Shown here in pieces: positions 1 to 64,000 of a DNA stretch of 64,000 bases. The notes beneath the pieces are model-generated. The model was not told where the DNA came from. It ran no database searches and was given only the letters and a program-made list of their open reading frames with translations. Position 1 is the first letter of the stretch. Each line of letters starts with the position of its first letter. The translations under genes and the position numbers were made by a program. This DNA is from Crocinitomix algicola. Lineage in GTDB: Bacteria; Bacteroidota; Bacteroidia; Flavobacteriales_D; Crocinitomicaceae. The stretch covers positions 1-64,000 of the forward strand of contig NZ_LYPF02000017.1 of the NCBI RefSeq assembly GCF_001661595.2. The letters run 5' to 3'.

Positions 1-1
1 T

Positions 2-76
2 ACCTACCGCTATGTGACGGATAATGGAACTGTAAAAGAGGGACAAGGAAATATTAAACTGTTGACAGGAGAGTAG
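2..76 (+). CDS. C-terminal end of an unidentified protein (5' part outside window)
   Basis: An open frame runs from the left edge to a TAG stop and encodes 24 residues beginning TYRYVTDNGTV and ending KLLTGE. Only the last part of the protein is in the window, so the family cannot be named. The alternating hydrophobic and polar residues suit a terminal beta hairpin. It could be a chance frame, but nothing else occupies this stretch. Confidence 0.35.
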   Translation, partial: TYRYVTDNGTVKEGQGNIKLLTGE

Positions 77-100
77 CAGTGAATGTGGAGTTGAACACTT

Positions 101-213
101 CGCGTTAGGGATTGAAGCAATTGTTTGAGCTCTCCGTCTTAGACGGACGGAAGCGAGTGCGAAAAGCCCGCCACCCACAGTTGCAAACTGTTGGGGTGGA
201 ACGCCCAAAAAAA
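101..213. repeat. Structured intergenic element, resembles a repeat scattered in flavobacterial genomes
   Basis: This stretch is much more GC-rich than its surroundings and contains two inverted repeats. A 15-base palindrome (TCCGTCTTAGACGGA, 133-147) is followed by a strong hairpin at 171-199, with arms starting CCACCCACAG and ending GGGGTGG. Between and around them are the phrases CGTTAGGGATTGAAGC, GCGAAAAGCCCG and AACGCCCAAAAAAA. From memory these phrases occur in a short noncoding element repeated in intergenic regions of many Flavobacteriia. No second copy was seen in this window, so repeat status is inferred. Confidence 0.4.
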
Positions 214-343
214 TGAATATATTGTTAAAATTGAATGCAAAAATTACCCACTTTAAGGGATAAGCAAATTATTGACAAACCTGTTATTTGTTTTGATTCA
301 GTCGATCGAATGATAAATTAAATTCAATGCGTTTAATCAATCA

Positions 344-1672
344 CTAAATTACACCTCTGGCTTTGAGCTCTAAGTATTTATTAATTGTGTTTACGGTTAA
401 ATTTTCCGGTTTAGTTAAAACTGTTTGAATTCCATTTTTTCGTAGCTCTAGTGCTATCTTCTTTTTATCCATTCCATACTTCTCTGCAAAGGTTTTTTGA
501 TAGATGTCTTGGACATAAACAGTTTCCATTTGCGCGGCTTTGGCAACTTCCGTGTTTTCGAAAAACACCACAACCAAAACGTGGAGTTGATTGATTCGTT
601 TTAACAAAGGCAAAATTCGCTTTAATGCATATTCAGACTCAATATTAGTGTAGAGCATCACTAAACTTCGACCTTTAATATGATTTCTAACACCTTGGTA
701 GAGCGTTTCAAAATTACCTTCTAAAAACCTTGTTTTTTGCTTGTACAACAATTCTATTATGCGCTGCAGTTGCTTTGAAGACCGTTCGGCGGCTAATTTA
801 CTCCCTAATTTATCTGAAAAGGTCATTAAACCAGCTCTATCTCCTTTTCTAAGGCAAATGTTTGAAAACGCCAGAGTAGAATTTATGGCATAGTCCAATA
901 ATGTCAAGTCATTAAAAGGCATTCGCATACTTCTACTTTTATCGATAATAGAATATATATGTTGAGCGCGTTCATCCTGGTATTGATTCACCATTAATTC
1001 ATTTCTACGACTAGTAGCTTTCCAATTAACAGTTCTGAAATCATCGCCTTGTACATAATTTTTGATTTGTTCAAATTCATTATTATGGCCTAAACGTCTT
1101 ATTTTTTTAATCCCTGAAAGTGCAGTTTTAGCGAATACTTTCAACTCATATTGCTTCATTTGAAGTATTGAGGGATAAGTTGCGACACTTTCTTCTTGTT
1201 TGACAACAAGTTTACGTTGGACAAAGTGAGTAAACGTTGAGGCGTACACATACAAATCTCCAAATTGAAAAGCACCCCGTTCTGTAGGACGAATATTGTA
1301 GGTAAAGGAAACTGATTTATCAGGCTGTAAGGTTGATTTAAAATGTAGATCACGTAATTGTAATTGAACCGGTGGATTATCGAAAACGGTGATACTAACA
1401 TTAAATGCATAATTATTTAAAACTTCTAACCGAACAGGATTATCATCTCCAAGAGATAAAGGGTTGGGTACTTTACGCTTGGCTTTAATCGGCTTTTTAG
1501 GCGCAAATAGAATCACTATTTCGAGAACGCAGATTGCAGTAAGTAGCATTAATAATACTTGACCAACTAGAAAAAAAACATTAATAGCAAATCCCACTAC
1601 AAAAATCACAGCTATTAAAATTAATGCTGCAAAAAAGCGATACGATAGAAATAAGTCTCTTATATACCTCAT
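344..1672 (-). CDS. DUF58 domain-containing protein (VWA-like, MoxR partner)
   Basis: A 442-residue membrane-anchored protein of the DUF58 family, which is regularly encoded beside MoxR AAA+ ATPases. Two hydrophobic segments (about residues 11-30 and 33-56) anchor the N-terminus. A beta-rich middle (70-165) precedes the DUF58 core near 195-235, with the conserved block around FEQIKNYVQGDDFRTVNWKA. A von Willebrand-like fold follows, carrying a MIDAS-like D-x-S-x-S at DKSRSM (244-249). It is the last gene of a five-gene leftward operon, starting 9 bases after the MoxR stop. Family knowledge suggests a metal-binding adaptor or substrate protein remodelled by MoxR, perhaps in envelope stress; its substrate is unknown. 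Length is typical. Confidence 0.88.
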   Translation of the reverse strand: MRYIRDLFLSYRFFAALILIAVIFVVGFAINVFFLVGQVLLMLLTAICVLEIVILFAPKKPIKAKRKVPNPLSLGDDNPVRLEVLNNYAFNVSITVFDNPPVQLQLRDLHFKSTLQPDKSVSFTYNIRPTERGAFQFGDLYVYASTFTHFVQRKLVVKQEESVATYPSILQMKQYELKVFAKTALSGIKKIRRLGHNNEFEQIKNYVQGDDFRTVNWKATSRRNELMVNQYQDERAQHIYSIIDKSRSMRMPFNDLTLLDYAINSTLAFSNICLRKGDRAGLMTFSDKLGSKLAAERSSKQLQRIIELLYKQKTRFLEGNFETLYQGVRNHIKGRSLVMLYTNIESEYALKRILPLLKRINQLHVLVVVFFENTEVAKAAQMETVYVQDIYQKTFAEKYGMDKKKIALELRKNGIQTVLTKPENLTVNTINKYLELKARGVI

Positions 1673-1681
1673 TCGAATAAA

Positions 1682-2758
1682 TTATCTCGGAACTTCTATT
1701 TCGTGGACAATTTCTTTTATCAATTCTTCGACTGACATTCCTTCCATTTCAGCTTCAGGTGTCATTATTAAACGATGATTCAAAACATGAGGCGCGACAA
1801 ATTGCACATCATCTGGAATCACAAAATCGCGTCCACGTATTGCTGCAAAAGCCTTGGCTGTTTTTAACATAGACAATGAAGCTCTAGGAGACCCCCCTAG
1901 GTACAATTTTGCATGATTACGGGTAGCATTTGTGATGCTTGCAATATATTTTAAAATTTGATCCTCAATTTTTACTTGTTCAATCAAATCTTGAATTTGT
2001 TTCAAGTCTGTTGCTGTAAAAACATTCATCACTGTATTTAAATCAGGTGATTTTATATTGTTTTTATAGCGTTTTAATATTTCGTGTTCATCATTTAAAT
2101 CAGGATAATCAATTTTGATTTTAAACAAAAATCGGTCGAGTTGAGCCTCTGGTAAATTGTAGGTTCCTTCCTGTTCTACGGGGTTTTGGGTAGCCAATAC
2201 TAAGAAAGGAAAATCCATTTTATACACCTTAGAATCGTAGGATATTTGCCGCTCTTCCATTACCTCAAACAATGCTGCCTGCGTTTTTGCTGGTGCTCTG
2301 TTTATTTCATCAATTAAAACTATATTTGAAAAAACGGGTCCTTTTTGAAAGCTGAAACTCGCGTCTTTCATGTTGTACACTGATGTTCCAATAACATCTG
2401 AAGGCATCAAATCAGGCGTAAACTGTATTCTCGAAAAATCAACATCCAAGGTTTTTGAAAGAACTTTAGCGGTCAGTGTTTTTGCGACACCAGGAACACC
2501 TTCCAAAAGAACATGTCCATTTGCAAAAATGGCAATCAATAATAGATCAACCATCTCCGTTTGTCCAATCACAAAATTTCCTAATTCGCGGCGTGTCGCA
2601 TTTACTTTGTCATGAATAAATCCGAGATTCAAAGTCGATTTAAAAATATCGTCTTGATTTGATTGAGGCTGCTCATTTACCGGTGTTTCCTGTGGATTTT
2701 CATCCGATTGATTCGTATCCTCGTTCGATTGATTTAAGTTGTTTTGATCTTCCATCAT
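1682..2758 (-). CDS. MoxR-family AAA+ ATPase
   Basis: A 358-residue cytoplasmic AAA+ ATPase of the MoxR type, expected to act as a chaperone on its VWA/DUF58 partner. Walker A is GVPGVAKT (87-94), Walker B is IVLIDE (146-151), and the sensor 1 region is ATQNP (189-193). The C-terminal lid domain includes the LGGSPRASL block. The first 38 residues are an unusual Asn/Gln/Glu-rich, probably disordered extension. The start overlaps the upstream DUF4350 gene by 4 bases, showing tight translational coupling. The first two codons are both ATG, so either could initiate. Confidence 0.95.
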   Translation of the reverse strand: MMEDQNNLNQSNEDTNQSDENPQETPVNEQPQSNQDDIFKSTLNLGFIHDKVNATRRELGNFVIGQTEMVDLLLIAIFANGHVLLEGVPGVAKTLTAKVLSKTLDVDFSRIQFTPDLMPSDVIGTSVYNMKDASFSFQKGPVFSNIVLIDEINRAPAKTQAALFEVMEERQISYDSKVYKMDFPFLVLATQNPVEQEGTYNLPEAQLDRFLFKIKIDYPDLNDEHEILKRYKNNIKSPDLNTVMNVFTATDLKQIQDLIEQVKIEDQILKYIASITNATRNHAKLYLGGSPRASLSMLKTAKAFAAIRGRDFVIPDDVQFVAPHVLNHRLIMTPEAEMEGMSVEELIKEIVHEIEVPR

Positions 2759-4017
2759 CTACAATTTTTATAAAATTTTTCGATTTTTTGGTGCAGATTA
2801 ATCAATTCTTGATCTGTCACCGATGATGCATTTTCCAACGCATCAAAAGTTGAAAAAATATCCGTTATTTCTTCTTTTGAAATATGAGATTTAAAGGATA
2901 ATTTTTCAATAAATTTTTCATCAGGTTGATTGCTGATGATAAAATAATGATTTGCAATAAAGTTTAAGAATGTACGCTCTTTTAACTTAACCAGCTTATT
3001 ATGTTTTTTCTCTTGCAGATAAAGCGAAGAAAGCGAATTAATATATTGCAGTGACATATTTTCTTTTGACTCTGCTGCAGGAATTACATCTTGTTGTCGT
3101 TTACCTTTAAAAAGCGCGTATAAAATTGCTCCGATAAGCAAGATTAGCATTGCCCAATATAAAGGAGGGTTCTCCATAATAAATTGGAGCATACTTTGAC
3201 GTTTTTCACCGCCCTTTTCACGGTCTTTATTCTCCGAATGATACTCCGTATAGAATTTATCCCATTGCATTCTGCCTGGAGGAATGTGTTTTAGGACGTT
3301 TTCTACATACTGAAAACCATCCCGTTTCATCATTGACACATTTGTAAATACATAAGGGTTAGAATGTAAATAAATTGTCCCAGATTCACAGATGATTTTC
3401 AAGAAGTTTATTTCATCTTTCGTATTGCCCCCTAACGATTCAATTGAATCTCTGATATCATACAATAAACCTTCATAATTAAAGTAAGCCCAGTCTACCT
3501 CAATTAACCTGTTTTCAAAGATATAATCAAATTGATAGCGCTTTGATGCTAAATTTTGATGATAAAATTTGAAATATTGCGTTGAATCTTTCACTTCTTT
3601 GTTTAAAACAGCAGTACGATTCTCAAAATAATTTTTTAAGAGATCCCAAGGAAAGGTTTCTGCAGCAATAAATGCAGTATTCCCTTCTGAAACGAAATTC
3701 ATCAAATAAGTAACGGCAGAATCTTTCAAGAAGTTTCTACGACCTACAAAAAAATAAATATCATTCAGCGCTGGGTCATCAACTAACGTTTCTTCTAATG
3801 GTTTATCAATCTCTATGAAATTCCCAAAAAACCCAGTTGTATCCAGCAATTCTTTCATCATATAAGTTCCGTAAGGACCTTTATCCTCTGGCTCATAAGT
3901 TAACGTCCAACTATCTGTTACATAGTCATCGGTATTTACAGAACTGGCCCAATACATAACAAGTATCAGCAGCAAGACTACTCCCCCAACAATTCCTATT
4001 TTTGTGTACTTACTCAA
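2755..4017 (-). CDS. DUF4350 domain-containing membrane protein
   Basis: A 420-residue protein with a membrane segment at residues 7-26, a large extracytoplasmic region and a second membrane segment near 285-304, followed by a cytoplasmic tail of about 115 residues. The extracytoplasmic part contains the DUF4350 signature: D-x-W-T-L-T-Y near the start, then the DKGPYGTYMMKELL block, and a Rossmann-like layout (YFFVGRRNFL, AFIAAETFP). This family is found in bacteroidotal and actinobacterial MoxR operons and has no assigned biochemical activity. The gene lies 2 bases after the DUF4129 stop and overlaps the MoxR gene by 4 bases, so it probably belongs to the same envelope complex. Confidence 0.82.
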   Translation of the reverse strand: MSKYTKIGIVGGVVLLLILVMYWASSVNTDDYVTDSWTLTYEPEDKGPYGTYMMKELLDTTGFFGNFIEIDKPLEETLVDDPALNDIYFFVGRRNFLKDSAVTYLMNFVSEGNTAFIAAETFPWDLLKNYFENRTAVLNKEVKDSTQYFKFYHQNLASKRYQFDYIFENRLIEVDWAYFNYEGLLYDIRDSIESLGGNTKDEINFLKIICESGTIYLHSNPYVFTNVSMMKRDGFQYVENVLKHIPPGRMQWDKFYTEYHSENKDREKGGEKRQSMLQFIMENPPLYWAMLILLIGAILYALFKGKRQQDVIPAAESKENMSLQYINSLSSLYLQEKKHNKLVKLKERTFLNFIANHYFIISNQPDEKFIEKLSFKSHISKEEITDIFSTFDALENASSVTDQELINLHQKIEKFYKNCR

Positions 4018-4019
4018 TT

Positions 4020-4823
4020 TTATTTAACTCCTAATTTGTTTAAAAAACGGGTGAATTTTGGTTGAATTAATTCAAATTTTTCCTTGTCAATTTCTCGTTT
4101 ACCATACCAGATTATCTCAAAGTAATTTACAGAAGTATTGAAATCCTCAAATTCTTCGCGATTTGCCATTTCTCTTAAGTACTGAAAATTTGTTTTTTCC
4201 TTTTCCCAGCGAATCCAATTCTTTTGCGTTAAGTCTCTGACAATAAAAATAAAGTACACCCTTACTGCTCCTCTATAATCTTGTTTATCCAAGGCTTCTT
4301 TTAATAATCTTTGTAATTCAGTTAGGGGTATTTCAGTTGGATTTACTTCTTCAAACGTATTGACTAAAGGCTTAATTTTTTTTCCTTTAGACTGACTGTT
4401 GATAAAGAGATAATAAAGTAAAAATATGAGACCAAGAATAAATATACCGATAATGATGTATCCAAACACACCCATTCCACTAAAATTTGGCAAGGTAAAA
4501 GAAGGTGGAGCACTTTGATTAGGAGGGCTTTTCCGATAATTTGAACGTTCGATTCTTTTATTTTTTCCACTTCCCGAGCCTCCTGATCCACCTGACCCAC
4601 CTGAACCCCCAGAACTTTTTTCATATTTTCGTTGCTCACGTTCAAACTCTTCGCGATTCTCATAAGTCCATTCGCGCCCAGGGCTATTCTCTCGCCCTTC
4701 ATATCGAATACCATCCCTAATGTCTTGCCATTTATTTTGGTCTAAACCATGATCGTATAAATCATCCTGTCCAAAAAGAACAAGAGACCCTAAAAACAAT
4801 ATGGAAATAATCACTTTACTCAA
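4020..4823 (-). CDS. DUF4129 domain-containing protein
   Basis: A 267-residue protein with an N-terminal signal peptide (MSKVIISILFLGSLVLFGQ), an acidic and aromatic extracytoplasmic segment, and a Gly-Ser linker of four GGS repeats near residues 71-86. One membrane segment follows (about 120-141), then a cytoplasmic DUF4129 domain (about 165-262) with the W-x-K-x-K-T-N-x-x-Y-L core. DUF4129 is also found at the C-terminus of some transglutaminase-like membrane proteins; here it stands alone. The start overlaps the 3' end of the SpoIIM-like gene by 8 bases. The linker suggests a flexible tether between periplasmic and membrane parts. Function is unknown, but co-operonic membership with MoxR and DUF58 is typical. 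Confidence 0.82.
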   Translation of the reverse strand: MSKVIISILFLGSLVLFGQDDLYDHGLDQNKWQDIRDGIRYEGRENSPGREWTYENREEFEREQRKYEKSSGGSGGSGGSGGSGSGKNKRIERSNYRKSPPNQSAPPSFTLPNFSGMGVFGYIIIGIFILGLIFLLYYLFINSQSKGKKIKPLVNTFEEVNPTEIPLTELQRLLKEALDKQDYRGAVRVYFIFIVRDLTQKNWIRWEKEKTNFQYLREMANREEFEDFNTSVNYFEIIWYGKREIDKEKFELIQPKFTRFLNKLGVK

Positions 4824-6690
4824 AATCTAGATCTGTTTCAAAATGACGACTTCTTTTACCAAAACTTGTTAACCGATCAAACATACCTTTGGCTGTTTTT
4901 CTTTCTTGAACGCTATAATAGGACAAGCTAAAAGAAAATGAAGCAAGAGTAACTATAAGAAAAAGGAAAAAAATGTAGGCGACTGAATTTACGACAGCAA
5001 TTACAACACGATATTCATCCAAAACAGTTATCAAGGTATCCTTGACAAAATCATTTATAATGGTTAGGATACCCAATTCAAATGGGTTATGCAATACGAA
5101 AAAGAAAATAATTGTAATTGCGATTAAGGAGATATTAGAGAGAAGAATATCTCCATAACCACCTTTACCTAAATCAAATGATCGACTTATAGCAGTAAAA
5201 AAATTAACATTTTCTAAGACAATTATAGAAGGAATAACAGTTAAGAATGGGGCAATTAAAATCAATAAAAACAACAATACCCCAGGAGAAAACAGAAATA
5301 TTGAATATACCATCAACATGTACAAATACAACCATACAAAGTGTTTTAAAGCAAACTTAATGTAGAGCTGCATAAATTTTCCAGTCTTATTTTCCGACAA
5401 TACAAAGAAGCCTGCAGCCATCAAAAATGTTAAGGGAACAGGCCACCCCAATAACTTGTAAAAATTAAAATCATTTCCAGTTCCAAACAGTGATCCAAAC
5501 GTTTGATGCCAATCTAAATTATAATCAAATCGAAACCATTCTAGGGCAAAAACAAGAATCAACATTCCTGCAAATAAAGGAAAAACTAGATTAAAGAAGA
5601 GTTTAGACAATTTTGCTGAATGACTAATAAACAGTGTAAATGTATCTGTAAAAATTTCACCTGGTTTGCGAATTTTGTACCATACGATTTCCTTTTTTGG
5701 AATGAAACGAGGAATTTCTTGGACTTTAATTTTTTCCGGGAACTTTTTGGCTACCTGAACGGGATAATATACATAGTAAAAGAGAATGATTGCGAATGAC
5801 CCAAAAATGATGAGCAATTTTAAAACAGTTGGTATAACTTGATAATGTCTGGTTACATAACTTTCTAAAGCTCCTGCCATTATAAATACAGGAACCAGAC
5901 TTAACATAATTATCATTCCTCGTTTTGCCGAAAAAATCAATGACTGCATTCGACTATATGATTTTGGAAATATTAAACCATTTCCAACGGTTAAGCCGGC
6001 GGCACCAGCTATCACAATGGCTGAAATTTCGAAGGCTCCATGAATCCAAATTGTCAAGAAGGTAGTAAACAACAACCCTTTTGCTTTAAACCACCATTGG
6101 AAAGCGCCTAACATAATTCCGTTTTGCAACATTACCCAATACGTTCCTAAAGTAAATAAAATTCCACCGGTAAAAGCTAAAAAAGCAACACGAATATTAT
6201 TGATGGTAATCGCAAAAAACATGGCCCCTTGTGAAGACTCTCCATAGACTCCCATTGGATTTCCGTTAGCAATACGTTCTTCCGTCGATTCGACGTAATA
6301 ATCACCAAAAATCACGCGAACAAAGTCGACATCATAATGTTGAGATATAACACCTACAAGAATTGCCAAAACAAAAAAGCAAAAAGTTGCGACTAAATTT
6401 CTTCGTGCACGATACATTTCCAAAGGAACCACTTCCTTCCAAAACTTCATAAAATTACCGATAGGCTGTTTTCGTTGTTTATACAAGCTAGTAAATACAC
6501 CTTGAGACAATTGATTAAGATAAACTCTAACGGATCGTCTTGGATAGAAAGTTTTGGCGTATGATAAGTCTTCGGTTATTTCCGTAAACAATTCAGAAAC
6601 TTCATCTGGGTCGTTATTACTATTGTTGGACAATTTTTCAAAACGCGCCCACTTTTTTTTATTTTGTTTTATGAAATCGGTTTCTTTCAT
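4816..6690 (-). CDS. SpoIIM-family (DUF95) membrane protein with a C-terminal second membrane module
   Basis: First gene of the leftward operon, 624 residues and strongly hydrophobic. Residues 95-315 form a stage II sporulation protein M (DUF95) domain, recognised by the IHGAFEISAI motif (216-225) and the helix pattern around it. Stand-alone bacteroidotal SpoIIM proteins are near 320 residues. Here another 300 residues with about six membrane segments follow. Their end (LSYYSVQERK near 590-600) resembles the glycerophosphodiesterase membrane-domain or DUF4013 type, suggesting a fusion of two usually separate genes. The organism is not a spore former, so the role is probably membrane or envelope remodelling. 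A near-consensus TATTTTTA lies 17 bases upstream of the ATG. Confidence 0.83.
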   Translation of the reverse strand: MKETDFIKQNKKKWARFEKLSNNSNNDPDEVSELFTEITEDLSYAKTFYPRRSVRVYLNQLSQGVFTSLYKQRKQPIGNFMKFWKEVVPLEMYRARRNLVATFCFFVLAILVGVISQHYDVDFVRVIFGDYYVESTEERIANGNPMGVYGESSQGAMFFAITINNIRVAFLAFTGGILFTLGTYWVMLQNGIMLGAFQWWFKAKGLLFTTFLTIWIHGAFEISAIVIAGAAGLTVGNGLIFPKSYSRMQSLIFSAKRGMIIMLSLVPVFIMAGALESYVTRHYQVIPTVLKLLIIFGSFAIILFYYVYYPVQVAKKFPEKIKVQEIPRFIPKKEIVWYKIRKPGEIFTDTFTLFISHSAKLSKLFFNLVFPLFAGMLILVFALEWFRFDYNLDWHQTFGSLFGTGNDFNFYKLLGWPVPLTFLMAAGFFVLSENKTGKFMQLYIKFALKHFVWLYLYMLMVYSIFLFSPGVLLFLLILIAPFLTVIPSIIVLENVNFFTAISRSFDLGKGGYGDILLSNISLIAITIIFFFVLHNPFELGILTIINDFVKDTLITVLDEYRVVIAVVNSVAYIFFLFLIVTLASFSFSLSYYSVQERKTAKGMFDRLTSFGKRSRHFETDLDFE

Positions 6691-6841
6691 GTCATAAGTC
6701 GGATGCTAAAAATAACACTTTTTTCTTTTCACATCTTTTAAAAAAGTGTTAGTCTTTATTTAAAAAGTCAAATTCAAACGTTTCGTCGATTTGAATGGGT
6801 CACTTAACGATAATATAAAGCGAGTTATGACTTTAAAAATG

Positions 6842-6849
6842 TATTTTTG
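6842..6849 (+). promoter_or_regulatory. Predicted -7 promoter element of mscL
   Basis: TATTTTTG matches the Bacteroidota -7 consensus TAnnTTTG. It lies 27 bases before the ATG at 6876 and downstream of the divergent SpoIIM operon. No convincing -33 TTG was seen. Confidence 0.45.
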
Positions 6850-6875
6850 ACGCTTAAACCTATAAAAAATTGAAT

Positions 6876-7286
6876 ATGTTAAAAGAGTTCAGAGATTTTA
6901 TAATGACTGGTAATGTTTTAGAGTTATCAATTGCTGTAATCTTAGCCGGAGTTGTTAAGGAAGTTGTAACGGGCTTTACCAATTTAATTATGATGCCTTT
7001 TATTGGTCATTTCACAGGCGGAATGGATTTTTCAGACTTCAAAATTGTTCTTTCTGAAGCTATTATGGATGCAGAAGGAACAATTACTACTCCTGAAAAC
7101 GCTATTTTATATGGACAATGGATCAATACAATTATTAACTTAATTATTGTTGGTTTTGTACTTTTTATGGTTGTAAAAGGATATAACAAACTTAAAAAGA
7201 AAAAAGAAGAAGCACCTGCCGCTCCTCCAGCACCTTCTAAAGAAGAGGTATTGTTAACTGAAATCAGAGACTTACTTAAAAAATAA
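6876..7286 (+). CDS. mscL: Large-conductance mechanosensitive channel MscL
   Basis: A 136-residue inner-membrane channel that opens under membrane tension and releases solutes during hypo-osmotic shock. The N-terminal amphipathic start KEFRDFIMTGNVLELSIAVI is followed by TM1, a periplasmic loop (GGMDFSDFKIVL), TM2 (about 88-108), and the conserved cytoplasmic tail KKKEEAPAAPPAPSKEEVLL. Length and tail closely match Escherichia coli MscL. An in-frame TTG six bases upstream would add two residues, but the ATG at 6876 is the natural start and sits 27 bases after a -7 element. The DUF3078 gene follows 25 bases later, probably co-transcribed. Confidence 0.97.
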   Translation: MLKEFRDFIMTGNVLELSIAVILAGVVKEVVTGFTNLIMMPFIGHFTGGMDFSDFKIVLSEAIMDAEGTITTPENAILYGQWINTIINLIIVGFVLFMVVKGYNKLKKKKEEAPAAPPAPSKEEVLLTEIRDLLKK

Positions 7287-7311
7287 TAAGTAGCGTAAAA
7301 ATTAAGAAAAA

Positions 7312-8298
7312 ATGAAAAAAATATTTTTACTAAGCCTTGGACTTACAACTGTCTTATCATTTGCACAAGTTACTGAAGGTGAAAAAGAATTGACAACAGT
7401 TAACACCGATACAGTTGATGGCTGGAGCAAAGGCGGTTATTTTTCATTAAATGGTTCGCAAACCAGTTTAACTAACTGGGTAGCTGGTGGTCAAAACTCC
7501 GTGACTGTAAACGGTTTATTTGGTGTTTATGCTGATTTAAAAAGAGGTTCGATGACTTGGGAAAATTCATTGGACTTGGGTTATGGAATTTTGAAGCAGA
7601 GCAATGAACTATTTCAATCTACGGGTTCAAAATGGATTAAAACTGATGACCGAATAGATTTAACTTCTAAATTCGGTCAAAAAGCATCGGATAACTGGTA
7701 CTATGCAGCCCTAACTAACTTTAGAACTCAATCTACTGCTGGTTATGCTTACCCGAATGACACCATCGAAATTTCTGGTTTTCTAGCACCTGCATATTGG
7801 TTAACAGCAATAGGTATGGATTATAAGCCAAATAAAAAGTTTAGTTTATTTGTTGCACCAATTACCTCTAAATTCACTTTTGTTAATGATCAAACTTTAG
7901 CAGATGCAGGATCATTTGGAGTGACTGCGGCCGAAGAAGATGCAAATGGAATGGCCATTGTTGGTACAGGTAAAAGAATGCGTACAGAATTTGGGGGTTA
8001 CCTTAGAATGAAGTATAAAACAAATCTTGCTGAAAATATCACTTTCACCACCAAACTGGATTTATTCTCTAACTACTTAAACAATCCTTCTCGAGTAGAT
8101 GTTAACTGGGAAAATTTAGTTGAAATTAAATTATGGAAGTTTTTATCTGCAACAATTTCAACTCATCTCATTTATGATGATGATGTAAACATCGCCATTG
8201 TTGATGCTGATGGTAATCAAACAGCTTTTGGTCCTCGTGTTCAATTCAAAGAGGTCTTAGGCGTTGGATTAGCATGGAAAATTGATCAAAAACCATAA
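7312..8298 (+). CDS. DUF3078 domain-containing outer-membrane protein
   Basis: A 328-residue protein with a signal peptide (MKKIFLLSLGLTTVLSFAQ). The rest is rich in beta strands and aromatic residues, as in a beta-barrel outer-membrane protein. The motif W-x-x-G-G near residue 40 (WSKGGYFSLNGSQTSLTNW) is typical of DUF3078, a Bacteroidota family of unknown function. It follows mscL by 25 bases and is followed by a rho-independent terminator, so the two form a short operon. Whether there is a link to osmotic stress is not shown by the sequence. Confidence 0.85.
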   Translation: MKKIFLLSLGLTTVLSFAQVTEGEKELTTVNTDTVDGWSKGGYFSLNGSQTSLTNWVAGGQNSVTVNGLFGVYADLKRGSMTWENSLDLGYGILKQSNELFQSTGSKWIKTDDRIDLTSKFGQKASDNWYYAALTNFRTQSTAGYAYPNDTIEISGFLAPAYWLTAIGMDYKPNKKFSLFVAPITSKFTFVNDQTLADAGSFGVTAAEEDANGMAIVGTGKRMRTEFGGYLRMKYKTNLAENITFTTKLDLFSNYLNNPSRVDVNWENLVEIKLWKFLSATISTHLIYDDDVNIAIVDADGNQTAFGPRVQFKEVLGVGLAWKIDQKP

Positions 8299-8319
8299 AC
8301 AACTAAAGATTTTATAACG

Positions 8320-8356
8320 AAAAAGGCGTCATTCTTTAAAGAAAAACGCCTTTTTT
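8320..8356 (+). terminator. Rho-independent terminator after the DUF3078 gene
   Basis: AAAAAGGCGT pairs with ACGCCTTTTT around an inner TTCTTTAAAGAA palindrome, followed by a T run. It starts 22 bases after the stop codon of the DUF3078 gene. Confidence 0.85.
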
Positions 8357-8617
8357 AATGGGAAAATGGGAAGGTTGAACTGTGCTGTCGTTAAATGGTA
8401 TATGTTAGACTTAGTTTAGTTTTTAAGCTTCCCAATTTTTTCCGATGTTTTTTCGCTGAATCGGTCAACGTTATGACTCGGTTCAGTGAAGAAGTTGGTT
8501 CTAGCCCACCCTGAGCGTCGAGCGCAACTTTTTGCTTATATCACTTTATATATGTTTGTCGAAAAAAAAGGTAACCTACTATTCTAAAAAAAAAATCAAC
8601 TATTCACTAACGAATAA
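8357..8617. other. Noncoding gap between convergent genes
   Basis: Together with the terminator before it, this makes a 319-base gene-free stretch. It contains an imperfect inverted repeat at 8456-8486 (CTGAATCGGTC against GACTCGGTTCAG), a more GC-rich patch near 8500-8522, and A-rich runs before the next gene. No open frame, tRNA or known riboswitch motif was recognised. Confidence 0.5.
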
Positions 8618-9430
8618 TTACAAACTACTGTTTTTACGGCAGTTAAAGGCGTAAACTCCAATTATAGCTTTTTTAAATTCTTTTCTTGAATTAAAACTAA
8701 ACTCTTGTAATTCGGCACTTTTTACTTTTGGATTATCCACCCAGATTTTTACTGTTTCCCCGACAATATCAATTCTTTTAATAAGTACATAATGCTGCTC
8801 TAAGATTTTAAATTTGCCCCCAGGATTCCTCATTTGATTCCATGATGTCCATGCCAGCACTTTTACTCCAAGCCTTAAAACGTCGCTTAAATATTCTGGG
8901 GTAAAACTAAAATTACGAATCGGAACTTCTTCGATTTTAAAATAACGCGTTAAAAATTTTCTAATTTGATAAGGAAAGGTAATTCCTTGCCAATCATTGA
9001 ATTTTGTACCAGGTTTATTATTATATCCGCTGATTGGATTCATAAAAGCTTTCAACGAAAGTTGAAGAACATGATCAGCTGGAGTTAGACCACCCGACGG
9101 TTCCATTTGTAATATATTTTTGTTAACCTTAACCCTTTTCAACAAAAAAGAAGGAGGTTGATAGCGCCCATTCACGATAAAATGAGCGCTCATCTTCACC
9201 AAAGTTATTGGATCTAAAGCTGCCGCTATTTTTACTAAGCAAGCAATACCACATAATGGATGAGCCCCTTGAGTAATCAGCAACGGATTATCAATGATGC
9301 TTTTTAAGGAATGCAAAAATTCTTTTAAATTAATGTTGCTGAAAGCAATCGAATACTTTAATTCATCACGATCTAATCGGTCAATTAGCATTAATGCTTT
9401 TGTCTGTTCATGTCTTATTAAATCTCCCAT
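8618..9430 (-). CDS. Uncharacterised protein with papain-like (C39-like) cysteine-peptidase features
   Basis: A 270-residue protein without signal peptide or membrane segment. I do not recognise the family, but the motif order fits a papain-fold cysteine peptidase. A Gln precedes a Cys-Gly six residues later (TQGAHPLCGIACLVKIAA: Q54, C60, G61), a His begins a hydrophobic strand (EQHYVLIKRI, H213), and an Asp-Asn follows in the next strand (WVDNP, D232/N233). C39-type and related bacterial peptidases have this Q-C-H-D/N order. The intervening GGLTPADHVLQ and WTSWNQMRNPG blocks are unassigned. It stands alone between a terminator region and a convergently oriented set, without an immunity or transporter gene beside it. 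It may be a cytosolic peptidase, a transglutaminase-like enzyme or a secreted effector; all of this is inference. Confidence 0.7.
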   Translation of the reverse strand: MGDLIRHEQTKALMLIDRLDRDELKYSIAFSNINLKEFLHSLKSIIDNPLLITQGAHPLCGIACLVKIAAALDPITLVKMSAHFIVNGRYQPPSFLLKRVKVNKNILQMEPSGGLTPADHVLQLSLKAFMNPISGYNNKPGTKFNDWQGITFPYQIRKFLTRYFKIEEVPIRNFSFTPEYLSDVLRLGVKVLAWTSWNQMRNPGGKFKILEQHYVLIKRIDIVGETVKIWVDNPKVKSAELQEFSFNSRKEFKKAIIGVYAFNCRKNSSL

Positions 9431-9488
9431 ATTGAGCTAAGAACAAAAACAATGCTAAATTTTAAAATGGACTAGTTTTTTAATTTAT

Positions 9489-10247
9489 TTAAGAAAAAAA
9501 GAAAAATTTTACCACGGCAAAAACAACTACGATTACCAAAATTCGGTGAGCTACAAGTGTTGCTTTAGGGTTTTGACTAGCGAACTTAGAACTTGTAATA
9601 GCCCCTAACATCTGACCCAGTGCTATTAATCCTCCGGCCCACCAATCAATCCATCCTTGCCAAACGAAAATCCCAAATACAGCTGCTGTATATGCACCAA
9701 CGGAAACAATTTTAAGCGCGTTAGATTTAACCAAATCAATCTTTGCTACTAACACTGAAAAAGCGAGAAAAAGTACACCCATTCCCATCTGAATAAACCC
9801 TCCATAAATACCGAGTAAAAAATAACCAATCCATAAAAAAGGTGCTGGTATTCTACTTTTATTTTCAGGTGGATTAATCCACCTACTGGGCTTAAACAGA
9901 ACGACGAAAAGCAGCAGTAACATCAAATAACCATAAACACTTCTAAAACTCTCATTATCCACAGTAAGCGCAAAATACAACCCAAGCATGGCTCCTAAGA
10001 AAACTGCCAGAATAATAGGGTAACCAATACGCCAATCAATTTTTTTATTTTTATGAAAAACACGCGTAGAGACTATAGATTGCGCTAAAATACCGACACG
10101 GTTAGAGGCATTTGCAACATTAGGTGGTAACCCCATAAATTCCATTAAAATTGTAAGGGTAATAGCCGACCCATTACCAGCCAATGTGTTAATAAATCCT
10201 GCAGCAAAACCGCCGAGAATTGCGATAGGATAAATCCAATACTCCAT
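9489..10247 (-). CDS. TauE/SafE-family permease (predicted sulfite/sulfoacetate exporter type)
   Basis: A 252-residue inner-membrane protein with about eight membrane segments and the TauE/SafE (formerly DUF81) layout: a Gly-rich first repeat (GGFAAGFINTLAGNGSAIT) and a related second half (GIYGGFIQMGMGVLFLAF). Members are proposed to export organosulfur or sulfite anions, but the substrate cannot be read from sequence. The open frame extends to 10307. I chose the ATG at 10247 because it begins directly at the first membrane segment and lies 22 bases after a perfect -7 element, which the longer frame would place inside the coding region. Confidence 0.88.
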   Translation of the reverse strand: MEYWIYPIAILGGFAAGFINTLAGNGSAITLTILMEFMGLPPNVANASNRVGILAQSIVSTRVFHKNKKIDWRIGYPIILAVFLGAMLGLYFALTVDNESFRSVYGYLMLLLLFVVLFKPSRWINPPENKSRIPAPFLWIGYFLLGIYGGFIQMGMGVLFLAFSVLVAKIDLVKSNALKIVSVGAYTAAVFGIFVWQGWIDWWAGGLIALGQMLGAITSSKFASQNPKATLVAHRILVIVVVFAVVKFFFFS

Positions 10248-10268
10248 GCAATGGTCATTTTGATTCTG

Positions 10269-10276
10269 CAAAATTA
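10269..10276 (-). promoter_or_regulatory. Predicted -7 promoter element of the TauE-type permease gene
   Basis: On the minus strand the sequence is TAATTTTG, a perfect TAnnTTTG, 22 bases before the ATG at 10247. It favours that start over the upstream in-frame codon. Confidence 0.45.
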
Positions 10277-10456
10277 CAAAAGAATAAAGAGAGCAAATAC
10301 ATCTCAACCCAAGAATTCATTATTGTGAATTGAATCATTTAGAATAGAATTGAAGGACAGGTTAAGTCAACTCACTTTCAGTAATTTTCAAAAAATCTAA
10401 ATTCCGCACATATCTAATTTATTTTAATTAGCTTCGCGGACTTTTTTTTAGAACGA

Positions 10457-11083
10457 ATGTCATTTTACAAAGAAGATGTTTATGTTGACTGGATAGATCA
10501 ACTCGCTTCAAAAGATTATGTTGTCATCGACAATTACTTAAGTAGTTCATTATTAAACGCTGTAGTCCATTTTTTTACCGATCGTTTAGCTGAAGATGAT
10601 TTAAAAAAAGCCGGTATTGGCTCATTAGGCGATCACACGATTAATAAAAATGTCAGAGGTGATTACGTGTATTGGTTATCAAAGGAAAATGATGACAGTT
10701 TATCTGAATTTTTTGAGCAATCACAAGAATTTATTCAAAAAATTAAACGGTATTGCTTTCTCAGTATTTCTGATTTTGAATGTCATTTAGCCTATTACCC
10801 TATTGGAACGGGCTATAAAAAACACCTCGACCAATTTAAAGGTAGAGACAATCGAATTCTCTCTTTTGTTCTTTACCTCAACGAAAATTGGAAAATGGGT
10901 GATGGCGGTGAATTAATTATTCATGAAGCGCATAAAGAAATAAAGATAGCACCTTTAAACAACCGATTAATTCTGTTTAATAGTGCTACTGTTGTCCACG
11001 AAGTTGCCCAAACCAATCAACCTCGTAAAAGCATCACAGGTTGGATGCTAAACAATCCTGTTGGTTTAGGGTTTTTAGGATAA
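10457..11083 (+). CDS. 2OG-Fe(II) oxygenase (prolyl-4-hydroxylase-like)
   Basis: A 208-residue cytosolic enzyme of the 2-oxoglutarate and Fe(II)-dependent dioxygenase superfamily. The iron triad is visible as H123-x-D125 (YKKHLDQF) and H181 (VVHEV), with R190 (QPRKSITGW) positioned to bind 2-oxoglutarate. The YYPIGTGYKKH segment before the first His and the GGELIIHE strand match P4H/SM-20-like proteins, which hydroxylate protein prolines. The protein substrate is unknown; ribosomal protein or EF-Tu hydroxylation is known for relatives. A near-consensus TAGCTTCG at 10429-10436 lies 20 bases before the ATG. It is monocistronic and ends at a bidirectional terminator. Confidence 0.9.
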   Translation: MSFYKEDVYVDWIDQLASKDYVVIDNYLSSSLLNAVVHFFTDRLAEDDLKKAGIGSLGDHTINKNVRGDYVYWLSKENDDSLSEFFEQSQEFIQKIKRYCFLSISDFECHLAYYPIGTGYKKHLDQFKGRDNRILSFVLYLNENWKMGDGGELIIHEAHKEIKIAPLNNRLILFNSATVVHEVAQTNQPRKSITGWMLNNPVGLGFLG

Positions 11084-11087
11084 AAAA

Positions 11088-11111
11088 GCCTCAGATTTTG
11101 GAATCTGAGGC
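11088..11111. terminator. Bidirectional terminator between the 2OG oxygenase and beta-helix genes
   Basis: GCCTCAGATT pairs perfectly with AATCTGAGGC around a 4-base loop. An A run precedes it and a T-rich stretch follows, so it can serve both convergent genes. Confidence 0.85.
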
Positions 11112-11154
11112 AGCCTTTCGATTTTAGGTTATTGTATGAATTGATAATCGAATT

Positions 11155-12588
11155 TTATTTAAACACCGGTTTTGCACAACCTTTACCATTCCAAGTCATA
11201 AAACCAACAGGCAAACCTTCGTCCAGCTCTAATTTATGCAAAAATATTTCTGCATTAGTTGATACCGAATTACCTTGTAAATTTAATCCAAGCATACTTC
11301 TAAGTTGGTTTGCTCCTGAATTACTTGCACTTACTGAAGCATCAACTTCCTCCCTAGACAAAATTTGACGTTCAGCATATAGGTTTGCCCAACGTTCTGC
11401 AATATTTAGTTGAATAAGCGCCGATTCATTTCCTTCACTATACTGACTTAAATGAACAGATTCGTCCAATATTTCGTCAACGTTCATCATCGTATTTCGC
11501 TCTTTGAAATCGTATTTAAGATTCCCTGTAAATAGGTTATTATTCATCACCATTGGAGTACTCTGGCTGTAAACCCCACCCATATGACCAAATCCAAACA
11601 CATTCTTTTCTAAAGTCACTTTTAAGTTTTGATCCGTCTTTAGAGCATTTCCGCCATAACTTGCAATAGGATCATGTTTCCAATTGAAAAGACTCGTATT
11701 ATTTTGAACATAAAATGTTGGTATTAAAGCATCATCTGATCCTACATATCCTGTTTTTAACTGGATACCATTACCCGTATTATTAATGCATAAATTATTA
11801 AATACAATGCCTTTCCCTCCTTGATAAACCATTACAGATAAAGCCCCTTGAGTTGGTGCGGTATTCATGACCACACAATTCTGAACAGTAATATTCGTGT
11901 ATTTACTACCGGCTATCACAATACCTCCCGACTCGGGCGATGGATTATGATTTGAGGGGCCATGAGCAGTTCTTCGGATTGCTAACCCCTTATCTTCGTG
12001 ATAACGGTTTCGCGGACCATTGTCAATGATTAAACCATCAACAATTATTTCGGAACCCGTTGCATACTGTCCATTTTCTTCGCGTTGTTTCGTGGTTGAG
12101 ATATACAAACGAGGTTGAGTTGATTTCATATAATCATTAGTTCCCGTCAAGATTGTTTTATACTCTCCCCAAGGATCTCTTTTTGAAAAACTCTCATCAA
12201 AACCCCCGTAAATTTTTACCGGAACATTGATTTCATCCGAGCCCATCTCGCCCTTACTTAAATATGTACCTGCTGCAATATATATTACGTCATTCGGATT
12301 GAGCTTATGTATAATGTTTCCAAGGTCTTTTGCAGGTCTTTCTTTAGTGCCTAACTGACCTGAACCTCGACTTTTACTAATATACCATTCTCTCCCCTCA
12401 TTCTTAAATTTAGGAGAAGTATTGGAAGTTACAGAAGCATCATTATAAGCCTCTTTCGTATAGTCAGATTTTGACGAACTAGATTCACTGTTTGTCAGTG
12501 AATTTTTAAACCTATTCAGGTTGATTTGACTCGCAGATATGAAACTAAAAAGAACTAATGCGGCGAATAAGAAAATTTGTTTTTTCAT
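11155..12588 (-). CDS. Secreted right-handed parallel beta-helix protein (DUF1565-like)
   Basis: A 477-residue protein with a signal peptide (MKKQIFLFAALVLFSFISA) and a Ser/Asn-rich linker. Then comes the typical DUF1565 entry, in which a short repeat scaffold counts out sides of the helix: GTKERPAKDLGNIIHKL, then DVIYIAAGTYL, then VKIYGGFDE. Later strands carry stacked Asn/Gly (NITVQNCVVMNT, GIVFNNLCINNTGNGIQL), as in pectate-lyase-like folds. No catalytic residues of a known polysaccharide lyase could be assigned and no T9SS sorting domain is present. It follows the TPR-LuxR regulator gene on the same strand but has its own -7 element after that gene's terminator. It may bind or process surface polysaccharide. 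Confidence 0.78.
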   Translation of the reverse strand: MKKQIFLFAALVLFSFISASQINLNRFKNSLTNSESSSSKSDYTKEAYNDASVTSNTSPKFKNEGREWYISKSRGSGQLGTKERPAKDLGNIIHKLNPNDVIYIAAGTYLSKGEMGSDEINVPVKIYGGFDESFSKRDPWGEYKTILTGTNDYMKSTQPRLYISTTKQREENGQYATGSEIIVDGLIIDNGPRNRYHEDKGLAIRRTAHGPSNHNPSPESGGIVIAGSKYTNITVQNCVVMNTAPTQGALSVMVYQGGKGIVFNNLCINNTGNGIQLKTGYVGSDDALIPTFYVQNNTSLFNWKHDPIASYGGNALKTDQNLKVTLEKNVFGFGHMGGVYSQSTPMVMNNNLFTGNLKYDFKERNTMMNVDEILDESVHLSQYSEGNESALIQLNIAERWANLYAERQILSREEVDASVSASNSGANQLRSMLGLNLQGNSVSTNAEIFLHKLELDEGLPVGFMTWNGKGCAKPVFK

Positions 12589-12616
12589 TCTTAATTGGTT
12601 TATTTGATTGAATGCT

Positions 12617-12624
12617 CAAACCTA
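12617..12624 (-). promoter_or_regulatory. Predicted -7 promoter element of the beta-helix gene
   Basis: TAGGTTTG on the minus strand matches TAnnTTTG and lies 29 bases before the ATG at 12588, just after the terminator of the upstream regulator gene. Confidence 0.45.
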
Positions 12625-12636
12625 ATTTAAACCCCT

Positions 12637-12663
12637 AAAAAAACATTCACCCGTTTGGGTGAA
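12637..12663 (-). terminator. Rho-independent terminator of the TPR-LuxR gene
   Basis: A perfect 7-base stem TTCACCC / GGGTGAA with a 4-base loop (12646-12663), followed on the minus strand by a run of seven T (12643 down to 12637). It begins 11 bases after the stop codon. Confidence 0.8.
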
Positions 12664-12673
12664 ATCAGCAATT

Positions 12674-14218
12674 TCACTCGTTTTTTTGAATTCTTAGAAG
12701 ACTTCCCTTAACAGCCGCTTGCGTCCGATTATTAACATCTAACTTTGTATAAAGACTGAGAATATGCGTCTTAATTGTATTTACTGATAGAAATAATTTT
12801 TCCGCGATTTCTTTATTACTTAACCCTAAAACGAGTGCGTCAAGAATTTCCTCTTCTCTACTTGTCAACTTGTCCTGTAAAACAAGATTTAAATTTTCAA
12901 ATGGTGACTGAACACTTTTCGTTTCTTCGAGTTGACTTTTCAGTTTTAATGTTTCATTCAACCTTAATTTCACTTCAGCACGCAAATTCTCCATTCGTAC
13001 AGCCGAATTTTTCCGAATTGCGAGTAGGAGTATAATTAGCATAACGATTGATAAAACTGCAATTGTCAGCCATAGTCTCTGAACTGAAATTCGGCCTTCT
13101 TTTACTTTGTTTTCCTTATCCAGTAATTGATTTTCAATAATAATCTTATCTTTTTCTAAACTATCCAATATGTGTTTTTGATTATATTCAAATTGATATT
13201 TACTTCGTATTAGAGCCCGTTGATTTTCGATACTATTAATACTGTCATGCAATTCCGTATAAATTTCATGATAGAAAAGAGCCTGATCAAGCTTATTTTT
13301 CGCTTTGTATATGGCGTATAACACTTTAGCCGACTCCTTATTTTCGTACGTGTACTCCCATGTTTTAGCAATTTCATTTGACTCTTTTGCGAATTTTTCG
13401 GCAAGGTTCAATTGATTTTTAATCAAATAAATTTTGGCTATTTTAAATAAGGAAGCAGCGGTACCTCTGTGCAGATTTAAATCGCGTCTTATTTTTAATC
13501 CTTTTTGATAGTAATAAAGGGCGGTATCAATTTCATCCATGCGTTCAAAAACTGTTCCCATATTACTATAGGTATAAGATTGACCATATTTGTCATCGAT
13601 TTTGGTTCGGATGGATAAAGATTTCCTAAAATATTCAAGTGCACGCTCGAAATTTCCTGCCTGACGATAGAACGAGCCAATATTATTATAATTTGTTGCT
13701 AGACTTTTTTCATTACCAAGCTCTTTATTGATCGTTACACATTCTAAGAAATACTGTAATGCTTGTTCGTCATTGTCTAAATCAACATGTAAATTAGCGA
13801 GGTTATTCAGAATGATAGGATATTCTGCCTTTAAATTTAGTTTTTGGGCAACTTCTAAGCTTTTTAAATTATAGGCCAAAGCTCCAGATATATCTCCCTT
13901 TTCAGCTTTTAGATACCCCATCCATCCATAAGCTTGTCCCATTCCATCTAGGTCATTGATCTTTTCAGAAATTTCCATGCCATCACTCACTAGAATTTCA
14001 GCGGAATCAGGATTACGATAAACCACTAAACCAGCAAGATGATAATAAGCATCCATTTTAATCGTATCCTCAATTCCTTGAAGATTTATCAATCGCAATA
14101 AAGAATCTTCTGCGGTTGTATTTGGATTTTGCGCAATCGAATAAGATAATTGAAAACAATATCCCAAAACGAATAAAACAGGAAATACGAGCCTAAGTCT
14201 ATACATTTTACAAATCAA
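12674..14218 (-). CDS. TPR-repeat membrane protein with C-terminal LuxR-type HTH
   Basis: A 514-residue protein combining a cleavable or anchoring N-terminal hydrophobic segment, a periplasmic array of tetratricopeptide repeats (about residues 85-330, e.g. ILNNLANLHVDLDNDEQALQ), a coiled-coil stretch, one membrane segment (about 377-397), and a cytoplasmic LuxR/FixJ-type helix-turn-helix (about 448-505, LGLSNKEIAEKLFLSVNTIK). This architecture is common in Bacteroidota one-component membrane regulators, which sense something outside through the TPR domain and bind DNA while membrane-bound. No ligand can be deduced. The secreted beta-helix gene immediately downstream is a candidate target. A near-consensus TACTTTTA lies just upstream of its ATG. 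Confidence 0.88.
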   Translation of the reverse strand: MICKMYRLRLVFPVLFVLGYCFQLSYSIAQNPNTTAEDSLLRLINLQGIEDTIKMDAYYHLAGLVVYRNPDSAEILVSDGMEISEKINDLDGMGQAYGWMGYLKAEKGDISGALAYNLKSLEVAQKLNLKAEYPIILNNLANLHVDLDNDEQALQYFLECVTINKELGNEKSLATNYNNIGSFYRQAGNFERALEYFRKSLSIRTKIDDKYGQSYTYSNMGTVFERMDEIDTALYYYQKGLKIRRDLNLHRGTAASLFKIAKIYLIKNQLNLAEKFAKESNEIAKTWEYTYENKESAKVLYAIYKAKNKLDQALFYHEIYTELHDSINSIENQRALIRSKYQFEYNQKHILDSLEKDKIIIENQLLDKENKVKEGRISVQRLWLTIAVLSIVMLIILLLAIRKNSAVRMENLRAEVKLRLNETLKLKSQLEETKSVQSPFENLNLVLQDKLTSREEEILDALVLGLSNKEIAEKLFLSVNTIKTHILSLYTKLDVNNRTQAAVKGSLLRIQKNE

Positions 14219-14280
14219 TTGACCGTAAAAGTATAAGAATTAATAAATCAATCGATACACATATTAGATTGTGACTCAAG

Positions 14281-17200
14281 TTATATTTTGGCTAATGCAA
14301 TAAAGGTATCACCTTCATCTAAGTCTGCAAGATAAGTCTCTTTTGTGTTCAAAGATTTAAAATCAATCCCTTCAGCTAAAACTTCTGTCTTGATGTAATC
14401 CTGATTAGATTCAATAGCTGCTTGAACAATTTCATTCGCATCAAAAGTTAAGGCTATTCGATCCATCACCTCTAAACCACTTTCTTTTCTTAGATTTTGA
14501 ATTCTTGAGATGAGCTCACGAGCAATTCCTTCAGATTTTAATTCATCAGTAATTGTAACATCCAACGCAACAGTTATTCTTCCCTCTGAAGCAACCAACC
14601 ATCCCGGAATATCATCAGTTACAATGTCAAAATCAGCACGATCTAATACAATTTCTTCCCCGTTCACTTCACCTTTCCAACCATCATTGACCTCAACCAA
14701 CGTAATTTCAACACCCGACCAACCGGCTACCATTGCCGCAATCGCCTTCATGTGTTTTCCATACTTAGGTCCAATCGTTTTAAAATTAGGCTTTATTTTC
14801 TTTACCAACACACCTTCGGTATCCTCCAAAAGTTCAATTTCTTTAATATTTGTTTCAGAAAGGATAATGTCTTTTACGTCATTAATTCTTCTTGTAAAAT
14901 CCTCATCTAAAACGGGAACCATAATTTTCTGTAATGGCTGTCTTACCTTAATTTGTGACCCCTGTCTTAAACTAAGCACCATCGAAGACACTTTTTGCGC
15001 AATGCTCATTTTCTCTTCTAAGTCCAAATCAATCTCTGATTGCTCAACCATCGGAAAATCAGCTAAATGCACAGAAATTGCATTATAACGATTACTGACC
15101 GAGTTTAAGTCTTTAAATAATTGATCCATAAAAAATGGTGCAATAGGTGCGCCTAGAATTGCAACCGCTTCTAAACATCTATATAAGGTTTGATAAGCCG
15201 AAATTTTATCTTTTGAGTAATCCCCTTTCCAAAATCGTCTTCTGCATAACCTTACATACCAATTTGATAGTTCATCATTTACAAAGGCTTGAATCAATCG
15301 CCCAGCTCGAGTTGGCTCATAACCATTATAAGCCTGATCAACTTCAGTAATTAGTGTATTTAATTTAGATAAGATCCAACGATCAATTTCCGGTCGTTCA
15401 TCTTGTGATACTGGCTCTTCAGCGAAGCTAAATTTATCAATATTTGCGTAGAGTGCAAAGAATGAATAAGTATTGTATAGGGTGCCAAAAAACTTACGTT
15501 GAACTTCTGTAATACCTTCTTCGTCAAATTTTAAATTATCCCAAGGTTGGGCATTTGTAACCATATACCAACGCGTCGCATCTGGTCCATATTTGGATAA
15601 TGTTTCAAATGGTTCAACAGCGTTGCCTTTGCTTTTAGACATCTTTTGACCATGCTTGTCCTGAACCAATCCATTAGACATTACATTTTTATAGGCAACC
15701 GAATCAAAAACTAAAGCTGCTATGACATGTTGTGTGTAAAACCACCCTCTTGTTTGATCAACACCTTCCGCGATAAAGTCAGAAGGAAACCCTTTGCGTT
15801 CATCAATTAAATCCTTATTTTCAAAAGGATAATGATGTTGTGCATAAGGAACAGAACCCGAATCAAACCAAACGTCAATCAAGTCTGCCTCTCGTTTCAT
15901 CGGTTTACCCGTTGGAGAAACCAACGTAATCTGGTCAACATAATTTTTATGTAAATCTACTTTTTCGTAGTTTTCTTTTGACATATCTCCCACCACGAAT
16001 TCGGACAGTGGATTAGCATCCATTAATCCTGCCGCCACTGCTTTATCTGCTTCCTCTTTTAATTCTTGGATAGACGAAATACAAATTTGTTCTGTTTTAT
16101 CCTCTGATGTCCAAACAGGAATAGGTATTCCCCAATAACGGGAACGTGATAAATTCCAATCATTTGCCGTAGCTAACCAATTTCCAAAACGCCCTTCTCC
16201 TGTAGCAGCTGGATACCAATTAATGGTTTTATTTAGTGCAACTAATTGCTCTCTTTTTTCCGTTACTTTTATAAACCAAGAGTCCAAAGGATAATATAAA
16301 ATAGGTTTATCAGTTCTCCAACAATGTGGATACGAGTGCTCATATTTCTCAATATGAAATGCCTTATTTTCGATCTTAAGTTTTAGTGTTAATCGTTCAT
16401 CTACACTTAAATATGACTTTAAATCTGCAATGATATCTTTTAGGTTAGCTCGCTGTTTTTCTAATTCGACTTCCTTTTCTCCATCTTCTAAATACTCGGC
16501 TTTAACATACTCACCTGAAAAACCAAATACCGCATCCTTAACTTCTTTTCTGAATCGTCCTTGCAAGTCAACCAAAGGCACTGGATTTCCATTTTCATCC
16601 AAAATTAACATTCCTGGAACACCAGCTGCTTTCGCCACCAATGCGTCATCCGCTCCAAAAGTTGGTGCAGTATGAACAATTCCCGTTCCATCTTCTGTTG
16701 TTACAAAATCCCCAGAAATAACTCTAAAAGCCCGGTCTGCATTTTCATACGGTAAACAAAAATCCAACAATTGCTCATATTTGATGTCCACCAAATCTTG
16801 CCCCAAACAAGAACCTAATACATAATACGGAATTTTTTTAGCTCCCTTTTCATAAGTCAAGTCTTCCAATGAATCAACGCTCTTGTACTTTTTACCAAAT
16901 TGTTTATTCACCAAATTCTTCGCGAGAATAACATCCATTTCTTCACCTGTATATTGATTCCACGTTCGAACAGCTACATATTCAATCTTTGGGCCAACCG
17001 TTAAGGCTGTATTCGATGGTAACGTCCATGGTGTAGTGGTCCATGCTAAGAAATAAGTATTTGGCAAATGAGCCAATTGAAACGGCAATTTTTCTAAATC
17101 TTTCACCTTAAATTGGGCCACACAGGTGGTATCTTTTACATCCCTGTAACAACCAGGTTGATTTATTTCGTGCGAACTCAACCCTGTTCCTGCTTTTGGA

Positions 17201-17751
17201 GAATACGGTTGAATAGTATACCCCTTGTACATCAGATCCTTTTTGTAAATCTGACCCAATAACCACCATACCGATTCCATGTATTTGCTCTCATAAGTGA
17301 TATAAGGCTCGTCCATATTCACCCAATATCCCATTTCCTCGGTCAGTTTTGCCCATTCATCTGTGTATCGCATGACAGATTCACGACAAGCTTTATTATA
17401 ATCTTCAATTGAGATTTTTATTCCAATATCTTCTTTAGTAATACCTAGTTCTTTCTCCACTTTTAATTCTACAGGCAAACCATGCGTATCCCACCCTGCC
17501 TTACGTTGAACTTGATATCCTTTTAGTGTTTTATAACGACAGAAAATATCTTTAATTGATCGCGCCATTACATGATGAATACCCGGCATTCCATTTGCTG
17601 ATGGAGGACCTTCAGTAAAAATATAAGGAGTATGACCTTCCCTATTATCTATACTCTTTTGGAAAATTTGCTCTCTTTTCCAATTTTCCAACACCTGTTG
17701 AGCAACATTTGGTAGGTTTAAACCATTGTATTCAGCATATTTCTGACTCAT
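14281..17751 (-). CDS. ileS: Isoleucyl-tRNA synthetase, eukaryotic-like type 2, with GxHH signature
   Basis: A 1156-residue class I synthetase that charges tRNA-Ile. The N-terminal nucleotide-binding signature is in SANGMPGIHHVMAR (H60 retained, first His position is G57), the KMSKS loop is at 703-707 (GQKMSKSKGN), and the editing CP1 domain lies between them (TTPWTLPSNTALTVG). Size and C-terminal domains match the eukaryotic-like IleRS2 class usual in Bacteroidota. The canonical H-x-G-H is replaced by G-x-H-H, a swap known from a subset of IleRS2 enzymes. The frame extends to 17814, but the ATG at 17751 gives the family-typical start MSQKYAEYNGLNLPNVAQ and follows a near-consensus TAATTTTA at 17776-17783. 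Confidence 0.97.
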   Translation of the reverse strand: MSQKYAEYNGLNLPNVAQQVLENWKREQIFQKSIDNREGHTPYIFTEGPPSANGMPGIHHVMARSIKDIFCRYKTLKGYQVQRKAGWDTHGLPVELKVEKELGITKEDIGIKISIEDYNKACRESVMRYTDEWAKLTEEMGYWVNMDEPYITYESKYMESVWWLLGQIYKKDLMYKGYTIQPYSPKAGTGLSSHEINQPGCYRDVKDTTCVAQFKVKDLEKLPFQLAHLPNTYFLAWTTTPWTLPSNTALTVGPKIEYVAVRTWNQYTGEEMDVILAKNLVNKQFGKKYKSVDSLEDLTYEKGAKKIPYYVLGSCLGQDLVDIKYEQLLDFCLPYENADRAFRVISGDFVTTEDGTGIVHTAPTFGADDALVAKAAGVPGMLILDENGNPVPLVDLQGRFRKEVKDAVFGFSGEYVKAEYLEDGEKEVELEKQRANLKDIIADLKSYLSVDERLTLKLKIENKAFHIEKYEHSYPHCWRTDKPILYYPLDSWFIKVTEKREQLVALNKTINWYPAATGEGRFGNWLATANDWNLSRSRYWGIPIPVWTSEDKTEQICISSIQELKEEADKAVAAGLMDANPLSEFVVGDMSKENYEKVDLHKNYVDQITLVSPTGKPMKREADLIDVWFDSGSVPYAQHHYPFENKDLIDERKGFPSDFIAEGVDQTRGWFYTQHVIAALVFDSVAYKNVMSNGLVQDKHGQKMSKSKGNAVEPFETLSKYGPDATRWYMVTNAQPWDNLKFDEEGITEVQRKFFGTLYNTYSFFALYANIDKFSFAEEPVSQDERPEIDRWILSKLNTLITEVDQAYNGYEPTRAGRLIQAFVNDELSNWYVRLCRRRFWKGDYSKDKISAYQTLYRCLEAVAILGAPIAPFFMDQLFKDLNSVSNRYNAISVHLADFPMVEQSEIDLDLEEKMSIAQKVSSMVLSLRQGSQIKVRQPLQKIMVPVLDEDFTRRINDVKDIILSETNIKEIELLEDTEGVLVKKIKPNFKTIGPKYGKHMKAIAAMVAGWSGVEITLVEVNDGWKGEVNGEEIVLDRADFDIVTDDIPGWLVASEGRITVALDVTITDELKSEGIARELISRIQNLRKESGLEVMDRIALTFDANEIVQAAIESNQDYIKTEVLAEGIDFKSLNTKETYLADLDEGDTFIALAKI

Positions 17752-18018
17752 AATTCTCTCTGTAATTTGAAGCTGTAAAATTAGACATTTTTTATGAGTT
17801 AAGAGAATAACCATTTATCGGATAAAATCATTTAACCATAGAATAATAACCTAAAACACAACCTTTATTTAGATATTTGCGTACTTACACTTAGAAAACT
17901 TAAAAATGAATACTGAAAATCAAAAACTTACGACTTTACACCTAGGTATAAGTGTTTAGTTTTCAGTAAAATAGAAAAAACAAAAAAATTGTTCTCTACG
18001 ACATAACACTTAAGACCC
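17752..18018. promoter_or_regulatory. Divergent intergenic region between ileS and the giant T9SS cargo gene
   Basis: The 267 bases between two divergent genes must hold both promoters. A TAATTTTA (minus strand, 17776-17783) is suited to ileS. For the giant gene only a weak TAGTTTTC at 17957-17964 was found. No T-box or riboswitch-like structure was recognised. Confidence 0.4.
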
Positions 18019-21000
18019 ATGAAAAAAAACACACTATTAACTCTAATAATCAGCTTAATAAGCTTTTATTCGCATGCAGCAGATCGCTATTGGATAGCGT
18101 CAACCTCAGCAAATTGGAATGATGTTTCAAACTGGTCTTCAACTAGTGGTGGCGCTGGCGGCGCTAGTGTACCAACAACTGGTGATTTTGTATTTTTTGA
18201 TGCAAACGGTTTAGGGGACTGTAATTTGGATATTGATGTTGCTTTTGATGGAATAAATACTACGGGGTATACGGGAACAATTGATTTGTTAGGCTATAAT
18301 TTCAATCCTACAATTTCAGGAACAGAGAATTGTCGCTTTCAAGATGGTGTAATCAATGATACACCAGGTACTGCTGAAATAGCTTTGACAACAATTGGAT
18401 ATATTTATTTCTATGGAACCGATTTTGGTGCAGCCATAGATATAGTTGCGTCAAGAATTTACCTAGATGCTGGAACATTTAATAGTACTGTAGAATTAGA
18501 ACAAAACGGAGCTTCAAACACAGCCAGTGATGGTGGCTGTACTTTTAATAGTACTCTATCAATTACCAATTCAGGCGCTGGGCAATTGACTTTATCCAAT
18601 ATAAATCCAGATATTTATAATGGGGAGCTTACAATTAACAATACCGGTACTTCAAATATTCAAATTGCAAGAAACGGTATTGGAAATGAATTTAATGATA
18701 ATGTTTTTCTTAACTCAACGAATGGAAGTGGAATTCGTATATCAAGTGGCACGGGTACCGCAAATTTAGCAATTGGTAAGACAATAAGTACAGGAGTTCT
18801 TGGTTTTACAAATGGCGAGTTAAGCTTCAACAAATTTACTCAGTTGGGAACAAGTGTTCAGTCAATTGTTTTAACAGGAGATGCAATTTTTAGATCCGAA
18901 AACAACACTATTTTTAATGCAGATTTAAATGTAGAGGCGCCACGCATTATTATAAGTGGGACAACTTTTAACGGCGTAACTACGATTGAAAAAACAGGAG
19001 CTCACACGGATTACTCTAATGGACTAAATGAATTTTCTGAAGATGTAACAATTATAAATTCGGGATCAGCACCAATCATATTTGGAAATTCTAATCCAGA
19101 TAATTTCTATGCTGACTTAACACTTATAAATAATGGTACTGACGATATCCATATCGCTTACGCTAGTCTTGGAAACAACATTAATGGTGATTTAAATGTT
19201 ACAAATACTGGTTTAGCTGAAAACATTTATCTAGCATCTCAAGCAACTAGTAGTTTAACAGTTTCAGGAAACTTAAACCTATTGAACGAAACAACTACTG
19301 ATTATAGCAACATATTTATTGGAAATGCAGGAGATCTTTCCGTTCTTGGTCGATTGGATGTAGTACAGAACGGAACTGGTCTTAATAGTACAATCTATAC
19401 AGCATATCATTCATCTTCTCAGGTTACAATCGGTGATGTTGCTCATTTTATAAACAATGGAACAGGTACTACAAAAAGGTTCTACATGGCCGTTTCTGGA
19501 GACATAGTATTTGACGATTCATTAATCATTGAGAACAATTCAACCGCTAACAATAACCACACCTATGCCAATCATTCCGCTGCAAGTTCAAACCTTTATA
19601 ATGGATCAATTGTAGTTACAAGTACTACTGTAAATGGTGATGGGGTTCATTTTGGTAGAAACGGAGGACTTGGAGAATTAGCAAGTGGACAAACGATTTC
19701 AATTGGAGCAGCAGGATTTATTGCCGGGGAGCTCTATTTTAATAGCTTCATACAAACAGGTGCAACCGCTCAATCAATTACCTTAAATGATGACGCTCGC
19801 TTAAATCTAATAGATAGTGATTGGGGCGGAAATATATCTTTTACTGCTCCACGAATAACAACGAGAAATACGCATTATGCAGCTCCAGTTTATTTTGAAA
19901 AAACAGCCAATGGGGATGACAATTCTTATGGTGGAAATACTTTTGATGACAACGTCGAGATTAAAAGCACTGGTCTTAATAGCTTCACTTTTGCCAATAA
20001 CGCTCCCGATACATTTGCATCCAATTTAACAATTAATAACGAAGGGAATGGAAGTATTACAATTGCTTCACAAACACCAGGGAACTACATTGGTGGCAAT
20101 GTTGAAGTAAACAATTTAGGGACCGGAGCATACAATTGCTACGTTACTTTAGGAGAAAGTCCGAGTTCATCACTGACTATTGATGGAGATGTTAATGTTG
20201 ATAACCTTGGCGATGCTAACAATGTTCGATTCTTGCTAGGATCAAGAGGAGAAGTTGTACTAAATGGAAACCTTACAATTGACCATAGTCCAACTGGAAA
20301 TGCAGGCTATATATACATTGCAAATAGCGCTGATGCAGATGTAACAATTAACGGAGATACACACCTCAACTTATCACCGAGCGGTGGTTCAACTAAAAGG
20401 GTTTATATCGCACAATCAGGTGATATCACATTTAATGGAGACTTAACGATCAATAATGAATCTGATGCTCCCAATTCTGAAGTAGATATTTGTAGAAATA
20501 AAATAGCAAACACCATTGTAAACGGAAATATTGTACTAACAAACACGAGTTCTGATGGAATATTTTTTGGTAATAATCAAGGAACAACACTACTCGCTGA
20601 TCCATATACAATTTCAATTGGAGCGGGTGGATATTCGGATGGAAAACTTTTCTTATATCAGTTCACCCAAGATGGTAGTACTCCTCAATCACTTCATTTA
20701 ACAGGAACTGGATATTTGAGACAAGACAGCTGTAACTGGGGTGGTGACGTAAATTTCGTTGCTCCAAGACAGTACGTAAGAGATTCTCGTTTTCAAGGTA
20801 CGGCATATATCGAAAAAACAGGGCTTTCTGAAGACCGTTCCTATGGCGGAAATATTTTTGAATTGAGCACAACCTTAAAGAACATCGGAGATGAAAACTT
20901 TATCATGGGATATAATGAACCTGATTCTTGTTTACTTGATTTAGAATTATACAATGAAGGGAGTGCCTCTTTACATTTTGCTACGCGAAGTATGGGTAAT

Positions 21001-24000
21001 TATGTTGATGGAAATATAACGGCAGAAAACACTGCGATAGGTGCAGGAACATCTGCCTTAACTTTAGCAAATAATGAAGCATCTTCTTTAGTTGTGAATG
21101 GTAATATCACAATAGACAATATCGGGTCAGCTGACCGAGTTGATGCTAGACTCGCATACAGTGGTTTGCTTACAATTAACGGAGATTTAAATATAGACCA
21201 TTCTCCAACCGGAAATGAAGGTTACATTTACATGGCTAATGGCAGCTTATCAAATGTTGAGATTAATGGTTCAACTGAGGTTAACATAGCAACAACTGGA
21301 GGAAATATTAGAAGAGCGTATTTTGGGTATGCTGGATCTATACAGTTTAATGGTGGTGTTACAGTGAATAATAATTCTAATGCAAATAATAATCAAGTGT
21401 ATTTTAATCACCGAGCTACCAGTCATAACTCGTATAATGGCAATATTACACTTACCAATACTCATTCGGCTGGGGATGGTTTTTTATTTGGTAGCGATGG
21501 TGGTTCAGGAGAATTAGCAGCAACATATACTGTAAGCATAGGGCCAGGTGGTTTTGTTGCTGGTGATCTTTATTTTAGAAATTTCACCCAAATTGGTTCG
21601 ACAGCGCAAACTTTAACAGGTACAGGAACTTCTTACTTTAGGAATTATGATAGTAATTGGGGGGGGAATGTGACTTTTACAGCTCCTCGTATGTATACCA
21701 ATGGAACCCGCTATCAGGGAACGGCGACGCTAGAAAAAACGGGTGCTACAGATGACGCTTCACCCGGTGGTAATATTTTCGAACTGGATGCTACACTCAT
21801 CAACTCTGGTTCTGGTTATTTTCTAATGGGTAATGGAAATTTTGATTTATGGCAAGCTGATTTAACTTTAGAAAGCCAAGGATCGGACCACATGTATATT
21901 GCTCACAATAGTGCGGGAAATATTATTGATGGAGACTTAACCATTAATGCTACGTCAACAGGTGCGACAAGCCAAAATATTTACGTTTCAACTTCATCGG
22001 CTTCCACGTTAGAAATTGGTGGTAACACTTCCATAAATAACACTGCAAATACAACTACAAGCAATATTTATTTTGGAGATGAGGGTGACATCGAATTAGC
22101 GGGTAACTTATCTATAATTAACAATGCTTATTCAACAAATTCTGATGTTTATATCGCAAGTGGAACAAACTCTCAAGTAACAATTAACGGTACCACTAAC
22201 CTTCAAAATGAAAAAACCAGCGGAACCTCAAAACAAATTTTTGTTGGTTACAATGGAGATGTAGTTTTGAATGGAGAATTAATAATGCACAATTCGGCTG
22301 ACGCAACTTATTCTGATATTAGTTTAAATGAAAGAGGAAACAGCTTAAATTTATACAACGAAAATATTGTCATAAATTCTGATGAAGCAGGGAATGAGGG
22401 TATTTATTTTGGACGTTACGACGGAGCCGGTACATTGGCTGCTGGTAAAACAATCAGTATAGGAGCAGATGATTTTATTGGACAAAATTTATTGTTCCGA
22501 AATTTCACTCAATTAGGTGGTACAGCACAAACTTTGGAACCAACTTCAGGTTTAACACGATTTGAAACGAGAGAGTCAATTTGGAATGGTGAAGTTACAT
22601 TTTCTAGTCCACGAATTTACCTAAACAATACAACATTCAACGCGAATGCAACACTTGAAAAGACTGGAGCTCAAAATGACCACAGTGCTGGAGGTAATAC
22701 TTTTAATGGCGTTGCAGATTTAATTACATCGGGTAGCAACAATTTTATTCCTTCTTACGGAACGCCTAATGATTTCAACGACGATGTTTATTACAGAGAC
22801 TTGAACACAGGGGTTATTTTACCTACTTATAATTGTGAAAGCACATATGCTGGCTCTATATTTATTGAAGCAAATCAAGAAACAACGTTAGGTGGAGGTT
22901 CAATTGGACGTGTAATCTTTGATGGTGTTGGCCCACAATCTATTAATGTGATTGGTGCGACACCTTCTCCAAGAATTAGAGATGTACAAACTTTGAACGC
23001 GGTTGATGACATTACTGTAAACACTCCTTTTGAAATTATAAGTGTCCTTGACTTGGATCAAGGTAACCTTATTACCACCACAACAAATGTTATTAGCATG
23101 CGAGATAATTCCACAGTAAGCTCCGTTTCAGATAATGCCTATGTTGATGGCCCAATTATCAAAGTAGGTAATGATATTTTTACTTTCCCTGTTGGAAAAG
23201 CTGGTAAATACCGACCTATTGAATTAGTAACTGCACCTTCTAGTGGTTCTGCTCAATTTAGAGCTGAATATTTTCCAAATGACGTTGTTGACGACGGTAT
23301 TTCCGACACACCAGTGGAGCCAACAATTCACCACATTAGTGATTGCGAATACTGGATGCTCGATCGTTTAGCATCGGCTAGTTCGGCAGTTGTTGGTATT
23401 TACTATGAAGATTTTGGAGCTGAAAATTGTAGTGGCGTAGAGGAACAAGCCGATCTTATCGTAAGTAGATGGACCGGTTCAATTTGGCAAGATTTAGGTA
23501 ATGGAGGGTTTACCGGAACACCAGAAGATGGTTGGGTGCGCTCTTTAGGTGCGGTTACCGACTTCAGTCCTTTTACTTTAGGAACTATTTCTGCCCTTAA
23601 CCCTCTCCCTGTTGAACTTGTGAATTTTGAAGCTAAAAAACAAGAAACTTCTACACTCGTACAATGGGAAACCGCCTCTGAGGTAAATAATGATTTCTTT
23701 TTTGTAGAGAGATCATCAAATGGTATCGACTTTGAGGTAATTGCTCAAGTTGATGGAGCTGGAAACAGTAATAAAACAATCTACTACGACTATATAGACG
23801 AAAATCCTCATTTAGGTATGAATTATTATCGATTGAAGCAAGTTGATTTTGATGGTGCTTTTGAATATAGCAAGACGAAATCGGTATTATTCGATGCAAA
23901 TGTATCCATCAAGCTATTCCCAAATCCAATTCAGCAAGGGAATGAACTAATGGTTGAAGCTGACGCCAACATCTTAAACATTGAGATTTGGAATGAAGCC

Positions 24001-24141
24001 GGTAAGCAAATCAACGTAATGAATATTGATAAAAATCAGAATAGAATAAACTACGCTACATCTGAATTAGCTACAGGAATCTACTATATAAAAATAACAA
24101 CAGAGAATGCTGTTGAGGTGAAAAAACTAATGGTACATTAA
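18019..24141 (+). CDS. Giant repetitive secreted protein with T9SS type A sorting domain
   Basis: A 2040-residue protein with a signal peptide (MKKNTLLTLIISLISFYSHA). It opens with a domain seen in many secreted bacteroidotal proteins (RYWIASTSANWNDVSNWSS). The body (about 120-1590) is beta-solenoid-like, with four full units of ~305 residues flanked by partial ones. Each unit opens with a TISIG block followed by a F-T-Q-x-G-x-T-A-Q segment and a W-G-G-x-V-x-F-x-A-P-R segment. Inside each unit are ~27-30-residue subrepeats of the form LTINGNxxIxN. A non-repeat region (about 1590-1860) precedes LPVELVNFEAKKQ, a fibronectin-like segment and the C-terminal T9SS signal (LFPNP ... GIYYIKI ... KKLMVH). 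It is probably exported across the outer membrane and displayed or released; an adhesin or matrix role is inferred. No enzyme motif was seen. Confidence 0.93.
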   Translation: MKKNTLLTLIISLISFYSHAADRYWIASTSANWNDVSNWSSTSGGAGGASVPTTGDFVFFDANGLGDCNLDIDVAFDGINTTGYTGTIDLLGYNFNPTISGTENCRFQDGVINDTPGTAEIALTTIGYIYFYGTDFGAAIDIVASRIYLDAGTFNSTVELEQNGASNTASDGGCTFNSTLSITNSGAGQLTLSNINPDIYNGELTINNTGTSNIQIARNGIGNEFNDNVFLNSTNGSGIRISSGTGTANLAIGKTISTGVLGFTNGELSFNKFTQLGTSVQSIVLTGDAIFRSENNTIFNADLNVEAPRIIISGTTFNGVTTIEKTGAHTDYSNGLNEFSEDVTIINSGSAPIIFGNSNPDNFYADLTLINNGTDDIHIAYASLGNNINGDLNVTNTGLAENIYLASQATSSLTVSGNLNLLNETTTDYSNIFIGNAGDLSVLGRLDVVQNGTGLNSTIYTAYHSSSQVTIGDVAHFINNGTGTTKRFYMAVSGDIVFDDSLIIENNSTANNNHTYANHSAASSNLYNGSIVVTSTTVNGDGVHFGRNGGLGELASGQTISIGAAGFIAGELYFNSFIQTGATAQSITLNDDARLNLIDSDWGGNISFTAPRITTRNTHYAAPVYFEKTANGDDNSYGGNTFDDNVEIKSTGLNSFTFANNAPDTFASNLTINNEGNGSITIASQTPGNYIGGNVEVNNLGTGAYNCYVTLGESPSSSLTIDGDVNVDNLGDANNVRFLLGSRGEVVLNGNLTIDHSPTGNAGYIYIANSADADVTINGDTHLNLSPSGGSTKRVYIAQSGDITFNGDLTINNESDAPNSEVDICRNKIANTIVNGNIVLTNTSSDGIFFGNNQGTTLLADPYTISIGAGGYSDGKLFLYQFTQDGSTPQSLHLTGTGYLRQDSCNWGGDVNFVAPRQYVRDSRFQGTAYIEKTGLSEDRSYGGNIFELSTTLKNIGDENFIMGYNEPDSCLLDLELYNEGSASLHFATRSMGNYVDGNITAENTAIGAGTSALTLANNEASSLVVNGNITIDNIGSADRVDARLAYSGLLTINGDLNIDHSPTGNEGYIYMANGSLSNVEINGSTEVNIATTGGNIRRAYFGYAGSIQFNGGVTVNNNSNANNNQVYFNHRATSHNSYNGNITLTNTHSAGDGFLFGSDGGSGELAATYTVSIGPGGFVAGDLYFRNFTQIGSTAQTLTGTGTSYFRNYDSNWGGNVTFTAPRMYTNGTRYQGTATLEKTGATDDASPGGNIFELDATLINSGSGYFLMGNGNFDLWQADLTLESQGSDHMYIAHNSAGNIIDGDLTINATSTGATSQNIYVSTSSASTLEIGGNTSINNTANTTTSNIYFGDEGDIELAGNLSIINNAYSTNSDVYIASGTNSQVTINGTTNLQNEKTSGTSKQIFVGYNGDVVLNGELIMHNSADATYSDISLNERGNSLNLYNENIVINSDEAGNEGIYFGRYDGAGTLAAGKTISIGADDFIGQNLLFRNFTQLGGTAQTLEPTSGLTRFETRESIWNGEVTFSSPRIYLNNTTFNANATLEKTGAQNDHSAGGNTFNGVADLITSGSNNFIPSYGTPNDFNDDVYYRDLNTGVILPTYNCESTYAGSIFIEANQETTLGGGSIGRVIFDGVGPQSINVIGATPSPRIRDVQTLNAVDDITVNTPFEIISVLDLDQGNLITTTTNVISMRDNSTVSSVSDNAYVDGPIIKVGNDIFTFPVGKAGKYRPIELVTAPSSGSAQFRAEYFPNDVVDDGISDTPVEPTIHHISDCEYWMLDRLASASSAVVGIYYEDFGAENCSGVEEQADLIVSRWTGSIWQDLGNGGFTGTPEDGWVRSLGAVTDFSPFTLGTISALNPLPVELVNFEAKKQETSTLVQWETASEVNNDFFFVERSSNGIDFEVIAQVDGAGNSNKTIYYDYIDENPHLGMNYYRLKQVDFDGAFEYSKTKSVLFDANVSIKLFPNPIQQGNELMVEADANILNIEIWNEAGKQINVMNIDKNQNRINYATSELATGIYYIKITTENAVEVKKLMVH
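18781..22449 (+). repeat. Four ~915-bp in-frame repeat units in the giant cargo gene
   Basis: Using the Thr codon of the TISIG block as marker, units begin at 18781, 19693, 20608 and 21529, and a fifth partial unit begins at 22450. The spacings are 912, 915, 921 and 921 bases (304 to 307 codons). A partial unit also precedes the first. Units are diverged in DNA but clearly aligned in protein, so they are old duplications rather than recent slippage. Confidence 0.9.
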
Positions 24142-24153
24142 ATTGAAATACAC

Positions 24154-24193
24154 GGAGGTTTAAAGGTTATTGTTCAATAATCTTTAAACTTCC
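24154..24193. terminator. Long hairpin between convergent genes, probable bidirectional terminator
   Basis: A 19-base stem with two G-T wobbles (plus-strand reading) and a two-base loop: GGAGGTTTAAAGG... pairs with ...CTTTAAACTTCC. It starts 12 bases after the giant gene's stop and includes the last codons and stop of the convergent gene. Confidence 0.65.
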
Positions 24194-25069
24194 TTCATTT
24201 CCATAAGGGCCACGCTTTTGGCCATCAACTTTAGGTCTCCATAGTTCGCCTCCTTCTCCACCATAATTGAGTATAAAAACTTGATCAAAATAAGGTTTGG
24301 CACGTGGTGACAAATAAACGGTTACATCTCCTCCATCTCCACCTTTCCCTCCGCTTCTACTTATCCCTCCTTTTCCTCCAATACTTTCAATCTCTAATTG
24401 ACCTATTTCAGGGATTAATGTTTTAGTAACTCTCCCACCAAATTCATCTATAATTTTTACTCGAATAAATGCCTTACTCATCGTGTCTATTACTGAAACA
24501 AACACCTCCAAATCTGGTCCTTTTCCACCAATTATTGCAGGATCACTGTTATTCGTTAACGTTTGTTCATTATCGATGAATTCAACATTTACTCTACCTG
24601 CTATAGGTATTTTCCGATATCCATTTTCTGTGGTCGAACGTGGATCAAATCCGTCTTCTCCTTGATAAACTACACGTTGCGTTAAATCATACCTAATTGG
24701 AATTCGTAAGAAATGTTTAATTTCTCCTTTACGTCGCAACTTAATTTTTAACTCTACAAAGGGGTTCAGATATGAGTTTTCTGAGACCCTTAAGCTCATC
24801 ACTGTTCTGGACTTTTGAATCAACTCAACTCCATTCAACATCTCAAATTCATAATCCGAAAAATTAATGGTAAAATTCGAAGTTTGCGAATGAAGTTTAG
24901 TAGAATCACGTAAAGTTGTTGTAATGCCAACATTAAATTCTTGACCTGGTAAAAGTTCCTCTACTTCCAATGTAATCTTACCGTCAATTATTTTCTTTAA
25001 TTGTCCCGGCTTAATTAACGAAAGTGCACTGAGCCCCACTATGCATGTGAAGAAAAGTTTTTTCAACAT
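24167..25069 (-). CDS. Secreted protein of unknown function with Gly-rich repeats
   Basis: A 300-residue protein with an N-terminal hydrophobic signal (KKLFFTCIVGLSALSL). The first half is beta-rich and unassigned. The second half has stretches of the form GGKGG: at 181-184, at 231-248 (GGKGGISRSGGKGGDGGD) and at 270-274. The last part (GQKRGPYGNEG) continues the glycine spacing. Such segments resemble short glycine-rich or collagen-like loops seen between strands in secreted bacteroidotal proteins. No catalytic motif was found. It is convergent with the giant T9SS cargo gene, and both are predicted to leave the cytoplasm, but a joint function is not shown. It lacks a recognisable T9SS sorting domain. 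Confidence 0.65.
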   Translation of the reverse strand: MLKKLFFTCIVGLSALSLIKPGQLKKIIDGKITLEVEELLPGQEFNVGITTTLRDSTKLHSQTSNFTINFSDYEFEMLNGVELIQKSRTVMSLRVSENSYLNPFVELKIKLRRKGEIKHFLRIPIRYDLTQRVVYQGEDGFDPRSTTENGYRKIPIAGRVNVEFIDNEQTLTNNSDPAIIGGKGPDLEVFVSVIDTMSKAFIRVKIIDEFGGRVTKTLIPEIGQLEIESIGGKGGISRSGGKGGDGGDVTVYLSPRAKPYFDQVFILNYGGEGGELWRPKVDGQKRGPYGNEGSLKIIEQ

Positions 25070-25116
25070 ATTATTTTATAAGCGACGCACAGTTTTAATC
25101 AAAAATTATACCCAAA

Positions 25117-26418
25117 TTACGCTGCGTTTTTATTTTTCTTTTCCTCCCTTTTTGATTTATAATATGGGCGAATGATCAAGCGTAATCCGTTATTATATTT
25201 AAAGTAGTTCCACATCCAATTCACAAAAACCACAACTCTATTTCTAAAGCCGACCAACAGCATTAAGTGCACGAACATCCAAACAAACCATGCAAATATT
25301 CCCTGAAATTTAAATCCTTTTGTTTCAACCACCGCTCTATTTTTTCCGACAGTTGCCATTGAGCCTTTATCATTATATTCAAATGGTTGAACGGACTTGT
25401 TTTTGAGTTTTCGATTAAAAAAATGCGCTAAATAAGCTCCTTGTTGCATGGCAACTGAACCCATCATTGGATGCCCATTTGGGTATGCTTCTGATTCAAC
25501 TAAAGCTACATCTCCCACTACAAAAACAGATTCATCACCCGGTAATTGACAATAACCATTTACTTTTACCCGATTACCACGACCAATATTTGAAGCATCA
25601 ATCCCTTTAGGAATTTGACCCTTAACACCAGCAGCCCAGATTAAGTTATCAGAATAGAAATCCTCGTTACTGGTATGCACCGTACCTTCAATGTAGTCCT
25701 CTACTTTTGTATTTTCCCAAATATGAACTCCTAAATTCTTCAAATAAGTCTTCGCCTTCGAAGACGACTTTTCATTCATTGCTGATAAAATTCTCGGAGC
25801 GGCCTCAATGAGATGAATTTTCATCATTCTCAAATCTAAATCAGGAAAATCCTTTGGTAATATTTTATTTTTCAACTCCGCCAATGCCCCAGCCAATTCA
25901 ACTCCTGTAGGTCCAGCACCAACAATAACGAAATTTGTTAAGCGTTCACGCTCTTTTAAATCGTGCGTATTTAATGCGATCTCAAAATTCTGTAAAATCT
26001 TACTTCGTAAATCCAAGGCTTCAACCAATGATTTCATCGGCACCGCATTCTCCTCAATCGTCTTATTGCCAAAAAAATTATTCCCCGCACCAGTTGCAAT
26101 AACCAAATAATCATATTTTATTTTCCCAATATTTGTATTGACAAGCTTTTGATTCAGTTCAACACCTTCAACCTCTGCCATTCGATAATAAGTATTGGGT
26201 TTCCGCCTAAGAATTTTTCGAATTGGATAAGCGATTGAATCGGGCTCCAAACCAGCTGAAGCAACTTGATACAATAAGGGTTGAAAAGTATGATAATTAT
26301 TCTTGTCGACAAGAACGACTTGGTAATGGTTGGAATTGATTTGTCTGGCTAACTTTAGTCCGGCAAATCCCGCGCCAATTACCACTACTCGCGGTAAATC
26401 TATCGTTGGGATATTCAT
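25117..26418 (-). CDS. ndh: Type II NADH dehydrogenase (NDH-2, FAD/NAD(P)-binding)
   Basis: A 433-residue flavoprotein that oxidises NADH and reduces quinone at the inner membrane without pumping protons. The FAD dinucleotide fold starts with VVVIGAGFAG (11-20), the NADH-binding fold with FVIVGAGPTGVELAGAL (about 163-179), and the conserved A-A-G-V-K-G and FVVGDVALVES blocks follow. A hydrophobic C-terminal region (FAWFVWMFVHLMLLVG) and a basic tail fit membrane attachment. Length is normal. A perfect -7 element sits 15 bases upstream of the ATG, giving a very short leader. The gene appears monocistronic. A generic pyridine-nucleotide disulfide oxidoreductase is the less likely alternative. 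Confidence 0.9.
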   Translation of the reverse strand: MNIPTIDLPRVVVIGAGFAGLKLARQINSNHYQVVLVDKNNYHTFQPLLYQVASAGLEPDSIAYPIRKILRRKPNTYYRMAEVEGVELNQKLVNTNIGKIKYDYLVIATGAGNNFFGNKTIEENAVPMKSLVEALDLRSKILQNFEIALNTHDLKERERLTNFVIVGAGPTGVELAGALAELKNKILPKDFPDLDLRMMKIHLIEAAPRILSAMNEKSSSKAKTYLKNLGVHIWENTKVEDYIEGTVHTSNEDFYSDNLIWAAGVKGQIPKGIDASNIGRGNRVKVNGYCQLPGDESVFVVGDVALVESEAYPNGHPMMGSVAMQQGAYLAHFFNRKLKNKSVQPFEYNDKGSMATVGKNRAVVETKGFKFQGIFAWFVWMFVHLMLLVGFRNRVVVFVNWMWNYFKYNNGLRLIIRPYYKSKREEKKNKNAA

Positions 26419-26432
26419 AAAAGCCTTTTTGT

Positions 26433-26440
26433 CAAAATTA
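26433..26440 (-). promoter_or_regulatory. Predicted -7 promoter element of ndh
   Basis: TAATTTTG on the minus strand, a perfect TAnnTTTG, 15 bases before the ATG at 26418. Confidence 0.45.
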
Positions 26441-26487
26441 CAAAAAATAGTGTGACTTAAGGACTTAATTTTAGGAAAATCGCACCG

Positions 26488-26850
26488 TTATAGTAGAGGA
26501 TAAAAAGCATCCTCCATATGGTCAATTTCACAGAGCTCATCCGTAAGTAATATAGAAACAATATCAAATCGAACCTCTTTATCGACCTCATGTTCTATAA
26601 CATAGTGATTGGTCACTTTAATAATCGCTCGTTGTTTTTTTTTAGTAACAGTCTCTTCAGGTCCAGCCATAAATCGATTTGCACGCGTTTTCACTTCTAC
26701 AACAACAAGCATATTTTCGTGCTCGCAAATTATATCCACCTCTTGATGTTTAAATCGAAAATTTCTTTCTTTTATTTGATAGCCTTTATTAACAAGATAA
26801 TCTAATGCGATTGCCTCTCCTTTTTGGCCTAATTTATTATGCTCCGCCAT
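26488..26850 (-). CDS. YraN family (UPF0102) endonuclease-fold protein
   Basis: A 120-residue protein of the YraN/UPF0102 family, a restriction-endonuclease-like fold of unproven role, often linked to DNA repair or uptake. The family signature is clear: GEAIALDYLVNKGYQIKERN at the N-terminus, E-V-D-I-I (residues 47-51), and V-V-V-E-V-K-T-R-A, which together give the E/D-x-E-x-K active-site pattern. Length is standard. A perfect TAAATTTG lies 21 bases upstream. Confidence 0.93.
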   Translation of the reverse strand: MAEHNKLGQKGEAIALDYLVNKGYQIKERNFRFKHQEVDIICEHENMLVVVEVKTRANRFMAGPEETVTKKKQRAIIKVTNHYVIEHEVDKEVRFDIVSILLTDELCEIDHMEDAFYPLL

Positions 26851-26870
26851 TTTCTCGTTTTGGGTTTTCT

Positions 26871-26878
26871 CAAATTTA
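26871..26878 (-). promoter_or_regulatory. Predicted -7 promoter element of the yraN-like gene
   Basis: TAAATTTG on the minus strand, 21 bases before the ATG at 26850. Confidence 0.45.
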
Positions 26879-26959
26879 CAATTTATTTTTTGTGATTTAA
26901 AATAGCATTCAAATGCTTACTTTTGGTAACCAATTTCATTAATTGAATTATTACAACAC

Positions 26960-27844
26960 ATGAATTTCAAGCTAACAATAGCCGTTTTAATCATAATTTT
27001 TGGCAATCAATTTTCTTTTGGACAAAATTATTCGTTCAAAAAAAAGTTCGGCACACAAAAAAATACAGTCTATTTTTATTGGGGATATAATAGAGGGATC
27101 TATTCGAAAAGCGACGTCCGTTTTTACAGTCCTGAATTCGACTTTACGGCTCACGACCTTAGCGCTTCTGATCGACCAGCACGAAATTTTTCTACTTATG
27201 TTGACCCATCCACACTAACCGTACCGCAATTCAATATTCGTTTAGGTTGGTACTATAAACACAGATGGGATATTTCTATCGGTTATGACCACATGAAATA
27301 CGTTATGGATAAAAATCAAAGTCTTTATTTGGATGGAGATGCCGGAAACACTTCTACGAGTCAACTGAACGGAACATATAAAACCACTGACGGTTTAATT
27401 CCTATTCGTTATGAAGATTTACATTACGAGAATACCAATGGGCTGAACTACGTTTCTGTTCAATTAAACAATACAGTTCCCCTTTATAAAACGAAAAGAA
27501 GAAAGTTCGCCGTTCAAAGAAGAGTAGGTGTTGGTTTAGGACCAGTAATAACTCAAACCGATTTTAATTGGGACGGAGAAGAGTACCATTCGTTATACAA
27601 ACAGTTTTTTTCAGGATATGGTATCTCATTGCACACCGGTTTAAGGTTTGATTTTTTTAATCATTTTTTCTTTCAATCGAATTGGTCTGGAGGTTTTATC
27701 CACTTACCAAAAAACCCAATTGCAACCAGTCAATCTGCCTATGCGCAGCACAAGTTTGTATATGGTCAATGGGAGTTGTTGGGTGGATTTTTATTCTATA
27801 TAAAGACAAAAAATGGCTGTGATTCATGTCCTGATTGGAATTAA
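26960..27844 (+). CDS. Predicted outer-membrane beta-barrel protein
   Basis: A 294-residue protein with a signal peptide (about residues 1-21, ending FSFG-Q). The rest consists of alternating aromatic and polar strands such as TVYFYWGYNRG, FNIRLGWYYKHRWDISIGYDH and LNYVSVQLNN, typical of a small bacteroidotal outer-membrane barrel. The last strand (ELLGGFLFYIKT) ends before a short tail with two Cys (CDSC) and is not a classical C-terminal barrel signature. I do not recognise a named family. It precedes tatD by 62 bases on the same strand, but a separate -7 element for tatD suggests independent expression. Confidence 0.7.
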   Translation: MNFKLTIAVLIIIFGNQFSFGQNYSFKKKFGTQKNTVYFYWGYNRGIYSKSDVRFYSPEFDFTAHDLSASDRPARNFSTYVDPSTLTVPQFNIRLGWYYKHRWDISIGYDHMKYVMDKNQSLYLDGDAGNTSTSQLNGTYKTTDGLIPIRYEDLHYENTNGLNYVSVQLNNTVPLYKTKRRKFAVQRRVGVGLGPVITQTDFNWDGEEYHSLYKQFFSGYGISLHTGLRFDFFNHFFFQSNWSGGFIHLPKNPIATSQSAYAQHKFVYGQWELLGGFLFYIKTKNGCDSCPDWN

Positions 27845-27894
27845 ATTATCCTACAATTTCGACAAGGTTCATCGTTTTTTAACAAGATCTCAAT

Positions 27895-27902
27895 TATCTT
27901 CG
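27895..27902 (+). promoter_or_regulatory. Predicted -7 element giving a near-leaderless tatD transcript
   Basis: TATCTTCG is one mismatch from TAnnTTTG. It ends only four bases before the tatD ATG, so transcription from it would begin at or next to the start codon. Confidence 0.35.
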
Positions 27903-27906
27903 CTGC

Positions 27907-28683
27907 ATGATATTTATAGATACACATACTCATCTTTATTCAGATCAATTTGACGAAGACCGTGATGAAGTTGTCAATCGTGCAATTGAAAGCGGTGTTC
28001 AAAAATTTTTCCTTCCCAATATCGATTCTAACTCCGTTCATGGAATGCATAAGTTGGTCGATGAATATCCTGAGAATTGTTTTCCCATGATGGGCTTACA
28101 CCCCTGTTCTGTGAATGAAAACTGGAAGTCCCAATTAGACGAACTTAAACCATGGTTATCCAAACGAAAATACATTGCCATTGGAGAAATAGGCATCGAT
28201 TTATATTGGGATAAGACGACCTTAAAATATCAAAAAGCCGCTTTTGCAGAGCAAATTAAATGGGCGAAAGAAATGAAACTACCCATTGCCATTCATGTAA
28301 GAGACGCTTTTAACGAAACTTTTGAAGTATTAGACGAATTAAATGATGACAATCTAAACGGTGTATTCCACTGCTTCACAGGAACTCTAGAGCAAGCTAA
28401 AAAAATTATTAATTATGGAGGCTTTAAGCTTGGTGTTGGCGGAGTTTTAACATTTAAGAATAGTGGATTAGATCAAACAATTAAAGAAATTGATTTATCC
28501 CATTTAATACTGGAAACTGACTCCCCCTACTTGGCTCCAACGCCCAAACGCGGGAAAAGAAACGAAAGCGACTACACCACATTGATAGCAAGTAAGTTAG
28601 CAGAAGTTAAATCGTGTAGTATTGAAGATATTGCAGATTCAACCACGAAAAACGCCTTGGAATTGTTTGATACGGTAAAATAA
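27907..28683 (+). CDS. tatD: TatD-family metal-dependent deoxyribonuclease
   Basis: A 258-residue TIM-barrel hydrolase of the TatD family, which are metal-dependent 3'-5' DNases or related nucleases. Metal ligands are visible: H7-x-H9 (DTHTHLYSD), the Glu of IAIGEIGIDLYW, the His of IAIHVRDAF, the His of FHCFTG, and the Asp of LETDSPYLAP. Length is standard. The asparaginase and ExbB/ExbD genes follow on the same strand after a 141-base gap, an order I recall from other Flavobacteriales. The symbol follows the family; the organism may have paralogues. Confidence 0.92.
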   Translation: MIFIDTHTHLYSDQFDEDRDEVVNRAIESGVQKFFLPNIDSNSVHGMHKLVDEYPENCFPMMGLHPCSVNENWKSQLDELKPWLSKRKYIAIGEIGIDLYWDKTTLKYQKAAFAEQIKWAKEMKLPIAIHVRDAFNETFEVLDELNDDNLNGVFHCFTGTLEQAKKIINYGGFKLGVGGVLTFKNSGLDQTIKEIDLSHLILETDSPYLAPTPKRGKRNESDYTTLIASKLAEVKSCSIEDIADSTTKNALELFDTVK

Positions 28684-28824
28684 ATAACTCGACCCGTTGA
28701 CTCAATTTCCGAGCGACTATTAAAGTATAAATTGTTTATTTGTCAATAGCAACAGGCGAATGTGAGTTTCGAATTTTTTCGGCTTGCAAACGGTTCATCT
28801 GACAGATAAAAAAATTAAAGATAG

Positions 28825-29868
28825 ATGAACAACCCTAAGGTTCTAATTATATACACTGGAGGCACAATTGGAATGATAAATGATTCCGAAACCGGCGCTC
28901 TAAAACCGTTTGATTTTGAGCATTTATATCAAAGCGTACCAGAATTAAAACAGTTTGACTATCAATTAGAAGCGTATTCAATGGGAGATCCGATTGATTC
29001 ATCGGATATGAACCCAACGAATTGGGCAGAAATTGCTAAAACGGTCTTTGATAATTATGTTAACTACGACGGATTTGTAATTTTACACGGTTCGGACACT
29101 ATGGCTTATACAGCATCTGCACTTAGTTTTATGCTACAAGGCCTTAAGAAACCAGTTATATTAACGGGTTCGCAACTTCCAATTGGACAAATACGAACTG
29201 ATGGCAAAGAAAATATTATCACCGCCATCGAAATAGCTGGACTTAAAGATTATAGAGGAGAAGCAATAGTACAAGAAGTTGCACTATATTTCGAATATTC
29301 TTTATACCGAGGAAATAGAGCTCAAAAAATAAGTGCCGAAAATTTTGAAGCATTTAGCAGCTCAAATTACCCCAACCTGGCAGAAGCGGGAGTACATATT
29401 GATTTTAATGAAAATGCCTTATTCCGAACCCAGAAAAATGACTTGGAAATCAACACTAACTTTTTAACAGATATTGGATTGATTAAACTGTTTCCAGGAA
29501 TGCCAATCAACACCATAAGCAGTTTCTTTAACCCTTCTGAAACAAAAGGAATTGTAATAGAAACTTTTGGTGCAGGAAATTCTTTTTCTAATGTTAAATT
29601 CGAGAATCTCATACGAAACTACATTGAAAATGGGGGGATTGTTTTAAACATTACGCAATGTGTTACCGGCGAAGTTGCTCATGGAAAATATCAAACCAGT
29701 GAACAATTTGCAAAAATGGGAGTAATAAGTGGAGGAGATATGACAACTGAAGCCGCTATCACTAAAATGATGTATGTTTTAGGTTCAAACTTATCTTTGG
29801 AGGAAAAAAAGAATAAACTCATGACCAATATCTGTGGTGAACGTTCTCCGGCCCGAATTCGAAGTTAA
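28825..29868 (+). CDS. ansA: L-asparaginase type I
   Basis: A 347-residue cytosolic asparaginase hydrolysing asparagine to aspartate and ammonia. The first catalytic Thr is in IIYTGGTIGMI (T14). The second catalytic block is VILHGSDTMAYTASAL, and the LTGSQLPIG segment follows. No signal peptide is present, consistent with a type I (cytoplasmic, low-affinity) enzyme. Length is normal. A glutaminase side activity is possible but cannot be judged. It is separated from exbB by 254 bases, so probably separately transcribed. Confidence 0.95.
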   Translation: MNNPKVLIIYTGGTIGMINDSETGALKPFDFEHLYQSVPELKQFDYQLEAYSMGDPIDSSDMNPTNWAEIAKTVFDNYVNYDGFVILHGSDTMAYTASALSFMLQGLKKPVILTGSQLPIGQIRTDGKENIITAIEIAGLKDYRGEAIVQEVALYFEYSLYRGNRAQKISAENFEAFSSSNYPNLAEAGVHIDFNENALFRTQKNDLEINTNFLTDIGLIKLFPGMPINTISSFFNPSETKGIVIETFGAGNSFSNVKFENLIRNYIENGGIVLNITQCVTGEVAHGKYQTSEQFAKMGVISGGDMTTEAAITKMMYVLGSNLSLEEKKNKLMTNICGERSPARIRS

Positions 29869-30122
29869 CAAAATGTTAAGTTTAGTGGTGGAATTAATCC
29901 AAAGCTAAGCAACGATATTCTTCATTGCAACTTACAATGAATTTGAGCAATAGGACAATACAATGTGCTGGTCACAAATCATTGCGCGAAGAATACCGTG
30001 AAAAGGCTAAAAAAATATGGCTAGATTAAATTAAATTATAAATTTTTGTACTTTAGCACCTTGCTTTTGAAAACTAAAAAAAGAAGCAGAACTTTTAAAT
30101 AATTTTTATTAAACAAAAAACA
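29869..30122. promoter_or_regulatory. Intergenic region upstream of the ExbB/ExbD operon
   Basis: A gap of 254 bases. TACTTTAG at 30049-30056 is a one-mismatch -7 element and the best promoter candidate for the ExbB operon, with a leader of about 65 bases. A short frame at 29947-30024 (26 codons, no proper start) may be a decayed gene end. No RNA gene was recognised. Confidence 0.35.
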
Positions 30123-30956
30123 ATGAAAAAAGTATTAGCATTAGTCGCTTTTGCAGGTTTTTTAACCTTTGGAATGTCTAATTCAGTTTTAGCTCAAGAT
30201 GAAGTTACAGATTCAGCTGCAACTGAAACAACAGCAATGGAAACTGAGCAAGTTGAAGAAGCTGAAGGTGACGCATCTGAGCAACTTGCAAACGCAGGAG
30301 AAGAAGAAGAAGTTGGAACGTACTCACTTACAACTGAATTGAAAACAAGATTCATTGAAGGTGGTGCAGGTTTCATGGGAATTGTATTGTTATGTTTGAT
30401 TCTAGGTTTAGCCTTAATCATCGAGCGTATCGTGTACCTTAACTTAGCTACGACAAATACAAAATCTTTACTTGAAAAAATTGAAAACGCATTAGCATCA
30501 GGTGGTGTTGAAGCTGCAAAAGAAGTTTGTAGAAATACAAGAGGTCCAGTTGCATCAATTTTCTACCAAGGATTAGATCGTTCAGATGAAGGAATTGAAA
30601 TGGTTGAAAAATCAGTTGTTGCTTACGGTGGCGTTCAAATGGGACTAATGGAAAAAGGAATGTCTTGGATTGGATTATTTATTGCTTTGGCTCCGATGTT
30701 AGGATTCATGGGAACAGTAATCGGTATGATTCAAGCATTCGATGATATCGCAAATGCAGGTACAATTTCAGCAACGGTTGTTGCATCAGGTATTAAAGTT
30801 GCCTTATTGACAACTGTATTTGGATTGATTGTAGCAATTATCTTACAAATCTTTTACAACTATTTATTGGCGAAAATCGATAGCCTTGTAAATGACATGG
30901 AAGATGCTTCAATTTCAATGATTGATATTTTGATTAAGCACAAAGTAGCAGCGTAG
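30123..30956 (+). CDS. exbB: MotA/TolQ/ExbB proton channel family protein
   Basis: A 277-residue inner-membrane proton-channel subunit that powers TonB-dependent uptake (or Tol/gliding-type functions) together with the ExbD proteins downstream. It has an N-terminal signal-like segment (MKKVLALVAFAGFLTFGMS), an acidic linker of about 40 residues rich in Glu and Ala, then three membrane segments. These include the conserved GLFIALAPMLGFMGTVIGMI segment and AGTISATVVASGIKVALLTT. Such acidic extensions are common in Bacteroidota ExbB. The order ExbB, membrane protein, ExbD, ExbD with small spacings marks one operon ending in a strong terminator. Confidence 0.93.
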   Translation: MKKVLALVAFAGFLTFGMSNSVLAQDEVTDSAATETTAMETEQVEEAEGDASEQLANAGEEEEVGTYSLTTELKTRFIEGGAGFMGIVLLCLILGLALIIERIVYLNLATTNTKSLLEKIENALASGGVEAAKEVCRNTRGPVASIFYQGLDRSDEGIEMVEKSVVAYGGVQMGLMEKGMSWIGLFIALAPMLGFMGTVIGMIQAFDDIANAGTISATVVASGIKVALLTTVFGLIVAIILQIFYNYLLAKIDSLVNDMEDASISMIDILIKHKVAA

Positions 30957-31008
30957 TTAAAACCTACGATAAGACTTATTTTGTAACAATCAAAAAAATT
31001 AAAGAACT

Positions 31009-31482
31009 ATGAATAATAAAGTAACATCACTTATTACTGGCGCAGTTGTCGTAATTCTAGCCGTAGTTGGTATCTTCTTAATTGTTTCGGCAATGGGGTA
31101 CACGCACGAAATTGATGAAGTGACTGGTCAAGTTTTATCCGATCCTTCAGCAGTTTCAAATTCAGTGAGTTTTTCATTGTTTATTCTAGTCTTAGCTCTT
31201 GCAGCAATTGCAATCTTTACAATTATAGCCATCGCTATTAATCCTAAGAAATTTATTCCAACAGCCATTGGAATAATCGTATTTGGAGTTTTAGTTTTAG
31301 TTGGTTATTCAATGGTAAATATTGAAACAACAGGTCACATTGTGACATTAGAAGACGCTACAGAACAGAATTTACTTTGGGGTGGTATTGGAATTAAAAC
31401 AACTTATGTATTGGTAACCGTTGCCATCGCCTTAATCATTGTGCAAAGTGTTCGAAACTTAATCGGATACTTCACTAAATAA
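31009..31482 (+). CDS. Small membrane protein of the ExbB/ExbD operon, function unknown
   Basis: A 157-residue protein with four predicted membrane segments (about residues 8-27, 50-75, 85-105 and 128-150) and short loops. I recognise no named domain. It sits 52 bases after exbB and 9 bases before the first exbD. A similar unassigned membrane gene occupies this place in other Flavobacteriales as far as I recall. Position suggests an accessory subunit of the proton channel complex or a linked membrane protein. Confidence 0.75.
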   Translation: MNNKVTSLITGAVVVILAVVGIFLIVSAMGYTHEIDEVTGQVLSDPSAVSNSVSFSLFILVLALAAIAIFTIIAIAINPKKFIPTAIGIIVFGVLVLVGYSMVNIETTGHIVTLEDATEQNLLWGGIGIKTTYVLVTVAIALIIVQSVRNLIGYFTK

Positions 31483-31491
31483 AATTTAACT

Positions 31492-32208
31492 ATGGCAAAA
31501 AGAGAAGTAGGAGAAATTAATGCAGGATCAATGGCGGATATCGCCTTCTTGCTCCTCATTTTCTTCTTGGTAACCACAACTATGGAGGTTGATGCGGGTA
31601 TTGGTCGCCAATTGCCGCTGAAAATTGATTATGTTGGACCGCCTCCTCCACCAATTAATAAAAGAAATGTATTGGAAATTTTAGCCAATTCAAAAGATGA
31701 ACTTTTAGTGGAAGGGAAACCAACGCAAGTTGATGAATTGTATGATATTGTCATGGACTTCTATACGGTGAATAAAAATCGTCCAGACGTTGATAAAAAC
31801 ATGCCGAACTATCAACAGGTAACCATCCCTAAATGTGAAACTGAAATCGCTGCTTTGCAAAAATTAGTTGAACAGTATCCGGACAACAAACAATATGCAA
31901 GTGAATTAGAAAAATGGAAAGAAAAGTTAAAGCTATGCCAAAGCTTTCCAACTAATTCATATAGCGAAATTCATAAATCAGCCGTTATTCAGCTTAAAAA
32001 TCAAGCCGGTACGACCTACGGTTTATACATGGAAGTACAGAACATTTTGAAACAAGTTGTAAACGAATTACGAGTTGAAGCTTGTGAACAAATGGATTAT
32101 CCTGATTACTTTGAATTAAGAGAAGACCGCGAAGAGGATCAATTGTATATTTCTAATTTGAGAATCTTGGTTCCAGAACGTATTATTGAATCTAAAATTG
32201 ATCGTTAA
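31492..32208 (+). CDS. exbD: ExbD/TolR family protein (first copy, long form)
   Basis: A 238-residue ExbD/TolR protein, the periplasm-facing partner of the ExbB channel. The single membrane helix carries the protonatable Asp (SMADIAFLLLIFFLVTTT, D16). The periplasmic domain follows (RNVLEILANSKDELLV) but is interrupted by a helical, charged insert at about residues 85-155 (QKLVEQYPDNKQYASELEKW) before the last conserved strands. The insert makes it much longer than the ~140-residue proteobacterial ExbD and may mediate a Bacteroidota-specific contact. It lies 9 bases after the preceding gene and 2 bases before the second exbD copy. Confidence 0.92.
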   Translation: MAKREVGEINAGSMADIAFLLLIFFLVTTTMEVDAGIGRQLPLKIDYVGPPPPPINKRNVLEILANSKDELLVEGKPTQVDELYDIVMDFYTVNKNRPDVDKNMPNYQQVTIPKCETEIAALQKLVEQYPDNKQYASELEKWKEKLKLCQSFPTNSYSEIHKSAVIQLKNQAGTTYGLYMEVQNILKQVVNELRVEACEQMDYPDYFELREDREEDQLYISNLRILVPERIIESKIDR

Positions 32209-32210
32209 TT

Positions 32211-32663
32211 ATGTCTAAGTTTAAAAAAGGAGGAAAAAAATCAATACCAGGGGTAAATACATCTGCCTTGCCAGATATTATCTTCATGCTCCTATTCTTT
32301 TTCATGGTTGCTACGACAATGAAAGAGGTTGATTTAAAAGTTGATATCACTAAACCAGTGGCAGATCAAGCTTTGCCAATTGAGAATAAAGATCAAGTAG
32401 ACTTTATTTATATTGGTTATCCAATTGATGCTGAAGAAGGTACAGAACCACGTATTCAGCTTGATGACCGCTTGGCAACAGACGCTACTCAAGTTGGAGA
32501 CTGGAAAGAATCAAAAGGACGTGAAGGCGTAAGTCCCTTAGACATCGTTACTTCACTAAAAGTTGATAAAGAAGTTGGTATGCGAATTGTTTCTGATGTA
32601 AAAGAAGAACTAAGAGATATTGATGCTTTAAAAATCAATTACTCTGCAGACCAAACTAAATAA
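32211..32663 (+). CDS. exbD: ExbD/TolR family protein (second copy, short form)
   Basis: A 150-residue ExbD/TolR homologue. A basic N-terminus (KFKKGGKK) precedes the membrane helix with the key Asp (LPDIIFMLLFFFMVATTM, D22). The periplasmic domain is short and contains FIYIGYP and PLDIVTSLKVDKEVGMRIV. With the long copy it forms the paired ExbD arrangement typical of Bacteroidota, where heteromeric ExbD may link one channel to different TonB proteins. Its start is 2 bases after the first copy, and a strong terminator follows 17 bases after its stop. Confidence 0.92.
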   Translation: MSKFKKGGKKSIPGVNTSALPDIIFMLLFFFMVATTMKEVDLKVDITKPVADQALPIENKDQVDFIYIGYPIDAEEGTEPRIQLDDRLATDATQVGDWKESKGREGVSPLDIVTSLKVDKEVGMRIVSDVKEELRDIDALKINYSADQTK

Positions 32664-32680
32664 ATTTATTTAAAAGTTTT

Positions 32681-32714
32681 AAACCCATCGGTCGTTCGAC
32701 TGATGGGTTTTTTT
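32681..32714 (+). terminator. Rho-independent terminator of the ExbB/ExbD operon
   Basis: AAACCCATC pairs with GATGGGTTT, with an inner GTCG/CGAC pair and two-base loop, followed by a T run. The ATG at 32703 lies inside it, so the next gene probably starts at the GTG at 32721. Confidence 0.88.
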
Positions 32715-32720
32715 ATACCT

Positions 32721-33191
32721 GTGAAATTTCATTTATTCATTATTAGTGCAGTATTTATTTTTGGATGCCAACCCAAATCTACTGAGGATGAAGAAAAAAC
32801 ACCTCCGTTTAATTCGTTCAAAAATTACCCGAAAAACTATTTTTTGGATTTAAACTTTAATAAAACGAACAAGGATTATGTAGCATTATGCAATAAATTG
32901 CCAAGCACACTTCTTCATTTCGATTATAACTATCATTATTTCTTAACGGATGATTCAACTGAAATTATATTTCCAAACGAAGCCCAACCTAACTGGTGTA
33001 AAATTTATCTTAAATCAAAAAAATATTTAAATAACCCTAGTAGACTTAAAGACTATCTTAAGAAATCTGCTGATATTATTCAAGAGCACCCCATCTTACC
33101 GATTTACATTTATAAAAAAGATTCAATAGCCTACAAACTATCATTTTTTGAACAAGAAACTTATCTTCGTTTAAAATTTACTAAACTTTAA
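32721..33191 (+). CDS. Hypothetical lipoprotein
   Basis: A 156-residue predicted lipoprotein of unknown function. The signal peptide ends in IFIISAVF-type hydrophobics and the lipobox IFGC (C16), followed by a charged Gln/Lys/Glu linker. The mature part has Tyr- and Lys-rich strands (YNYHYFLTDDSTEIIF, YIYKKDSIAYKLSFF). The in-frame ATG at 32703 falls within the terminator hairpin of the preceding operon. The GTG at 32721 gives an ideal lipoprotein signal and is therefore preferred. It ends 2 bases before the gamma-carbonic-anhydrase-like gene, so the two are probably co-transcribed. A faint resemblance of the C-terminal half to GldD was noticed but is too weak to name it. Confidence 0.65.
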   Translation: MKFHLFIISAVFIFGCQPKSTEDEEKTPPFNSFKNYPKNYFLDLNFNKTNKDYVALCNKLPSTLLHFDYNYHYFLTDDSTEIIFPNEAQPNWCKIYLKSKKYLNNPSRLKDYLKKSADIIQEHPILPIYIYKKDSIAYKLSFFEQETYLRLKFTKL

Positions 33192-33193
33192 AA

Positions 33194-33712
33194 ATGGCCT
33201 TGATTAAATCTTGTCGTGGAAATACTCCACGAATTCCTAGCTCCTGTTGGTTAGCAGAAAATGCAACTCTTATTGGCTCAATTTCAATGGGGGAAAATTG
33301 CTCTGTATGGTTTAACGCCGTTGTTCGCGGAGATGTTAACGACATCATATTGGGTGATAATGTGAACATTCAAGATGGAGCTGTCATCCATTGTACCTAT
33401 GAAAAAACCAAAACGGTTCTTGGTAACAACGTTTCTGTTGGTCATAATGCCTTAGTTCATGGATGCACAGTAGAGGACAATGTCCTCATTGGCATGGGTT
33501 CTATTGTCATGGACAATTGCCATATTGAATCGAACTCTATTGTTGCCGCTGGAGCTGTGCTTTTGGAAGGAACTAGAGTAGGAAAAGGAAGCGTATGGGC
33601 AGGAGTACCTGCTAAAAAAGTGAAAGATATATCTCCCGAACTTTTTAAAGGTGAAGTTCAAAGAATTGCGAAAAACTATCGCATGTATGCTAGTTGGTTT
33701 GAAGATAAATAA
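33194..33712 (+). CDS. Gamma-class carbonic anhydrase family protein (left-handed beta-helix)
   Basis: A 172-residue trimeric hexapeptide-repeat protein of the YrdA/PaaY/gamma-CA group. Imperfect hexapeptides run through the N-terminal 130 residues (e.g. NVNIQDGAVIHC, GMGSIVMDNCHIES). The three metal-binding histidines of gamma carbonic anhydrases are present in GAVIHCT and VSVGHNALVHG. A C-terminal helix (PELFKGEVQRIAKNYRMYASW) packs along the helix as in the family. Many members have no detectable anhydrase activity, so the reaction is uncertain. The gene lies two bases downstream of the lipoprotein gene. Confidence 0.93.
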   Translation: MALIKSCRGNTPRIPSSCWLAENATLIGSISMGENCSVWFNAVVRGDVNDIILGDNVNIQDGAVIHCTYEKTKTVLGNNVSVGHNALVHGCTVEDNVLIGMGSIVMDNCHIESNSIVAAGAVLLEGTRVGKGSVWAGVPAKKVKDISPELFKGEVQRIAKNYRMYASWFEDK

Positions 33713-33795
33713 TCAAAAAAAGAACGACATCATACAATAAATAGACTATTGATTCTGATTTATTAATACCTTTAAGGTGTACAAGGATTTTCACT

Positions 33796-34602
33796 ATGAA
33801 TATATTATTAACTACTGACTTTTCATACGGATCATTAAAAGCTGCCCGATATATTATTAACTTGTTTGGAACAGAAACAGTAGAATACACTCTTATAAAT
33901 TCGGCTAATGTAAAATTCGCTGGTGCCACTTTTTATCAAGATTTTTTAGATGAAATTGACGCACACCATGAAAAAGAACTCATAAAAGTAGCACAAGAAC
34001 TTCAGGCAGAATTCCCTTTAGTGAAAATCAAAACAAGTGCAGAAGAAGGAACGCTATTAGCAACCTTGGAGAAATATAAGGTGAATGAAAAAATGGATCT
34101 TATTGGACTTGGTGCTAACGGTTCCTCAAATCTCTATGAAAAACTCATTGGTAGCACTGCTTTAGATCTTATAGATTACGCTGAGATACCTGTATGCGTT
34201 GTTCCTGTCGTTGCCAAGATTGTAAATCCTAAACGCATTATGATTGCTATATCCAATCCTGAGCAAGGCCTAAAAGGGTTTGAAACACTAATTAAGGAAA
34301 TGAAAGAGCAACCAAGCGAAATTCACCTCTATCATATTTCAACAAACGGGGAACAGTCTTTAGATCCCATTAAACAAAATCTCCAAACTTTATTTAACGC
34401 AACCATAGTTTTAACTCATCAAGCTGAAGATTCTGGTGCGGCTATTGAAAATCAAATATTAGAATTTGCAACTGCAAAAGGAGTGGATTTATTTGTGACG
34501 AGCCCTAAAAATCATAACCTCATCCAACGAATTTTTAAGCATAGCGTAACAAGACAATTGGTTGAACGAACTCATTTACCTATGATTGCTCTCAAAGACT
34601 GA
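33796..34602 (+). CDS. Tandem universal stress protein (UspA domains)
   Basis: A 268-residue cytosolic protein made of two Usp domains. The first (about 1-140) starts MNILLTTDFSYGSLKAARYI and has the ATP-binding G-x2-G-x9-G-S/T pattern in GANGSSNLYEKLIGSTALDLI, ending with PVCVVP. The second (about 148-268, starting RIMIAIS) retains the fold but its motif (SPKNHNLIQRIFKHSVTRQL) is degenerate, so only the first probably binds nucleotide. Tandem Usp proteins are commonly induced by starvation, low oxygen or redox stress. The gene lies near the Crp/Fnr cassette, but no operator of that type was found in front of it. Confidence 0.9.
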   Translation: MNILLTTDFSYGSLKAARYIINLFGTETVEYTLINSANVKFAGATFYQDFLDEIDAHHEKELIKVAQELQAEFPLVKIKTSAEEGTLLATLEKYKVNEKMDLIGLGANGSSNLYEKLIGSTALDLIDYAEIPVCVVPVVAKIVNPKRIMIAISNPEQGLKGFETLIKEMKEQPSEIHLYHISTNGEQSLDPIKQNLQTLFNATIVLTHQAEDSGAAIENQILEFATAKGVDLFVTSPKNHNLIQRIFKHSVTRQLVERTHLPMIALKD

Positions 34603-34658
34603 GCTCAATAATATTATTCAGCCTTCCATAAGCTTCTACAAACCTCGTTTATCAAAAA

Positions 34659-34666
34659 TACTTTTG
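34659..34666 (+). promoter_or_regulatory. Predicted -7 promoter element of the DoxX-like gene
   Basis: TACTTTTG matches TAnnTTTG and lies 62 bases before the ATG at 34728, downstream of the universal stress protein gene. Confidence 0.4.
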
Positions 34667-34727
34667 TATAATTGGCTAGTTTCCACACTTATTCTTAACT
34701 TGTATACCATAAGCAACAAGTTTTAAT

Positions 34728-35159
34728 ATGGAAGAGTTAAATGTTTTTCTAGATACCAATAAATTCATATTCTTATATACTGTAATTCGTTTAATTTTAG
34801 GAATCTTGTTGTTCTTTCAAGCCTATGATAAAATTTTTAAGATTAAACTAAATCATGTTATAAGTGAAATTACCCATGGAGATAAATCCAGTCATGTCCA
34901 CCCTACAATAACTAAGCTATCTGTTTATACCTCGTCCTACATAGAATTAATCGGGGGAATAGGTTTAATATTAGGAATATTTACAACACCCTTACTTTAT
35001 CTTATTGGTTTACATTTAATGGTAGTTTGTTTCGCATTTTCCTTTTTAGATCCAGTATGGGATACCAAATTGGTTTTTTCACGATTAATCTTGCTCGCCT
35101 ATCTCATTTTAAACCCAATACATTTTAATATCGTATCATTGGATTACCTAATTTTTTAA
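34728..35159 (+). CDS. DoxX-like four-helix membrane protein
   Basis: A 143-residue protein with four membrane segments (about 14-32, 62-82, 86-108, 117-136). The first (VIRLILGILLFFQAYDKIFK) and the Gly-rich second (IELIGGIGLILGIFTTPL) are laid out as in DoxX/SURF4-like proteins. This family is linked to respiratory quinone or thiosulfate metabolism in some organisms, but most members are uncharacterised. It is convergent with the sulfane-sulfur cassette and overlaps the 3' end of the HMA gene by 4 bases. The DoxX assignment rests on topology and is moderate. Confidence 0.65.
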   Translation: MEELNVFLDTNKFIFLYTVIRLILGILLFFQAYDKIFKIKLNHVISEITHGDKSSHVHPTITKLSVYTSSYIELIGGIGLILGIFTTPLLYLIGLHLMVVCFAFSFLDPVWDTKLVFSRLILLAYLILNPIHFNIVSLDYLIF

Positions 35160-35428
35160 CTGGAAATTTTTCCAATAGCACAACTCACAAAAGATTTTGC
35201 CTTCTTCCCAAAAGTGTTTTCTTCATTTATAGCTGGATATCCCAAATTTGATAACAGCCCAAGAAGGTCATTTTCTTTGTCCGAATTATCCATAGTAACC
35301 TGAACGGTGGACAAATCTTTGTCCACCGATACTGCTTTTACATACTGTAAATCTTGTAATCTTTGCTCTATCGTATGAGCGCAACCTCCGCATTTGAGGT
35401 TTTGTACTTGAATGGTTGTTTTAAACAT
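35156..35428 (-). CDS. Heavy-metal-associated (HMA) domain protein
   Basis: A 90-residue protein with a single HMA fold: the metal-binding Cys pair is C13-x-x-C16 in LKCGGCAHTI, followed by the typical V-x-x-V-S-V-D and V-x-V-T strands. A tail of about 20 residues holds one further Cys (C83). HMA proteins carry Cu(I) or similar soft metals; in this sulfur-related cassette the Cys pair could also handle sulfane sulfur or metal freed by persulfides, which is inference. It is the last gene of the cassette, 9 bases after the rhodanese gene, and its 3' end overlaps the convergent DoxX-like gene. Confidence 0.88.
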   Translation of the reverse strand: MFKTTIQVQNLKCGGCAHTIEQRLQDLQYVKAVSVDKDLSTVQVTMDNSDKENDLLGLLSNLGYPAINEENTFGKKAKSFVSCAIGKISS

Positions 35429-35437
35429 CGTTTTAGA

Positions 35438-35734
35438 TTAAATTAAAGAACGCCACGAACCTGCGTTATGCGCAATAAAACCAGAACGTGACAAAACCTG
35501 TTTCGCTTGCTCTGCTCTAGCACCAGAACGGCAAACTAAAATAATCTCCTTTCCTTTAAATGCTTTCTTTTTTTCATTTAATAAGTGTAAAGGAATGTTC
35601 TTACTTCCGGGCACATGTCCTGCATTAAATTCTTGTGCCGTGCGGACATCAATTACTAAGGCCCCTTTTTCTATTAATTCTTGATAATTATTTTGTGTAC
35701 TTGTACCCGATTTAAACATACTAAATAGTCCCAT
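35438..35734 (-). CDS. Single-domain rhodanese (sulfurtransferase)
   Basis: A 98-residue rhodanese with the active-site loop CRSGAR (68-73, catalytic C68) and the conserved V-I-D-V-R-T start and G-H-V-P-G motif. It is expected to transfer sulfane sulfur from a persulfide or thiosulfate donor to an acceptor. The frame extends to 35764, which would overlap the preceding gene. The ATG at 35734 leaves an 11-base gap and starts at the short amphipathic helix MGLFSMFKSG, so it is chosen. Second gene after the MBL-rhodanese fusion in the same operon. Confidence 0.92.
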   Translation of the reverse strand: MGLFSMFKSGTSTQNNYQELIEKGALVIDVRTAQEFNAGHVPGSKNIPLHLLNEKKKAFKGKEIILVCRSGARAEQAKQVLSRSGFIAHNAGSWRSLI

Positions 35735-35745
35735 TTTTATAAATT

Positions 35746-37155
35746 TTAAAGTGTTGTTGGACATACATAATCTGTTACAGGAACAGTTGTGCCTTTAATT
35801 GCACCAAATCCTCCTTGCACATCTATTATGTTATGAATTCCTCTTGATTTTAATATAGAAACAGCAATCATAGATCGATATCCGCCAGCACAATGAACAA
35901 AATTGTTTTGATCATCTGCAAATTCATTCAAATACGAATTTAGTTCACTTAGCGGGAAATTTTTTGCCCCTTCTACATGCTCTGAAAGAAATTCAGACGA
36001 CTTTCTTACATCTACCACGCGATTATTTCCTTGCCCTATTTGTTGTGCAAATTCACTTGCTGAAATTGAAGTTACCTTTCCAATTTCTTTATTCGCCTTC
36101 TTCCATGCATCCATTCCCCCCTCTAAATAACCAATGACGTGATCGAATCCCACACGGGACAAACGCGTTATTGTCTCCTCTATGAATTCCTCCTCAACAA
36201 TTAATAGAATGGGTTGTTTAACATCTGCAATTAATGCTCCCACCCAAGGGGCAAAATCACCATTTAAGCCAATAAAAATAGAATTTGGAACGTGTCCTTT
36301 CGCAAATTCTTCTTGTTGACGAACATCTAACATTACCGCTTCCGTTGCATTTGCAGCTTCCTCAAACGCTTGTGGACTTAATCCATTTTTTCCATTCTTA
36401 ATAACTTCGTCGATATCCTCATATCCCAATTTATTCATCATTACATTCATCGGAAAATAGGCCGGTGGACTTGTTAAACCGTCTAGCACCTCAGAAACAA
36501 ATTCTTTTTCCGTCATATCTTCACGCAGTGCGTAGTTATTTTTCTTCTCAAAACCGATACTTCCAACAGTTTCCTTACTCATGTTTTTACCACAAGCACT
36601 GCCTGCTCCATGTCCAGGATAAACAATTACATCATCCGGCAACGTCATAATCTTTGTCCGCAGACTTTCGTATAAAGTAGCGGCCAACTCTTCCTGCGTC
36701 ATATTAGCTGCTTTTTGCGCCAAATCTGGCCGTCCAACATCACCAAGGAATAAGGTGTCACCGCTAAATATTGCATGTGCCTTTCCCGATTCATCCAACA
36801 ATAAAAATGTAGCACTTTCCATGGTATGACCAGGCGTATGTAACACTCTAATTTTTACTTTTCCCAATTCAAATTCCTGGTTATCCTCCGCAATTATTGC
36901 ATTGAAATCAGGTTTTGCCGTTGGGCCATAAATTATTGGAGCACCCGTCTGTTTTGATAAGGTCAAATGACCTGACACAAAATCGGCGTGGAAATGCGTT
37001 TCAAAAATGTATTTGATTTTTGCTCCTTCTTTCTTTGCCAACTCTAAATAGGGATTCACCTCCCTCAGTGGATCAATGATAGCCACTTCTCCCTCACTTT
37101 CTATATAATAAGCACCGTGTGCCAAACAACCCGTATAAATTTGTTCGATTTTCAT
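35746..37155 (-). CDS. Persulfide dioxygenase-like MBL protein fused to two rhodanese domains
   Basis: A 469-residue cytosolic fusion. The N-terminal metallo-beta-lactamase domain (1-255) is of the ETHE1/persulfide-dioxygenase type with THFHADFVSGH (53-63), HTPGH (106-110), SGDTLF (131-136) and GHG (181-183). The first rhodanese domain (about 265-350) keeps MLDVRQQEEF but has Glu-rich VEEE (320-323) where the catalytic Cys should be, so it is probably inactive. The second (about 370-465) has C422 in HCAGGYRS and is predicted active. The layout matches CstB-like enzymes that oxidise sulfane sulfur to sulfite or thiosulfate. A palindromic operator and -7 element precede it. Confidence 0.94.
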   Translation of the reverse strand: MKIEQIYTGCLAHGAYYIESEGEVAIIDPLREVNPYLELAKKEGAKIKYIFETHFHADFVSGHLTLSKQTGAPIIYGPTAKPDFNAIIAEDNQEFELGKVKIRVLHTPGHTMESATFLLLDESGKAHAIFSGDTLFLGDVGRPDLAQKAANMTQEELAATLYESLRTKIMTLPDDVIVYPGHGAGSACGKNMSKETVGSIGFEKKNNYALREDMTEKEFVSEVLDGLTSPPAYFPMNVMMNKLGYEDIDEVIKNGKNGLSPQAFEEAANATEAVMLDVRQQEEFAKGHVPNSIFIGLNGDFAPWVGALIADVKQPILLIVEEEFIEETITRLSRVGFDHVIGYLEGGMDAWKKANKEIGKVTSISASEFAQQIGQGNNRVVDVRKSSEFLSEHVEGAKNFPLSELNSYLNEFADDQNNFVHCAGGYRSMIAVSILKSRGIHNIIDVQGGFGAIKGTTVPVTDYVCPTTL

Positions 37156-37171
37156 AATTTCAATTTTTAAT

Positions 37172-37179
37172 CAAAATTA
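37172..37179 (-). promoter_or_regulatory. Predicted -7 promoter element of the sulfane-sulfur operon
   Basis: TAATTTTG on the minus strand, a perfect TAnnTTTG, 17 bases before the ATG of the MBL-rhodanese gene. No -33 TTG is present at the expected distance; the palindrome at 37202-37215 occupies that region instead. Confidence 0.6.
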
Positions 37180-37201
37180 AGTGAGATCAATATTTTTTAC
37201 A

Positions 37202-37215
37202 GTAACATTTGTTAC
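37202..37215. promoter_or_regulatory. Palindromic operator, predicted Crp/Fnr-type site, before the sulfane-sulfur operon
   Basis: GTAACATTTGTTAC has matched six-base arms around a two-base centre. Its centre is 36.5 bases upstream of the last base of the -7 element, placing it near -41 relative to the predicted transcription start, the class II activator position. It shares the consensus GTRACAWTTRTYAC with the site at 37954-37967. Confidence 0.65.
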
Positions 37216-37257
37216 CTCTTAGGCTGATAAAAAGCAAGATTACATCACCATAACAAC

Positions 37258-37902
37258 TTAAAAATCTAATAAATCAATTTTATTTCTTCCTAATTGCACG
37301 CGCCCTTCTTTCTCTAATTTTTTGAGTAAACGCGAAATTACAACACGAGAAGTATTCATCTCATAAGCTATTTCCTGATGACTTAGCTCCAGCTTGGTTG
37401 ATTTGGTGATCATGACTTTATCCTTTAAATATTTATACAATCGTTCATTTAAGTCATTAAATGCCAAATTATCAATCGACTCAAGTAATTCATTAAAACG
37501 GTTGTTATAACTTTCAAAGACAAATGCCATCCATGAATCATATTTCTTTGTCCAAACTTTCATACGATCAGTAGGAACGAATAAAAACATGGTATCTCGT
37601 TCTGCAACCGCCTTTATTTCCGATTGTTTTTGTCCTAAACAACAGGTCATAGTCATCGTGCAAACATCACCACTTTCTAAATAGTATAAAACCAATTCAT
37701 CACCATCCGGATCTTGACGCATAATTTTTATGGCACCATCCAACATCAGGGGCATTCCTTTTATATTTTGACCATAATCAATGATTATTTCGCCTTCCCT
37801 CACTTCTTTTAATATTGCCACTTCTGACATCTCGTCAATTAGTTCATCTTCGAATAAAAATCCGTATCGTTCTTCTAATAATGGTTTAATATGATGTTTC
37901 AT
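37258..37902 (-). CDS. Crp/Fnr-family transcriptional regulator of the sulfane-sulfur cassette
   Basis: A 214-residue regulator with an N-terminal cyclic-nucleotide-binding-like beta roll (about 20-115), a long dimerisation helix (about 118-145) and a C-terminal winged helix-turn-helix (about 155-210). The recognition helix TSRVVISRLLKKLEKEG keeps the two arginines equivalent to CRP R180 and R185 (R186, R191), but has Val at the CRP Glu181 position. The sensor roll lacks a clear cAMP-binding motif and FNR-type iron-sulfur cysteines, but has a cluster C81, C87, C88 in CTMTMTCCLG. These suit thiol or persulfide sensing, which is inferred. It lies 102 bases upstream of the sulfane-sulfur operon on the same strand and has its own palindromic site, suggesting autoregulation. 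Confidence 0.93.
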   Translation of the reverse strand: MKHHIKPLLEERYGFLFEDELIDEMSEVAILKEVREGEIIIDYGQNIKGMPLMLDGAIKIMRQDPDGDELVLYYLESGDVCTMTMTCCLGQKQSEIKAVAERDTMFLFVPTDRMKVWTKKYDSWMAFVFESYNNRFNELLESIDNLAFNDLNERLYKYLKDKVMITKSTKLELSHQEIAYEMNTSRVVISRLLKKLEKEGRVQLGRNKIDLLDF

Positions 37903-37923
37903 AAACGAATTGTTAATTACTTA

Positions 37924-37931
37924 CAAAAATA
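37924..37931 (-). promoter_or_regulatory. Predicted -7 promoter element of the Crp/Fnr gene
   Basis: TATTTTTG on the minus strand, a perfect TAnnTTTG, 22 bases before the ATG at 37902. As with the downstream operon, no -33 TTG was found. Confidence 0.6.
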
Positions 37932-37953
37932 ACACCCCTTTTTATAATTCTAA

Positions 37954-37967
37954 GTGACAATTATCAC
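37954..37967. promoter_or_regulatory. Palindromic operator, predicted Crp/Fnr-type site, before the Crp/Fnr gene itself
   Basis: GTGACAATTATCAC is a palindrome with one mismatch, close to the CRP-type GTGA-N6-TCAC. Its centre is 36.5 bases upstream of the last base of the -7 element, exactly the same spacing as at the sulfane-sulfur operon. It also lies 77 bases before the divergent ABC1-kinase gene, which it might affect. Confidence 0.65.
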
Positions 37968-38043
37968 ATCAAATATTTTAAGTTACCACTCCATAAAAAC
38001 AAGGATTAATCGTAACTTGTAATCCATTTTATCCTTTAAAATT

Positions 38044-39684
38044 ATGGCTGCATTAAAGACTAAGTACAGAGAACGAAAAGCGTATCGATTAGCCAATAAA
38101 ATTGTGTTTTCTTATTTGTGGCTTTTTGCAAAAAAGTGGCTTTTTGGCCAAGCATACTTCGACAAAAGAATTGAGCAACTCAATTTAAAAAATGCACAAC
38201 GTATAAAAAAGGCCATCATAGAATTAAAGGGCTTATTCACTAAAATAGGTCAATTACTTTCGGTGATGTCCAATATTTTACCTGAAGCTTATGCTACCGT
38301 ATTAGAATCTTTGCAAGATAATGCTCCAGCAAGTTCCTTTGAATCGACACAAAAAACCATTCGTACCGAACTTGGTGAAGACCTGTCTACCATTTTTAAC
38401 GAATTTGACCACAAACCACTTGCATCAGCTTCCATTGGGCAAGTTTATAGAGCGAGGCTTAAAACTGGGGAGGTAGTAGCCGTCAAAATTCAACATCCCG
38501 ATATAGAACAATTAGCGCAAGTCGACCTCACCATCATACAAAATCTTATCCGTAGAATTTCGTTCGTGCTTAAAATCAAAGGAATAGATTATGTCTATCA
38601 ACAGGTAAGGCAGATGATTGAGGCCGAACTGGATTACCAAAAAGAAGCGGAATCAATGATTCGTATTTCTGACAATATTGAGGAGTTTGAACGTATCATT
38701 GTACCTAAAGTTTACACGGCTTATTCATCTTCAAAAATTTTAGTGACAAACTTTCATCACGGTGTTAAAATCACCCAGTTAGAACAACTGAGAGAATGGA
38801 ATATAAATACACAGGAATTGGCGGAGCAACTCATCACTGTTTTTTGCAAAATGGTCCTCGTGGACGGTTTCTATCATGCTGACCCTCATCCCGGAAATGT
38901 CCTTGTAAATAAAGAGGGTAAAATAATTCTTTTGGATTTTGGAGCAACAGCAGAGCTAAATGACGAGATGAGAAAAGAAATTCCTATTATCATTCAACAT
39001 ATTATTCGAAAAGATACGCCAAATATTATTCGATCACTGCAAAAAATGGGCTTTCTAGGGAATGATTATGAATCGCAAGAAGTAGCTGAGAAGTTGGTTG
39101 ATGCCCTTACAACCTTCGTTCAAAACGAAATTAAAATTGATAATCTAAACATCAAAGATGTAAAATTTGATGATATAAAAGGAAGTAGTGTCGATCGCCT
39201 AAGAAAAGAAATAGGGATTCGAAACTTAACACACACCATTCAAGTACCAAAAGATTGGATTTTATTGGACCGCACAATGATTCTAATTCATGGAATAAGT
39301 GCAAGTATAGCGCCAAACTATAACCCACTGGAAACAATAAAACCTTATTTAAAGAAAATTGTCTTAAGCGATGGAGGCTTAAAGAACTTAATTCTTGACA
39401 CCATTAAACAAGAATTCTCAGCACTAATCCAATTGCCATCCAGCTTAAATACATTTTTAGACAAAGCCAATACTGGAAAACTGGTGGTTGAAACCAGAAA
39501 TAAAGATTTAAAACGATTGTATGCTCTGGGCCATCAAATGATGCTCTTCATAGCAATGATTGTCTTACTTATCTTATTTGAAAGCCCCTATTCTTTATGG
39601 TTAGACTTCTGGTTTTTCCCCCTTTTTATAGCGTTGGGCATATTCCTTTTTCTTTCTGTGCGCAGACAAAAGCGGAAAATGTAA
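38044..39684 (+). CDS. ABC1/UbiB family atypical kinase
   Basis: A 546-residue protein of the ABC1/ADCK/UbiB group, ATPase-like atypical kinases associated with quinone or lipid metabolism. The family-specific K-x-G-Q motif is KIGQ (67-70), the Ala-rich nucleotide loop is ASIGQVYRA (129-137), the Lys is in VAVKIQHP (145-152), the catalytic loop is HADPHPGN (278-285) and the metal-binding DFG is at 298-300. Two C-terminal hydrophobic segments (about 497-517 and 521-540) anchor it in the membrane, as in UbiB. It is divergent from the Crp/Fnr gene; the operator at 37954-37967 lies between them. No other quinone gene is close. Confidence 0.93.
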   Translation: MAALKTKYRERKAYRLANKIVFSYLWLFAKKWLFGQAYFDKRIEQLNLKNAQRIKKAIIELKGLFTKIGQLLSVMSNILPEAYATVLESLQDNAPASSFESTQKTIRTELGEDLSTIFNEFDHKPLASASIGQVYRARLKTGEVVAVKIQHPDIEQLAQVDLTIIQNLIRRISFVLKIKGIDYVYQQVRQMIEAELDYQKEAESMIRISDNIEEFERIIVPKVYTAYSSSKILVTNFHHGVKITQLEQLREWNINTQELAEQLITVFCKMVLVDGFYHADPHPGNVLVNKEGKIILLDFGATAELNDEMRKEIPIIIQHIIRKDTPNIIRSLQKMGFLGNDYESQEVAEKLVDALTTFVQNEIKIDNLNIKDVKFDDIKGSSVDRLRKEIGIRNLTHTIQVPKDWILLDRTMILIHGISASIAPNYNPLETIKPYLKKIVLSDGGLKNLILDTIKQEFSALIQLPSSLNTFLDKANTGKLVVETRNKDLKRLYALGHQMMLFIAMIVLLILFESPYSLWLDFWFFPLFIALGIFLFLSVRRQKRKM

Positions 39685-39743
39685 TTTTTAACAAGACCAA
39701 AACAAACGTGCATCAAAACAATTAATTCCCTATTTTCGCTCGT

Positions 39744-41531
39744 ATGGAATTAGGTTATCTCGATTTAGGTATCATTTTTGGATTTTTTATTATCACTTTA
39801 GGGATTGGTGTTTTAGTTTCTAAAAAAGCGGGCAAAAATTCATCGGAGTTCTTTTTATCCGGTAGAAATATGCCTTGGTGGCTACTGGGTGTTTCAATGG
39901 TAGCTACAACTTTTGCGGCAGATACTCCAAATTTAGTTGCAGGTATTGTGCGGAAAGATGGAATTGCAGGAAATTGGGCTTGGTGGGCCTTTTTACTCAC
40001 AGGAATGCTAACGGTGTTTATTTATGCCCGTTTATGGAGAAAGCTTGGAATAAGCACTGACTTAGAATTTTACGAAATTCGTTATAAAGGTAAGGCGGCC
40101 GCGTTTCTAAGAGGATTTAGAGCAATTTATTTAGGCGTATTTTTCAATATCGTAATCATGGCAACTGTTTGTTTAGCGGGAGTTAAAATTGGACATACGA
40201 TGCTTGGATTATCGGCCTTTGAAACATTAGGTATTGCAAGTGTTGTCACCGTTTTATATTCATTATTGGGTGGATTAAAAGGCGTTATTCTAACTGATTT
40301 TTTTCAGTTTATAATTGCAATGGTGGGATCAATTTGGGCGGCCTATTTTATAATTGATCTGCCTGAAATTGGAGGGATGGAAGGATTGCTTAGCCACCCT
40401 CAAGTTCAAGAAAAATTAAATTTCGTTCCCCGTTCAAACGACAGCTCTGAAGTTTGGCTGAATCTTTTAATTATTCCTTTAGCTGTTCAATGGTGGAGTG
40501 TTTGGTATCCGGGAGCTGAACCTGGCGGTGGTGGATATATTGCACAAAGGATGTTGGCTGCAAAAGACGAAAAGCATGCTACTGCCGCAACTTTGTTTTT
40601 CAACTTTGCGCATTATGCTTTACGTCCTTGGCCGTGGATAATCATTGCTTTGGCTTCTTTAGTTCTTTTTCCTACCCTTGCCGATATAAAGGCACAATTT
40701 CCAGGATTGAATGAAGATTTATACCAACATGATTTAGCTTATCCCGCCATGTTAACCTATTTACCAGCAGGTTTATTAGGATTGGTTTTAGCATCCCTAA
40801 TTTCGGCATTTATGTCAACCATATCAACTCACTTAAATTGGGGTTCGTCGTATGTGGTAAATGATTTCTACAAGCGATTCATCCAACCAAAGGCATCTGA
40901 AAAAACTTTAGTCCTTGTTGGGCGGATATCAACTGCTGTAATGATGGTTCTCGCTGCACTTCTTTCGGTCGTTTTGGAAGAAGCAAAATTTGCCTTCGAT
41001 TTAATTTTGACAATTGGTGCAGGAACTGGTTTATTATTTATTTTGAGATGGTTTTGGAAAGCAATTAATCCCTACAGTGAAATTACCGCTATGTCCGTTT
41101 CTTTTCTTGTTGCCTTGTATTTTTTTATTGCAGATCGTGCATATCATATTACTTATTCAGAATCAACCAAACTATTAGCAGGCGTCACTATTACTACATT
41201 GTCTTGGGTTTTGGTTACTCTTCTAACCAAAAGTAATCGATTTATGAACCCAGAATTTCAAAATCGAGCTTTTAACCATACAAACAATAATTCACTTACC
41301 GATATTTCGAAAACTGACGGTCAAATTTCTACAGATGGACTTGAAACGAGATTTAAAAACATGGGAATTAAAGTTTTATGCATTTTCCTTGGTTCAATTG
41401 GGATTTATTCAGCCTTATTTTCCCTCGGCGAATATCTTGTAGGAGACCCTACCAAAAGTTTATACCTCGGGCTAGTATTTTTAATTTGTCTTGGGTTGAT
41501 TGCTAAATTCTGGAAAAAACTATTCGATTAA
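39744..41531 (+). CDS. Sodium:solute symporter family protein
   Basis: A 595-residue inner-membrane transporter of the SSS family with roughly 14-15 membrane segments. The family signature is seen in FFLSGRNMPWWLLGVSMVATTFAADTP at the second helix, which lies near the Na+ site, and in LYSLLGGLKGVILTDFFQF in helix 5. A hydrophilic loop near residues 510-545 precedes the last helices. The solute cannot be told from sequence; sugars, amino acids and carboxylates are possible. It starts 59 bases after the ABC1 kinase and its 3' end overlaps the convergent O-antigen-ligase-like gene by 12 bases. Confidence 0.92.
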   Translation: MELGYLDLGIIFGFFIITLGIGVLVSKKAGKNSSEFFLSGRNMPWWLLGVSMVATTFAADTPNLVAGIVRKDGIAGNWAWWAFLLTGMLTVFIYARLWRKLGISTDLEFYEIRYKGKAAAFLRGFRAIYLGVFFNIVIMATVCLAGVKIGHTMLGLSAFETLGIASVVTVLYSLLGGLKGVILTDFFQFIIAMVGSIWAAYFIIDLPEIGGMEGLLSHPQVQEKLNFVPRSNDSSEVWLNLLIIPLAVQWWSVWYPGAEPGGGGYIAQRMLAAKDEKHATAATLFFNFAHYALRPWPWIIIALASLVLFPTLADIKAQFPGLNEDLYQHDLAYPAMLTYLPAGLLGLVLASLISAFMSTISTHLNWGSSYVVNDFYKRFIQPKASEKTLVLVGRISTAVMMVLAALLSVVLEEAKFAFDLILTIGAGTGLLFILRWFWKAINPYSEITAMSVSFLVALYFFIADRAYHITYSESTKLLAGVTITTLSWVLVTLLTKSNRFMNPEFQNRAFNHTNNNSLTDISKTDGQISTDGLETRFKNMGIKVLCIFLGSIGIYSALFSLGEYLVGDPTKSLYLGLVFLICLGLIAKFWKKLFD

Positions 41532-43223
41532 ATGTCGCTGAATGCGTTCGAGATTTTGAGGATATTTTTTTTCATATCCTTTGATTCCCTTCAACCATTC
41601 CATGGCAGCTCGGTAATTCCCTGTATTAAATGCTAATACGGATTGATTTAATAATGTTGGTTCGTAATTTGAATTGATACGATAAGCTTCATCTAAAACA
41701 AGCCTTGCCCGATTCATTTGGCCAAGACGAATTAATGAATACCCGTAATTACTCAAAACTTTATAATCAAATGGACTTAATTCAAAAGCTTTTGCATTGA
41801 CCTCAACTAAGGCTTCTAAATCTGTTTTTTGATGATATCCCCATCCAATAAATGAATATATTGGTGTCCCTGAAGGGTCATTCGTATACCAAATACTTAG
41901 CGCTTTTTCTCCGTATTCAATGGACGCATTTGCTTGTAGGTTATTTTGGGCTTCAATCGCTAAATTTGTGTAATATTCCCCTTTTACGCGCTGTATTCCA
42001 ATCCAAACATTAACACTTAGCAGAACGATATTTAAAGCAATAAAACCTCGGGGAAACCAATTAATTTTTTTCAAATCTACTTTCCATCCTTCGGTTAAGT
42101 AAGCTAAATAGGTTACACTTATGACAATGTGCAAAATCCGTTCTTTCGGAAAACTAAAAAACGCGATGATCATTAAGCCAATACTTGCCGCTAGAATAAT
42201 TAATTTCGACTCGTTTTTATGTTGATAGATTTCCCTTAACGATTTTAAACCTACCCCGATCACAAGAACTAAAATGATAACTAAACCAATCCACCCGTTT
42301 TCCGACAATACCCATAAAAAATCATTATGTGGCCGTTTAAAAAAAGTGTTGTAATAACTAGCCTTTTCAATGTTGTTGACTGAAAATTTTGAATAATTAT
42401 ACTGCCAGTTTCCAGTGCCAACCCCAACTAAAGGATTCTCATGAATTAAGGCTTTGGTTTTATCCCAAAGTTGAAAGCGCTCTATTAATGAGGCTGTAAA
42501 TTTATTTTGCTGAATTTTAGATGATCCGGATAAGAGTAATGAACCAATTGAAATCATCATTCCAAAAAAAACACTCATTACAGCTATTTTTTGCCACTTT
42601 TTCCAACCGAATGATCGTTTTACAATAAAATAAAAGGAGGTAAAAACAATTATCGCAACTATGACTTGACGAGTTTGAAGTAGGAAAATAATTGTCAAAC
42701 CAATTGCTAAGATTAAACCATGAATTATTTTAAATCTTAACGATAAAGACTTAAAGCCGATTAAAGCGAACGGCAATCCCAAAAACAGAAAAGAACAAAA
42801 CAAATTTTTATGACCAAACAACGTGTCAATTAAGTTTTGATTCATAACAAAACCTAGTCCAAAAATTAAATAGGTACAAATCAATATAAAAAGAACAATT
42901 TCTTGGAGAACGGTATGACCAAATTGTGTGCTTATATCTTTCAAACAAACTAGGGCTCCAATTGCAAGAATAATTTTTTGAGATTCATATATTAGATCTG
43001 CGCGATTAAAGGCCCAAAACCATCCACTCAAACTAATAAGGTAAAACAAGAAGAGTATTAAAATCAAAAATAAAGCAGGAAGAGAAACTTCTTTTTTGCG
43101 AAAAAAAATAACTAAAAGATACCACCCTATTATGAAATTTCCGAACGTAAATCGTGGTGTTTGAGAAGGCTCGATCAAGCTATCTTGGGCGACTAATGGG
43201 CATAAAAGGAAAGCTGCGAACAA
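41520..43223 (-). CDS. O-antigen ligase/polymerase-like membrane protein with C-terminal TPR
   Basis: A 567-residue protein with about a dozen membrane segments and the Wzy_C/O-antigen ligase pattern: a large extracytoplasmic loop containing LVGVGTGNWQYNYSKF and RPHNDFLWVLSENGWIG. The C-terminal ~150 residues form TPR-like helices (YGYSLIRLGQMNRARLVL). Members join or polymerise surface glycans or glycosylate proteins. The start is uncertain: the first usable codon is TTG at 43223, and the open frame continues upstream to 43271 without ATG or GTG. It lies directly downstream of the Ig-like lipoprotein gene. Confidence 0.85.
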   Translation of the reverse strand: MFAAFLLCPLVAQDSLIEPSQTPRFTFGNFIIGWYLLVIFFRKKEVSLPALFLILILFLFYLISLSGWFWAFNRADLIYESQKIILAIGALVCLKDISTQFGHTVLQEIVLFILICTYLIFGLGFVMNQNLIDTLFGHKNLFCSFLFLGLPFALIGFKSLSLRFKIIHGLILAIGLTIIFLLQTRQVIVAIIVFTSFYFIVKRSFGWKKWQKIAVMSVFFGMMISIGSLLLSGSSKIQQNKFTASLIERFQLWDKTKALIHENPLVGVGTGNWQYNYSKFSVNNIEKASYYNTFFKRPHNDFLWVLSENGWIGLVIILVLVIGVGLKSLREIYQHKNESKLIILAASIGLMIIAFFSFPKERILHIVISVTYLAYLTEGWKVDLKKINWFPRGFIALNIVLLSVNVWIGIQRVKGEYYTNLAIEAQNNLQANASIEYGEKALSIWYTNDPSGTPIYSFIGWGYHQKTDLEALVEVNAKAFELSPFDYKVLSNYGYSLIRLGQMNRARLVLDEAYRINSNYEPTLLNQSVLAFNTGNYRAAMEWLKGIKGYEKKYPQNLERIQRHLIE

Positions 43224-43264
43224 CCATCCTTTTTTTAAAATACTATTGGATTTCGTTTTTATAA

Positions 43265-43888
43265 TTACTGTTTAATGTGATTAATTGTGCAGTCATATGT
43301 CATTCCTCCATCCATGGTCACATTCAAAATAAAATCGTTGTCAATGATTGTTCCTGAACCCGATACCGTATGATCTCCAATTTCTTGAGAAGGAATTATA
43401 ATATCATTCCCACTAATTTTACCGATTACCGGCTCATCTTCAACCGTAAACAAAACTCGACGAATGATAATTTCATTGTTTTGAGTCAATGAAGTACGGA
43501 TTGATGTGTGATATTGACCAGCCGTCATGGTACCGGTACAAGTTGGTGTTGCCTCATATGTCCCAATCATAAAGTCTGCGTCGTTAACAACGTTTACAAA
43601 ACGTATAGCTGTTGCCGCTTGATTACCTTCCTGATCTTCAACATCGTAAAAAACACGGTATTCGCCAACTTTGTTTTTATTGACCACGCCCGAAATTAGA
43701 ATATCATCCGAAATATCTCCGTCCCTATTATCCATTGCACTTGCTCCTGCTTCAACATATGATTCTCCCAAAGAAAGTGTTACCTCTTTGGCTCCATTTA
43801 ACTTAATTACCGGCTGAATGTCTTTTTTTCGACAAGCCATCATTACCAATGCGATTACTGCAAATGCTAATCCTGTTTTCAATTTCAT
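43265..43888 (-). CDS. Lipoprotein with DUF5011 (bacterial Ig-like) domain
   Basis: A 207-residue predicted lipoprotein: signal peptide ending LVMMAC with lipidated C19. An Ig-like DUF5011 domain follows (about 30-100), recognised by LGESYVEAGASAMDNRDGDIS and VGEYRVFYDVEDQEGNQA, as in HYR-type surface proteins. The C-terminal half (about 105-207) is a small beta-rich domain with two Cys (C120 and C202) that could form a disulfide. Such proteins often sit on the outer membrane. A perfect -7 element lies 38 bases upstream. The O-antigen-ligase-like gene follows on the same strand. Confidence 0.85.
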   Translation of the reverse strand: MKLKTGLAFAVIALVMMACRKKDIQPVIKLNGAKEVTLSLGESYVEAGASAMDNRDGDISDDILISGVVNKNKVGEYRVFYDVEDQEGNQAATAIRFVNVVNDADFMIGTYEATPTCTGTMTAGQYHTSIRTSLTQNNEIIIRRVLFTVEDEPVIGKISGNDIIIPSQEIGDHTVSGSGTIIDNDFILNVTMDGGMTYDCTINHIKQ

Positions 43889-43925
43889 TTTAAAAATTTT
43901 AGGTCAATTATTAATTATTAAACGA

Positions 43926-43933
43926 CAAAACTA
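43926..43933 (-). promoter_or_regulatory. Predicted -7 promoter element of the DUF5011 lipoprotein gene
   Basis: TAGTTTTG on the minus strand matches TAnnTTTG and lies 38 bases before the ATG at 43888. Confidence 0.4.
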
Positions 43934-44057
43934 AACTAAAAGTGTTTATCATCATCTATTTTCATTAAGACGAATGAATTATTTAAAAGGTTTGAATAAA
44001 CCTGAAATTCCTTAAATACCCAATCTATATTTAAGCGGTGAAATGCTGCTTTTTATT

Positions 44058-44065
44058 TAAATTTG
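44058..44065 (+). promoter_or_regulatory. Predicted -7 promoter element of asnS
   Basis: TAAATTTG is a perfect TAnnTTTG, 22 bases before the ATG at 44087. An upstream in-frame TTG at 44063 overlaps it, which argues against the longer start. Confidence 0.5.
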
Positions 44066-44086
44066 CCTTTTTTCAAATCAAACGGA

Positions 44087-45526
44087 ATGAAACGAATAGA
44101 AATTAAACAATTATTAGCAGCCTCAAACTTTGGAGACAAAGTTCAAGTGAAGGGATGGGTAAAGGCATTTCGCCAAAATAGATTTATTCAGATCAATGAT
44201 GGATCAACACTTAATAATATTCAAGCTGTTATTGATTTTGAAAATGAAGAAGAGGCATTAATTAAACGTATCACCACTGGCGCAGCGGTTGCTGTAACTG
44301 GTGTCTTAGAGGAGTCCCAAGGAAAGGGGCAAAAGTTTGATTTAATTGTATCAAAAATTGAAATACTTGGTGATGCTGATCCCGATGAAGTGAGTAAAAC
44401 GGTCATGCAGCCCAAAAAACATAGTTTAGAGTTTTTGCGAGAGCAAGCTCATTTACGTTTTAGAACGAATTTGTTTGGAGCCATTTTCAGAATTAGACAT
44501 GCGACATCTTTCGCTATTCATAATTATTTTAATGAAAGAGGATATTATCACATAGCAACCCCAATTATTACAGGTTCTGACGCTGAAGGGGCAGGTGAAA
44601 TGTTTCGAGTTTCTACTTTAGATCCACAAAATCCACCATTAACAGAAGACCATAAAATTGATTGGTCCGAAGACTTTTTTGGTAAAGAAACGAACCTTAC
44701 TGTTTCTGGTCAGCTAGAAGCAGAATTGGCGGCGATGGCATTAGGAAAGGTTTATACTTTTGGACCTACTTTTAGAGCTGAAAATTCGAACACCGCACGG
44801 CATTTAGCAGAGTTTTGGATGGTTGAACCAGAAGTTGCCTTTAATGATTTAACGGATAATATGGATTTAGCTGAAGATTTTTTAAGTTATATCTGTAAGT
44901 ACGTGATGGAGAATTGTGCTGATGATATTCAATTCCTTAACGACAGAGAACTTAAAGAAGATCAGTCAAAACCGCAAGCTGAGAGAAATGAAATGAGCTT
45001 AATCGAACGATTAAACTTTGTAATTAACAACGATTTTGAGCGAATTACTTATACTGAAGCAATTGATCTACTACGAAACTCTAAACCGTATAAAAAGAAA
45101 AAATTCAAATACCCGGTTGAGTGGGGAACAGATTTACAAAGCGAACACGAACGATATTTAGTTGAAAAGCACTTTAAGAAACCTGTTATTATTTCTGATT
45201 ACCCAGCTTCATTTAAGGCTTTTTATATGCGTTTGAATGACGACGGTAAAACAGTTGCAGCCATGGACATCCTATTCCCTGGTATTGGCGAAATTATTGG
45301 AGGTTCGCAACGTGAAGAAAGATATGATACCTTAGTTGAAAAATGCAAAGCATTTAACATTCCGGAAGAAGAGATGTGGTGGTATTTGGACACTCGTAAA
45401 TTTGGAACAGCACCGCATGCCGGTTTTGGTTTAGGTTTTGAACGTATGGTGATGTTTACAACTGGAATGTCAAATATAAGAGACGTCATACCATTTCCAA
45501 GAACTCCAAAAAAAGCCGAATTTTAA
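44087..45526 (+). CDS. asnS: Asparaginyl-tRNA synthetase
   Basis: A 479-residue class IIb synthetase charging tRNA-Asn. The N-terminal OB-fold anticodon-binding domain ([20 protein letters not shown]) is followed by the catalytic core with motif 2 ([21 protein letters not shown]) and motif 3 ([21 protein letters not shown]). N rather than D in RAENSNT supports AsnRS over AspRS. A central insert of about 60 residues is typical of AsnRS. The frame extends to 44063 through a TTG, but the ATG at 44087, giving [10 protein letters not shown], fits the family. The ArsC-like gene follows after 3 bases and is probably co-transcribed. Confidence 0.97.
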
Positions 45527-45529
45527 GCC

Positions 45530-45889
45530 ATGAAAAAAGTTTATTACCTCTCCACTTGCTCTACTTGTAGCCGAATTTTAAAAGAATGGGATTTGGATGA
45601 ATCCTACACGTTGCAGGATATTAAAAAAGATCTAATAACAGCTGATCAAGTAGATCAAATGATTAAAATGGCTGGAAGTGCTTCGGCAATCTTTTCAAAA
45701 AGATCAATGAAATATCGGGCAATGGGGCTACACGAAAAAGAGCTAAGTGAAAACGAAATGCGCAATTTAATTCTTGAAGAATACACCTTTTTAAAACGTC
45801 CTGTTTTAATTATAGATGATGCAATTTTTGTTGGTAATTCGAAAAAAACGGTAGCTGCTGCAAAAGCAGAAATTGATGCAAAACGTTAA
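45530..45889 (+). CDS. ArsC/Spx-family thioredoxin-fold protein
   Basis: A 119-residue protein of the arsenate reductase (ArsC)/Spx/YffB group with a thioredoxin-like fold. The N-terminal Cys pair is C10-x-x-C13 (LSTCSTCSRIL). The conserved late motif appears as LKRPVLIIDDAIFVG. No arsenite transporter or ArsR regulator is nearby, so a role in arsenate resistance is unlikely; thiol-redox functions are more plausible. It lies 3 bases behind asnS and 14 bases before the EamA transporter, forming a likely operon. Confidence 0.88.
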   Translation: MKKVYYLSTCSTCSRILKEWDLDESYTLQDIKKDLITADQVDQMIKMAGSASAIFSKRSMKYRAMGLHEKELSENEMRNLILEEYTFLKRPVLIIDDAIFVGNSKKTVAAAKAEIDAKR

Positions 45890-45903
45890 CTTTAGTAGCC
45901 TAA

Positions 45904-46830
45904 ATGCCAGTTAACTTTAAATCGCACTTAGCACTTTTGGTGCTCAACTTAATGTATGGCGCTAATTACGTTGTTGCTAAAGGCTTAATGCCAAACGTTA
46001 TCGGTGCAAATGGTTTTATTTTGTTACGTGTTTTAGGTGCAACAATTTTATTCTGGATTATCTACGCTTTTCAGTATCAAAAAATCGCCCCTAAAGACTT
46101 CTTGAGACTAGCGGCCTGTGGTTTATTTGGGGTGGCAATTAATCAGTTGTTTTTCTTTAATGGAATTATGATTACCTCGCCAATAAACGCCCCGATAATC
46201 ATGACTACAACACCGATTATTGTGCTGGTATTATCCATGCTAATTTTAAAAGAATCAACCACAAAACTTAAAGTAGTAGGAATAGTATTGGGTACTATCG
46301 GCTCTGTACTTTTTACTATCCTAAGTAAAAACGTTGGATTTAGCACTGGTTTAGGTGATGTATTTATATTAATTAATGCCATTTCCTATTCCTTATACCT
46401 CGTATTGGTTAAACCATTAATGGCAAAATACAAACCTTTTACAGTGATCACATGGGTGTTTACTTTTGGGCTGATTTATGTTAGCATTTGGCCTTTTAGT
46501 TGGCCTGAATTAAGTAGTGTACAATTTGATAACCTTAGCATTGATTCGGGTTTAAGATTAGTTTTTGTAGTGCTTGGTGTTACATTTATACCTTATCTAC
46601 TTACCGTATTCGCTATGAAAAAACTCAGCCCTTCAACCAGTAGTACTTATATTTATTTTCAACCTATTTTTGCGGCTTCTTTCATCTACTTATTTTATTT
46701 GGTTGGATTAGAAGACTATACCCAAGACTTTACGATTGCCAAAGTTTTATGCGCTTTACTTATTTTTGCTGGAGTCTATTTAGTTATACGACCGGCCAAT
46801 AAAAAGTCGAGATTAATTCCCCCTAAATAG
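45904..46830 (+). CDS. EamA-family (DMT superfamily) transporter
   Basis: A 308-residue inner-membrane protein with ten predicted membrane segments in two EamA repeats. The first (about 8-135) contains MYGANYVVAKGLMP and FFNGIMITSPINAPIIMTTTPI; the second (about 150-295) contains SYSLYLVLVKPLM and KKLSPSTSSTYIYFQPIFAA. Family members export amino acids or other metabolites; the substrate is unknown. A basic C-terminal tail (NKKSRLIPPK) follows. It lies directly downstream of the ArsC-like gene. Confidence 0.92.
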   Translation: MPVNFKSHLALLVLNLMYGANYVVAKGLMPNVIGANGFILLRVLGATILFWIIYAFQYQKIAPKDFLRLAACGLFGVAINQLFFFNGIMITSPINAPIIMTTTPIIVLVLSMLILKESTTKLKVVGIVLGTIGSVLFTILSKNVGFSTGLGDVFILINAISYSLYLVLVKPLMAKYKPFTVITWVFTFGLIYVSIWPFSWPELSSVQFDNLSIDSGLRLVFVVLGVTFIPYLLTVFAMKKLSPSTSSTYIYFQPIFAASFIYLFYLVGLEDYTQDFTIAKVLCALLIFAGVYLVIRPANKKSRLIPPK

Positions 46831-46852
46831 CCGAATCGTACAAATAATTGTT

Positions 46853-46860
46853 TAGATTTG
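46853..46860 (+). promoter_or_regulatory. Predicted -7 promoter element of the biotin carrier gene
   Basis: TAGATTTG, a perfect TAnnTTTG, 18 bases before the ATG at 46879. Confidence 0.45.
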
Positions 46861-46878
46861 AATTAGAAATTTAGGACT

Positions 46879-47343
46879 ATGTTGAATACGATAAATACCA
46901 TTGAATTAGAAAAGAAAATTGCCGATTATAACATTAAGCAATTGAATGGGGATGTTTATCAAATAGAAAAACTCGGGGAAAAGGCAGAGATCATTGAAGT
47001 TTTAAATGTAGATATCGCTTTAAAAACAATGACCATTCGACACAATCATTCCGTTCACGATCTTGTTTTCAAAAACAACTTAGACTTCGTTCTTGACAAG
47101 ATGGGAATTAAACGTGCAACCGATAATATCAGCACTTCCATAAATGCTCCAATGCCAGGTAAAGTTATTGGGATATTAGTTAAGGAGGGAGATCAAGTGG
47201 CTAAAGGTGATGGCATTTTAATATTGGAAGCCATGAAAATGGAAAATGTATTAAAAGCAGAGCACGATTGCAGCATTAAAAAGATTGTTGTTGAAGAAGC
47301 TGTTAGTGTTGAAAAGAATCAAGTTTTAATTGAACTTGCTTAA
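46879..47343 (+). CDS. Biotin carboxyl carrier protein (free-standing)
   Basis: A 154-residue protein whose C-terminal half (about 88-154) is a biotinyl domain: APMPGKVIGILVKEGDQV, then the EAMKMEN attachment site with K120 as the biotinylated lysine. The N-terminal half is a charged region as in carriers of acyl-CoA carboxylases. It presents the biotin between carboxylase and carboxyltransferase subunits. No biotin carboxylase or carboxyltransferase gene is nearby, which is unusual because such carriers are usually operonic with them. It has its own -7 element and ends 3 bases from the convergent next gene. Confidence 0.92.
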   Translation: MLNTINTIELEKKIADYNIKQLNGDVYQIEKLGEKAEIIEVLNVDIALKTMTIRHNHSVHDLVFKNNLDFVLDKMGIKRATDNISTSINAPMPGKVIGILVKEGDQVAKGDGILILEAMKMENVLKAEHDCSIKKIVVEEAVSVEKNQVLIELA

Positions 47344-47346
47344 TTT

Positions 47347-48039
47347 TTAATAAGTACTTTCTTTGATATCTAATATCCGACGCACACTTTTTACAAAATA
47401 AGTGAAAATTGGATGTGGAATGTCTTTACTGGAAATTATTTGAGGACAGAACATCGTGAACACAAAAAAATTATGTGTTTTCAACTTTAAAATTTCCGGA
47501 TCAAAGTATTGATTTCGTGCACCAATTTCAAAATCTTCAGTTAATAACTCCGAATAATGTGGTAATATTGAATAGCGAGAAGAACTGTATTCGGTAACTC
47601 CTCTGTTCAAATAAATTTTACCAAATTCGGCTGAAAATCGATCAAGCGTAACACTCGTAAACTGATTACCTGTTACTAAATTATCCGAAATTATTTTTTC
47701 AGATTTAGGATCAAATCCTTTGTTCTCAAAGTGGGTCTGAACAAGGGTTTTAAAACAGTCACCCGTTCCTAACACCGGAATATCTTGCTGTATTAATTTA
47801 GAAATAATGGATTGAAAGAAAAAGGGATGTTGGTACGGACCGGGGGCAATAATTATTCCGTCAAAAGAGGTGTGAAAATTGTCTATTTCTTCAGAACATT
47901 CACGTTCGTTTAACCAATAATAATTTATGTCTTGATCTAAAACTTGTTGCGCATGCTGCAACGCTTGATTAGTTGCATTATGCGAATGATATGCGAAATT
48001 GTAATCACCTAATATAGCAATTCGAAGTATTCCATCCAT
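47347..48039 (-). CDS. CTP-synthase-like class I amidotransferase fold protein, probably catalytically degenerate
   Basis: A 230-residue protein with the fold of the CTP synthase glutaminase domain: RIAILGDYNFAYHSHNATNQALQHA, FDGIIIAPGPYQHPFFFQSII, and a C-terminal FFVFTMFCPQ followed by IPHPIFTYF. In an active enzyme the nucleophile elbow reads G-T-C-G-G-F-Q; here it is GTGDCFK, with Gly at the Cys position and a Cys (C95) two residues later. The H-P-E of the triad is replaced by C-P-Q (198-200). It is therefore likely a pseudo-amidotransferase or has another activity. The frame extends to a TTG at 48090 inside the preceding terminator; the ATG at 48039 is chosen. Confidence 0.75.
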   Translation of the reverse strand: MDGILRIAILGDYNFAYHSHNATNQALQHAQQVLDQDINYYWLNERECSEEIDNFHTSFDGIIIAPGPYQHPFFFQSIISKLIQQDIPVLGTGDCFKTLVQTHFENKGFDPKSEKIISDNLVTGNQFTSVTLDRFSAEFGKIYLNRGVTEYSSSRYSILPHYSELLTEDFEIGARNQYFDPEILKLKTHNFFVFTMFCPQIISSKDIPHPIFTYFVKSVRRILDIKESTY

Positions 48040-48069
48040 AGTTTTGCTAATGCTTCCTGTTAAAATTAG

Positions 48070-48100
48070 AAAAAAAAAAGGGAGATTCAAAGAACCTCCC
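48070..48100 (-). terminator. Rho-independent terminator of the downstream-reading lipoprotein gene
   Basis: On the minus strand a stem GGGAGGTTC / GAATCTCCC with one mismatch is followed by a run of ten T. It lies just after the stop of the lipoprotein gene (48128-48751). Confidence 0.85.
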
Positions 48101-48127
48101 GTTTAATTAATATATTCTTAATACGTT

Positions 48128-48751
48128 TTATTCTAATTTAAATGCCGATCGAACATGCGCATTTTCGATACACTTTAAACTATCAATTACACCGTAATCT
48201 GAATTGAATAAGGAACAGTTGAATGTCGCATCAAATTGCATGTATGTACCTGTAGTATCTGATTCGTGAATCATGGTGTTGAAAACAAAATCTTTTACAC
48301 AAATGGTTGATGTTGAATCACTTTCCCAAACTCTTCCATTTGGATCAGTCCATCTTACCACAACTCCGTTATGATCATATCCACCTGAATATACTGGTGT
48401 CGGATTATCTTCTAAAAATGCTTTCCAAGCATCTAAAGGCGGGTTATTTGATCCATCATCCACCCAATCAATTGATCGAACTTCAATTTCCAATCCACCG
48501 ATAACCCCTGCGTCTTTGATAAACGTTCTGTATCTAGCGTTTGATGTACCATCACCAGTAGAAATTACTTTATCTGAGTAGTATTTACATGAATCTGAAT
48601 AAGTCACCTTATTTACTGAATCAGCTACATCCATTTCGCATTCACAATTTAGGTCCACCAACGGAACTGGTGGTGGAATTACCTCATGATCGGTACACGA
48701 ATGTGCAAGTGCAAGACCTGCAAACGCGAATAGAAAATATAGTTTTCTCAT
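48128..48751 (-). CDS. Hypothetical lipoprotein
   Basis: A 207-residue predicted lipoprotein with a signal peptide and lipobox-like AHSC (C19), followed by a Pro-rich spacer (IPPPVPLVDL). The mature part is acidic, beta-rich and has several Cys (CECEM, DSCKYY, FNCSLF, LKCIE) that could pair in the periplasm. No domain was recognised. The frame extends 12 codons upstream, but the ATG at 48751 gives a normal signal peptide and follows a near-consensus TATCTTTA at 48766-48773. A strong terminator ends the transcript. Confidence 0.7.
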   Translation of the reverse strand: MRKLYFLFAFAGLALAHSCTDHEVIPPPVPLVDLNCECEMDVADSVNKVTYSDSCKYYSDKVISTGDGTSNARYRTFIKDAGVIGGLEIEVRSIDWVDDGSNNPPLDAWKAFLEDNPTPVYSGGYDHNGVVVRWTDPNGRVWESDSTSTICVKDFVFNTMIHESDTTGTYMQFDATFNCSLFNSDYGVIDSLKCIENAHVRSAFKLE

Positions 48752-48978
48752 AACAATGCTTTTTGTAAAGATAAATCTTTTTTTCACAATACGCCCGTCG
48801 TTTGATTTTGGTTGCTTACAAAAATGAGAATTTAATACTGTTTAAGTTTTAACCAACAAAAACTGCAGGTTTAAACCAACGACTTCGAACATAACTCCTA
48901 TAAACAAATCAAATTTACCCTGGTCAAATATTCTACAAAATCATTTCATACACCAGAAAACAAAATTACTGCACGAGA

Positions 48979-49305
48979 TTAAGCCCTCAATTCTTGTACT
49001 TTTTGGTTAAAATAGAAGTCCTCCAATACAATACCTTCGCCAAATACATTTTCAAACGAATAGTCAATAATTTCAGAACCGTCCTCCATTGGAATGTGAT
49101 TGACTTGATTCACTTGAAACTCTATTCCAAGTGCTGTTATTTTAGCTATTATACGATTGAGGTCAGATTGAGAAATCATCATTTCTGTTGCAAACTTGCG
49201 CCCTTTCACAATCACATCACAAAAAGCTTTCACAACGCTATCCCCTGATTCATAAGTAACTTGTTTAACTATCAGTTGCTCGTAAATTGAAATAATATTT
49301 TCCAT
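48979..49305 (-). CDS. Small hypothetical protein
   Basis: A 108-residue acidic cytosolic protein without recognised domain, signal peptide or membrane segment. It looks like a compact alpha/beta fold: VVKAFCDVIVKGRKF forms a hairpin, SDLNRIIAKITALG a helix, and FENVFGEGIVLEDFYF another strand pair. It is isolated, with 191 bases after it and a 240-base gap before the divergent saccharopine dehydrogenase gene. A TAATATTG at 49323-49330 is a weak -7 candidate. The reading frame and composition are like its neighbours, so it is probably a real gene. Confidence 0.6.
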   Translation of the reverse strand: MENIISIYEQLIVKQVTYESGDSVVKAFCDVIVKGRKFATEMMISQSDLNRIIAKITALGIEFQVNQVNHIPMEDGSEIIDYSFENVFGEGIVLEDFYFNQKVQELRA

Positions 49306-49504
49306 AACATTTAATTTTGATACAATATTATTGGGGTAGATCGTAAAGTAATTACGTTCATCTTTTATCGTTTTAAAAAGACTTTTTTGTCACTTTTGAA
49401 TGATGAAATACGTTAACCATAACGAAACCAACTATTTTATGTGATTTGTGAATTTATTTTCAAAAAATAATTGTCTAGTGTTTTTTTTAACGATAGAAAA
49501 ATGT

Positions 49505-49512
49505 TAGATTTG
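49505..49512 (+). promoter_or_regulatory. Predicted -7 promoter element of the saccharopine dehydrogenase gene
   Basis: TAGATTTG, a perfect TAnnTTTG, 34 bases before the ATG at 49546. Upstream in-frame starts at 49471 and 49501 would lie before it, so they are unlikely. Confidence 0.5.
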
Positions 49513-49545
49513 AAATACCCAAGAAAGACTAAAACAAAGACAAAC

Positions 49546-50901
49546 ATGAAAAAAATATTGGTTATCGGTGCAGGGCTCTCCACATCATCTTTGCTTCGAT
49601 ATTTTACTCAAAATGCTGAAAAAGAAGGTTGGTTAATAAGGGTTGGTGATCAAGATGGAGCATTGGCTGCGTCCAAGGTTGCAAATTGTAAAAATGCTGA
49701 AGGATTTGAACTTGATGGTTTGGATGAAGAGCAACGTTCCCCGCTTATAGAATGGGCCGACTTGGTTATTTCCATGCTTCCTGCACGTTTTCACGTTGAA
49801 GTTGCAAAAGACTGCATTAAGCACAAAACCAATTTAATTACACCTTCTTATATTTCTGACGAAATGAAAGCACTTAACCAAGCGGCAATTGACGCTGGAA
49901 TAGTCATTATGAACGAAATTGGTGTAGACCCAGGCATCGACCACATGAGTGCGAAAAAAATCTTGGATGAAATAGAAGAAGCTGGTGGTAAGATGCATAT
50001 TTTTGAATCTTTTACAGGTGGTTTAGTCGCCCCAGAAAGTGATGACAACCCATGGAACTATAAATTTTCCTGGAATCCTAGAAACGTTGTTCTAGCTGGA
50101 CAAGGAGGAGCTGCTAAGTTTATTCAAGAAGGGCAATACAAATACATTCCTTATCACCGATTATTCCGCCGGACTGAGTTTATTGAAATACCTGGTTACG
50201 GTAAATTTGAAGGGTATGCAAACAGAGATTCTTTGAAATATAGAGACGTTTATAACCTCCAAGATATCCCAACAATTTATAGGGGAACATTTAGACGAAA
50301 AGGGTTCTCCAAAGCTTGGGATTGTTTTGTACAATTAGGTGCAACCGATGATTCGTATATACTTGAAGGTAGTAAAAACATGACGCGTCGTGATTTTATA
50401 AATTCATTTCTACCGTATAATGTCAATGATTCTGTTGAATTAAAACTAAGGCATTATTTGAAAATTGATCAAGATGATCCGATGTTCATGAAACTTGAAT
50501 GGTTAGGTATTTTTGACAAAGTAAAATATGATTTTGAGACGGACGTAACACCTGCACAATTTTTACAACGAATTTTAGCAGATAAATGGAAACTCGGCCC
50601 CGATGACAAAGATATGATTGTTATGTGGCATAAGTTCGTTTACAAAATCAATGGAGAATTTAAAGAAATTAATTCCCACATGGTGGTAAAAGGAGAAAAA
50701 CAACCTTACACTGCCATGAGTACTACTGTTGGATTACCTGCAGGAATTTGTGCTAAAATGATACTAAACGATACTATTCAAATAAAAGGTGTACAACTTC
50801 CAATACACAAAGAAATATACGAACCTATTTTAGAAGAATTGGAAAAATTCGGTATCGTATTTCACGAGCAGGAAGTTGTGGAGCCAGTACTTTATATTTA
50901 A
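49546..50901 (+). CDS. Saccharopine dehydrogenase family protein
   Basis: A 451-residue oxidoreductase of the saccharopine dehydrogenase C-terminal type (glutamate-forming, LYS9-like). The NAD(P)-binding Rossmann fold begins at KKILVIGAGLSTSSLLRYF. The substrate domain contains NEIGVDPGIDHMSA and ESFTGGLVAPESDDNPWNYK, both strongly conserved in this group. In Bacteroidota such enzymes belong to lysine degradation via saccharopine, but the partner lysine-ketoglutarate reductase is not in the window. The start was moved to the ATG at 49546 because the Rossmann strand begins right there and the -7 element at 49505-49512 lies before it. It abuts the convergent nfu gene with no spacing. Confidence 0.9.
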   Translation: MKKILVIGAGLSTSSLLRYFTQNAEKEGWLIRVGDQDGALAASKVANCKNAEGFELDGLDEEQRSPLIEWADLVISMLPARFHVEVAKDCIKHKTNLITPSYISDEMKALNQAAIDAGIVIMNEIGVDPGIDHMSAKKILDEIEEAGGKMHIFESFTGGLVAPESDDNPWNYKFSWNPRNVVLAGQGGAAKFIQEGQYKYIPYHRLFRRTEFIEIPGYGKFEGYANRDSLKYRDVYNLQDIPTIYRGTFRRKGFSKAWDCFVQLGATDDSYILEGSKNMTRRDFINSFLPYNVNDSVELKLRHYLKIDQDDPMFMKLEWLGIFDKVKYDFETDVTPAQFLQRILADKWKLGPDDKDMIVMWHKFVYKINGEFKEINSHMVVKGEKQPYTAMSTTVGLPAGICAKMILNDTIQIKGVQLPIHKEIYEPILEELEKFGIVFHEQEVVEPVLYI

Positions 50902-51519
50902 TTACTGGCTCAACGCAACCACTTCTTTAACTTCTTTCAAGTTAGATTTTAGTAATTGTTCTATTCCTCCTTTTAACGTTGCAGTGGATGATGGGCATCC
51001 AGCACACGAACCTTTAAGTTCAACTGTAACAATACCATCTTCGTATCCCACATAATCAATCGCTCCACCATCATTTTCAACAGCTGGACGAACGTATTCA
51101 TTAAGTAAATGCATAATTGGCTCATCAAATTCTGATGGCTCAAAAACTTTTCTTGGTGCCTTATCTTGTTCCTCTTCTCCGTTCGACTTAGGCTGGGTTG
51201 ATGGCATCATAATTAAAACTTCTTTCCCATCCGCTAACCATTCACGAATAAAGTCTCTCAATTCCATCACTATAAAATCCCAATCAACGTTATCCGTTCG
51301 CGTGATCGTTACAAAGTTTCCTGAAATAAAAACACCATCAACAAAAGGAAAATTGAATAATGCTTCTGCTAATGGCGAATAACCTTTGGCTTCTGCCCCA
51401 CTTTCAAACTGCACTGTTTGATCATTAATTAGTAAATATTTATTCGCCACAAACTTCATCGTAAGTGGATTAGGCGTCATTTCAGCATATAATGTAATCG
51501 GAACTCTTTTCTCCTCCAT
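50902..51519 (-). CDS. Nfu-type iron-sulfur cluster scaffold/carrier
   Basis: A 205-residue protein with an N-terminal Nfu domain (TLYAEMTPNPLTMKFVANKY), a linker with acidic and basic stretches, and a C-terminal NifU-like domain carrying C172-x-x-C175 (GSCAGCPSSTATLKGG), the ligands that hold a 4Fe-4S cluster between two subunits. This arrangement (Nfu_N plus NifU_C) equals mitochondrial NFU1-type carriers that pass clusters to enzymes such as lipoyl synthase. A perfect -7 element lies 20 bases upstream of the ATG. Monocistronic and directly convergent with the saccharopine dehydrogenase gene. Confidence 0.94.
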   Translation of the reverse strand: MEEKRVPITLYAEMTPNPLTMKFVANKYLLINDQTVQFESGAEAKGYSPLAEALFNFPFVDGVFISGNFVTITRTDNVDWDFIVMELRDFIREWLADGKEVLIMMPSTQPKSNGEEEQDKAPRKVFEPSEFDEPIMHLLNEYVRPAVENDGGAIDYVGYEDGIVTVELKGSCAGCPSSTATLKGGIEQLLKSNLKEVKEVVALSQ

Positions 51520-51538
51520 AATTCTTCATTTTATTGTA

Positions 51539-51546
51539 CAAAGTTA
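51539..51546 (-). promoter_or_regulatory. Predicted -7 promoter element of the nfu gene
   Basis: TAACTTTG on the minus strand, a perfect TAnnTTTG, 20 bases before the ATG at 51519. Confidence 0.5.
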
Positions 51547-51644
51547 AGGCTTATTTAGATGCATTCTATGCAAATAATAATTCGATTATTAAAAAAAACG
51601 GATAGCTCAGATAATCGGTCTTAAAAACTGTATATTTAGTATTA

Positions 51645-52670
51645 ATGAAAAGAAAAGATTTTATTCGCGCCGCAACAGGAATTATGGCTGGTGTAAGTGG
51701 ATTAGGATTGTCTAGTTTTAGTGAACTCAAGGAGTCTAATCCTCTTAAATTAGCACATAACCTGAAGCCGGGTTCAACAATTGCCTTAACTGCTCCAGCT
51801 GGCGCTATTTGGAATGCCAAACAGATTGATAAAATCAGAACAATTCTGAACGATGAAGGATTTAATATTGTTATTGGAGAAACAAATTACCAACAAGAAG
51901 GTTATCTCGCTGGAAGTGATAAAGAACGTGCACATGAGTTAATGTCATTTTTTGAAAACGATAAAATTGATGCTATTCTAACCATGCGTGGTGGTTGGGG
52001 ATGTGCCAGAATTTTAGATTTATTGGATTACGATATCATCGCCAAACACCCCAAAATAATTATGGGATTTAGTGACATTACTTCATTAATCAACGCAATA
52101 TATCTCAAAACAAACCTCGTCACTTTTCACGGACCAAGTGGTTATTCTTCGTGGGGAAAGTTCACATTGAACCACGTAAAAAAAGCTTTAGTAAGCACAT
52201 TACCGTTTCAACTAAAAAATCCCCCAGAAAACAAGAAAGAACTTAAAACTTGGTCAACCGGAAAAGCAAAGGGACGACTTATTGGAGGTAATTTAACAGT
52301 TATTGTCTCCATGATTGGAACGGGCTATGAACCAAACTGGAAGGGTAAACTCCTTTTTTTAGAAGAAATTGGAGAGGAACCTTATCGAATAGATAGAATG
52401 CTTTGGCAATTAAAGCAAGCCGGTGTGTTTAAAAAAATAAATGGTTTAATTTTAGGCTCTTTTAAAAACTGTACCCCTGAAGAACCCGCCAAATCTTATG
52501 AATTAGCCGAAGTCTTTGAACAACACTTTCGTTCATCGCCAACACCAGTTTACCAGGGTGCATCTTTTGGACATATAGCACCTAAGTTTACAATACCAAT
52601 TGGTGTTTTGGCTGAAATGGATGCCGATAAAAAAATCATTAATACCTTGGAAAAGGCGGTGAAAATTTAG
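51645..52670 (+). CDS. LD-carboxypeptidase (peptidase family S66)
   Basis: A 341-residue serine peptidase of family S66, which removes the terminal D-alanine from tetrapeptide stems during murein recycling. Signature segments are ILTMRGGWGCARILDLLDYD, the nucleophile elbow MGFSDITSL (S143), LLFLEEIGEEPYRIDRML, and the catalytic His region GASFGHIAPKFTIPIG. The N-terminus (MKRKDFIRAATGIMAGVSG) resembles the Tat-like or signal sequences of Bacteroidota (K-R-K-D-F) and suggests export, whereas E. coli LdcA is cytoplasmic. Length is normal when the signal is subtracted. It is followed after 50 bases by the GT-C-like gene. Confidence 0.92.
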   Translation: MKRKDFIRAATGIMAGVSGLGLSSFSELKESNPLKLAHNLKPGSTIALTAPAGAIWNAKQIDKIRTILNDEGFNIVIGETNYQQEGYLAGSDKERAHELMSFFENDKIDAILTMRGGWGCARILDLLDYDIIAKHPKIIMGFSDITSLINAIYLKTNLVTFHGPSGYSSWGKFTLNHVKKALVSTLPFQLKNPPENKKELKTWSTGKAKGRLIGGNLTVIVSMIGTGYEPNWKGKLLFLEEIGEEPYRIDRMLWQLKQAGVFKKINGLILGSFKNCTPEEPAKSYELAEVFEQHFRSSPTPVYQGASFGHIAPKFTIPIGVLAEMDADKKIINTLEKAVKI

Positions 52671-52720
52671 TTTGCGAAAATCTAGTAAAAGCTTAATTTA
52701 GCGATTTAATTCATGCATAC

Positions 52721-55024
52721 ATGCACAAAATCAGTCGCGATAAGTTTATTTATCTAACATTTCTTGCAGCCTCAGCGGTTTTATTCTTTTTTTATTCGAC
52801 CGTTCTTCTTGCGCCTAATGACTTTTTATTTGATGATGGCGGCGACGGCATAAAGAATTATTACACCTATCTCTATCATGCAAAATACGGTGAAAATTTT
52901 ACCGAATTTACGGGGATGAATTATCCATATTTTGAACATATCGTATATACCGATGCTCACCCTTTTTTATCTTGGACAATTCATCTTTTAGGGTTAGAAA
53001 ATTATGGGATTGGCATTATGAATATACTGATGCTTCTTTCTTATCCAATAGGTGCTATTTTTCTTTTTAAACTATTGCGTCATTTTGGTGTTTCAAATTG
53101 GTGGAGTTTAGGAGCTGCTGTGACCATTATATTTCTCAGCCCCCAAGTGTACAGAATGCTTGGACATTACTCAATGGCCTATGTGTTTGCGGTACCTATT
53201 ATGTGGTGGCTATTGGTTAAATGTCAAACCATAAAAAAATTTAATTATTGGAATTTTATAATTGCGGGTTACATTCTCATCTTCTTTTTCACACACCCCT
53301 ACCTTGGTATGATTTTAACCTCTTTTGGATTTGCATACTGGATTGTGCGTGCCATCATCAATCGAAATGAGATTAAATCCTCTCTATTAAAAATTTTAGC
53401 ACAAGCAATTTTACCAATTGTTTTGTTTCAAGGTTTGGTATTTCTGACTGACACTCATGAAAATAGATTGTCAAATCCAGCTGGTTTTTTTGACTATTAT
53501 GCCAGTTGGAAATCCTTATTAGTTGCTCATGATGGCCCTTTAGCTCATTTGGCTATACGTATGAAAATTAATATTGGGAACTGGGAATCTTGGTCATATA
53601 TTGGTTTTTCTACTATTATTTTTCTGATAGTGATTGGTGTGTATCAATTTAAAAATCGAAAAGAGTTCAACCTAAAAGCTGTTATAGCGAACGAAATTAT
53701 AATTTATTTAATTGCGGCTTATTTAATCTTAATGTTTGCTTTTTGTTTTCCATTAAAGTTTGATTGGATGAGATGGGTGACAGATTTGTTTGGCCCGTTG
53801 AAGCAGTTTCGCGTACTTGGCCGTTTTACATGGATTTTTTACTATGTCATTACGATTTCTGCTGTAGTTGGATTATATAGGCTCAGTCTTAAACACAAAA
53901 GAATAAACCTACTATTCATCCTTGGGTTAATTTTTACAACCTTAGAGTTTGCCCCAGTTCACTCAATGCTCTCTCGCGATATTATCCGCGGTAAAAATGC
54001 TTTCAAAACTGAATATGTAGCACCCGAATTAAAGGAGGTTATTGATTACGTCGAGGCGGCCAAATTTGATGCAATTATCTTTTTACCTTTTCAACACATG
54101 TCAAGTGAAAATATTATGTTATTGGGCGATGAAGAGGCCAATAAAGATGCATTTCTTTTAAGCTATCACACAGGTATTCCGCTTTTAAACTCTGTGTCTT
54201 CACGGATGTCTCTTACAGAATCCATTGATTTTAACAATTATTTTTCACCTGGTTTTATGGAAAAGATGTTGACCTATGACCTTCCAAAAGATGCAAAAAT
54301 CGGTATTGTTAAACGCAATGGTGTACTCGATCCTCAAGAAATGAAAATGATCTGGGAAATGACCGATTTATACGAAAACGATCAATATCTCATCGTAGAT
54401 TTTGACCAAAACCATTGGAATAGTCCACGCCGTTTTAATGAAATAGTAGAAAAAAATAAAAATGCAACAATACAGTTAAAAGAAGAATGGAGAAGTGACA
54501 CATCGGACGTCTGGTTTTACACCGCCAACTATGACACCTGCAGTCCTCCGCCAAGTGAGTACCCATCATTCTATGGACAAAGTTCTTACTACGGTAAAAA
54601 GAATGGGTGGAACAGTATACTTACCTTAAACTCACATCAAATTCAACCCGGTAATTATGTGGTTCGTTTTTGGTATGACTTATTGGTCGATAGGCCTGAT
54701 GTTTCGGCAGTTGTACAAGAAACACAAAATGACACCACCGTATGGCTGAATAATTTCCTGGTCTCGCAATCAACGGTTATTGTGGATAAATGGTGCATGG
54801 TTGAATTAGAATTTGAAGTTTCTGACAAAATGCAGACTTTGGATATTTTACTTACTGGTAATGGAAATATGCAGCCCTTTCATATTGATGAATTAATGAT
54901 AAAAGAAAGTCCTGGTCCAGCTATTTTCAAAACAGTTAGGCGTGATAAAAGGGAGTTTATAGTTTACGACAACTACTGGATAGACGCCAATTCCTTCAAA
55001 TCACAAGAATCAAGAGCGAAATAA
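52721..55024 (+). CDS. GT-C-like polytopic membrane protein with C-terminal beta domain
   Basis: A 767-residue protein with about eleven membrane segments in residues 10-420 and a large extracytoplasmic C-terminal part. An acidic motif directly after the first helix (FDDGGDGIKNYY, D38, D39, D42) is in the position where lipid-linked-sugar glycosyltransferases (GT-C) have catalytic Asp residues. The soluble part has a mixed alpha/beta segment (about 430-560), then a jelly-roll-like segment (about 590-730) that could bind glycan. I expect a role in extracellular polysaccharide or protein glycosylation, but the enzyme class is not certain. It is convergent with a GT2 gene and overlaps it by 15 bases. 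Confidence 0.72.
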   Translation: MHKISRDKFIYLTFLAASAVLFFFYSTVLLAPNDFLFDDGGDGIKNYYTYLYHAKYGENFTEFTGMNYPYFEHIVYTDAHPFLSWTIHLLGLENYGIGIMNILMLLSYPIGAIFLFKLLRHFGVSNWWSLGAAVTIIFLSPQVYRMLGHYSMAYVFAVPIMWWLLVKCQTIKKFNYWNFIIAGYILIFFFTHPYLGMILTSFGFAYWIVRAIINRNEIKSSLLKILAQAILPIVLFQGLVFLTDTHENRLSNPAGFFDYYASWKSLLVAHDGPLAHLAIRMKINIGNWESWSYIGFSTIIFLIVIGVYQFKNRKEFNLKAVIANEIIIYLIAAYLILMFAFCFPLKFDWMRWVTDLFGPLKQFRVLGRFTWIFYYVITISAVVGLYRLSLKHKRINLLFILGLIFTTLEFAPVHSMLSRDIIRGKNAFKTEYVAPELKEVIDYVEAAKFDAIIFLPFQHMSSENIMLLGDEEANKDAFLLSYHTGIPLLNSVSSRMSLTESIDFNNYFSPGFMEKMLTYDLPKDAKIGIVKRNGVLDPQEMKMIWEMTDLYENDQYLIVDFDQNHWNSPRRFNEIVEKNKNATIQLKEEWRSDTSDVWFYTANYDTCSPPPSEYPSFYGQSSYYGKKNGWNSILTLNSHQIQPGNYVVRFWYDLLVDRPDVSAVVQETQNDTTVWLNNFLVSQSTVIVDKWCMVELEFEVSDKMQTLDILLTGNGNMQPFHIDELMIKESPGPAIFKTVRRDKREFIVYDNYWIDANSFKSQESRAK

Positions 55025-55801
55025 AACGCGAAAAAAGTTAACCGATTCTCGTGCCAATATTTTCAGATTCACTTTACTAAATACCACACCAGGTTTCAAT
55101 TCGACTTTCGCCGTTGCAATAGACACTTTTTGTTTAGCTGCTAATTTTATGAATTCAAGATCAAACAGAAAACGATCGATTTCAGTTTGCATGAAAATCT
55201 TTGCTCCTCGTTGGTTAAATCCTTTAATACCACATTGCGTATCATCAGTAGGCAGGTTTAAAAAAGACTTAAGTGTCCATCTCAAAAATTTGGAAATTAC
55301 TTTCCTTAAAAAAGGTGTATTCTGATAATAACCTGCACCACGGTGTCCGGGCACAACATCATGACCTAACTGTAATTTCTGATAAACTTTAATAAAGCTA
55401 TCTTGCGTGTATGGAAAATCAATGTCGGTATAGATTATATATGAATTTTCCGTAGACTTTACCCCTTCCCTTAATGCGAAACCCTTCCCTCTATTGTTTT
55501 CATATGTGATGATTTTAATCGTAGGTATTTCTTTATTGAGAATCATCAAGTCATCTTTCGTTACATTTTTGGTGGATCCGTCATTAACTAAAATAATTTC
55601 AATTTCGTGCGCTACAGAGCGTTGTAAATTACGATAAGAGTCAATAATGGTTCTTGTCCAATCACCTGTAGGATTATAACAGGGCAGTATTAATGCTATT
55701 TTATCTGTAGGATTGATGCTTAAAAAAATCGTTTTAAAAACAAAAGTGCAATTTAAGGTAAATTCTGTGAATTCAATCAAAAATACAATCAGATAAAACA
55801 A
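55010..55801 (-). CDS. Family 2 glycosyltransferase (DPM-like)
   Basis: A 263-residue GT-A glycosyltransferase. The nucleotide-sugar fold begins at KIALILPCYNPTGDW. The D-x-D-like motif occurs in YIIYTDIDFPYTQDSF (TDID), and TQCGIKGFNQRGAKIF matches the acceptor-site block of dolichol-phosphate-mannose-synthase-like enzymes. It probably transfers a sugar to a lipid phosphate that a GT-C enzyme then uses; the neighbouring GT-C-like protein fits this. The start is unclear: no ATG precedes the GT domain, and TTG codons at 55801 and 55780 are the candidates. Confidence 0.88.
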   Translation of the reverse strand: MFYLIVFLIEFTEFTLNCTFVFKTIFLSINPTDKIALILPCYNPTGDWTRTIIDSYRNLQRSVAHEIEIILVNDGSTKNVTKDDLMILNKEIPTIKIITYENNRGKGFALREGVKSTENSYIIYTDIDFPYTQDSFIKVYQKLQLGHDVVPGHRGAGYYQNTPFLRKVISKFLRWTLKSFLNLPTDDTQCGIKGFNQRGAKIFMQTEIDRFLFDLEFIKLAAKQKVSIATAKVELKPGVVFSKVNLKILARESVNFFRVLFRS

Positions 55802-55878
55802 GCCGATTGAAAACAGTATTCATTTTAACTTCCAAAATATTTATTGCATTTTTGTGCTACTAAATTTACAATAAAACT

Positions 55879-56493
55879 ATGGTTCGATATATTGTTGGTA
55901 TCACTGGAGGAAGTGGTGTTGGTAAAACGACGTTAATCAATCAATTGTATGAAGAATTTGACGGGCGAGTATCTACTTTATCCCTCGACAATTATTATTT
56001 CCCAATTGAACAACAAGCAAAAGATGAAAATGGCATTGTTAATTTTGATCTGCCAACTGCTTTAGATGCCAAACAACTAGAACGTGATATTCACCATATA
56101 AAATCAGGTAAAACCTTACGCCAAAAAGTTTATGGTTTCAACAATCCTGCTAATGAACAAGAGTTTCAAGAGATTTATCCGAATGAATTATTAATCGTTG
56201 AAGGTTTGTATGTGATGTATTATCCTTTTATGCGAGAATTGCTGGATTATTCTGTTTATTTAACTGTTGATAAAAAGTTACAGTTAGAAAGAAGATTAAA
56301 AAGGGATATGGAAGAGCGAAACTATAAAAAAGAGGATATAATTTATCAATGGGAGAATCATGTAATACCATCTTATGCGAATCATGTTGAGCCTTTTAAA
56401 GATAAATCAGACTTGATTATTACTAACAACCAAAAATTTGACGATAATATTCATATCTTAATGGCTAAAATACATGAAAAATTAGACCTATAG
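55879..56493 (+). CDS. udk: Uridine kinase-like P-loop kinase
   Basis: A 204-residue cytosolic kinase of the uridine kinase/phosphoribulokinase superfamily that would phosphorylate uridine or cytidine with ATP or GTP. The P-loop is GGSGVGKT (10-17). The substrate region STLSLDNYYFP and the lid segment ERRLKRDMEERNYKKEDI match Udk. LIVEGLYVMYYPFMREL corresponds to the typical Walker-B-side helix. Paralogues with other nucleoside substrates exist, so the symbol is moderate. The giant histidine kinase gene follows after 30 bases. Confidence 0.87.
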   Translation: MVRYIVGITGGSGVGKTTLINQLYEEFDGRVSTLSLDNYYFPIEQQAKDENGIVNFDLPTALDAKQLERDIHHIKSGKTLRQKVYGFNNPANEQEFQEIYPNELLIVEGLYVMYYPFMRELLDYSVYLTVDKKLQLERRLKRDMEERNYKKEDIIYQWENHVIPSYANHVEPFKDKSDLIITNNQKFDDNIHILMAKIHEKLDL

Positions 56494-56523
56494 AAAGGGT
56501 ATAATTCTTGTTGAGAAAAGATA

Positions 56524-59500
56524 ATGAATTTGAAAACAAAAAGGCGCTTTATTTGGACAGCTGGAATAGGATTTCTATTCTGGATTTTAGGCTCCTATTT
56601 GTTTCATTATCATCTTAACGTCAACATAGGAGAAGGTGGGATTTCAGATTTCGAAGCTGCTTATCAGGAGAAATCTACCGAATTATATAAAGAGTTGAAT
56701 CAATTTTCATCTCGATTTCCTTCACAAAAAACTGTAGACGCTCGATTTGCACTTGCGCAAAAACTCGAAAAAGAGACGGGATTTTCATTTTACTCGTTCA
56801 ATGGGGATACCCTCGATTTATGGTCCAGCAATCGAATAGCTGTTCCACACCCCAGTGACTCTTATTGGGAGCATAACGAGATCGTTCTCCTCCAAAATGG
56901 TTGGTATAAATTAGCCACTTACAGAGACGAAGAACGACTATTCGTTGCTGCTTTTTTGGTTAAAAATGAATATTACTATGAAAATGAAGATTTGGTAAAT
57001 GAGTTCTCTCCAGAACTAGCACCAAACCTCAGTGGCGATATTTCATTTTCCGAAAAAGGATTTCCGGTTCACAACATAAACGGAGAACATATTTTTTCAA
57101 TTATTCCAAGTGATGAAACAGAAAAAAATCTCACATTAGAATTAATCGTCTTTAGCTTGTATTTGGTTGGATTTCTTATTCTTCTTCAACTATTAATCAA
57201 CGCTTTTCAACGTCTATTAATTACAAAACCAATTTTATTAATTCTATTTCCTCTTGGGATAGTCTTATTGCGCTATTTGTGGTTAACCTCCGAATTCACA
57301 GGCTTATTTTCTGATTTCGAATTATTTAACCCTGAGCTATTCGCCTCCTCCAACCTTGCACCTTCTTTGGGAGACTTGATTATCAATATTTCCATCTTTT
57401 ATTTTATCGTTCATTTTTTACTAAAGCGCACAAGAAATTGGTTTGCTACTGGAAACCTTAAATTGAAACTCGTTGTATTTGTCGTTCCTCTTTTTCTCTC
57501 CAGTTTTTACATCGCTTTCCAAATCAATGAAATTATCCACTCCCTAGTCTACAACTCTAAAATTCCCTTTGATTTAGAGCGCCTTTTTGATCTGAACCAA
57601 TACACTTTTGTGAGTATTGCATTAATAGGTGCGAGTTTCTATGCCTATTTTAAACTGGTTCAATACATTATTATTCAATTAAAAGCCAGCAAATTTGAAT
57701 GGAATAAATTGGCCTTTATGTGGGTAATATCCTCGGGCGTTTATATTGTAACCGATCAATATTATTTCGATCAAAGTTTGCTCACCTCTCTTTGGCCAAT
57801 ATTTTTGAGTGGTTCGTTATTATGGTTTCATTTTACCGAGAGTGATTATAAATTTGCGCATGTAATCAGCATGCTTGCTTTTATTGCATTTTATGCCTCT
57901 TATATTTTGCAAGGTTACAGCGCCGATAAAGAAAGGGAAATTCGAAAATTTCAAGCCGACAAAATTGCTAAAGACCGGGATCCTTTGACTGAAATTGATT
58001 TTGCAGAATTAGCAAAAAAAATGGAAGCTGATGAATTTTTAGCTCCCTATTTTATTGGTAATTTTGACCACTCTATATTCAGTGAAACTATAGAAGAGCG
58101 GTATTTCGATCGGTTAAAGGATAAATTTCAATTTAAGTTTTTCCTATTCGATTCGAATGAAAAGTTGCTATATGACCCTCGTAATTATGACTTAAAATCT
58201 TTTGAGCGCTTTGAAGAAATCATCAAGACTTCAGGAATTTCAACGGCAGCTTCGCCCGATTTGTATTTTATAAACAACTACACTGATAAACTCAATTACC
58301 TATCAAAAATAGATATCATACATAAAGATTCATTGTATGGTCATTTATTCACAGAATTTCGTTCCACAAAATTTCCAGATGAAATAGGTTTACCATCCCT
58401 ACTACTAGACGATAGAACCGCAAACATCAATCACTTAAAAAACTACTCCATTGCAAAATATGTGAACAATAACCTTGTCACGCGGCGTGGTGATTATAAT
58501 TATCCAACTTCCGCATTTTATTGGGTGAACAAGGTTGGAACGTTTACTGAAAAAGGAAATTACAATCATTTTGTTTACTTGAGTGAGGAAGGTGATTACA
58601 CGGTTGTATCGAAAGAATCTTCTACGGGAATAGCCTTGTTTACTTCTTTCTCCTACCTCCTTATAATATTTGGCGTATTGCTTTTAATCCCTTTAATTTA
58701 CGTACAACTCCAACGAAAGGTCAATTTTAACAATATCAAACTTAATGTAAAAATTCAGGCTGTATTAATTAGTCTCATCTTTATAACACTTGTCGCATTT
58801 GCTGTTGGTGCTGGGGCCTATGTTGCAGATATCAACCTAGAAACCAATAAAGATTTATTAAAAGAGAAAATTGGCGCCGTAAAAATTGAAATTGAAGATC
58901 GATTAAAACAAGAAGAGGAGGTAGACGAAACCGAAGCAGAATATTTAGAATTCTTGCTAACAAAATTCTCCCGTGTGTTTGTAACGGACATCAACATCTT
59001 TGATCATAAGGGTGATCTTCTCGCTTCAAGTCAACCAAAAATATATTCTCAGGGCTTAGTATCAAAGAAAATGAATACGTCAGCATATCGCGGAATTTAT
59101 TTAAATAATCAAAGTGAGTATATCCACAAAGAAAGAATCGGTAAACTGGAATATTTATCTGGATATCGTCCGATATATAATGACCAAGGGAACTTTTTGG
59201 CATTTTTAAATGTTCAATACATTTCTCGACAACAAGAAATGGAAAATCAAATCTCGGGGTTTCTTTTGGCTATTATTAATATAATGGTATTCATGTTGGC
59301 CTTTTCAACGATACTTTCTATTACAGTTTCCAATCGATTAATTCGACCTTTAAAATATATTCAAGAAAGCATTAAAAACGTACAAATTGGGTCTGGATCT
59401 CAGTCTATTGCTTATCATAGAACCGATGAAATTGGTGATTTAGTGAAAGAATATAATAAAAAAGTGGACGAACTACAGAAAAATGCAGAGATGTTAGCGA

Positions 59501-60183
59501 AAAGTGAACGTGAAAGCGCTTGGCGTGAGATGGCTAAACAAGTGGCGCATGAAATAAAAAATCCATTAACGCCGATGAAACTATCCATTCAACATTTATC
59601 GCGTTCGGTTCAATTAGCGAATGAAGAATCAGAAGAGAAATTACAGCGGGTCACAAAATCTTTAATCGAACAAATTGATGCATTAACCACGATTGCTAAC
59701 GAATTTTCGAACTTCGCAAAAATGCCAAAGCCAAGTGAAACAGAAGTGGATTTGACCGAAATTCTACAGAGCACAATCTCCGTATTTGCTGAATATGATC
59801 AGCATCAAATTAACCTTCATATTGAGCCAAAAACGCCAACCTTAGTTTGGGCAGATAAAGATTTATTATTGCGTGTTTTTAATAACCTCACAAAAAACGC
59901 CATTCAAGCTATTCCTGTAGGTGAACAAGGCCTTATTTCGGTCACACTAACCGAATCCGAAAACTATTACAAAATTGAAGTTAAGGATAATGGAGTAGGA
60001 ATTAAACAAACCGAAAAAGAACGTATTTTTGTTCCCTATTTCACGACTAAATCTAAAGGTACTGGTTTAGGGTTAGCAATGTCAAAACAAATTGTTGAAA
60101 GTATGCAGGGAAAAATTTGGTTTGAATCAGAAATAAACGTTGGAACATCATTTTTCATTAACTTCCCAAAATTAAATCATTAA
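56524..60183 (+). CDS. Large NtrY-like membrane sensor histidine kinase
   Basis: A 1219-residue histidine kinase. The N-terminus is a signal-anchor (about 11-28) with an extracytoplasmic domain of about 180 residues. Then come five to seven membrane segments (about 213-470), a second extracytoplasmic region (about 480-700), another membrane pair around 705-770, and a dCache/PAS-like loop up to 920. A HAMP domain lies near 945-995 (RLIRPLKYIQESIKNV). The H box is QVAHEIKNPLTPMKL with phospho-acceptor H1009, the N box begins at N1120 (NNLTKNAIQAIP), and glycine boxes GVGI and GTGLGLAMSK follow. No response regulator is adjacent. NtrY-type kinases act on nitrogen or envelope signals; the signal here is unknown. 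The antiporter gene follows one base after the stop. Confidence 0.93.
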   Translation: MNLKTKRRFIWTAGIGFLFWILGSYLFHYHLNVNIGEGGISDFEAAYQEKSTELYKELNQFSSRFPSQKTVDARFALAQKLEKETGFSFYSFNGDTLDLWSSNRIAVPHPSDSYWEHNEIVLLQNGWYKLATYRDEERLFVAAFLVKNEYYYENEDLVNEFSPELAPNLSGDISFSEKGFPVHNINGEHIFSIIPSDETEKNLTLELIVFSLYLVGFLILLQLLINAFQRLLITKPILLILFPLGIVLLRYLWLTSEFTGLFSDFELFNPELFASSNLAPSLGDLIINISIFYFIVHFLLKRTRNWFATGNLKLKLVVFVVPLFLSSFYIAFQINEIIHSLVYNSKIPFDLERLFDLNQYTFVSIALIGASFYAYFKLVQYIIIQLKASKFEWNKLAFMWVISSGVYIVTDQYYFDQSLLTSLWPIFLSGSLLWFHFTESDYKFAHVISMLAFIAFYASYILQGYSADKEREIRKFQADKIAKDRDPLTEIDFAELAKKMEADEFLAPYFIGNFDHSIFSETIEERYFDRLKDKFQFKFFLFDSNEKLLYDPRNYDLKSFERFEEIIKTSGISTAASPDLYFINNYTDKLNYLSKIDIIHKDSLYGHLFTEFRSTKFPDEIGLPSLLLDDRTANINHLKNYSIAKYVNNNLVTRRGDYNYPTSAFYWVNKVGTFTEKGNYNHFVYLSEEGDYTVVSKESSTGIALFTSFSYLLIIFGVLLLIPLIYVQLQRKVNFNNIKLNVKIQAVLISLIFITLVAFAVGAGAYVADINLETNKDLLKEKIGAVKIEIEDRLKQEEEVDETEAEYLEFLLTKFSRVFVTDINIFDHKGDLLASSQPKIYSQGLVSKKMNTSAYRGIYLNNQSEYIHKERIGKLEYLSGYRPIYNDQGNFLAFLNVQYISRQQEMENQISGFLLAIINIMVFMLAFSTILSITVSNRLIRPLKYIQESIKNVQIGSGSQSIAYHRTDEIGDLVKEYNKKVDELQKNAEMLAKSERESAWREMAKQVAHEIKNPLTPMKLSIQHLSRSVQLANEESEEKLQRVTKSLIEQIDALTTIANEFSNFAKMPKPSETEVDLTEILQSTISVFAEYDQHQINLHIEPKTPTLVWADKDLLLRVFNNLTKNAIQAIPVGEQGLISVTLTESENYYKIEVKDNGVGIKQTEKERIFVPYFTTKSKGTGLGLAMSKQIVESMQGKIWFESEINVGTSFFINFPKLNH

Positions 60184-60184
60184 C

Positions 60185-61525
60185 ATGGAAACGTACACCC
60201 TAATTATAGGCATATCACTGGTCATTATTATTTCTTTTTTCTTCAATATTTTTGCTAAAAAAACAAATATTCCTAGTGTTTTAATGCTCATAGGTTTGGG
60301 AATTTTGATTAAAGAATTTTTACCTGGAAAATACAATACTGAGGATGTAGCCTCATTAAGTACACTAGAAATCATTGGAAATGTAGGATTAGTGATGATT
60401 GTGTTAGAAGCAGCACTCGATCTGAAGCTTACGCGTGAAAAAAAGAGTTTAATTATTAATTCTTTTATTGTGGCTTTAACTGCTTTAGTCATTTCCTCAT
60501 TGGCGATAGCCTCCATTATTTATTATTTTATTCCTGCTCCCGAAATGATCGATCCAAATGGTTGGAATTACTTTTACAAATGTATGATTTACGCCATTCC
60601 ATTATCTATCATGAGTTCAGCGATAATCATTCCAAGCGTTGGCGGATTAACCGGAGTGAAGAAGGAGTTTATGGTTTATGAAAGTACTTTTTCAGATATT
60701 TTAGGTATTATGTTTTTCTACTTTATGTTAGGAGCCGACAAAGAAGCTAGTTTTCAAGCCGTCTCTTTAAATATTGGGATGAACATTGGTGTTACTCTCA
60801 TCGTTTCAATTTTATTGGCTTACGCTTTAGTTTTTATTTTTCAACGTCTCACTTCACAAGTCAAACTATTTTTGGTGATTTCTGTTCTTATGCTGATGTA
60901 TGCTTTAGGTAAAAAATTTCACTTATCTTCTTTATTAATCATTCTCGCTTTTGGTTTAGTTTTAAACAACACAGGCATTTTCTTTAGAGGAAAGGTGATG
61001 GGAAATTGGGTCAACGAAGAAAAAGTGAAGCCAATTTTACATGATTTTCATTTGTTAACATTAGAATCAGCTTTTGTTATTCGAACCTTCTTTTTTGTGA
61101 TTTTCGGAATGTTTATCACACTAAATTCCATTTTTGACCCTAATGTTGCGCTGATTAGCTTGGGAGTAATATTAACACTTTATATTGTTCGATTTATTAT
61201 TTTGAAAATTGTAGTTAGACGAGATATTACGCCTCAATTATATATTGCGCCTAGAGGCTTAATAACCATTTTATTATTTTTTGTAATTGGTGGACATCCA
61301 GAATTTGCAATTGAGGCTTTTGATGCTGGTATTTTATTATTTGTTATCCTAATTTCAAGTATCATTATGACCGTTGCGTTAATCACTTATCGCGGTGAAA
61401 ATGTTCGGGAAGTTTTATTAGGGCAATTGCCAAAAATTAAAGTCGATAAAAACAATGATGGAAAAGATGATCATCAGGAAACCATTGACAACAATGTTGA
61501 AAAGCAAGATTTTAATCAGTTTTAG
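60185..61525 (+). CDS. Cation/proton antiporter (CPA family) with EF-hand-like tail
   Basis: A 446-residue inner-membrane protein with about 12-13 membrane segments of the CPA monovalent cation/proton antiporter family. Helix 1 begins LIIGISLVIIISFFF; the unwound-helix regions lie near LVMIVLEAALDLKL and SDILGIMFFYFML, where the Asp residues suit ion binding. It probably exchanges Na+ or K+ for H+. The hydrophilic C-terminal tail contains a canonical EF-hand-type loop, DKNNDGKDDHQE (421-432), suggesting Ca2+ control. It starts one base after the histidine kinase stop, so the two are tightly co-transcribed. Its 3' end overlaps the convergent rhomboid gene by 14 bases. Confidence 0.9.
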   Translation: METYTLIIGISLVIIISFFFNIFAKKTNIPSVLMLIGLGILIKEFLPGKYNTEDVASLSTLEIIGNVGLVMIVLEAALDLKLTREKKSLIINSFIVALTALVISSLAIASIIYYFIPAPEMIDPNGWNYFYKCMIYAIPLSIMSSAIIIPSVGGLTGVKKEFMVYESTFSDILGIMFFYFMLGADKEASFQAVSLNIGMNIGVTLIVSILLAYALVFIFQRLTSQVKLFLVISVLMLMYALGKKFHLSSLLIILAFGLVLNNTGIFFRGKVMGNWVNEEKVKPILHDFHLLTLESAFVIRTFFFVIFGMFITLNSIFDPNVALISLGVILTLYIVRFIILKIVVRRDITPQLYIAPRGLITILLFFVIGGHPEFAIEAFDAGILLFVILISSIIMTVALITYRGENVREVLLGQLPKIKVDKNNDGKDDHQETIDNNVEKQDFNQF

Positions 61526-62336
61526 TATTTTTATCTGCCTTTTTCCCTGTTACTGATTTTGGGATAAATTGGTAAACTATTTTTGGTTGATGATGTTCTC
61601 CTAACGACTCTTCTTTATGGGGAGGTACAAAATCCTCTTTCCAATATTCTAGCTCTGGTTCAATTCCTAATTCCTCTTCAATTTCGTAGCGCATTTTTTT
61701 AGGTTGCGGTCCTTTTTGTTTAAAAATAACAGCCGCAATAATTCCGGCGAATAATCCAGACAAATGACCCTCCCAAGAAACACCTACTTTAATAGGGAAA
61801 ATACCCCAAATCATACTCCCATAAATGAAAATCACAAATAAAGAGATTGCGGCAACACGCATGTTTTTTCGAAAAAAACCACTGATTACGAGAAAAGAAG
61901 TCAAACCATAAATTACACCACTCATACCAATGTGATAATTTGGATTGCCCAAAACCCAGGTACCTATACCTGATAAGAAAAAGATTAATAAGTAGGTTTT
62001 AGTAGCGATTTGACGATAATGATAGAATAATAACCATGTTAGAATAAACGCCGGAAGCGAATTATTCAAAATGTGTCCGAAATCACGTGTGCTGTGTAAA
62101 AATGGAGAAGTGAAAATTCCTATTAATCCAGACCATTCACCTGGCCTGACACCATACTTGTACCAATTGAGGTCAAACGTATAATCCATTATAAAAACGA
62201 GCCACATTAACAGCACGATAGTAAACGAAATTGCAAATGATATACGTGTTACTTTTCGATTCATTAAAATAGGAATATCAAATACACTGCCCAAACCTAT
62301 CTTATGCCAAAAAGGCGTGAACGAATTAACTTTCAC
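61512..62336 (-). CDS. Rhomboid family intramembrane serine protease
   Basis: A 274-residue membrane protease with six predicted transmembrane helices. The oxyanion-side residues appear in HILNNS (H88, N92), the nucleophile is S139 in HIGMSGVIYGL (G-x-S-G) and the catalytic His is H191 in WEGHLSGLFAG. It would cleave transmembrane segments of membrane proteins. A charged cytoplasmic C-terminal tail of about 65 residues follows the last helix. A perfect -7 element is 34 bases upstream. Substrates are unknown; the gene is monocistronic. Confidence 0.93.
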   Translation of the reverse strand: MKVNSFTPFWHKIGLGSVFDIPILMNRKVTRISFAISFTIVLLMWLVFIMDYTFDLNWYKYGVRPGEWSGLIGIFTSPFLHSTRDFGHILNNSLPAFILTWLLFYHYRQIATKTYLLIFFLSGIGTWVLGNPNYHIGMSGVIYGLTSFLVISGFFRKNMRVAAISLFVIFIYGSMIWGIFPIKVGVSWEGHLSGLFAGIIAAVIFKQKGPQPKKMRYEIEEELGIEPELEYWKEDFVPPHKEESLGEHHQPKIVYQFIPKSVTGKKADKNTKTD

Positions 62337-62369
62337 GCCAAATATGGTAAAATCAATTGGTTAAAACGT

Positions 62370-62377
62370 CAAAATTA
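62370..62377 (-). promoter_or_regulatory. Predicted -7 promoter element of the rhomboid gene
   Basis: TAATTTTG on the minus strand, a perfect TAnnTTTG, 34 bases before the ATG at 62336 and downstream of glmS. Confidence 0.4.
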
Positions 62378-62398
62378 ACGTGTAGCCGTTTTTAATGT

Positions 62399-64000
62399 TT
62401 ATTCTACAGTAACAGACTTAGCCAGATTACGAGGTTGATCAACATTACAACCTCTCATTACGGCAATATGGTAAGATATCAATTGAAGGGGAATTGTCGC
62501 TAAAATTGGAACAATAAATTCATCCGATTTAGGGATTTCAATAATGTGGTCCGCAATGTCCTTAACCGCAGTATCTCCTTTGCTTACAATTCCTATAATT
62601 TTACCTTTACGCGCTTTTACTTCTTGGATATTACTCACCACCTTCTCATAGTGCTCACCATGTGCAGCAACTACAAAAACTGGCATATTTTCATCGATCA
62701 AGGCTATTGGCCCATGTTTCATCTCAGCTGCAGGGTATCCTTCTGCATGAATATAACTGATTTCCTTCAACTTTAAGGCACCTTCTAAAGCAATTGGATA
62801 AGACGTTCCTCGACCTAAATAAAGTGCATTCTGCGCATCTTTATATATTTCAGCAACACCGCGTATATAATCATCACTTTTTAATAGTTCCTCAATTTTT
62901 TCCGGTAAAGACTCCAATTCATCTAATAACAACTGGAATTTTTTGTCGGCAATAGTTCCTTTTCGTTTTCCTATTGCCAATGCCATTAAAGCTAAGACCA
63001 CTAATTGAGTGGTAAATGCTTTAGTTGAAGCAACACCAATCTCAGGGCCAGCGTGTGTGTAGGAACCAGCGTCAGTTACTCTAGAAATTGTCGATCCTAC
63101 CACATTAACAATACCTAACAAAGTCGCTCCTTGTTCCTTCGCCATTTTTAAAGCCGCAAGTGTATCTGCTGTCTCACCAGATTGTGAGATTGCAATCACC
63201 ACATCATTTTTATTGATAATCGGATTTCTATATCTAAACTCACTAGCATACTCAACTTCGACCGGAATACGCGCTAAATCTTCAAAATAATATTCTGCAA
63301 CCAATGCAGCGTGCCATGATGTACCACAAGCAATTATAATAATTCGATCCGCTTTGGCTATCTGCTCTTCATAATCTTTAATCCCGCCTAAAGAAACACG
63401 TCCAGATTTGGCATCTAAACGCCCTCTAAAACTATCGTGAATTGCACGTGGCTGCTCATAAATTTCTTTTAGCATAAAATGCTCATACCCCCCCTTTTCT
63501 AATTCCTCCAGCTGCATCTCTAACTCCTGTACATAAGGAGAAATTTCTTTATTACTTATGCTAATTATTCTTAATCCATTTTTTCGATCAATAATTGCAA
63601 TTTGCTCATCCTCCAAATAAACTACATTTTTTGTGTACTCAACAATTGGAGTCGCATCTGACGCTAAATAATATTCATCCTCGCCCATTCCAATTACCAA
63701 TGGACTACTTTTTTTAGCGGCAATTATTTTATCAGGATCTTCAGTAGAAACGACTACAATAGCATAAGCCCCATGCACCTCGTTTAACGCGATTCGAACA
63801 GCTTCGACTAACGAAACTCCGCTTTTCTCTTTGATATCCTCAATAAGGTGAACAAGGACTTCAGTATCCGTCTCACTCTTAAATTCGTGCCCTCTTTTTA
63901 TGAGTTCCTTCTTGAGAATATCATAATTCTCAATAATTCCATTATGCACTAGCGCTATAGAACCATCTCCAGAGCAATGGGGGTGAGCATTCACATCATT
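62399..64000 (-). CDS. glmS: Glutamine-fructose-6-phosphate aminotransferase, N-terminus outside window
   Basis: The C-terminal ~533 residues of GlmS, which makes glucosamine-6-phosphate from fructose-6-phosphate and glutamine, the first step towards UDP-GlcNAc, peptidoglycan and LPS. The visible part opens within the glutaminase domain (NDVNAHPHCSGDGSIALVHNGIIEN); the N-terminal Cys lies beyond the right edge. Two SIS isomerase domains follow (IACGTSWHAALVAEYYFED and LYLGRGTSYPIALEGALKL), and the end DQPRNLAKSVTVE is the conserved active-site tail. The open frame shows no internal start near the edge other than a GTG that is ordinary coding sequence. Nothing indicates a glmS ribozyme, as expected in this phylum. 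Confidence 0.97.
   Translation of the reverse strand, partial: NDVNAHPHCSGDGSIALVHNGIIENYDILKKELIKRGHEFKSETDTEVLVHLIEDIKEKSGVSLVEAVRIALNEVHGAYAIVVVSTEDPDKIIAAKKSSPLVIGMGEDEYYLASDATPIVEYTKNVVYLEDEQIAIIDRKNGLRIISISNKEISPYVQELEMQLEELEKGGYEHFMLKEIYEQPRAIHDSFRGRLDAKSGRVSLGGIKDYEEQIAKADRIIIIACGTSWHAALVAEYYFEDLARIPVEVEYASEFRYRNPIINKNDVVIAISQSGETADTLAALKMAKEQGATLLGIVNVVGSTISRVTDAGSYTHAGPEIGVASTKAFTTQLVVLALMALAIGKRKGTIADKKFQLLLDELESLPEKIEELLKSDDYIRGVAEIYKDAQNALYLGRGTSYPIALEGALKLKEISYIHAEGYPAAEMKHGPIALIDENMPVFVVAAHGEHYEKVVSNIQEVKARKGKIIGIVSKGDTAVKDIADHIIEIPKSDEFIVPILATIPLQLISYHIAVMRGCNVDQPRNLAKSVTVE

Follow-up and report, generated by a model that had tools for sequence, protein, structure and literature searches.

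Introduction

EtpA, HMW1 and Hap are adhesins of type V secretion, and SprB, the gliding adhesin, is a large and repetitive surface protein linked to the T9SS. Tannerella TfsA and TfsB form an S-layer. Among these proteins, SprB is called the main adhesin in PMC8986121, and TfsA and TfsB are named as T9SS cargo in PMC8869499, while type A cargo is described as covalently anchored to anionic lipopolysaccharide (PMC9143113). In chlamydial Pmp passengers, sequence repeats match the coils of a β-helix (PMC11166332, PMC10715098). These proteins are autotransporters with tetrapeptide motifs of their own, and a unit composed of a node plus turns is not mentioned at the level of the abstracts.

Here we describe a gene of Crocinitomix algicola, hereafter the rod gene, located in a stretch of 64,000 nucleotides that was analysed as a whole (the window). 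By fold comparison, its product resembles EtpA, HMW1 and Hap in its predicted long β-helix, but differs from them by its T9SS sorting domain, by the order of its repeats (an irregular block of five turns, the node, combined with regular turns) and by the lack of a sequence match in the PDB. It resembles SprB as a large, repetitive protein linked to the T9SS, although without a match to SprB repeats in Pfam at E<=1, and the chlamydial Pmp proteins in the correspondence between sequence repeats and β-helix coils. Finally, it carries the C-terminal sorting domain of the type A T9SS cargo of Bacteroidota, whereas its repeat region matches no named Pfam or NCBIfam family at E<=1.

Results

The rod gene is an open reading frame extending from an ATG to a stop codon (Table 1). 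The sorting domain at its C-terminus scored 37.9 bits with PF18962 (cut-off 27) and 38.3 bits with TIGR04183 (cut-off 23). Two components of the T9SS machinery are encoded in the same genome: SprA (TIGR04189) was detected with 2363 bits, and GldM (TIGR03517) is above its cut-off once the pieces lying in one frame are summed. Together, these results agree with the earlier note, made from the DNA letters, in which the protein had been taken for T9SS cargo, and indicate that it is probably exported to the bacterial surface. In relatives, the sorting domain was found at E <1e-3 in all seven proteins scanned, four of them being above the Pfam cut-off. Since this domain (Por_Secre_tail) was the only match at E<=1, the Pfam and NCBIfam scans gave neither a ligand-binding domain nor the C-terminal β-barrel of type V autotransporters.

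Several observations concern other parts of the genome. Two GldM-like frames of 575 and 576 residues lie near each other (G000:C22:28524-34048). About 70 residues of a 3004-residue frame (L029, G000:C8:58166-58378) resemble the N-terminus of the rod protein with 43% identity, and a match of this kind is present in frames of about 3000 residues in several genomes of the family. The stretch starting at about residue 1861 (window 23599-24135, + strand) has nine further matches in the genome, one of which contains two internal stops; this recurrence gives it the appearance of a module used by cargo proteins in general. A promoter scan gave 2 matches against a shuffle mean of 1.7, i.e. no excess.

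Table 1. Coordinates of the rod gene and of the parts of its product. Positions are those of the window; aa, residues of the protein.
Feature	Position	Strand	Extent	Basis or remark
Whole gene	18019..24141	+	2040 aa	Sole Pfam/NCBIfam match at E<=1 is the T9SS sorting domain
Probable Sec signal peptide	18019..18078	+	aa 1-20	Sequence inspected by eye; SHA end, then ADRYW
N-terminal cap region	18079..18294	+	aa 21-92	Similar to a stretch within another frame (3004 aa) of this genome
U0, first short unit	18295..18780	+	aa 93-254	Next unit starts 162 aa on; one-extra-turn class
U1, full unit	18781..19692	+	304 aa	Unit alignment and profile
U2, full unit	19693..20607	+	305 aa	Unit alignment and profile
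U3, full unit	20608..21528	+	307 aa	Alignment and profile; β-helix in the model
U4, full unit	21529..22449	+	307 aa	Alignment and profile; β-helix in the model
U5, last partial unit	22450..22833	+	at least most of the node	Profile; unit tree
C-terminal module before the sorting signal	23599..23913	+	aa 1861-1965	Also present at nine further genomic sites
T9SS type A C-terminal sorting domain	23914..24135	+	aa 1966-2039	PF18962, TIGR04183

Units start at residues 255, 559, 864, 1171 and 1478; successive starts are 304, 305, 307 and 307 residues apart. The spacing that had been reported for TISIG markers is therefore confirmed, but TISIG itself occurs at three of the five starts (559, 864 and 1478), the variants TISTG and TVSIG standing at 255 and 1171. 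Alignments between the four full units extend over their entire length, each pair sharing 104-125 identities over 298-305 positions (34-41%), with local scores of 426-640; of the 100 shuffles made for each pair, the best scored 105. U0 outscored its shuffles in comparisons with each of the other five units, as did U5 with U0 to U4. When a profile built from 26 aligned units was run on the whole assembly, six matches were obtained at E<=0.001, all inside the rod gene. These data confirm that the protein comprises four full units of about 305 residues and two partial ones, as first described. The DNA of the units is diverged, again as described, with 52-58% identity between units. TRF detected no array; because its longest period is 500 bases, shorter than the unit, it is blind to a repeat of about 305 residues. 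A recent tandem duplication in the rod gene was rejected on the basis of both identity ranges and of the unit tree presented below.

Two units (residues 864-1477) were modelled with AlphaFold2 from 29 alignment rows. The resulting model (pLDDT 95.2, pTM 0.89) contains strands and loops only, and its strand list, with boundaries read by eye, gives 11 turns per 307-residue unit and three strands per turn. Turn lengths are 35 (A), 18 (B), 22 (C), 24 (D), 25 (E), 30 (F), 27 (G), 29 (H), 28 (I), 29 (J) and 40 (K) residues. The β-helix predicted here is in line with the long β-solenoid that the earlier note had proposed, and from the fold matches we infer parallel strands and a right-handed helix. 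The nested blocks of about 27-30 residues announced for each unit are seen in the model as six regular turns (E to J) of 25-30 residues, with the correction that the other five turns are irregular (18-40 residues).

The lengths of turns K, A, B, C and D sum to 139 residues, which matches the smallest spacing class found in relatives (138 residues, see below). This equality was recorded before a relative was modelled. In order to test the prediction, two units of a relative with 138-residue spacing were modelled from ten rows (pLDDT 94.8, pTM 0.91); five turns per unit were observed, of 38, 18, 22, 24 and 36 residues (boundaries read by eye). Judged from these models, the unit is very probably made of an irregular five-turn node (about 40, 35, 18, 22 and 24 residues) and n regular turns of about 28 residues, n being six in the present protein.

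Foldseek gave no match in the PDB at E<=1e-3 (best 0.13). After re-scoring of the Foldseek list with VIA-align, the top rows among the matches listed were β-helix proteins with Z 15-19, headed by EtpA (Z 19.0, rmsd 14.9) and HMW1 (Z 18.9, rmsd 3.5, 253 aligned) and including the HK620 tailspike (Z about 18), while other folds such as leucine-rich repeats had low Z. A sequence search of the PDB gave no match, and a second one gave just two irrelevant catalase-peroxidases (E about 0.9). The unit is thus without a named family in Pfam, NCBIfam and PDB sequences, as the first inspection had suggested, and no counterpart of the node-plus-turn pattern was found in the literature searched at the level of titles and abstracts.

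The spacing of nodes was then compared among relatives, using a node model that covers columns 1-137 of the unit alignment. Matches below 20 bits and the duplicate loci L034, L035 and L036 were left out. The set comprised 33 open frames including that of the window, among which are fragments as well as frames sharing a genome, and it includes 22 units outside the window that served to build the node model. At least one step was available in 31 frames, giving 139 steps that fall into seven classes when clusters are split at gaps of more than 8 residues (Table 2).

Table 2. Classes of node-to-node steps among relatives (139 steps, 31 frames). Lengths are in residues.
Class mean	Steps	Range
138	27	135-146
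164	41	159-174
192	8	185-194
247	11	246-248
306	36	302-316
334	4	333-336
361	12	359-367

The class means are best fitted by a comb with a quantum of 28.1 residues (R 0.97), a fit equalled by 1 in 2000 random sets of seven means, where the null counts classes and not proteins as units because steps within one protein are related. R was 0.87 on all 139 steps and 0.82 on 61 values (one per class and frame). Few lineages stand behind the classes: of the 27 steps in the smallest class, 22 come from the related proteins L061 and L063. Some classes are wide (159-174 and 302-316), and several relatives mix spacing classes within one protein. Among the 139 steps, no class corresponds to three extra turns (about 220 residues) or to five (about 276 residues), a gap that may be due to too few independent events. 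Two weak and similar relatives show a spacing of 229 residues.

Sixteen newly fetched frames, mostly from other families, were compared to a preset comb (138.2 residues plus multiples of 27.9), the duplicate L085 being excluded and the two alike loci L097 and L098 both counted. Fifty of their 76 steps were at most 5 residues off the comb, compared to about 30 expected. The comb was weaker than in the first set, with R 0.62 at 28.1 residues and R 0.66 at the best quantum of 28.7. Four of the 76 steps (18-33 residues) are probably split matches, and off-comb steps were found at 185-187 and 255-257 residues, as if turn size differed by lineage.

On sequence evidence, length differences among the rods of relatives are mostly of whole turns, and among close relatives the distance between nodes varies in increments of about one turn. 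The idea that the even spacing implies selection for a 305-residue geometry was not supported, since spacings in relatives extend from about 138 to 361 residues and several can be mixed in one protein; in view of the seven classes, a fixed period of 305 residues was rejected as the selected trait. Inheritance and constraint by the fold give the best reading of the spacing in the rod, which is not a fixed trait of the family.

It is most single turns, rather than the unit, whose length is kept nearly constant. In 21 units of at most 320 residues, turns B, D and E are invariant in length, the sd is <=0.45 for seven of the remaining nine segments, and the variable turns are F (sd 1.4) and K (sd 2.4). 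Mean identity is 47% in the node versus 35% in the regular turns, and the node is the more conserved in 315 of 325 pairs. When short nodes, low-scoring nodes and two duplicates were left out, Lys70 was kept in 187 of 198 nodes, Asn82 in 186 and Asp106 in 177, and Gln21 in 179 of 197; Gln27 is a further conserved residue of the node. This conservation suggests that the node has a task, though its role could be purely structural.

A unit tree was built from 143 nodes; it is based on few columns, and 37 of its 140 inner branches are open. The last units of 15 frames group in one clade (99/97), and the clade of U5 contains last-in-frame units only, while the last units of other frames (e.g. L051, L054, L059-L063) are placed elsewhere. 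U2 to U4 of the window belong to a ten-row clade (99/83), where they are joined by units from a genome of the same genus and from a related genus. This suggests that the middle units were duplicated before these genera split. As old duplications would thus be shared with the related genus, descent and fold constraint can explain the even spacing.

The protein is patchily distributed. A search with residues 21-1650 at E<=0.001 found matches in 39 of 200 genomes of the family, many of them just through about 50-100 N-terminal residues. Matches to the 26-unit profile were obtained in 20 of 240 family genomes, in 31 of 399 at the level of the order and in 5 of 395 at that of the phylum (own genome included each time), a few of them being weak, as in G060 and G023, whose stretches have no node match. 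With 20 of 240 family genomes matching, some weakly, the rod does not serve a core function. Among nine genomes of the same genus, the full array was present in two (that of the window and G031), and one weak match was found in each of two more. A scan of named genomes gave 18 loci, mostly in MAGs called Flavobacteriales, Crocinitomicaceae or Bacteroidia; one (L056) is in an Aureispira MAG, raising a possible link to the grappling hooks of Aureispira.

A viral link of the rod was not supported: 10 pattern matches were obtained and none was confirmed by tblastn, and the two models of a viral fold library found at E<=1e-3 (best 2.5e-6) had TM-scores <=0.16. The one promising row of this library, at rank 4 (E 2.7e-3, TM 0.47), is an unnamed phage protein.

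A conserved neighbourhood was rejected. The upstream ligase gene (putative ileS, by eye), the rod gene, a gene for 300 residues and an oxidoreductase gene occur together beyond the window in G031 alone. This comparison covered 27 loci, L036 and L049 being one and the same place. The 300-residue gene (24167-25069, - strand) is convergent with the rod gene, which it also adjoins in G031 (42% identity), and has no Pfam or NCBIfam match at E<=1. A homologue (49%) of the window oxidoreductase (25117-26418) lies near a rod gene in a different arrangement (L050:1902-3197). Elsewhere in the window, 56524-60183 (+ strand) encodes a protein of 1219 residues whose C-terminal part matches sensor histidine kinases, all below curated cut-offs among the 25 of 80 families listed.

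Discussion

On balance, we favour a β-helix surface rod built from nodes and turns, and probably adhesive, as the explanation of these data. That the gene product is a secreted surface rod appears likely. Its probable Sec signal and its type A sorting domain would carry it through the T9SS, its C-terminus would be fixed at the outer membrane and the rod would project outward. As a β-helix rises by about 0.48 nm per turn, 11 turns would place nodes about 5 nm apart, in a rod measuring very roughly 26 nm in total. Node-to-node distance would shift by whole turns and every node would stay on the same side; because whole-turn changes would keep the nodes co-facing, the same surface feature would recur every 5 nm or so. 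In the least certain step of this scheme, nodes would bind a surface polymer or a partner, which would make the rod a multivalent adhesin. The chances that the rod works in adhesion seem to us about even, this reading being drawn from the likely surface export and by analogy with β-helix adhesins, because no ligand-binding domain was found at E<=1. The missing Foldseek match in the PDB at E<=1e-3, the weaker comb of the newly fetched frames, the width of some classes, the variable turns F and K and the patchy distribution weigh against the favoured explanation.

The even spacing could also be functionless, the outcome of old duplication and of a fold that bars part-turn insertions and deletions, with the rod acting as a passive spacer or coat. 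The variation of spacing among relatives, the clade uniting U2 to U4 with units of the same and a related genus, for which old duplication suffices, and the C-terminal module common to other frames would all fit such a protein, but the higher identity of the node and the retention of its Lys70 and Asp106 argue against it; we regard it as possible, though rather unlikely.

A β-helix enzyme degrading polysaccharides, with one active site per node, is improbable. GH110 (Z 18.2) and DFA-IIIase (Z 16.8) are found beside the HK620 tailspike among the VIA-align matches, and Lys, Asp and Gln are conserved within each node. Against this, no enzyme family was matched in Pfam or NCBIfam at E<=1, a search that a new family would escape, and the number of nodes varies widely among relatives.

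Least probable of all is an S-layer-like coat protein delivered by the T9SS and packed side by side, for which TfsA and TfsB would be precedents as T9SS cargo, fixed turn lengths would suit lateral packing and the S-layer protein RsaA gave a fold match (Z 14.8), but which is at odds with a single gene copy and with a patchy occurrence (20 of 240 family genomes) where one would expect a coat protein to be common across its lineage.

Within the favoured reading of a probably adhesive surface rod, it is tempting but doubtful to see a length-adjustable molecular ruler, with like binding nodes on one face at a distance set by inserted turns. If this were true, evolution would tune node spacing by one-turn steps (about 0.48 nm) to fit a periodic partner. 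An unnamed family of giant, probable surface proteins of Bacteroidota is captured by one rule, a five-turn node plus n turns, and this rule agreed with the predicted fold of a relative of different spacing. With its members ranging from 0 to 8 spacer turns, the family would thereby provide natural variants of one rod, in which node spacing could be tested against binding.
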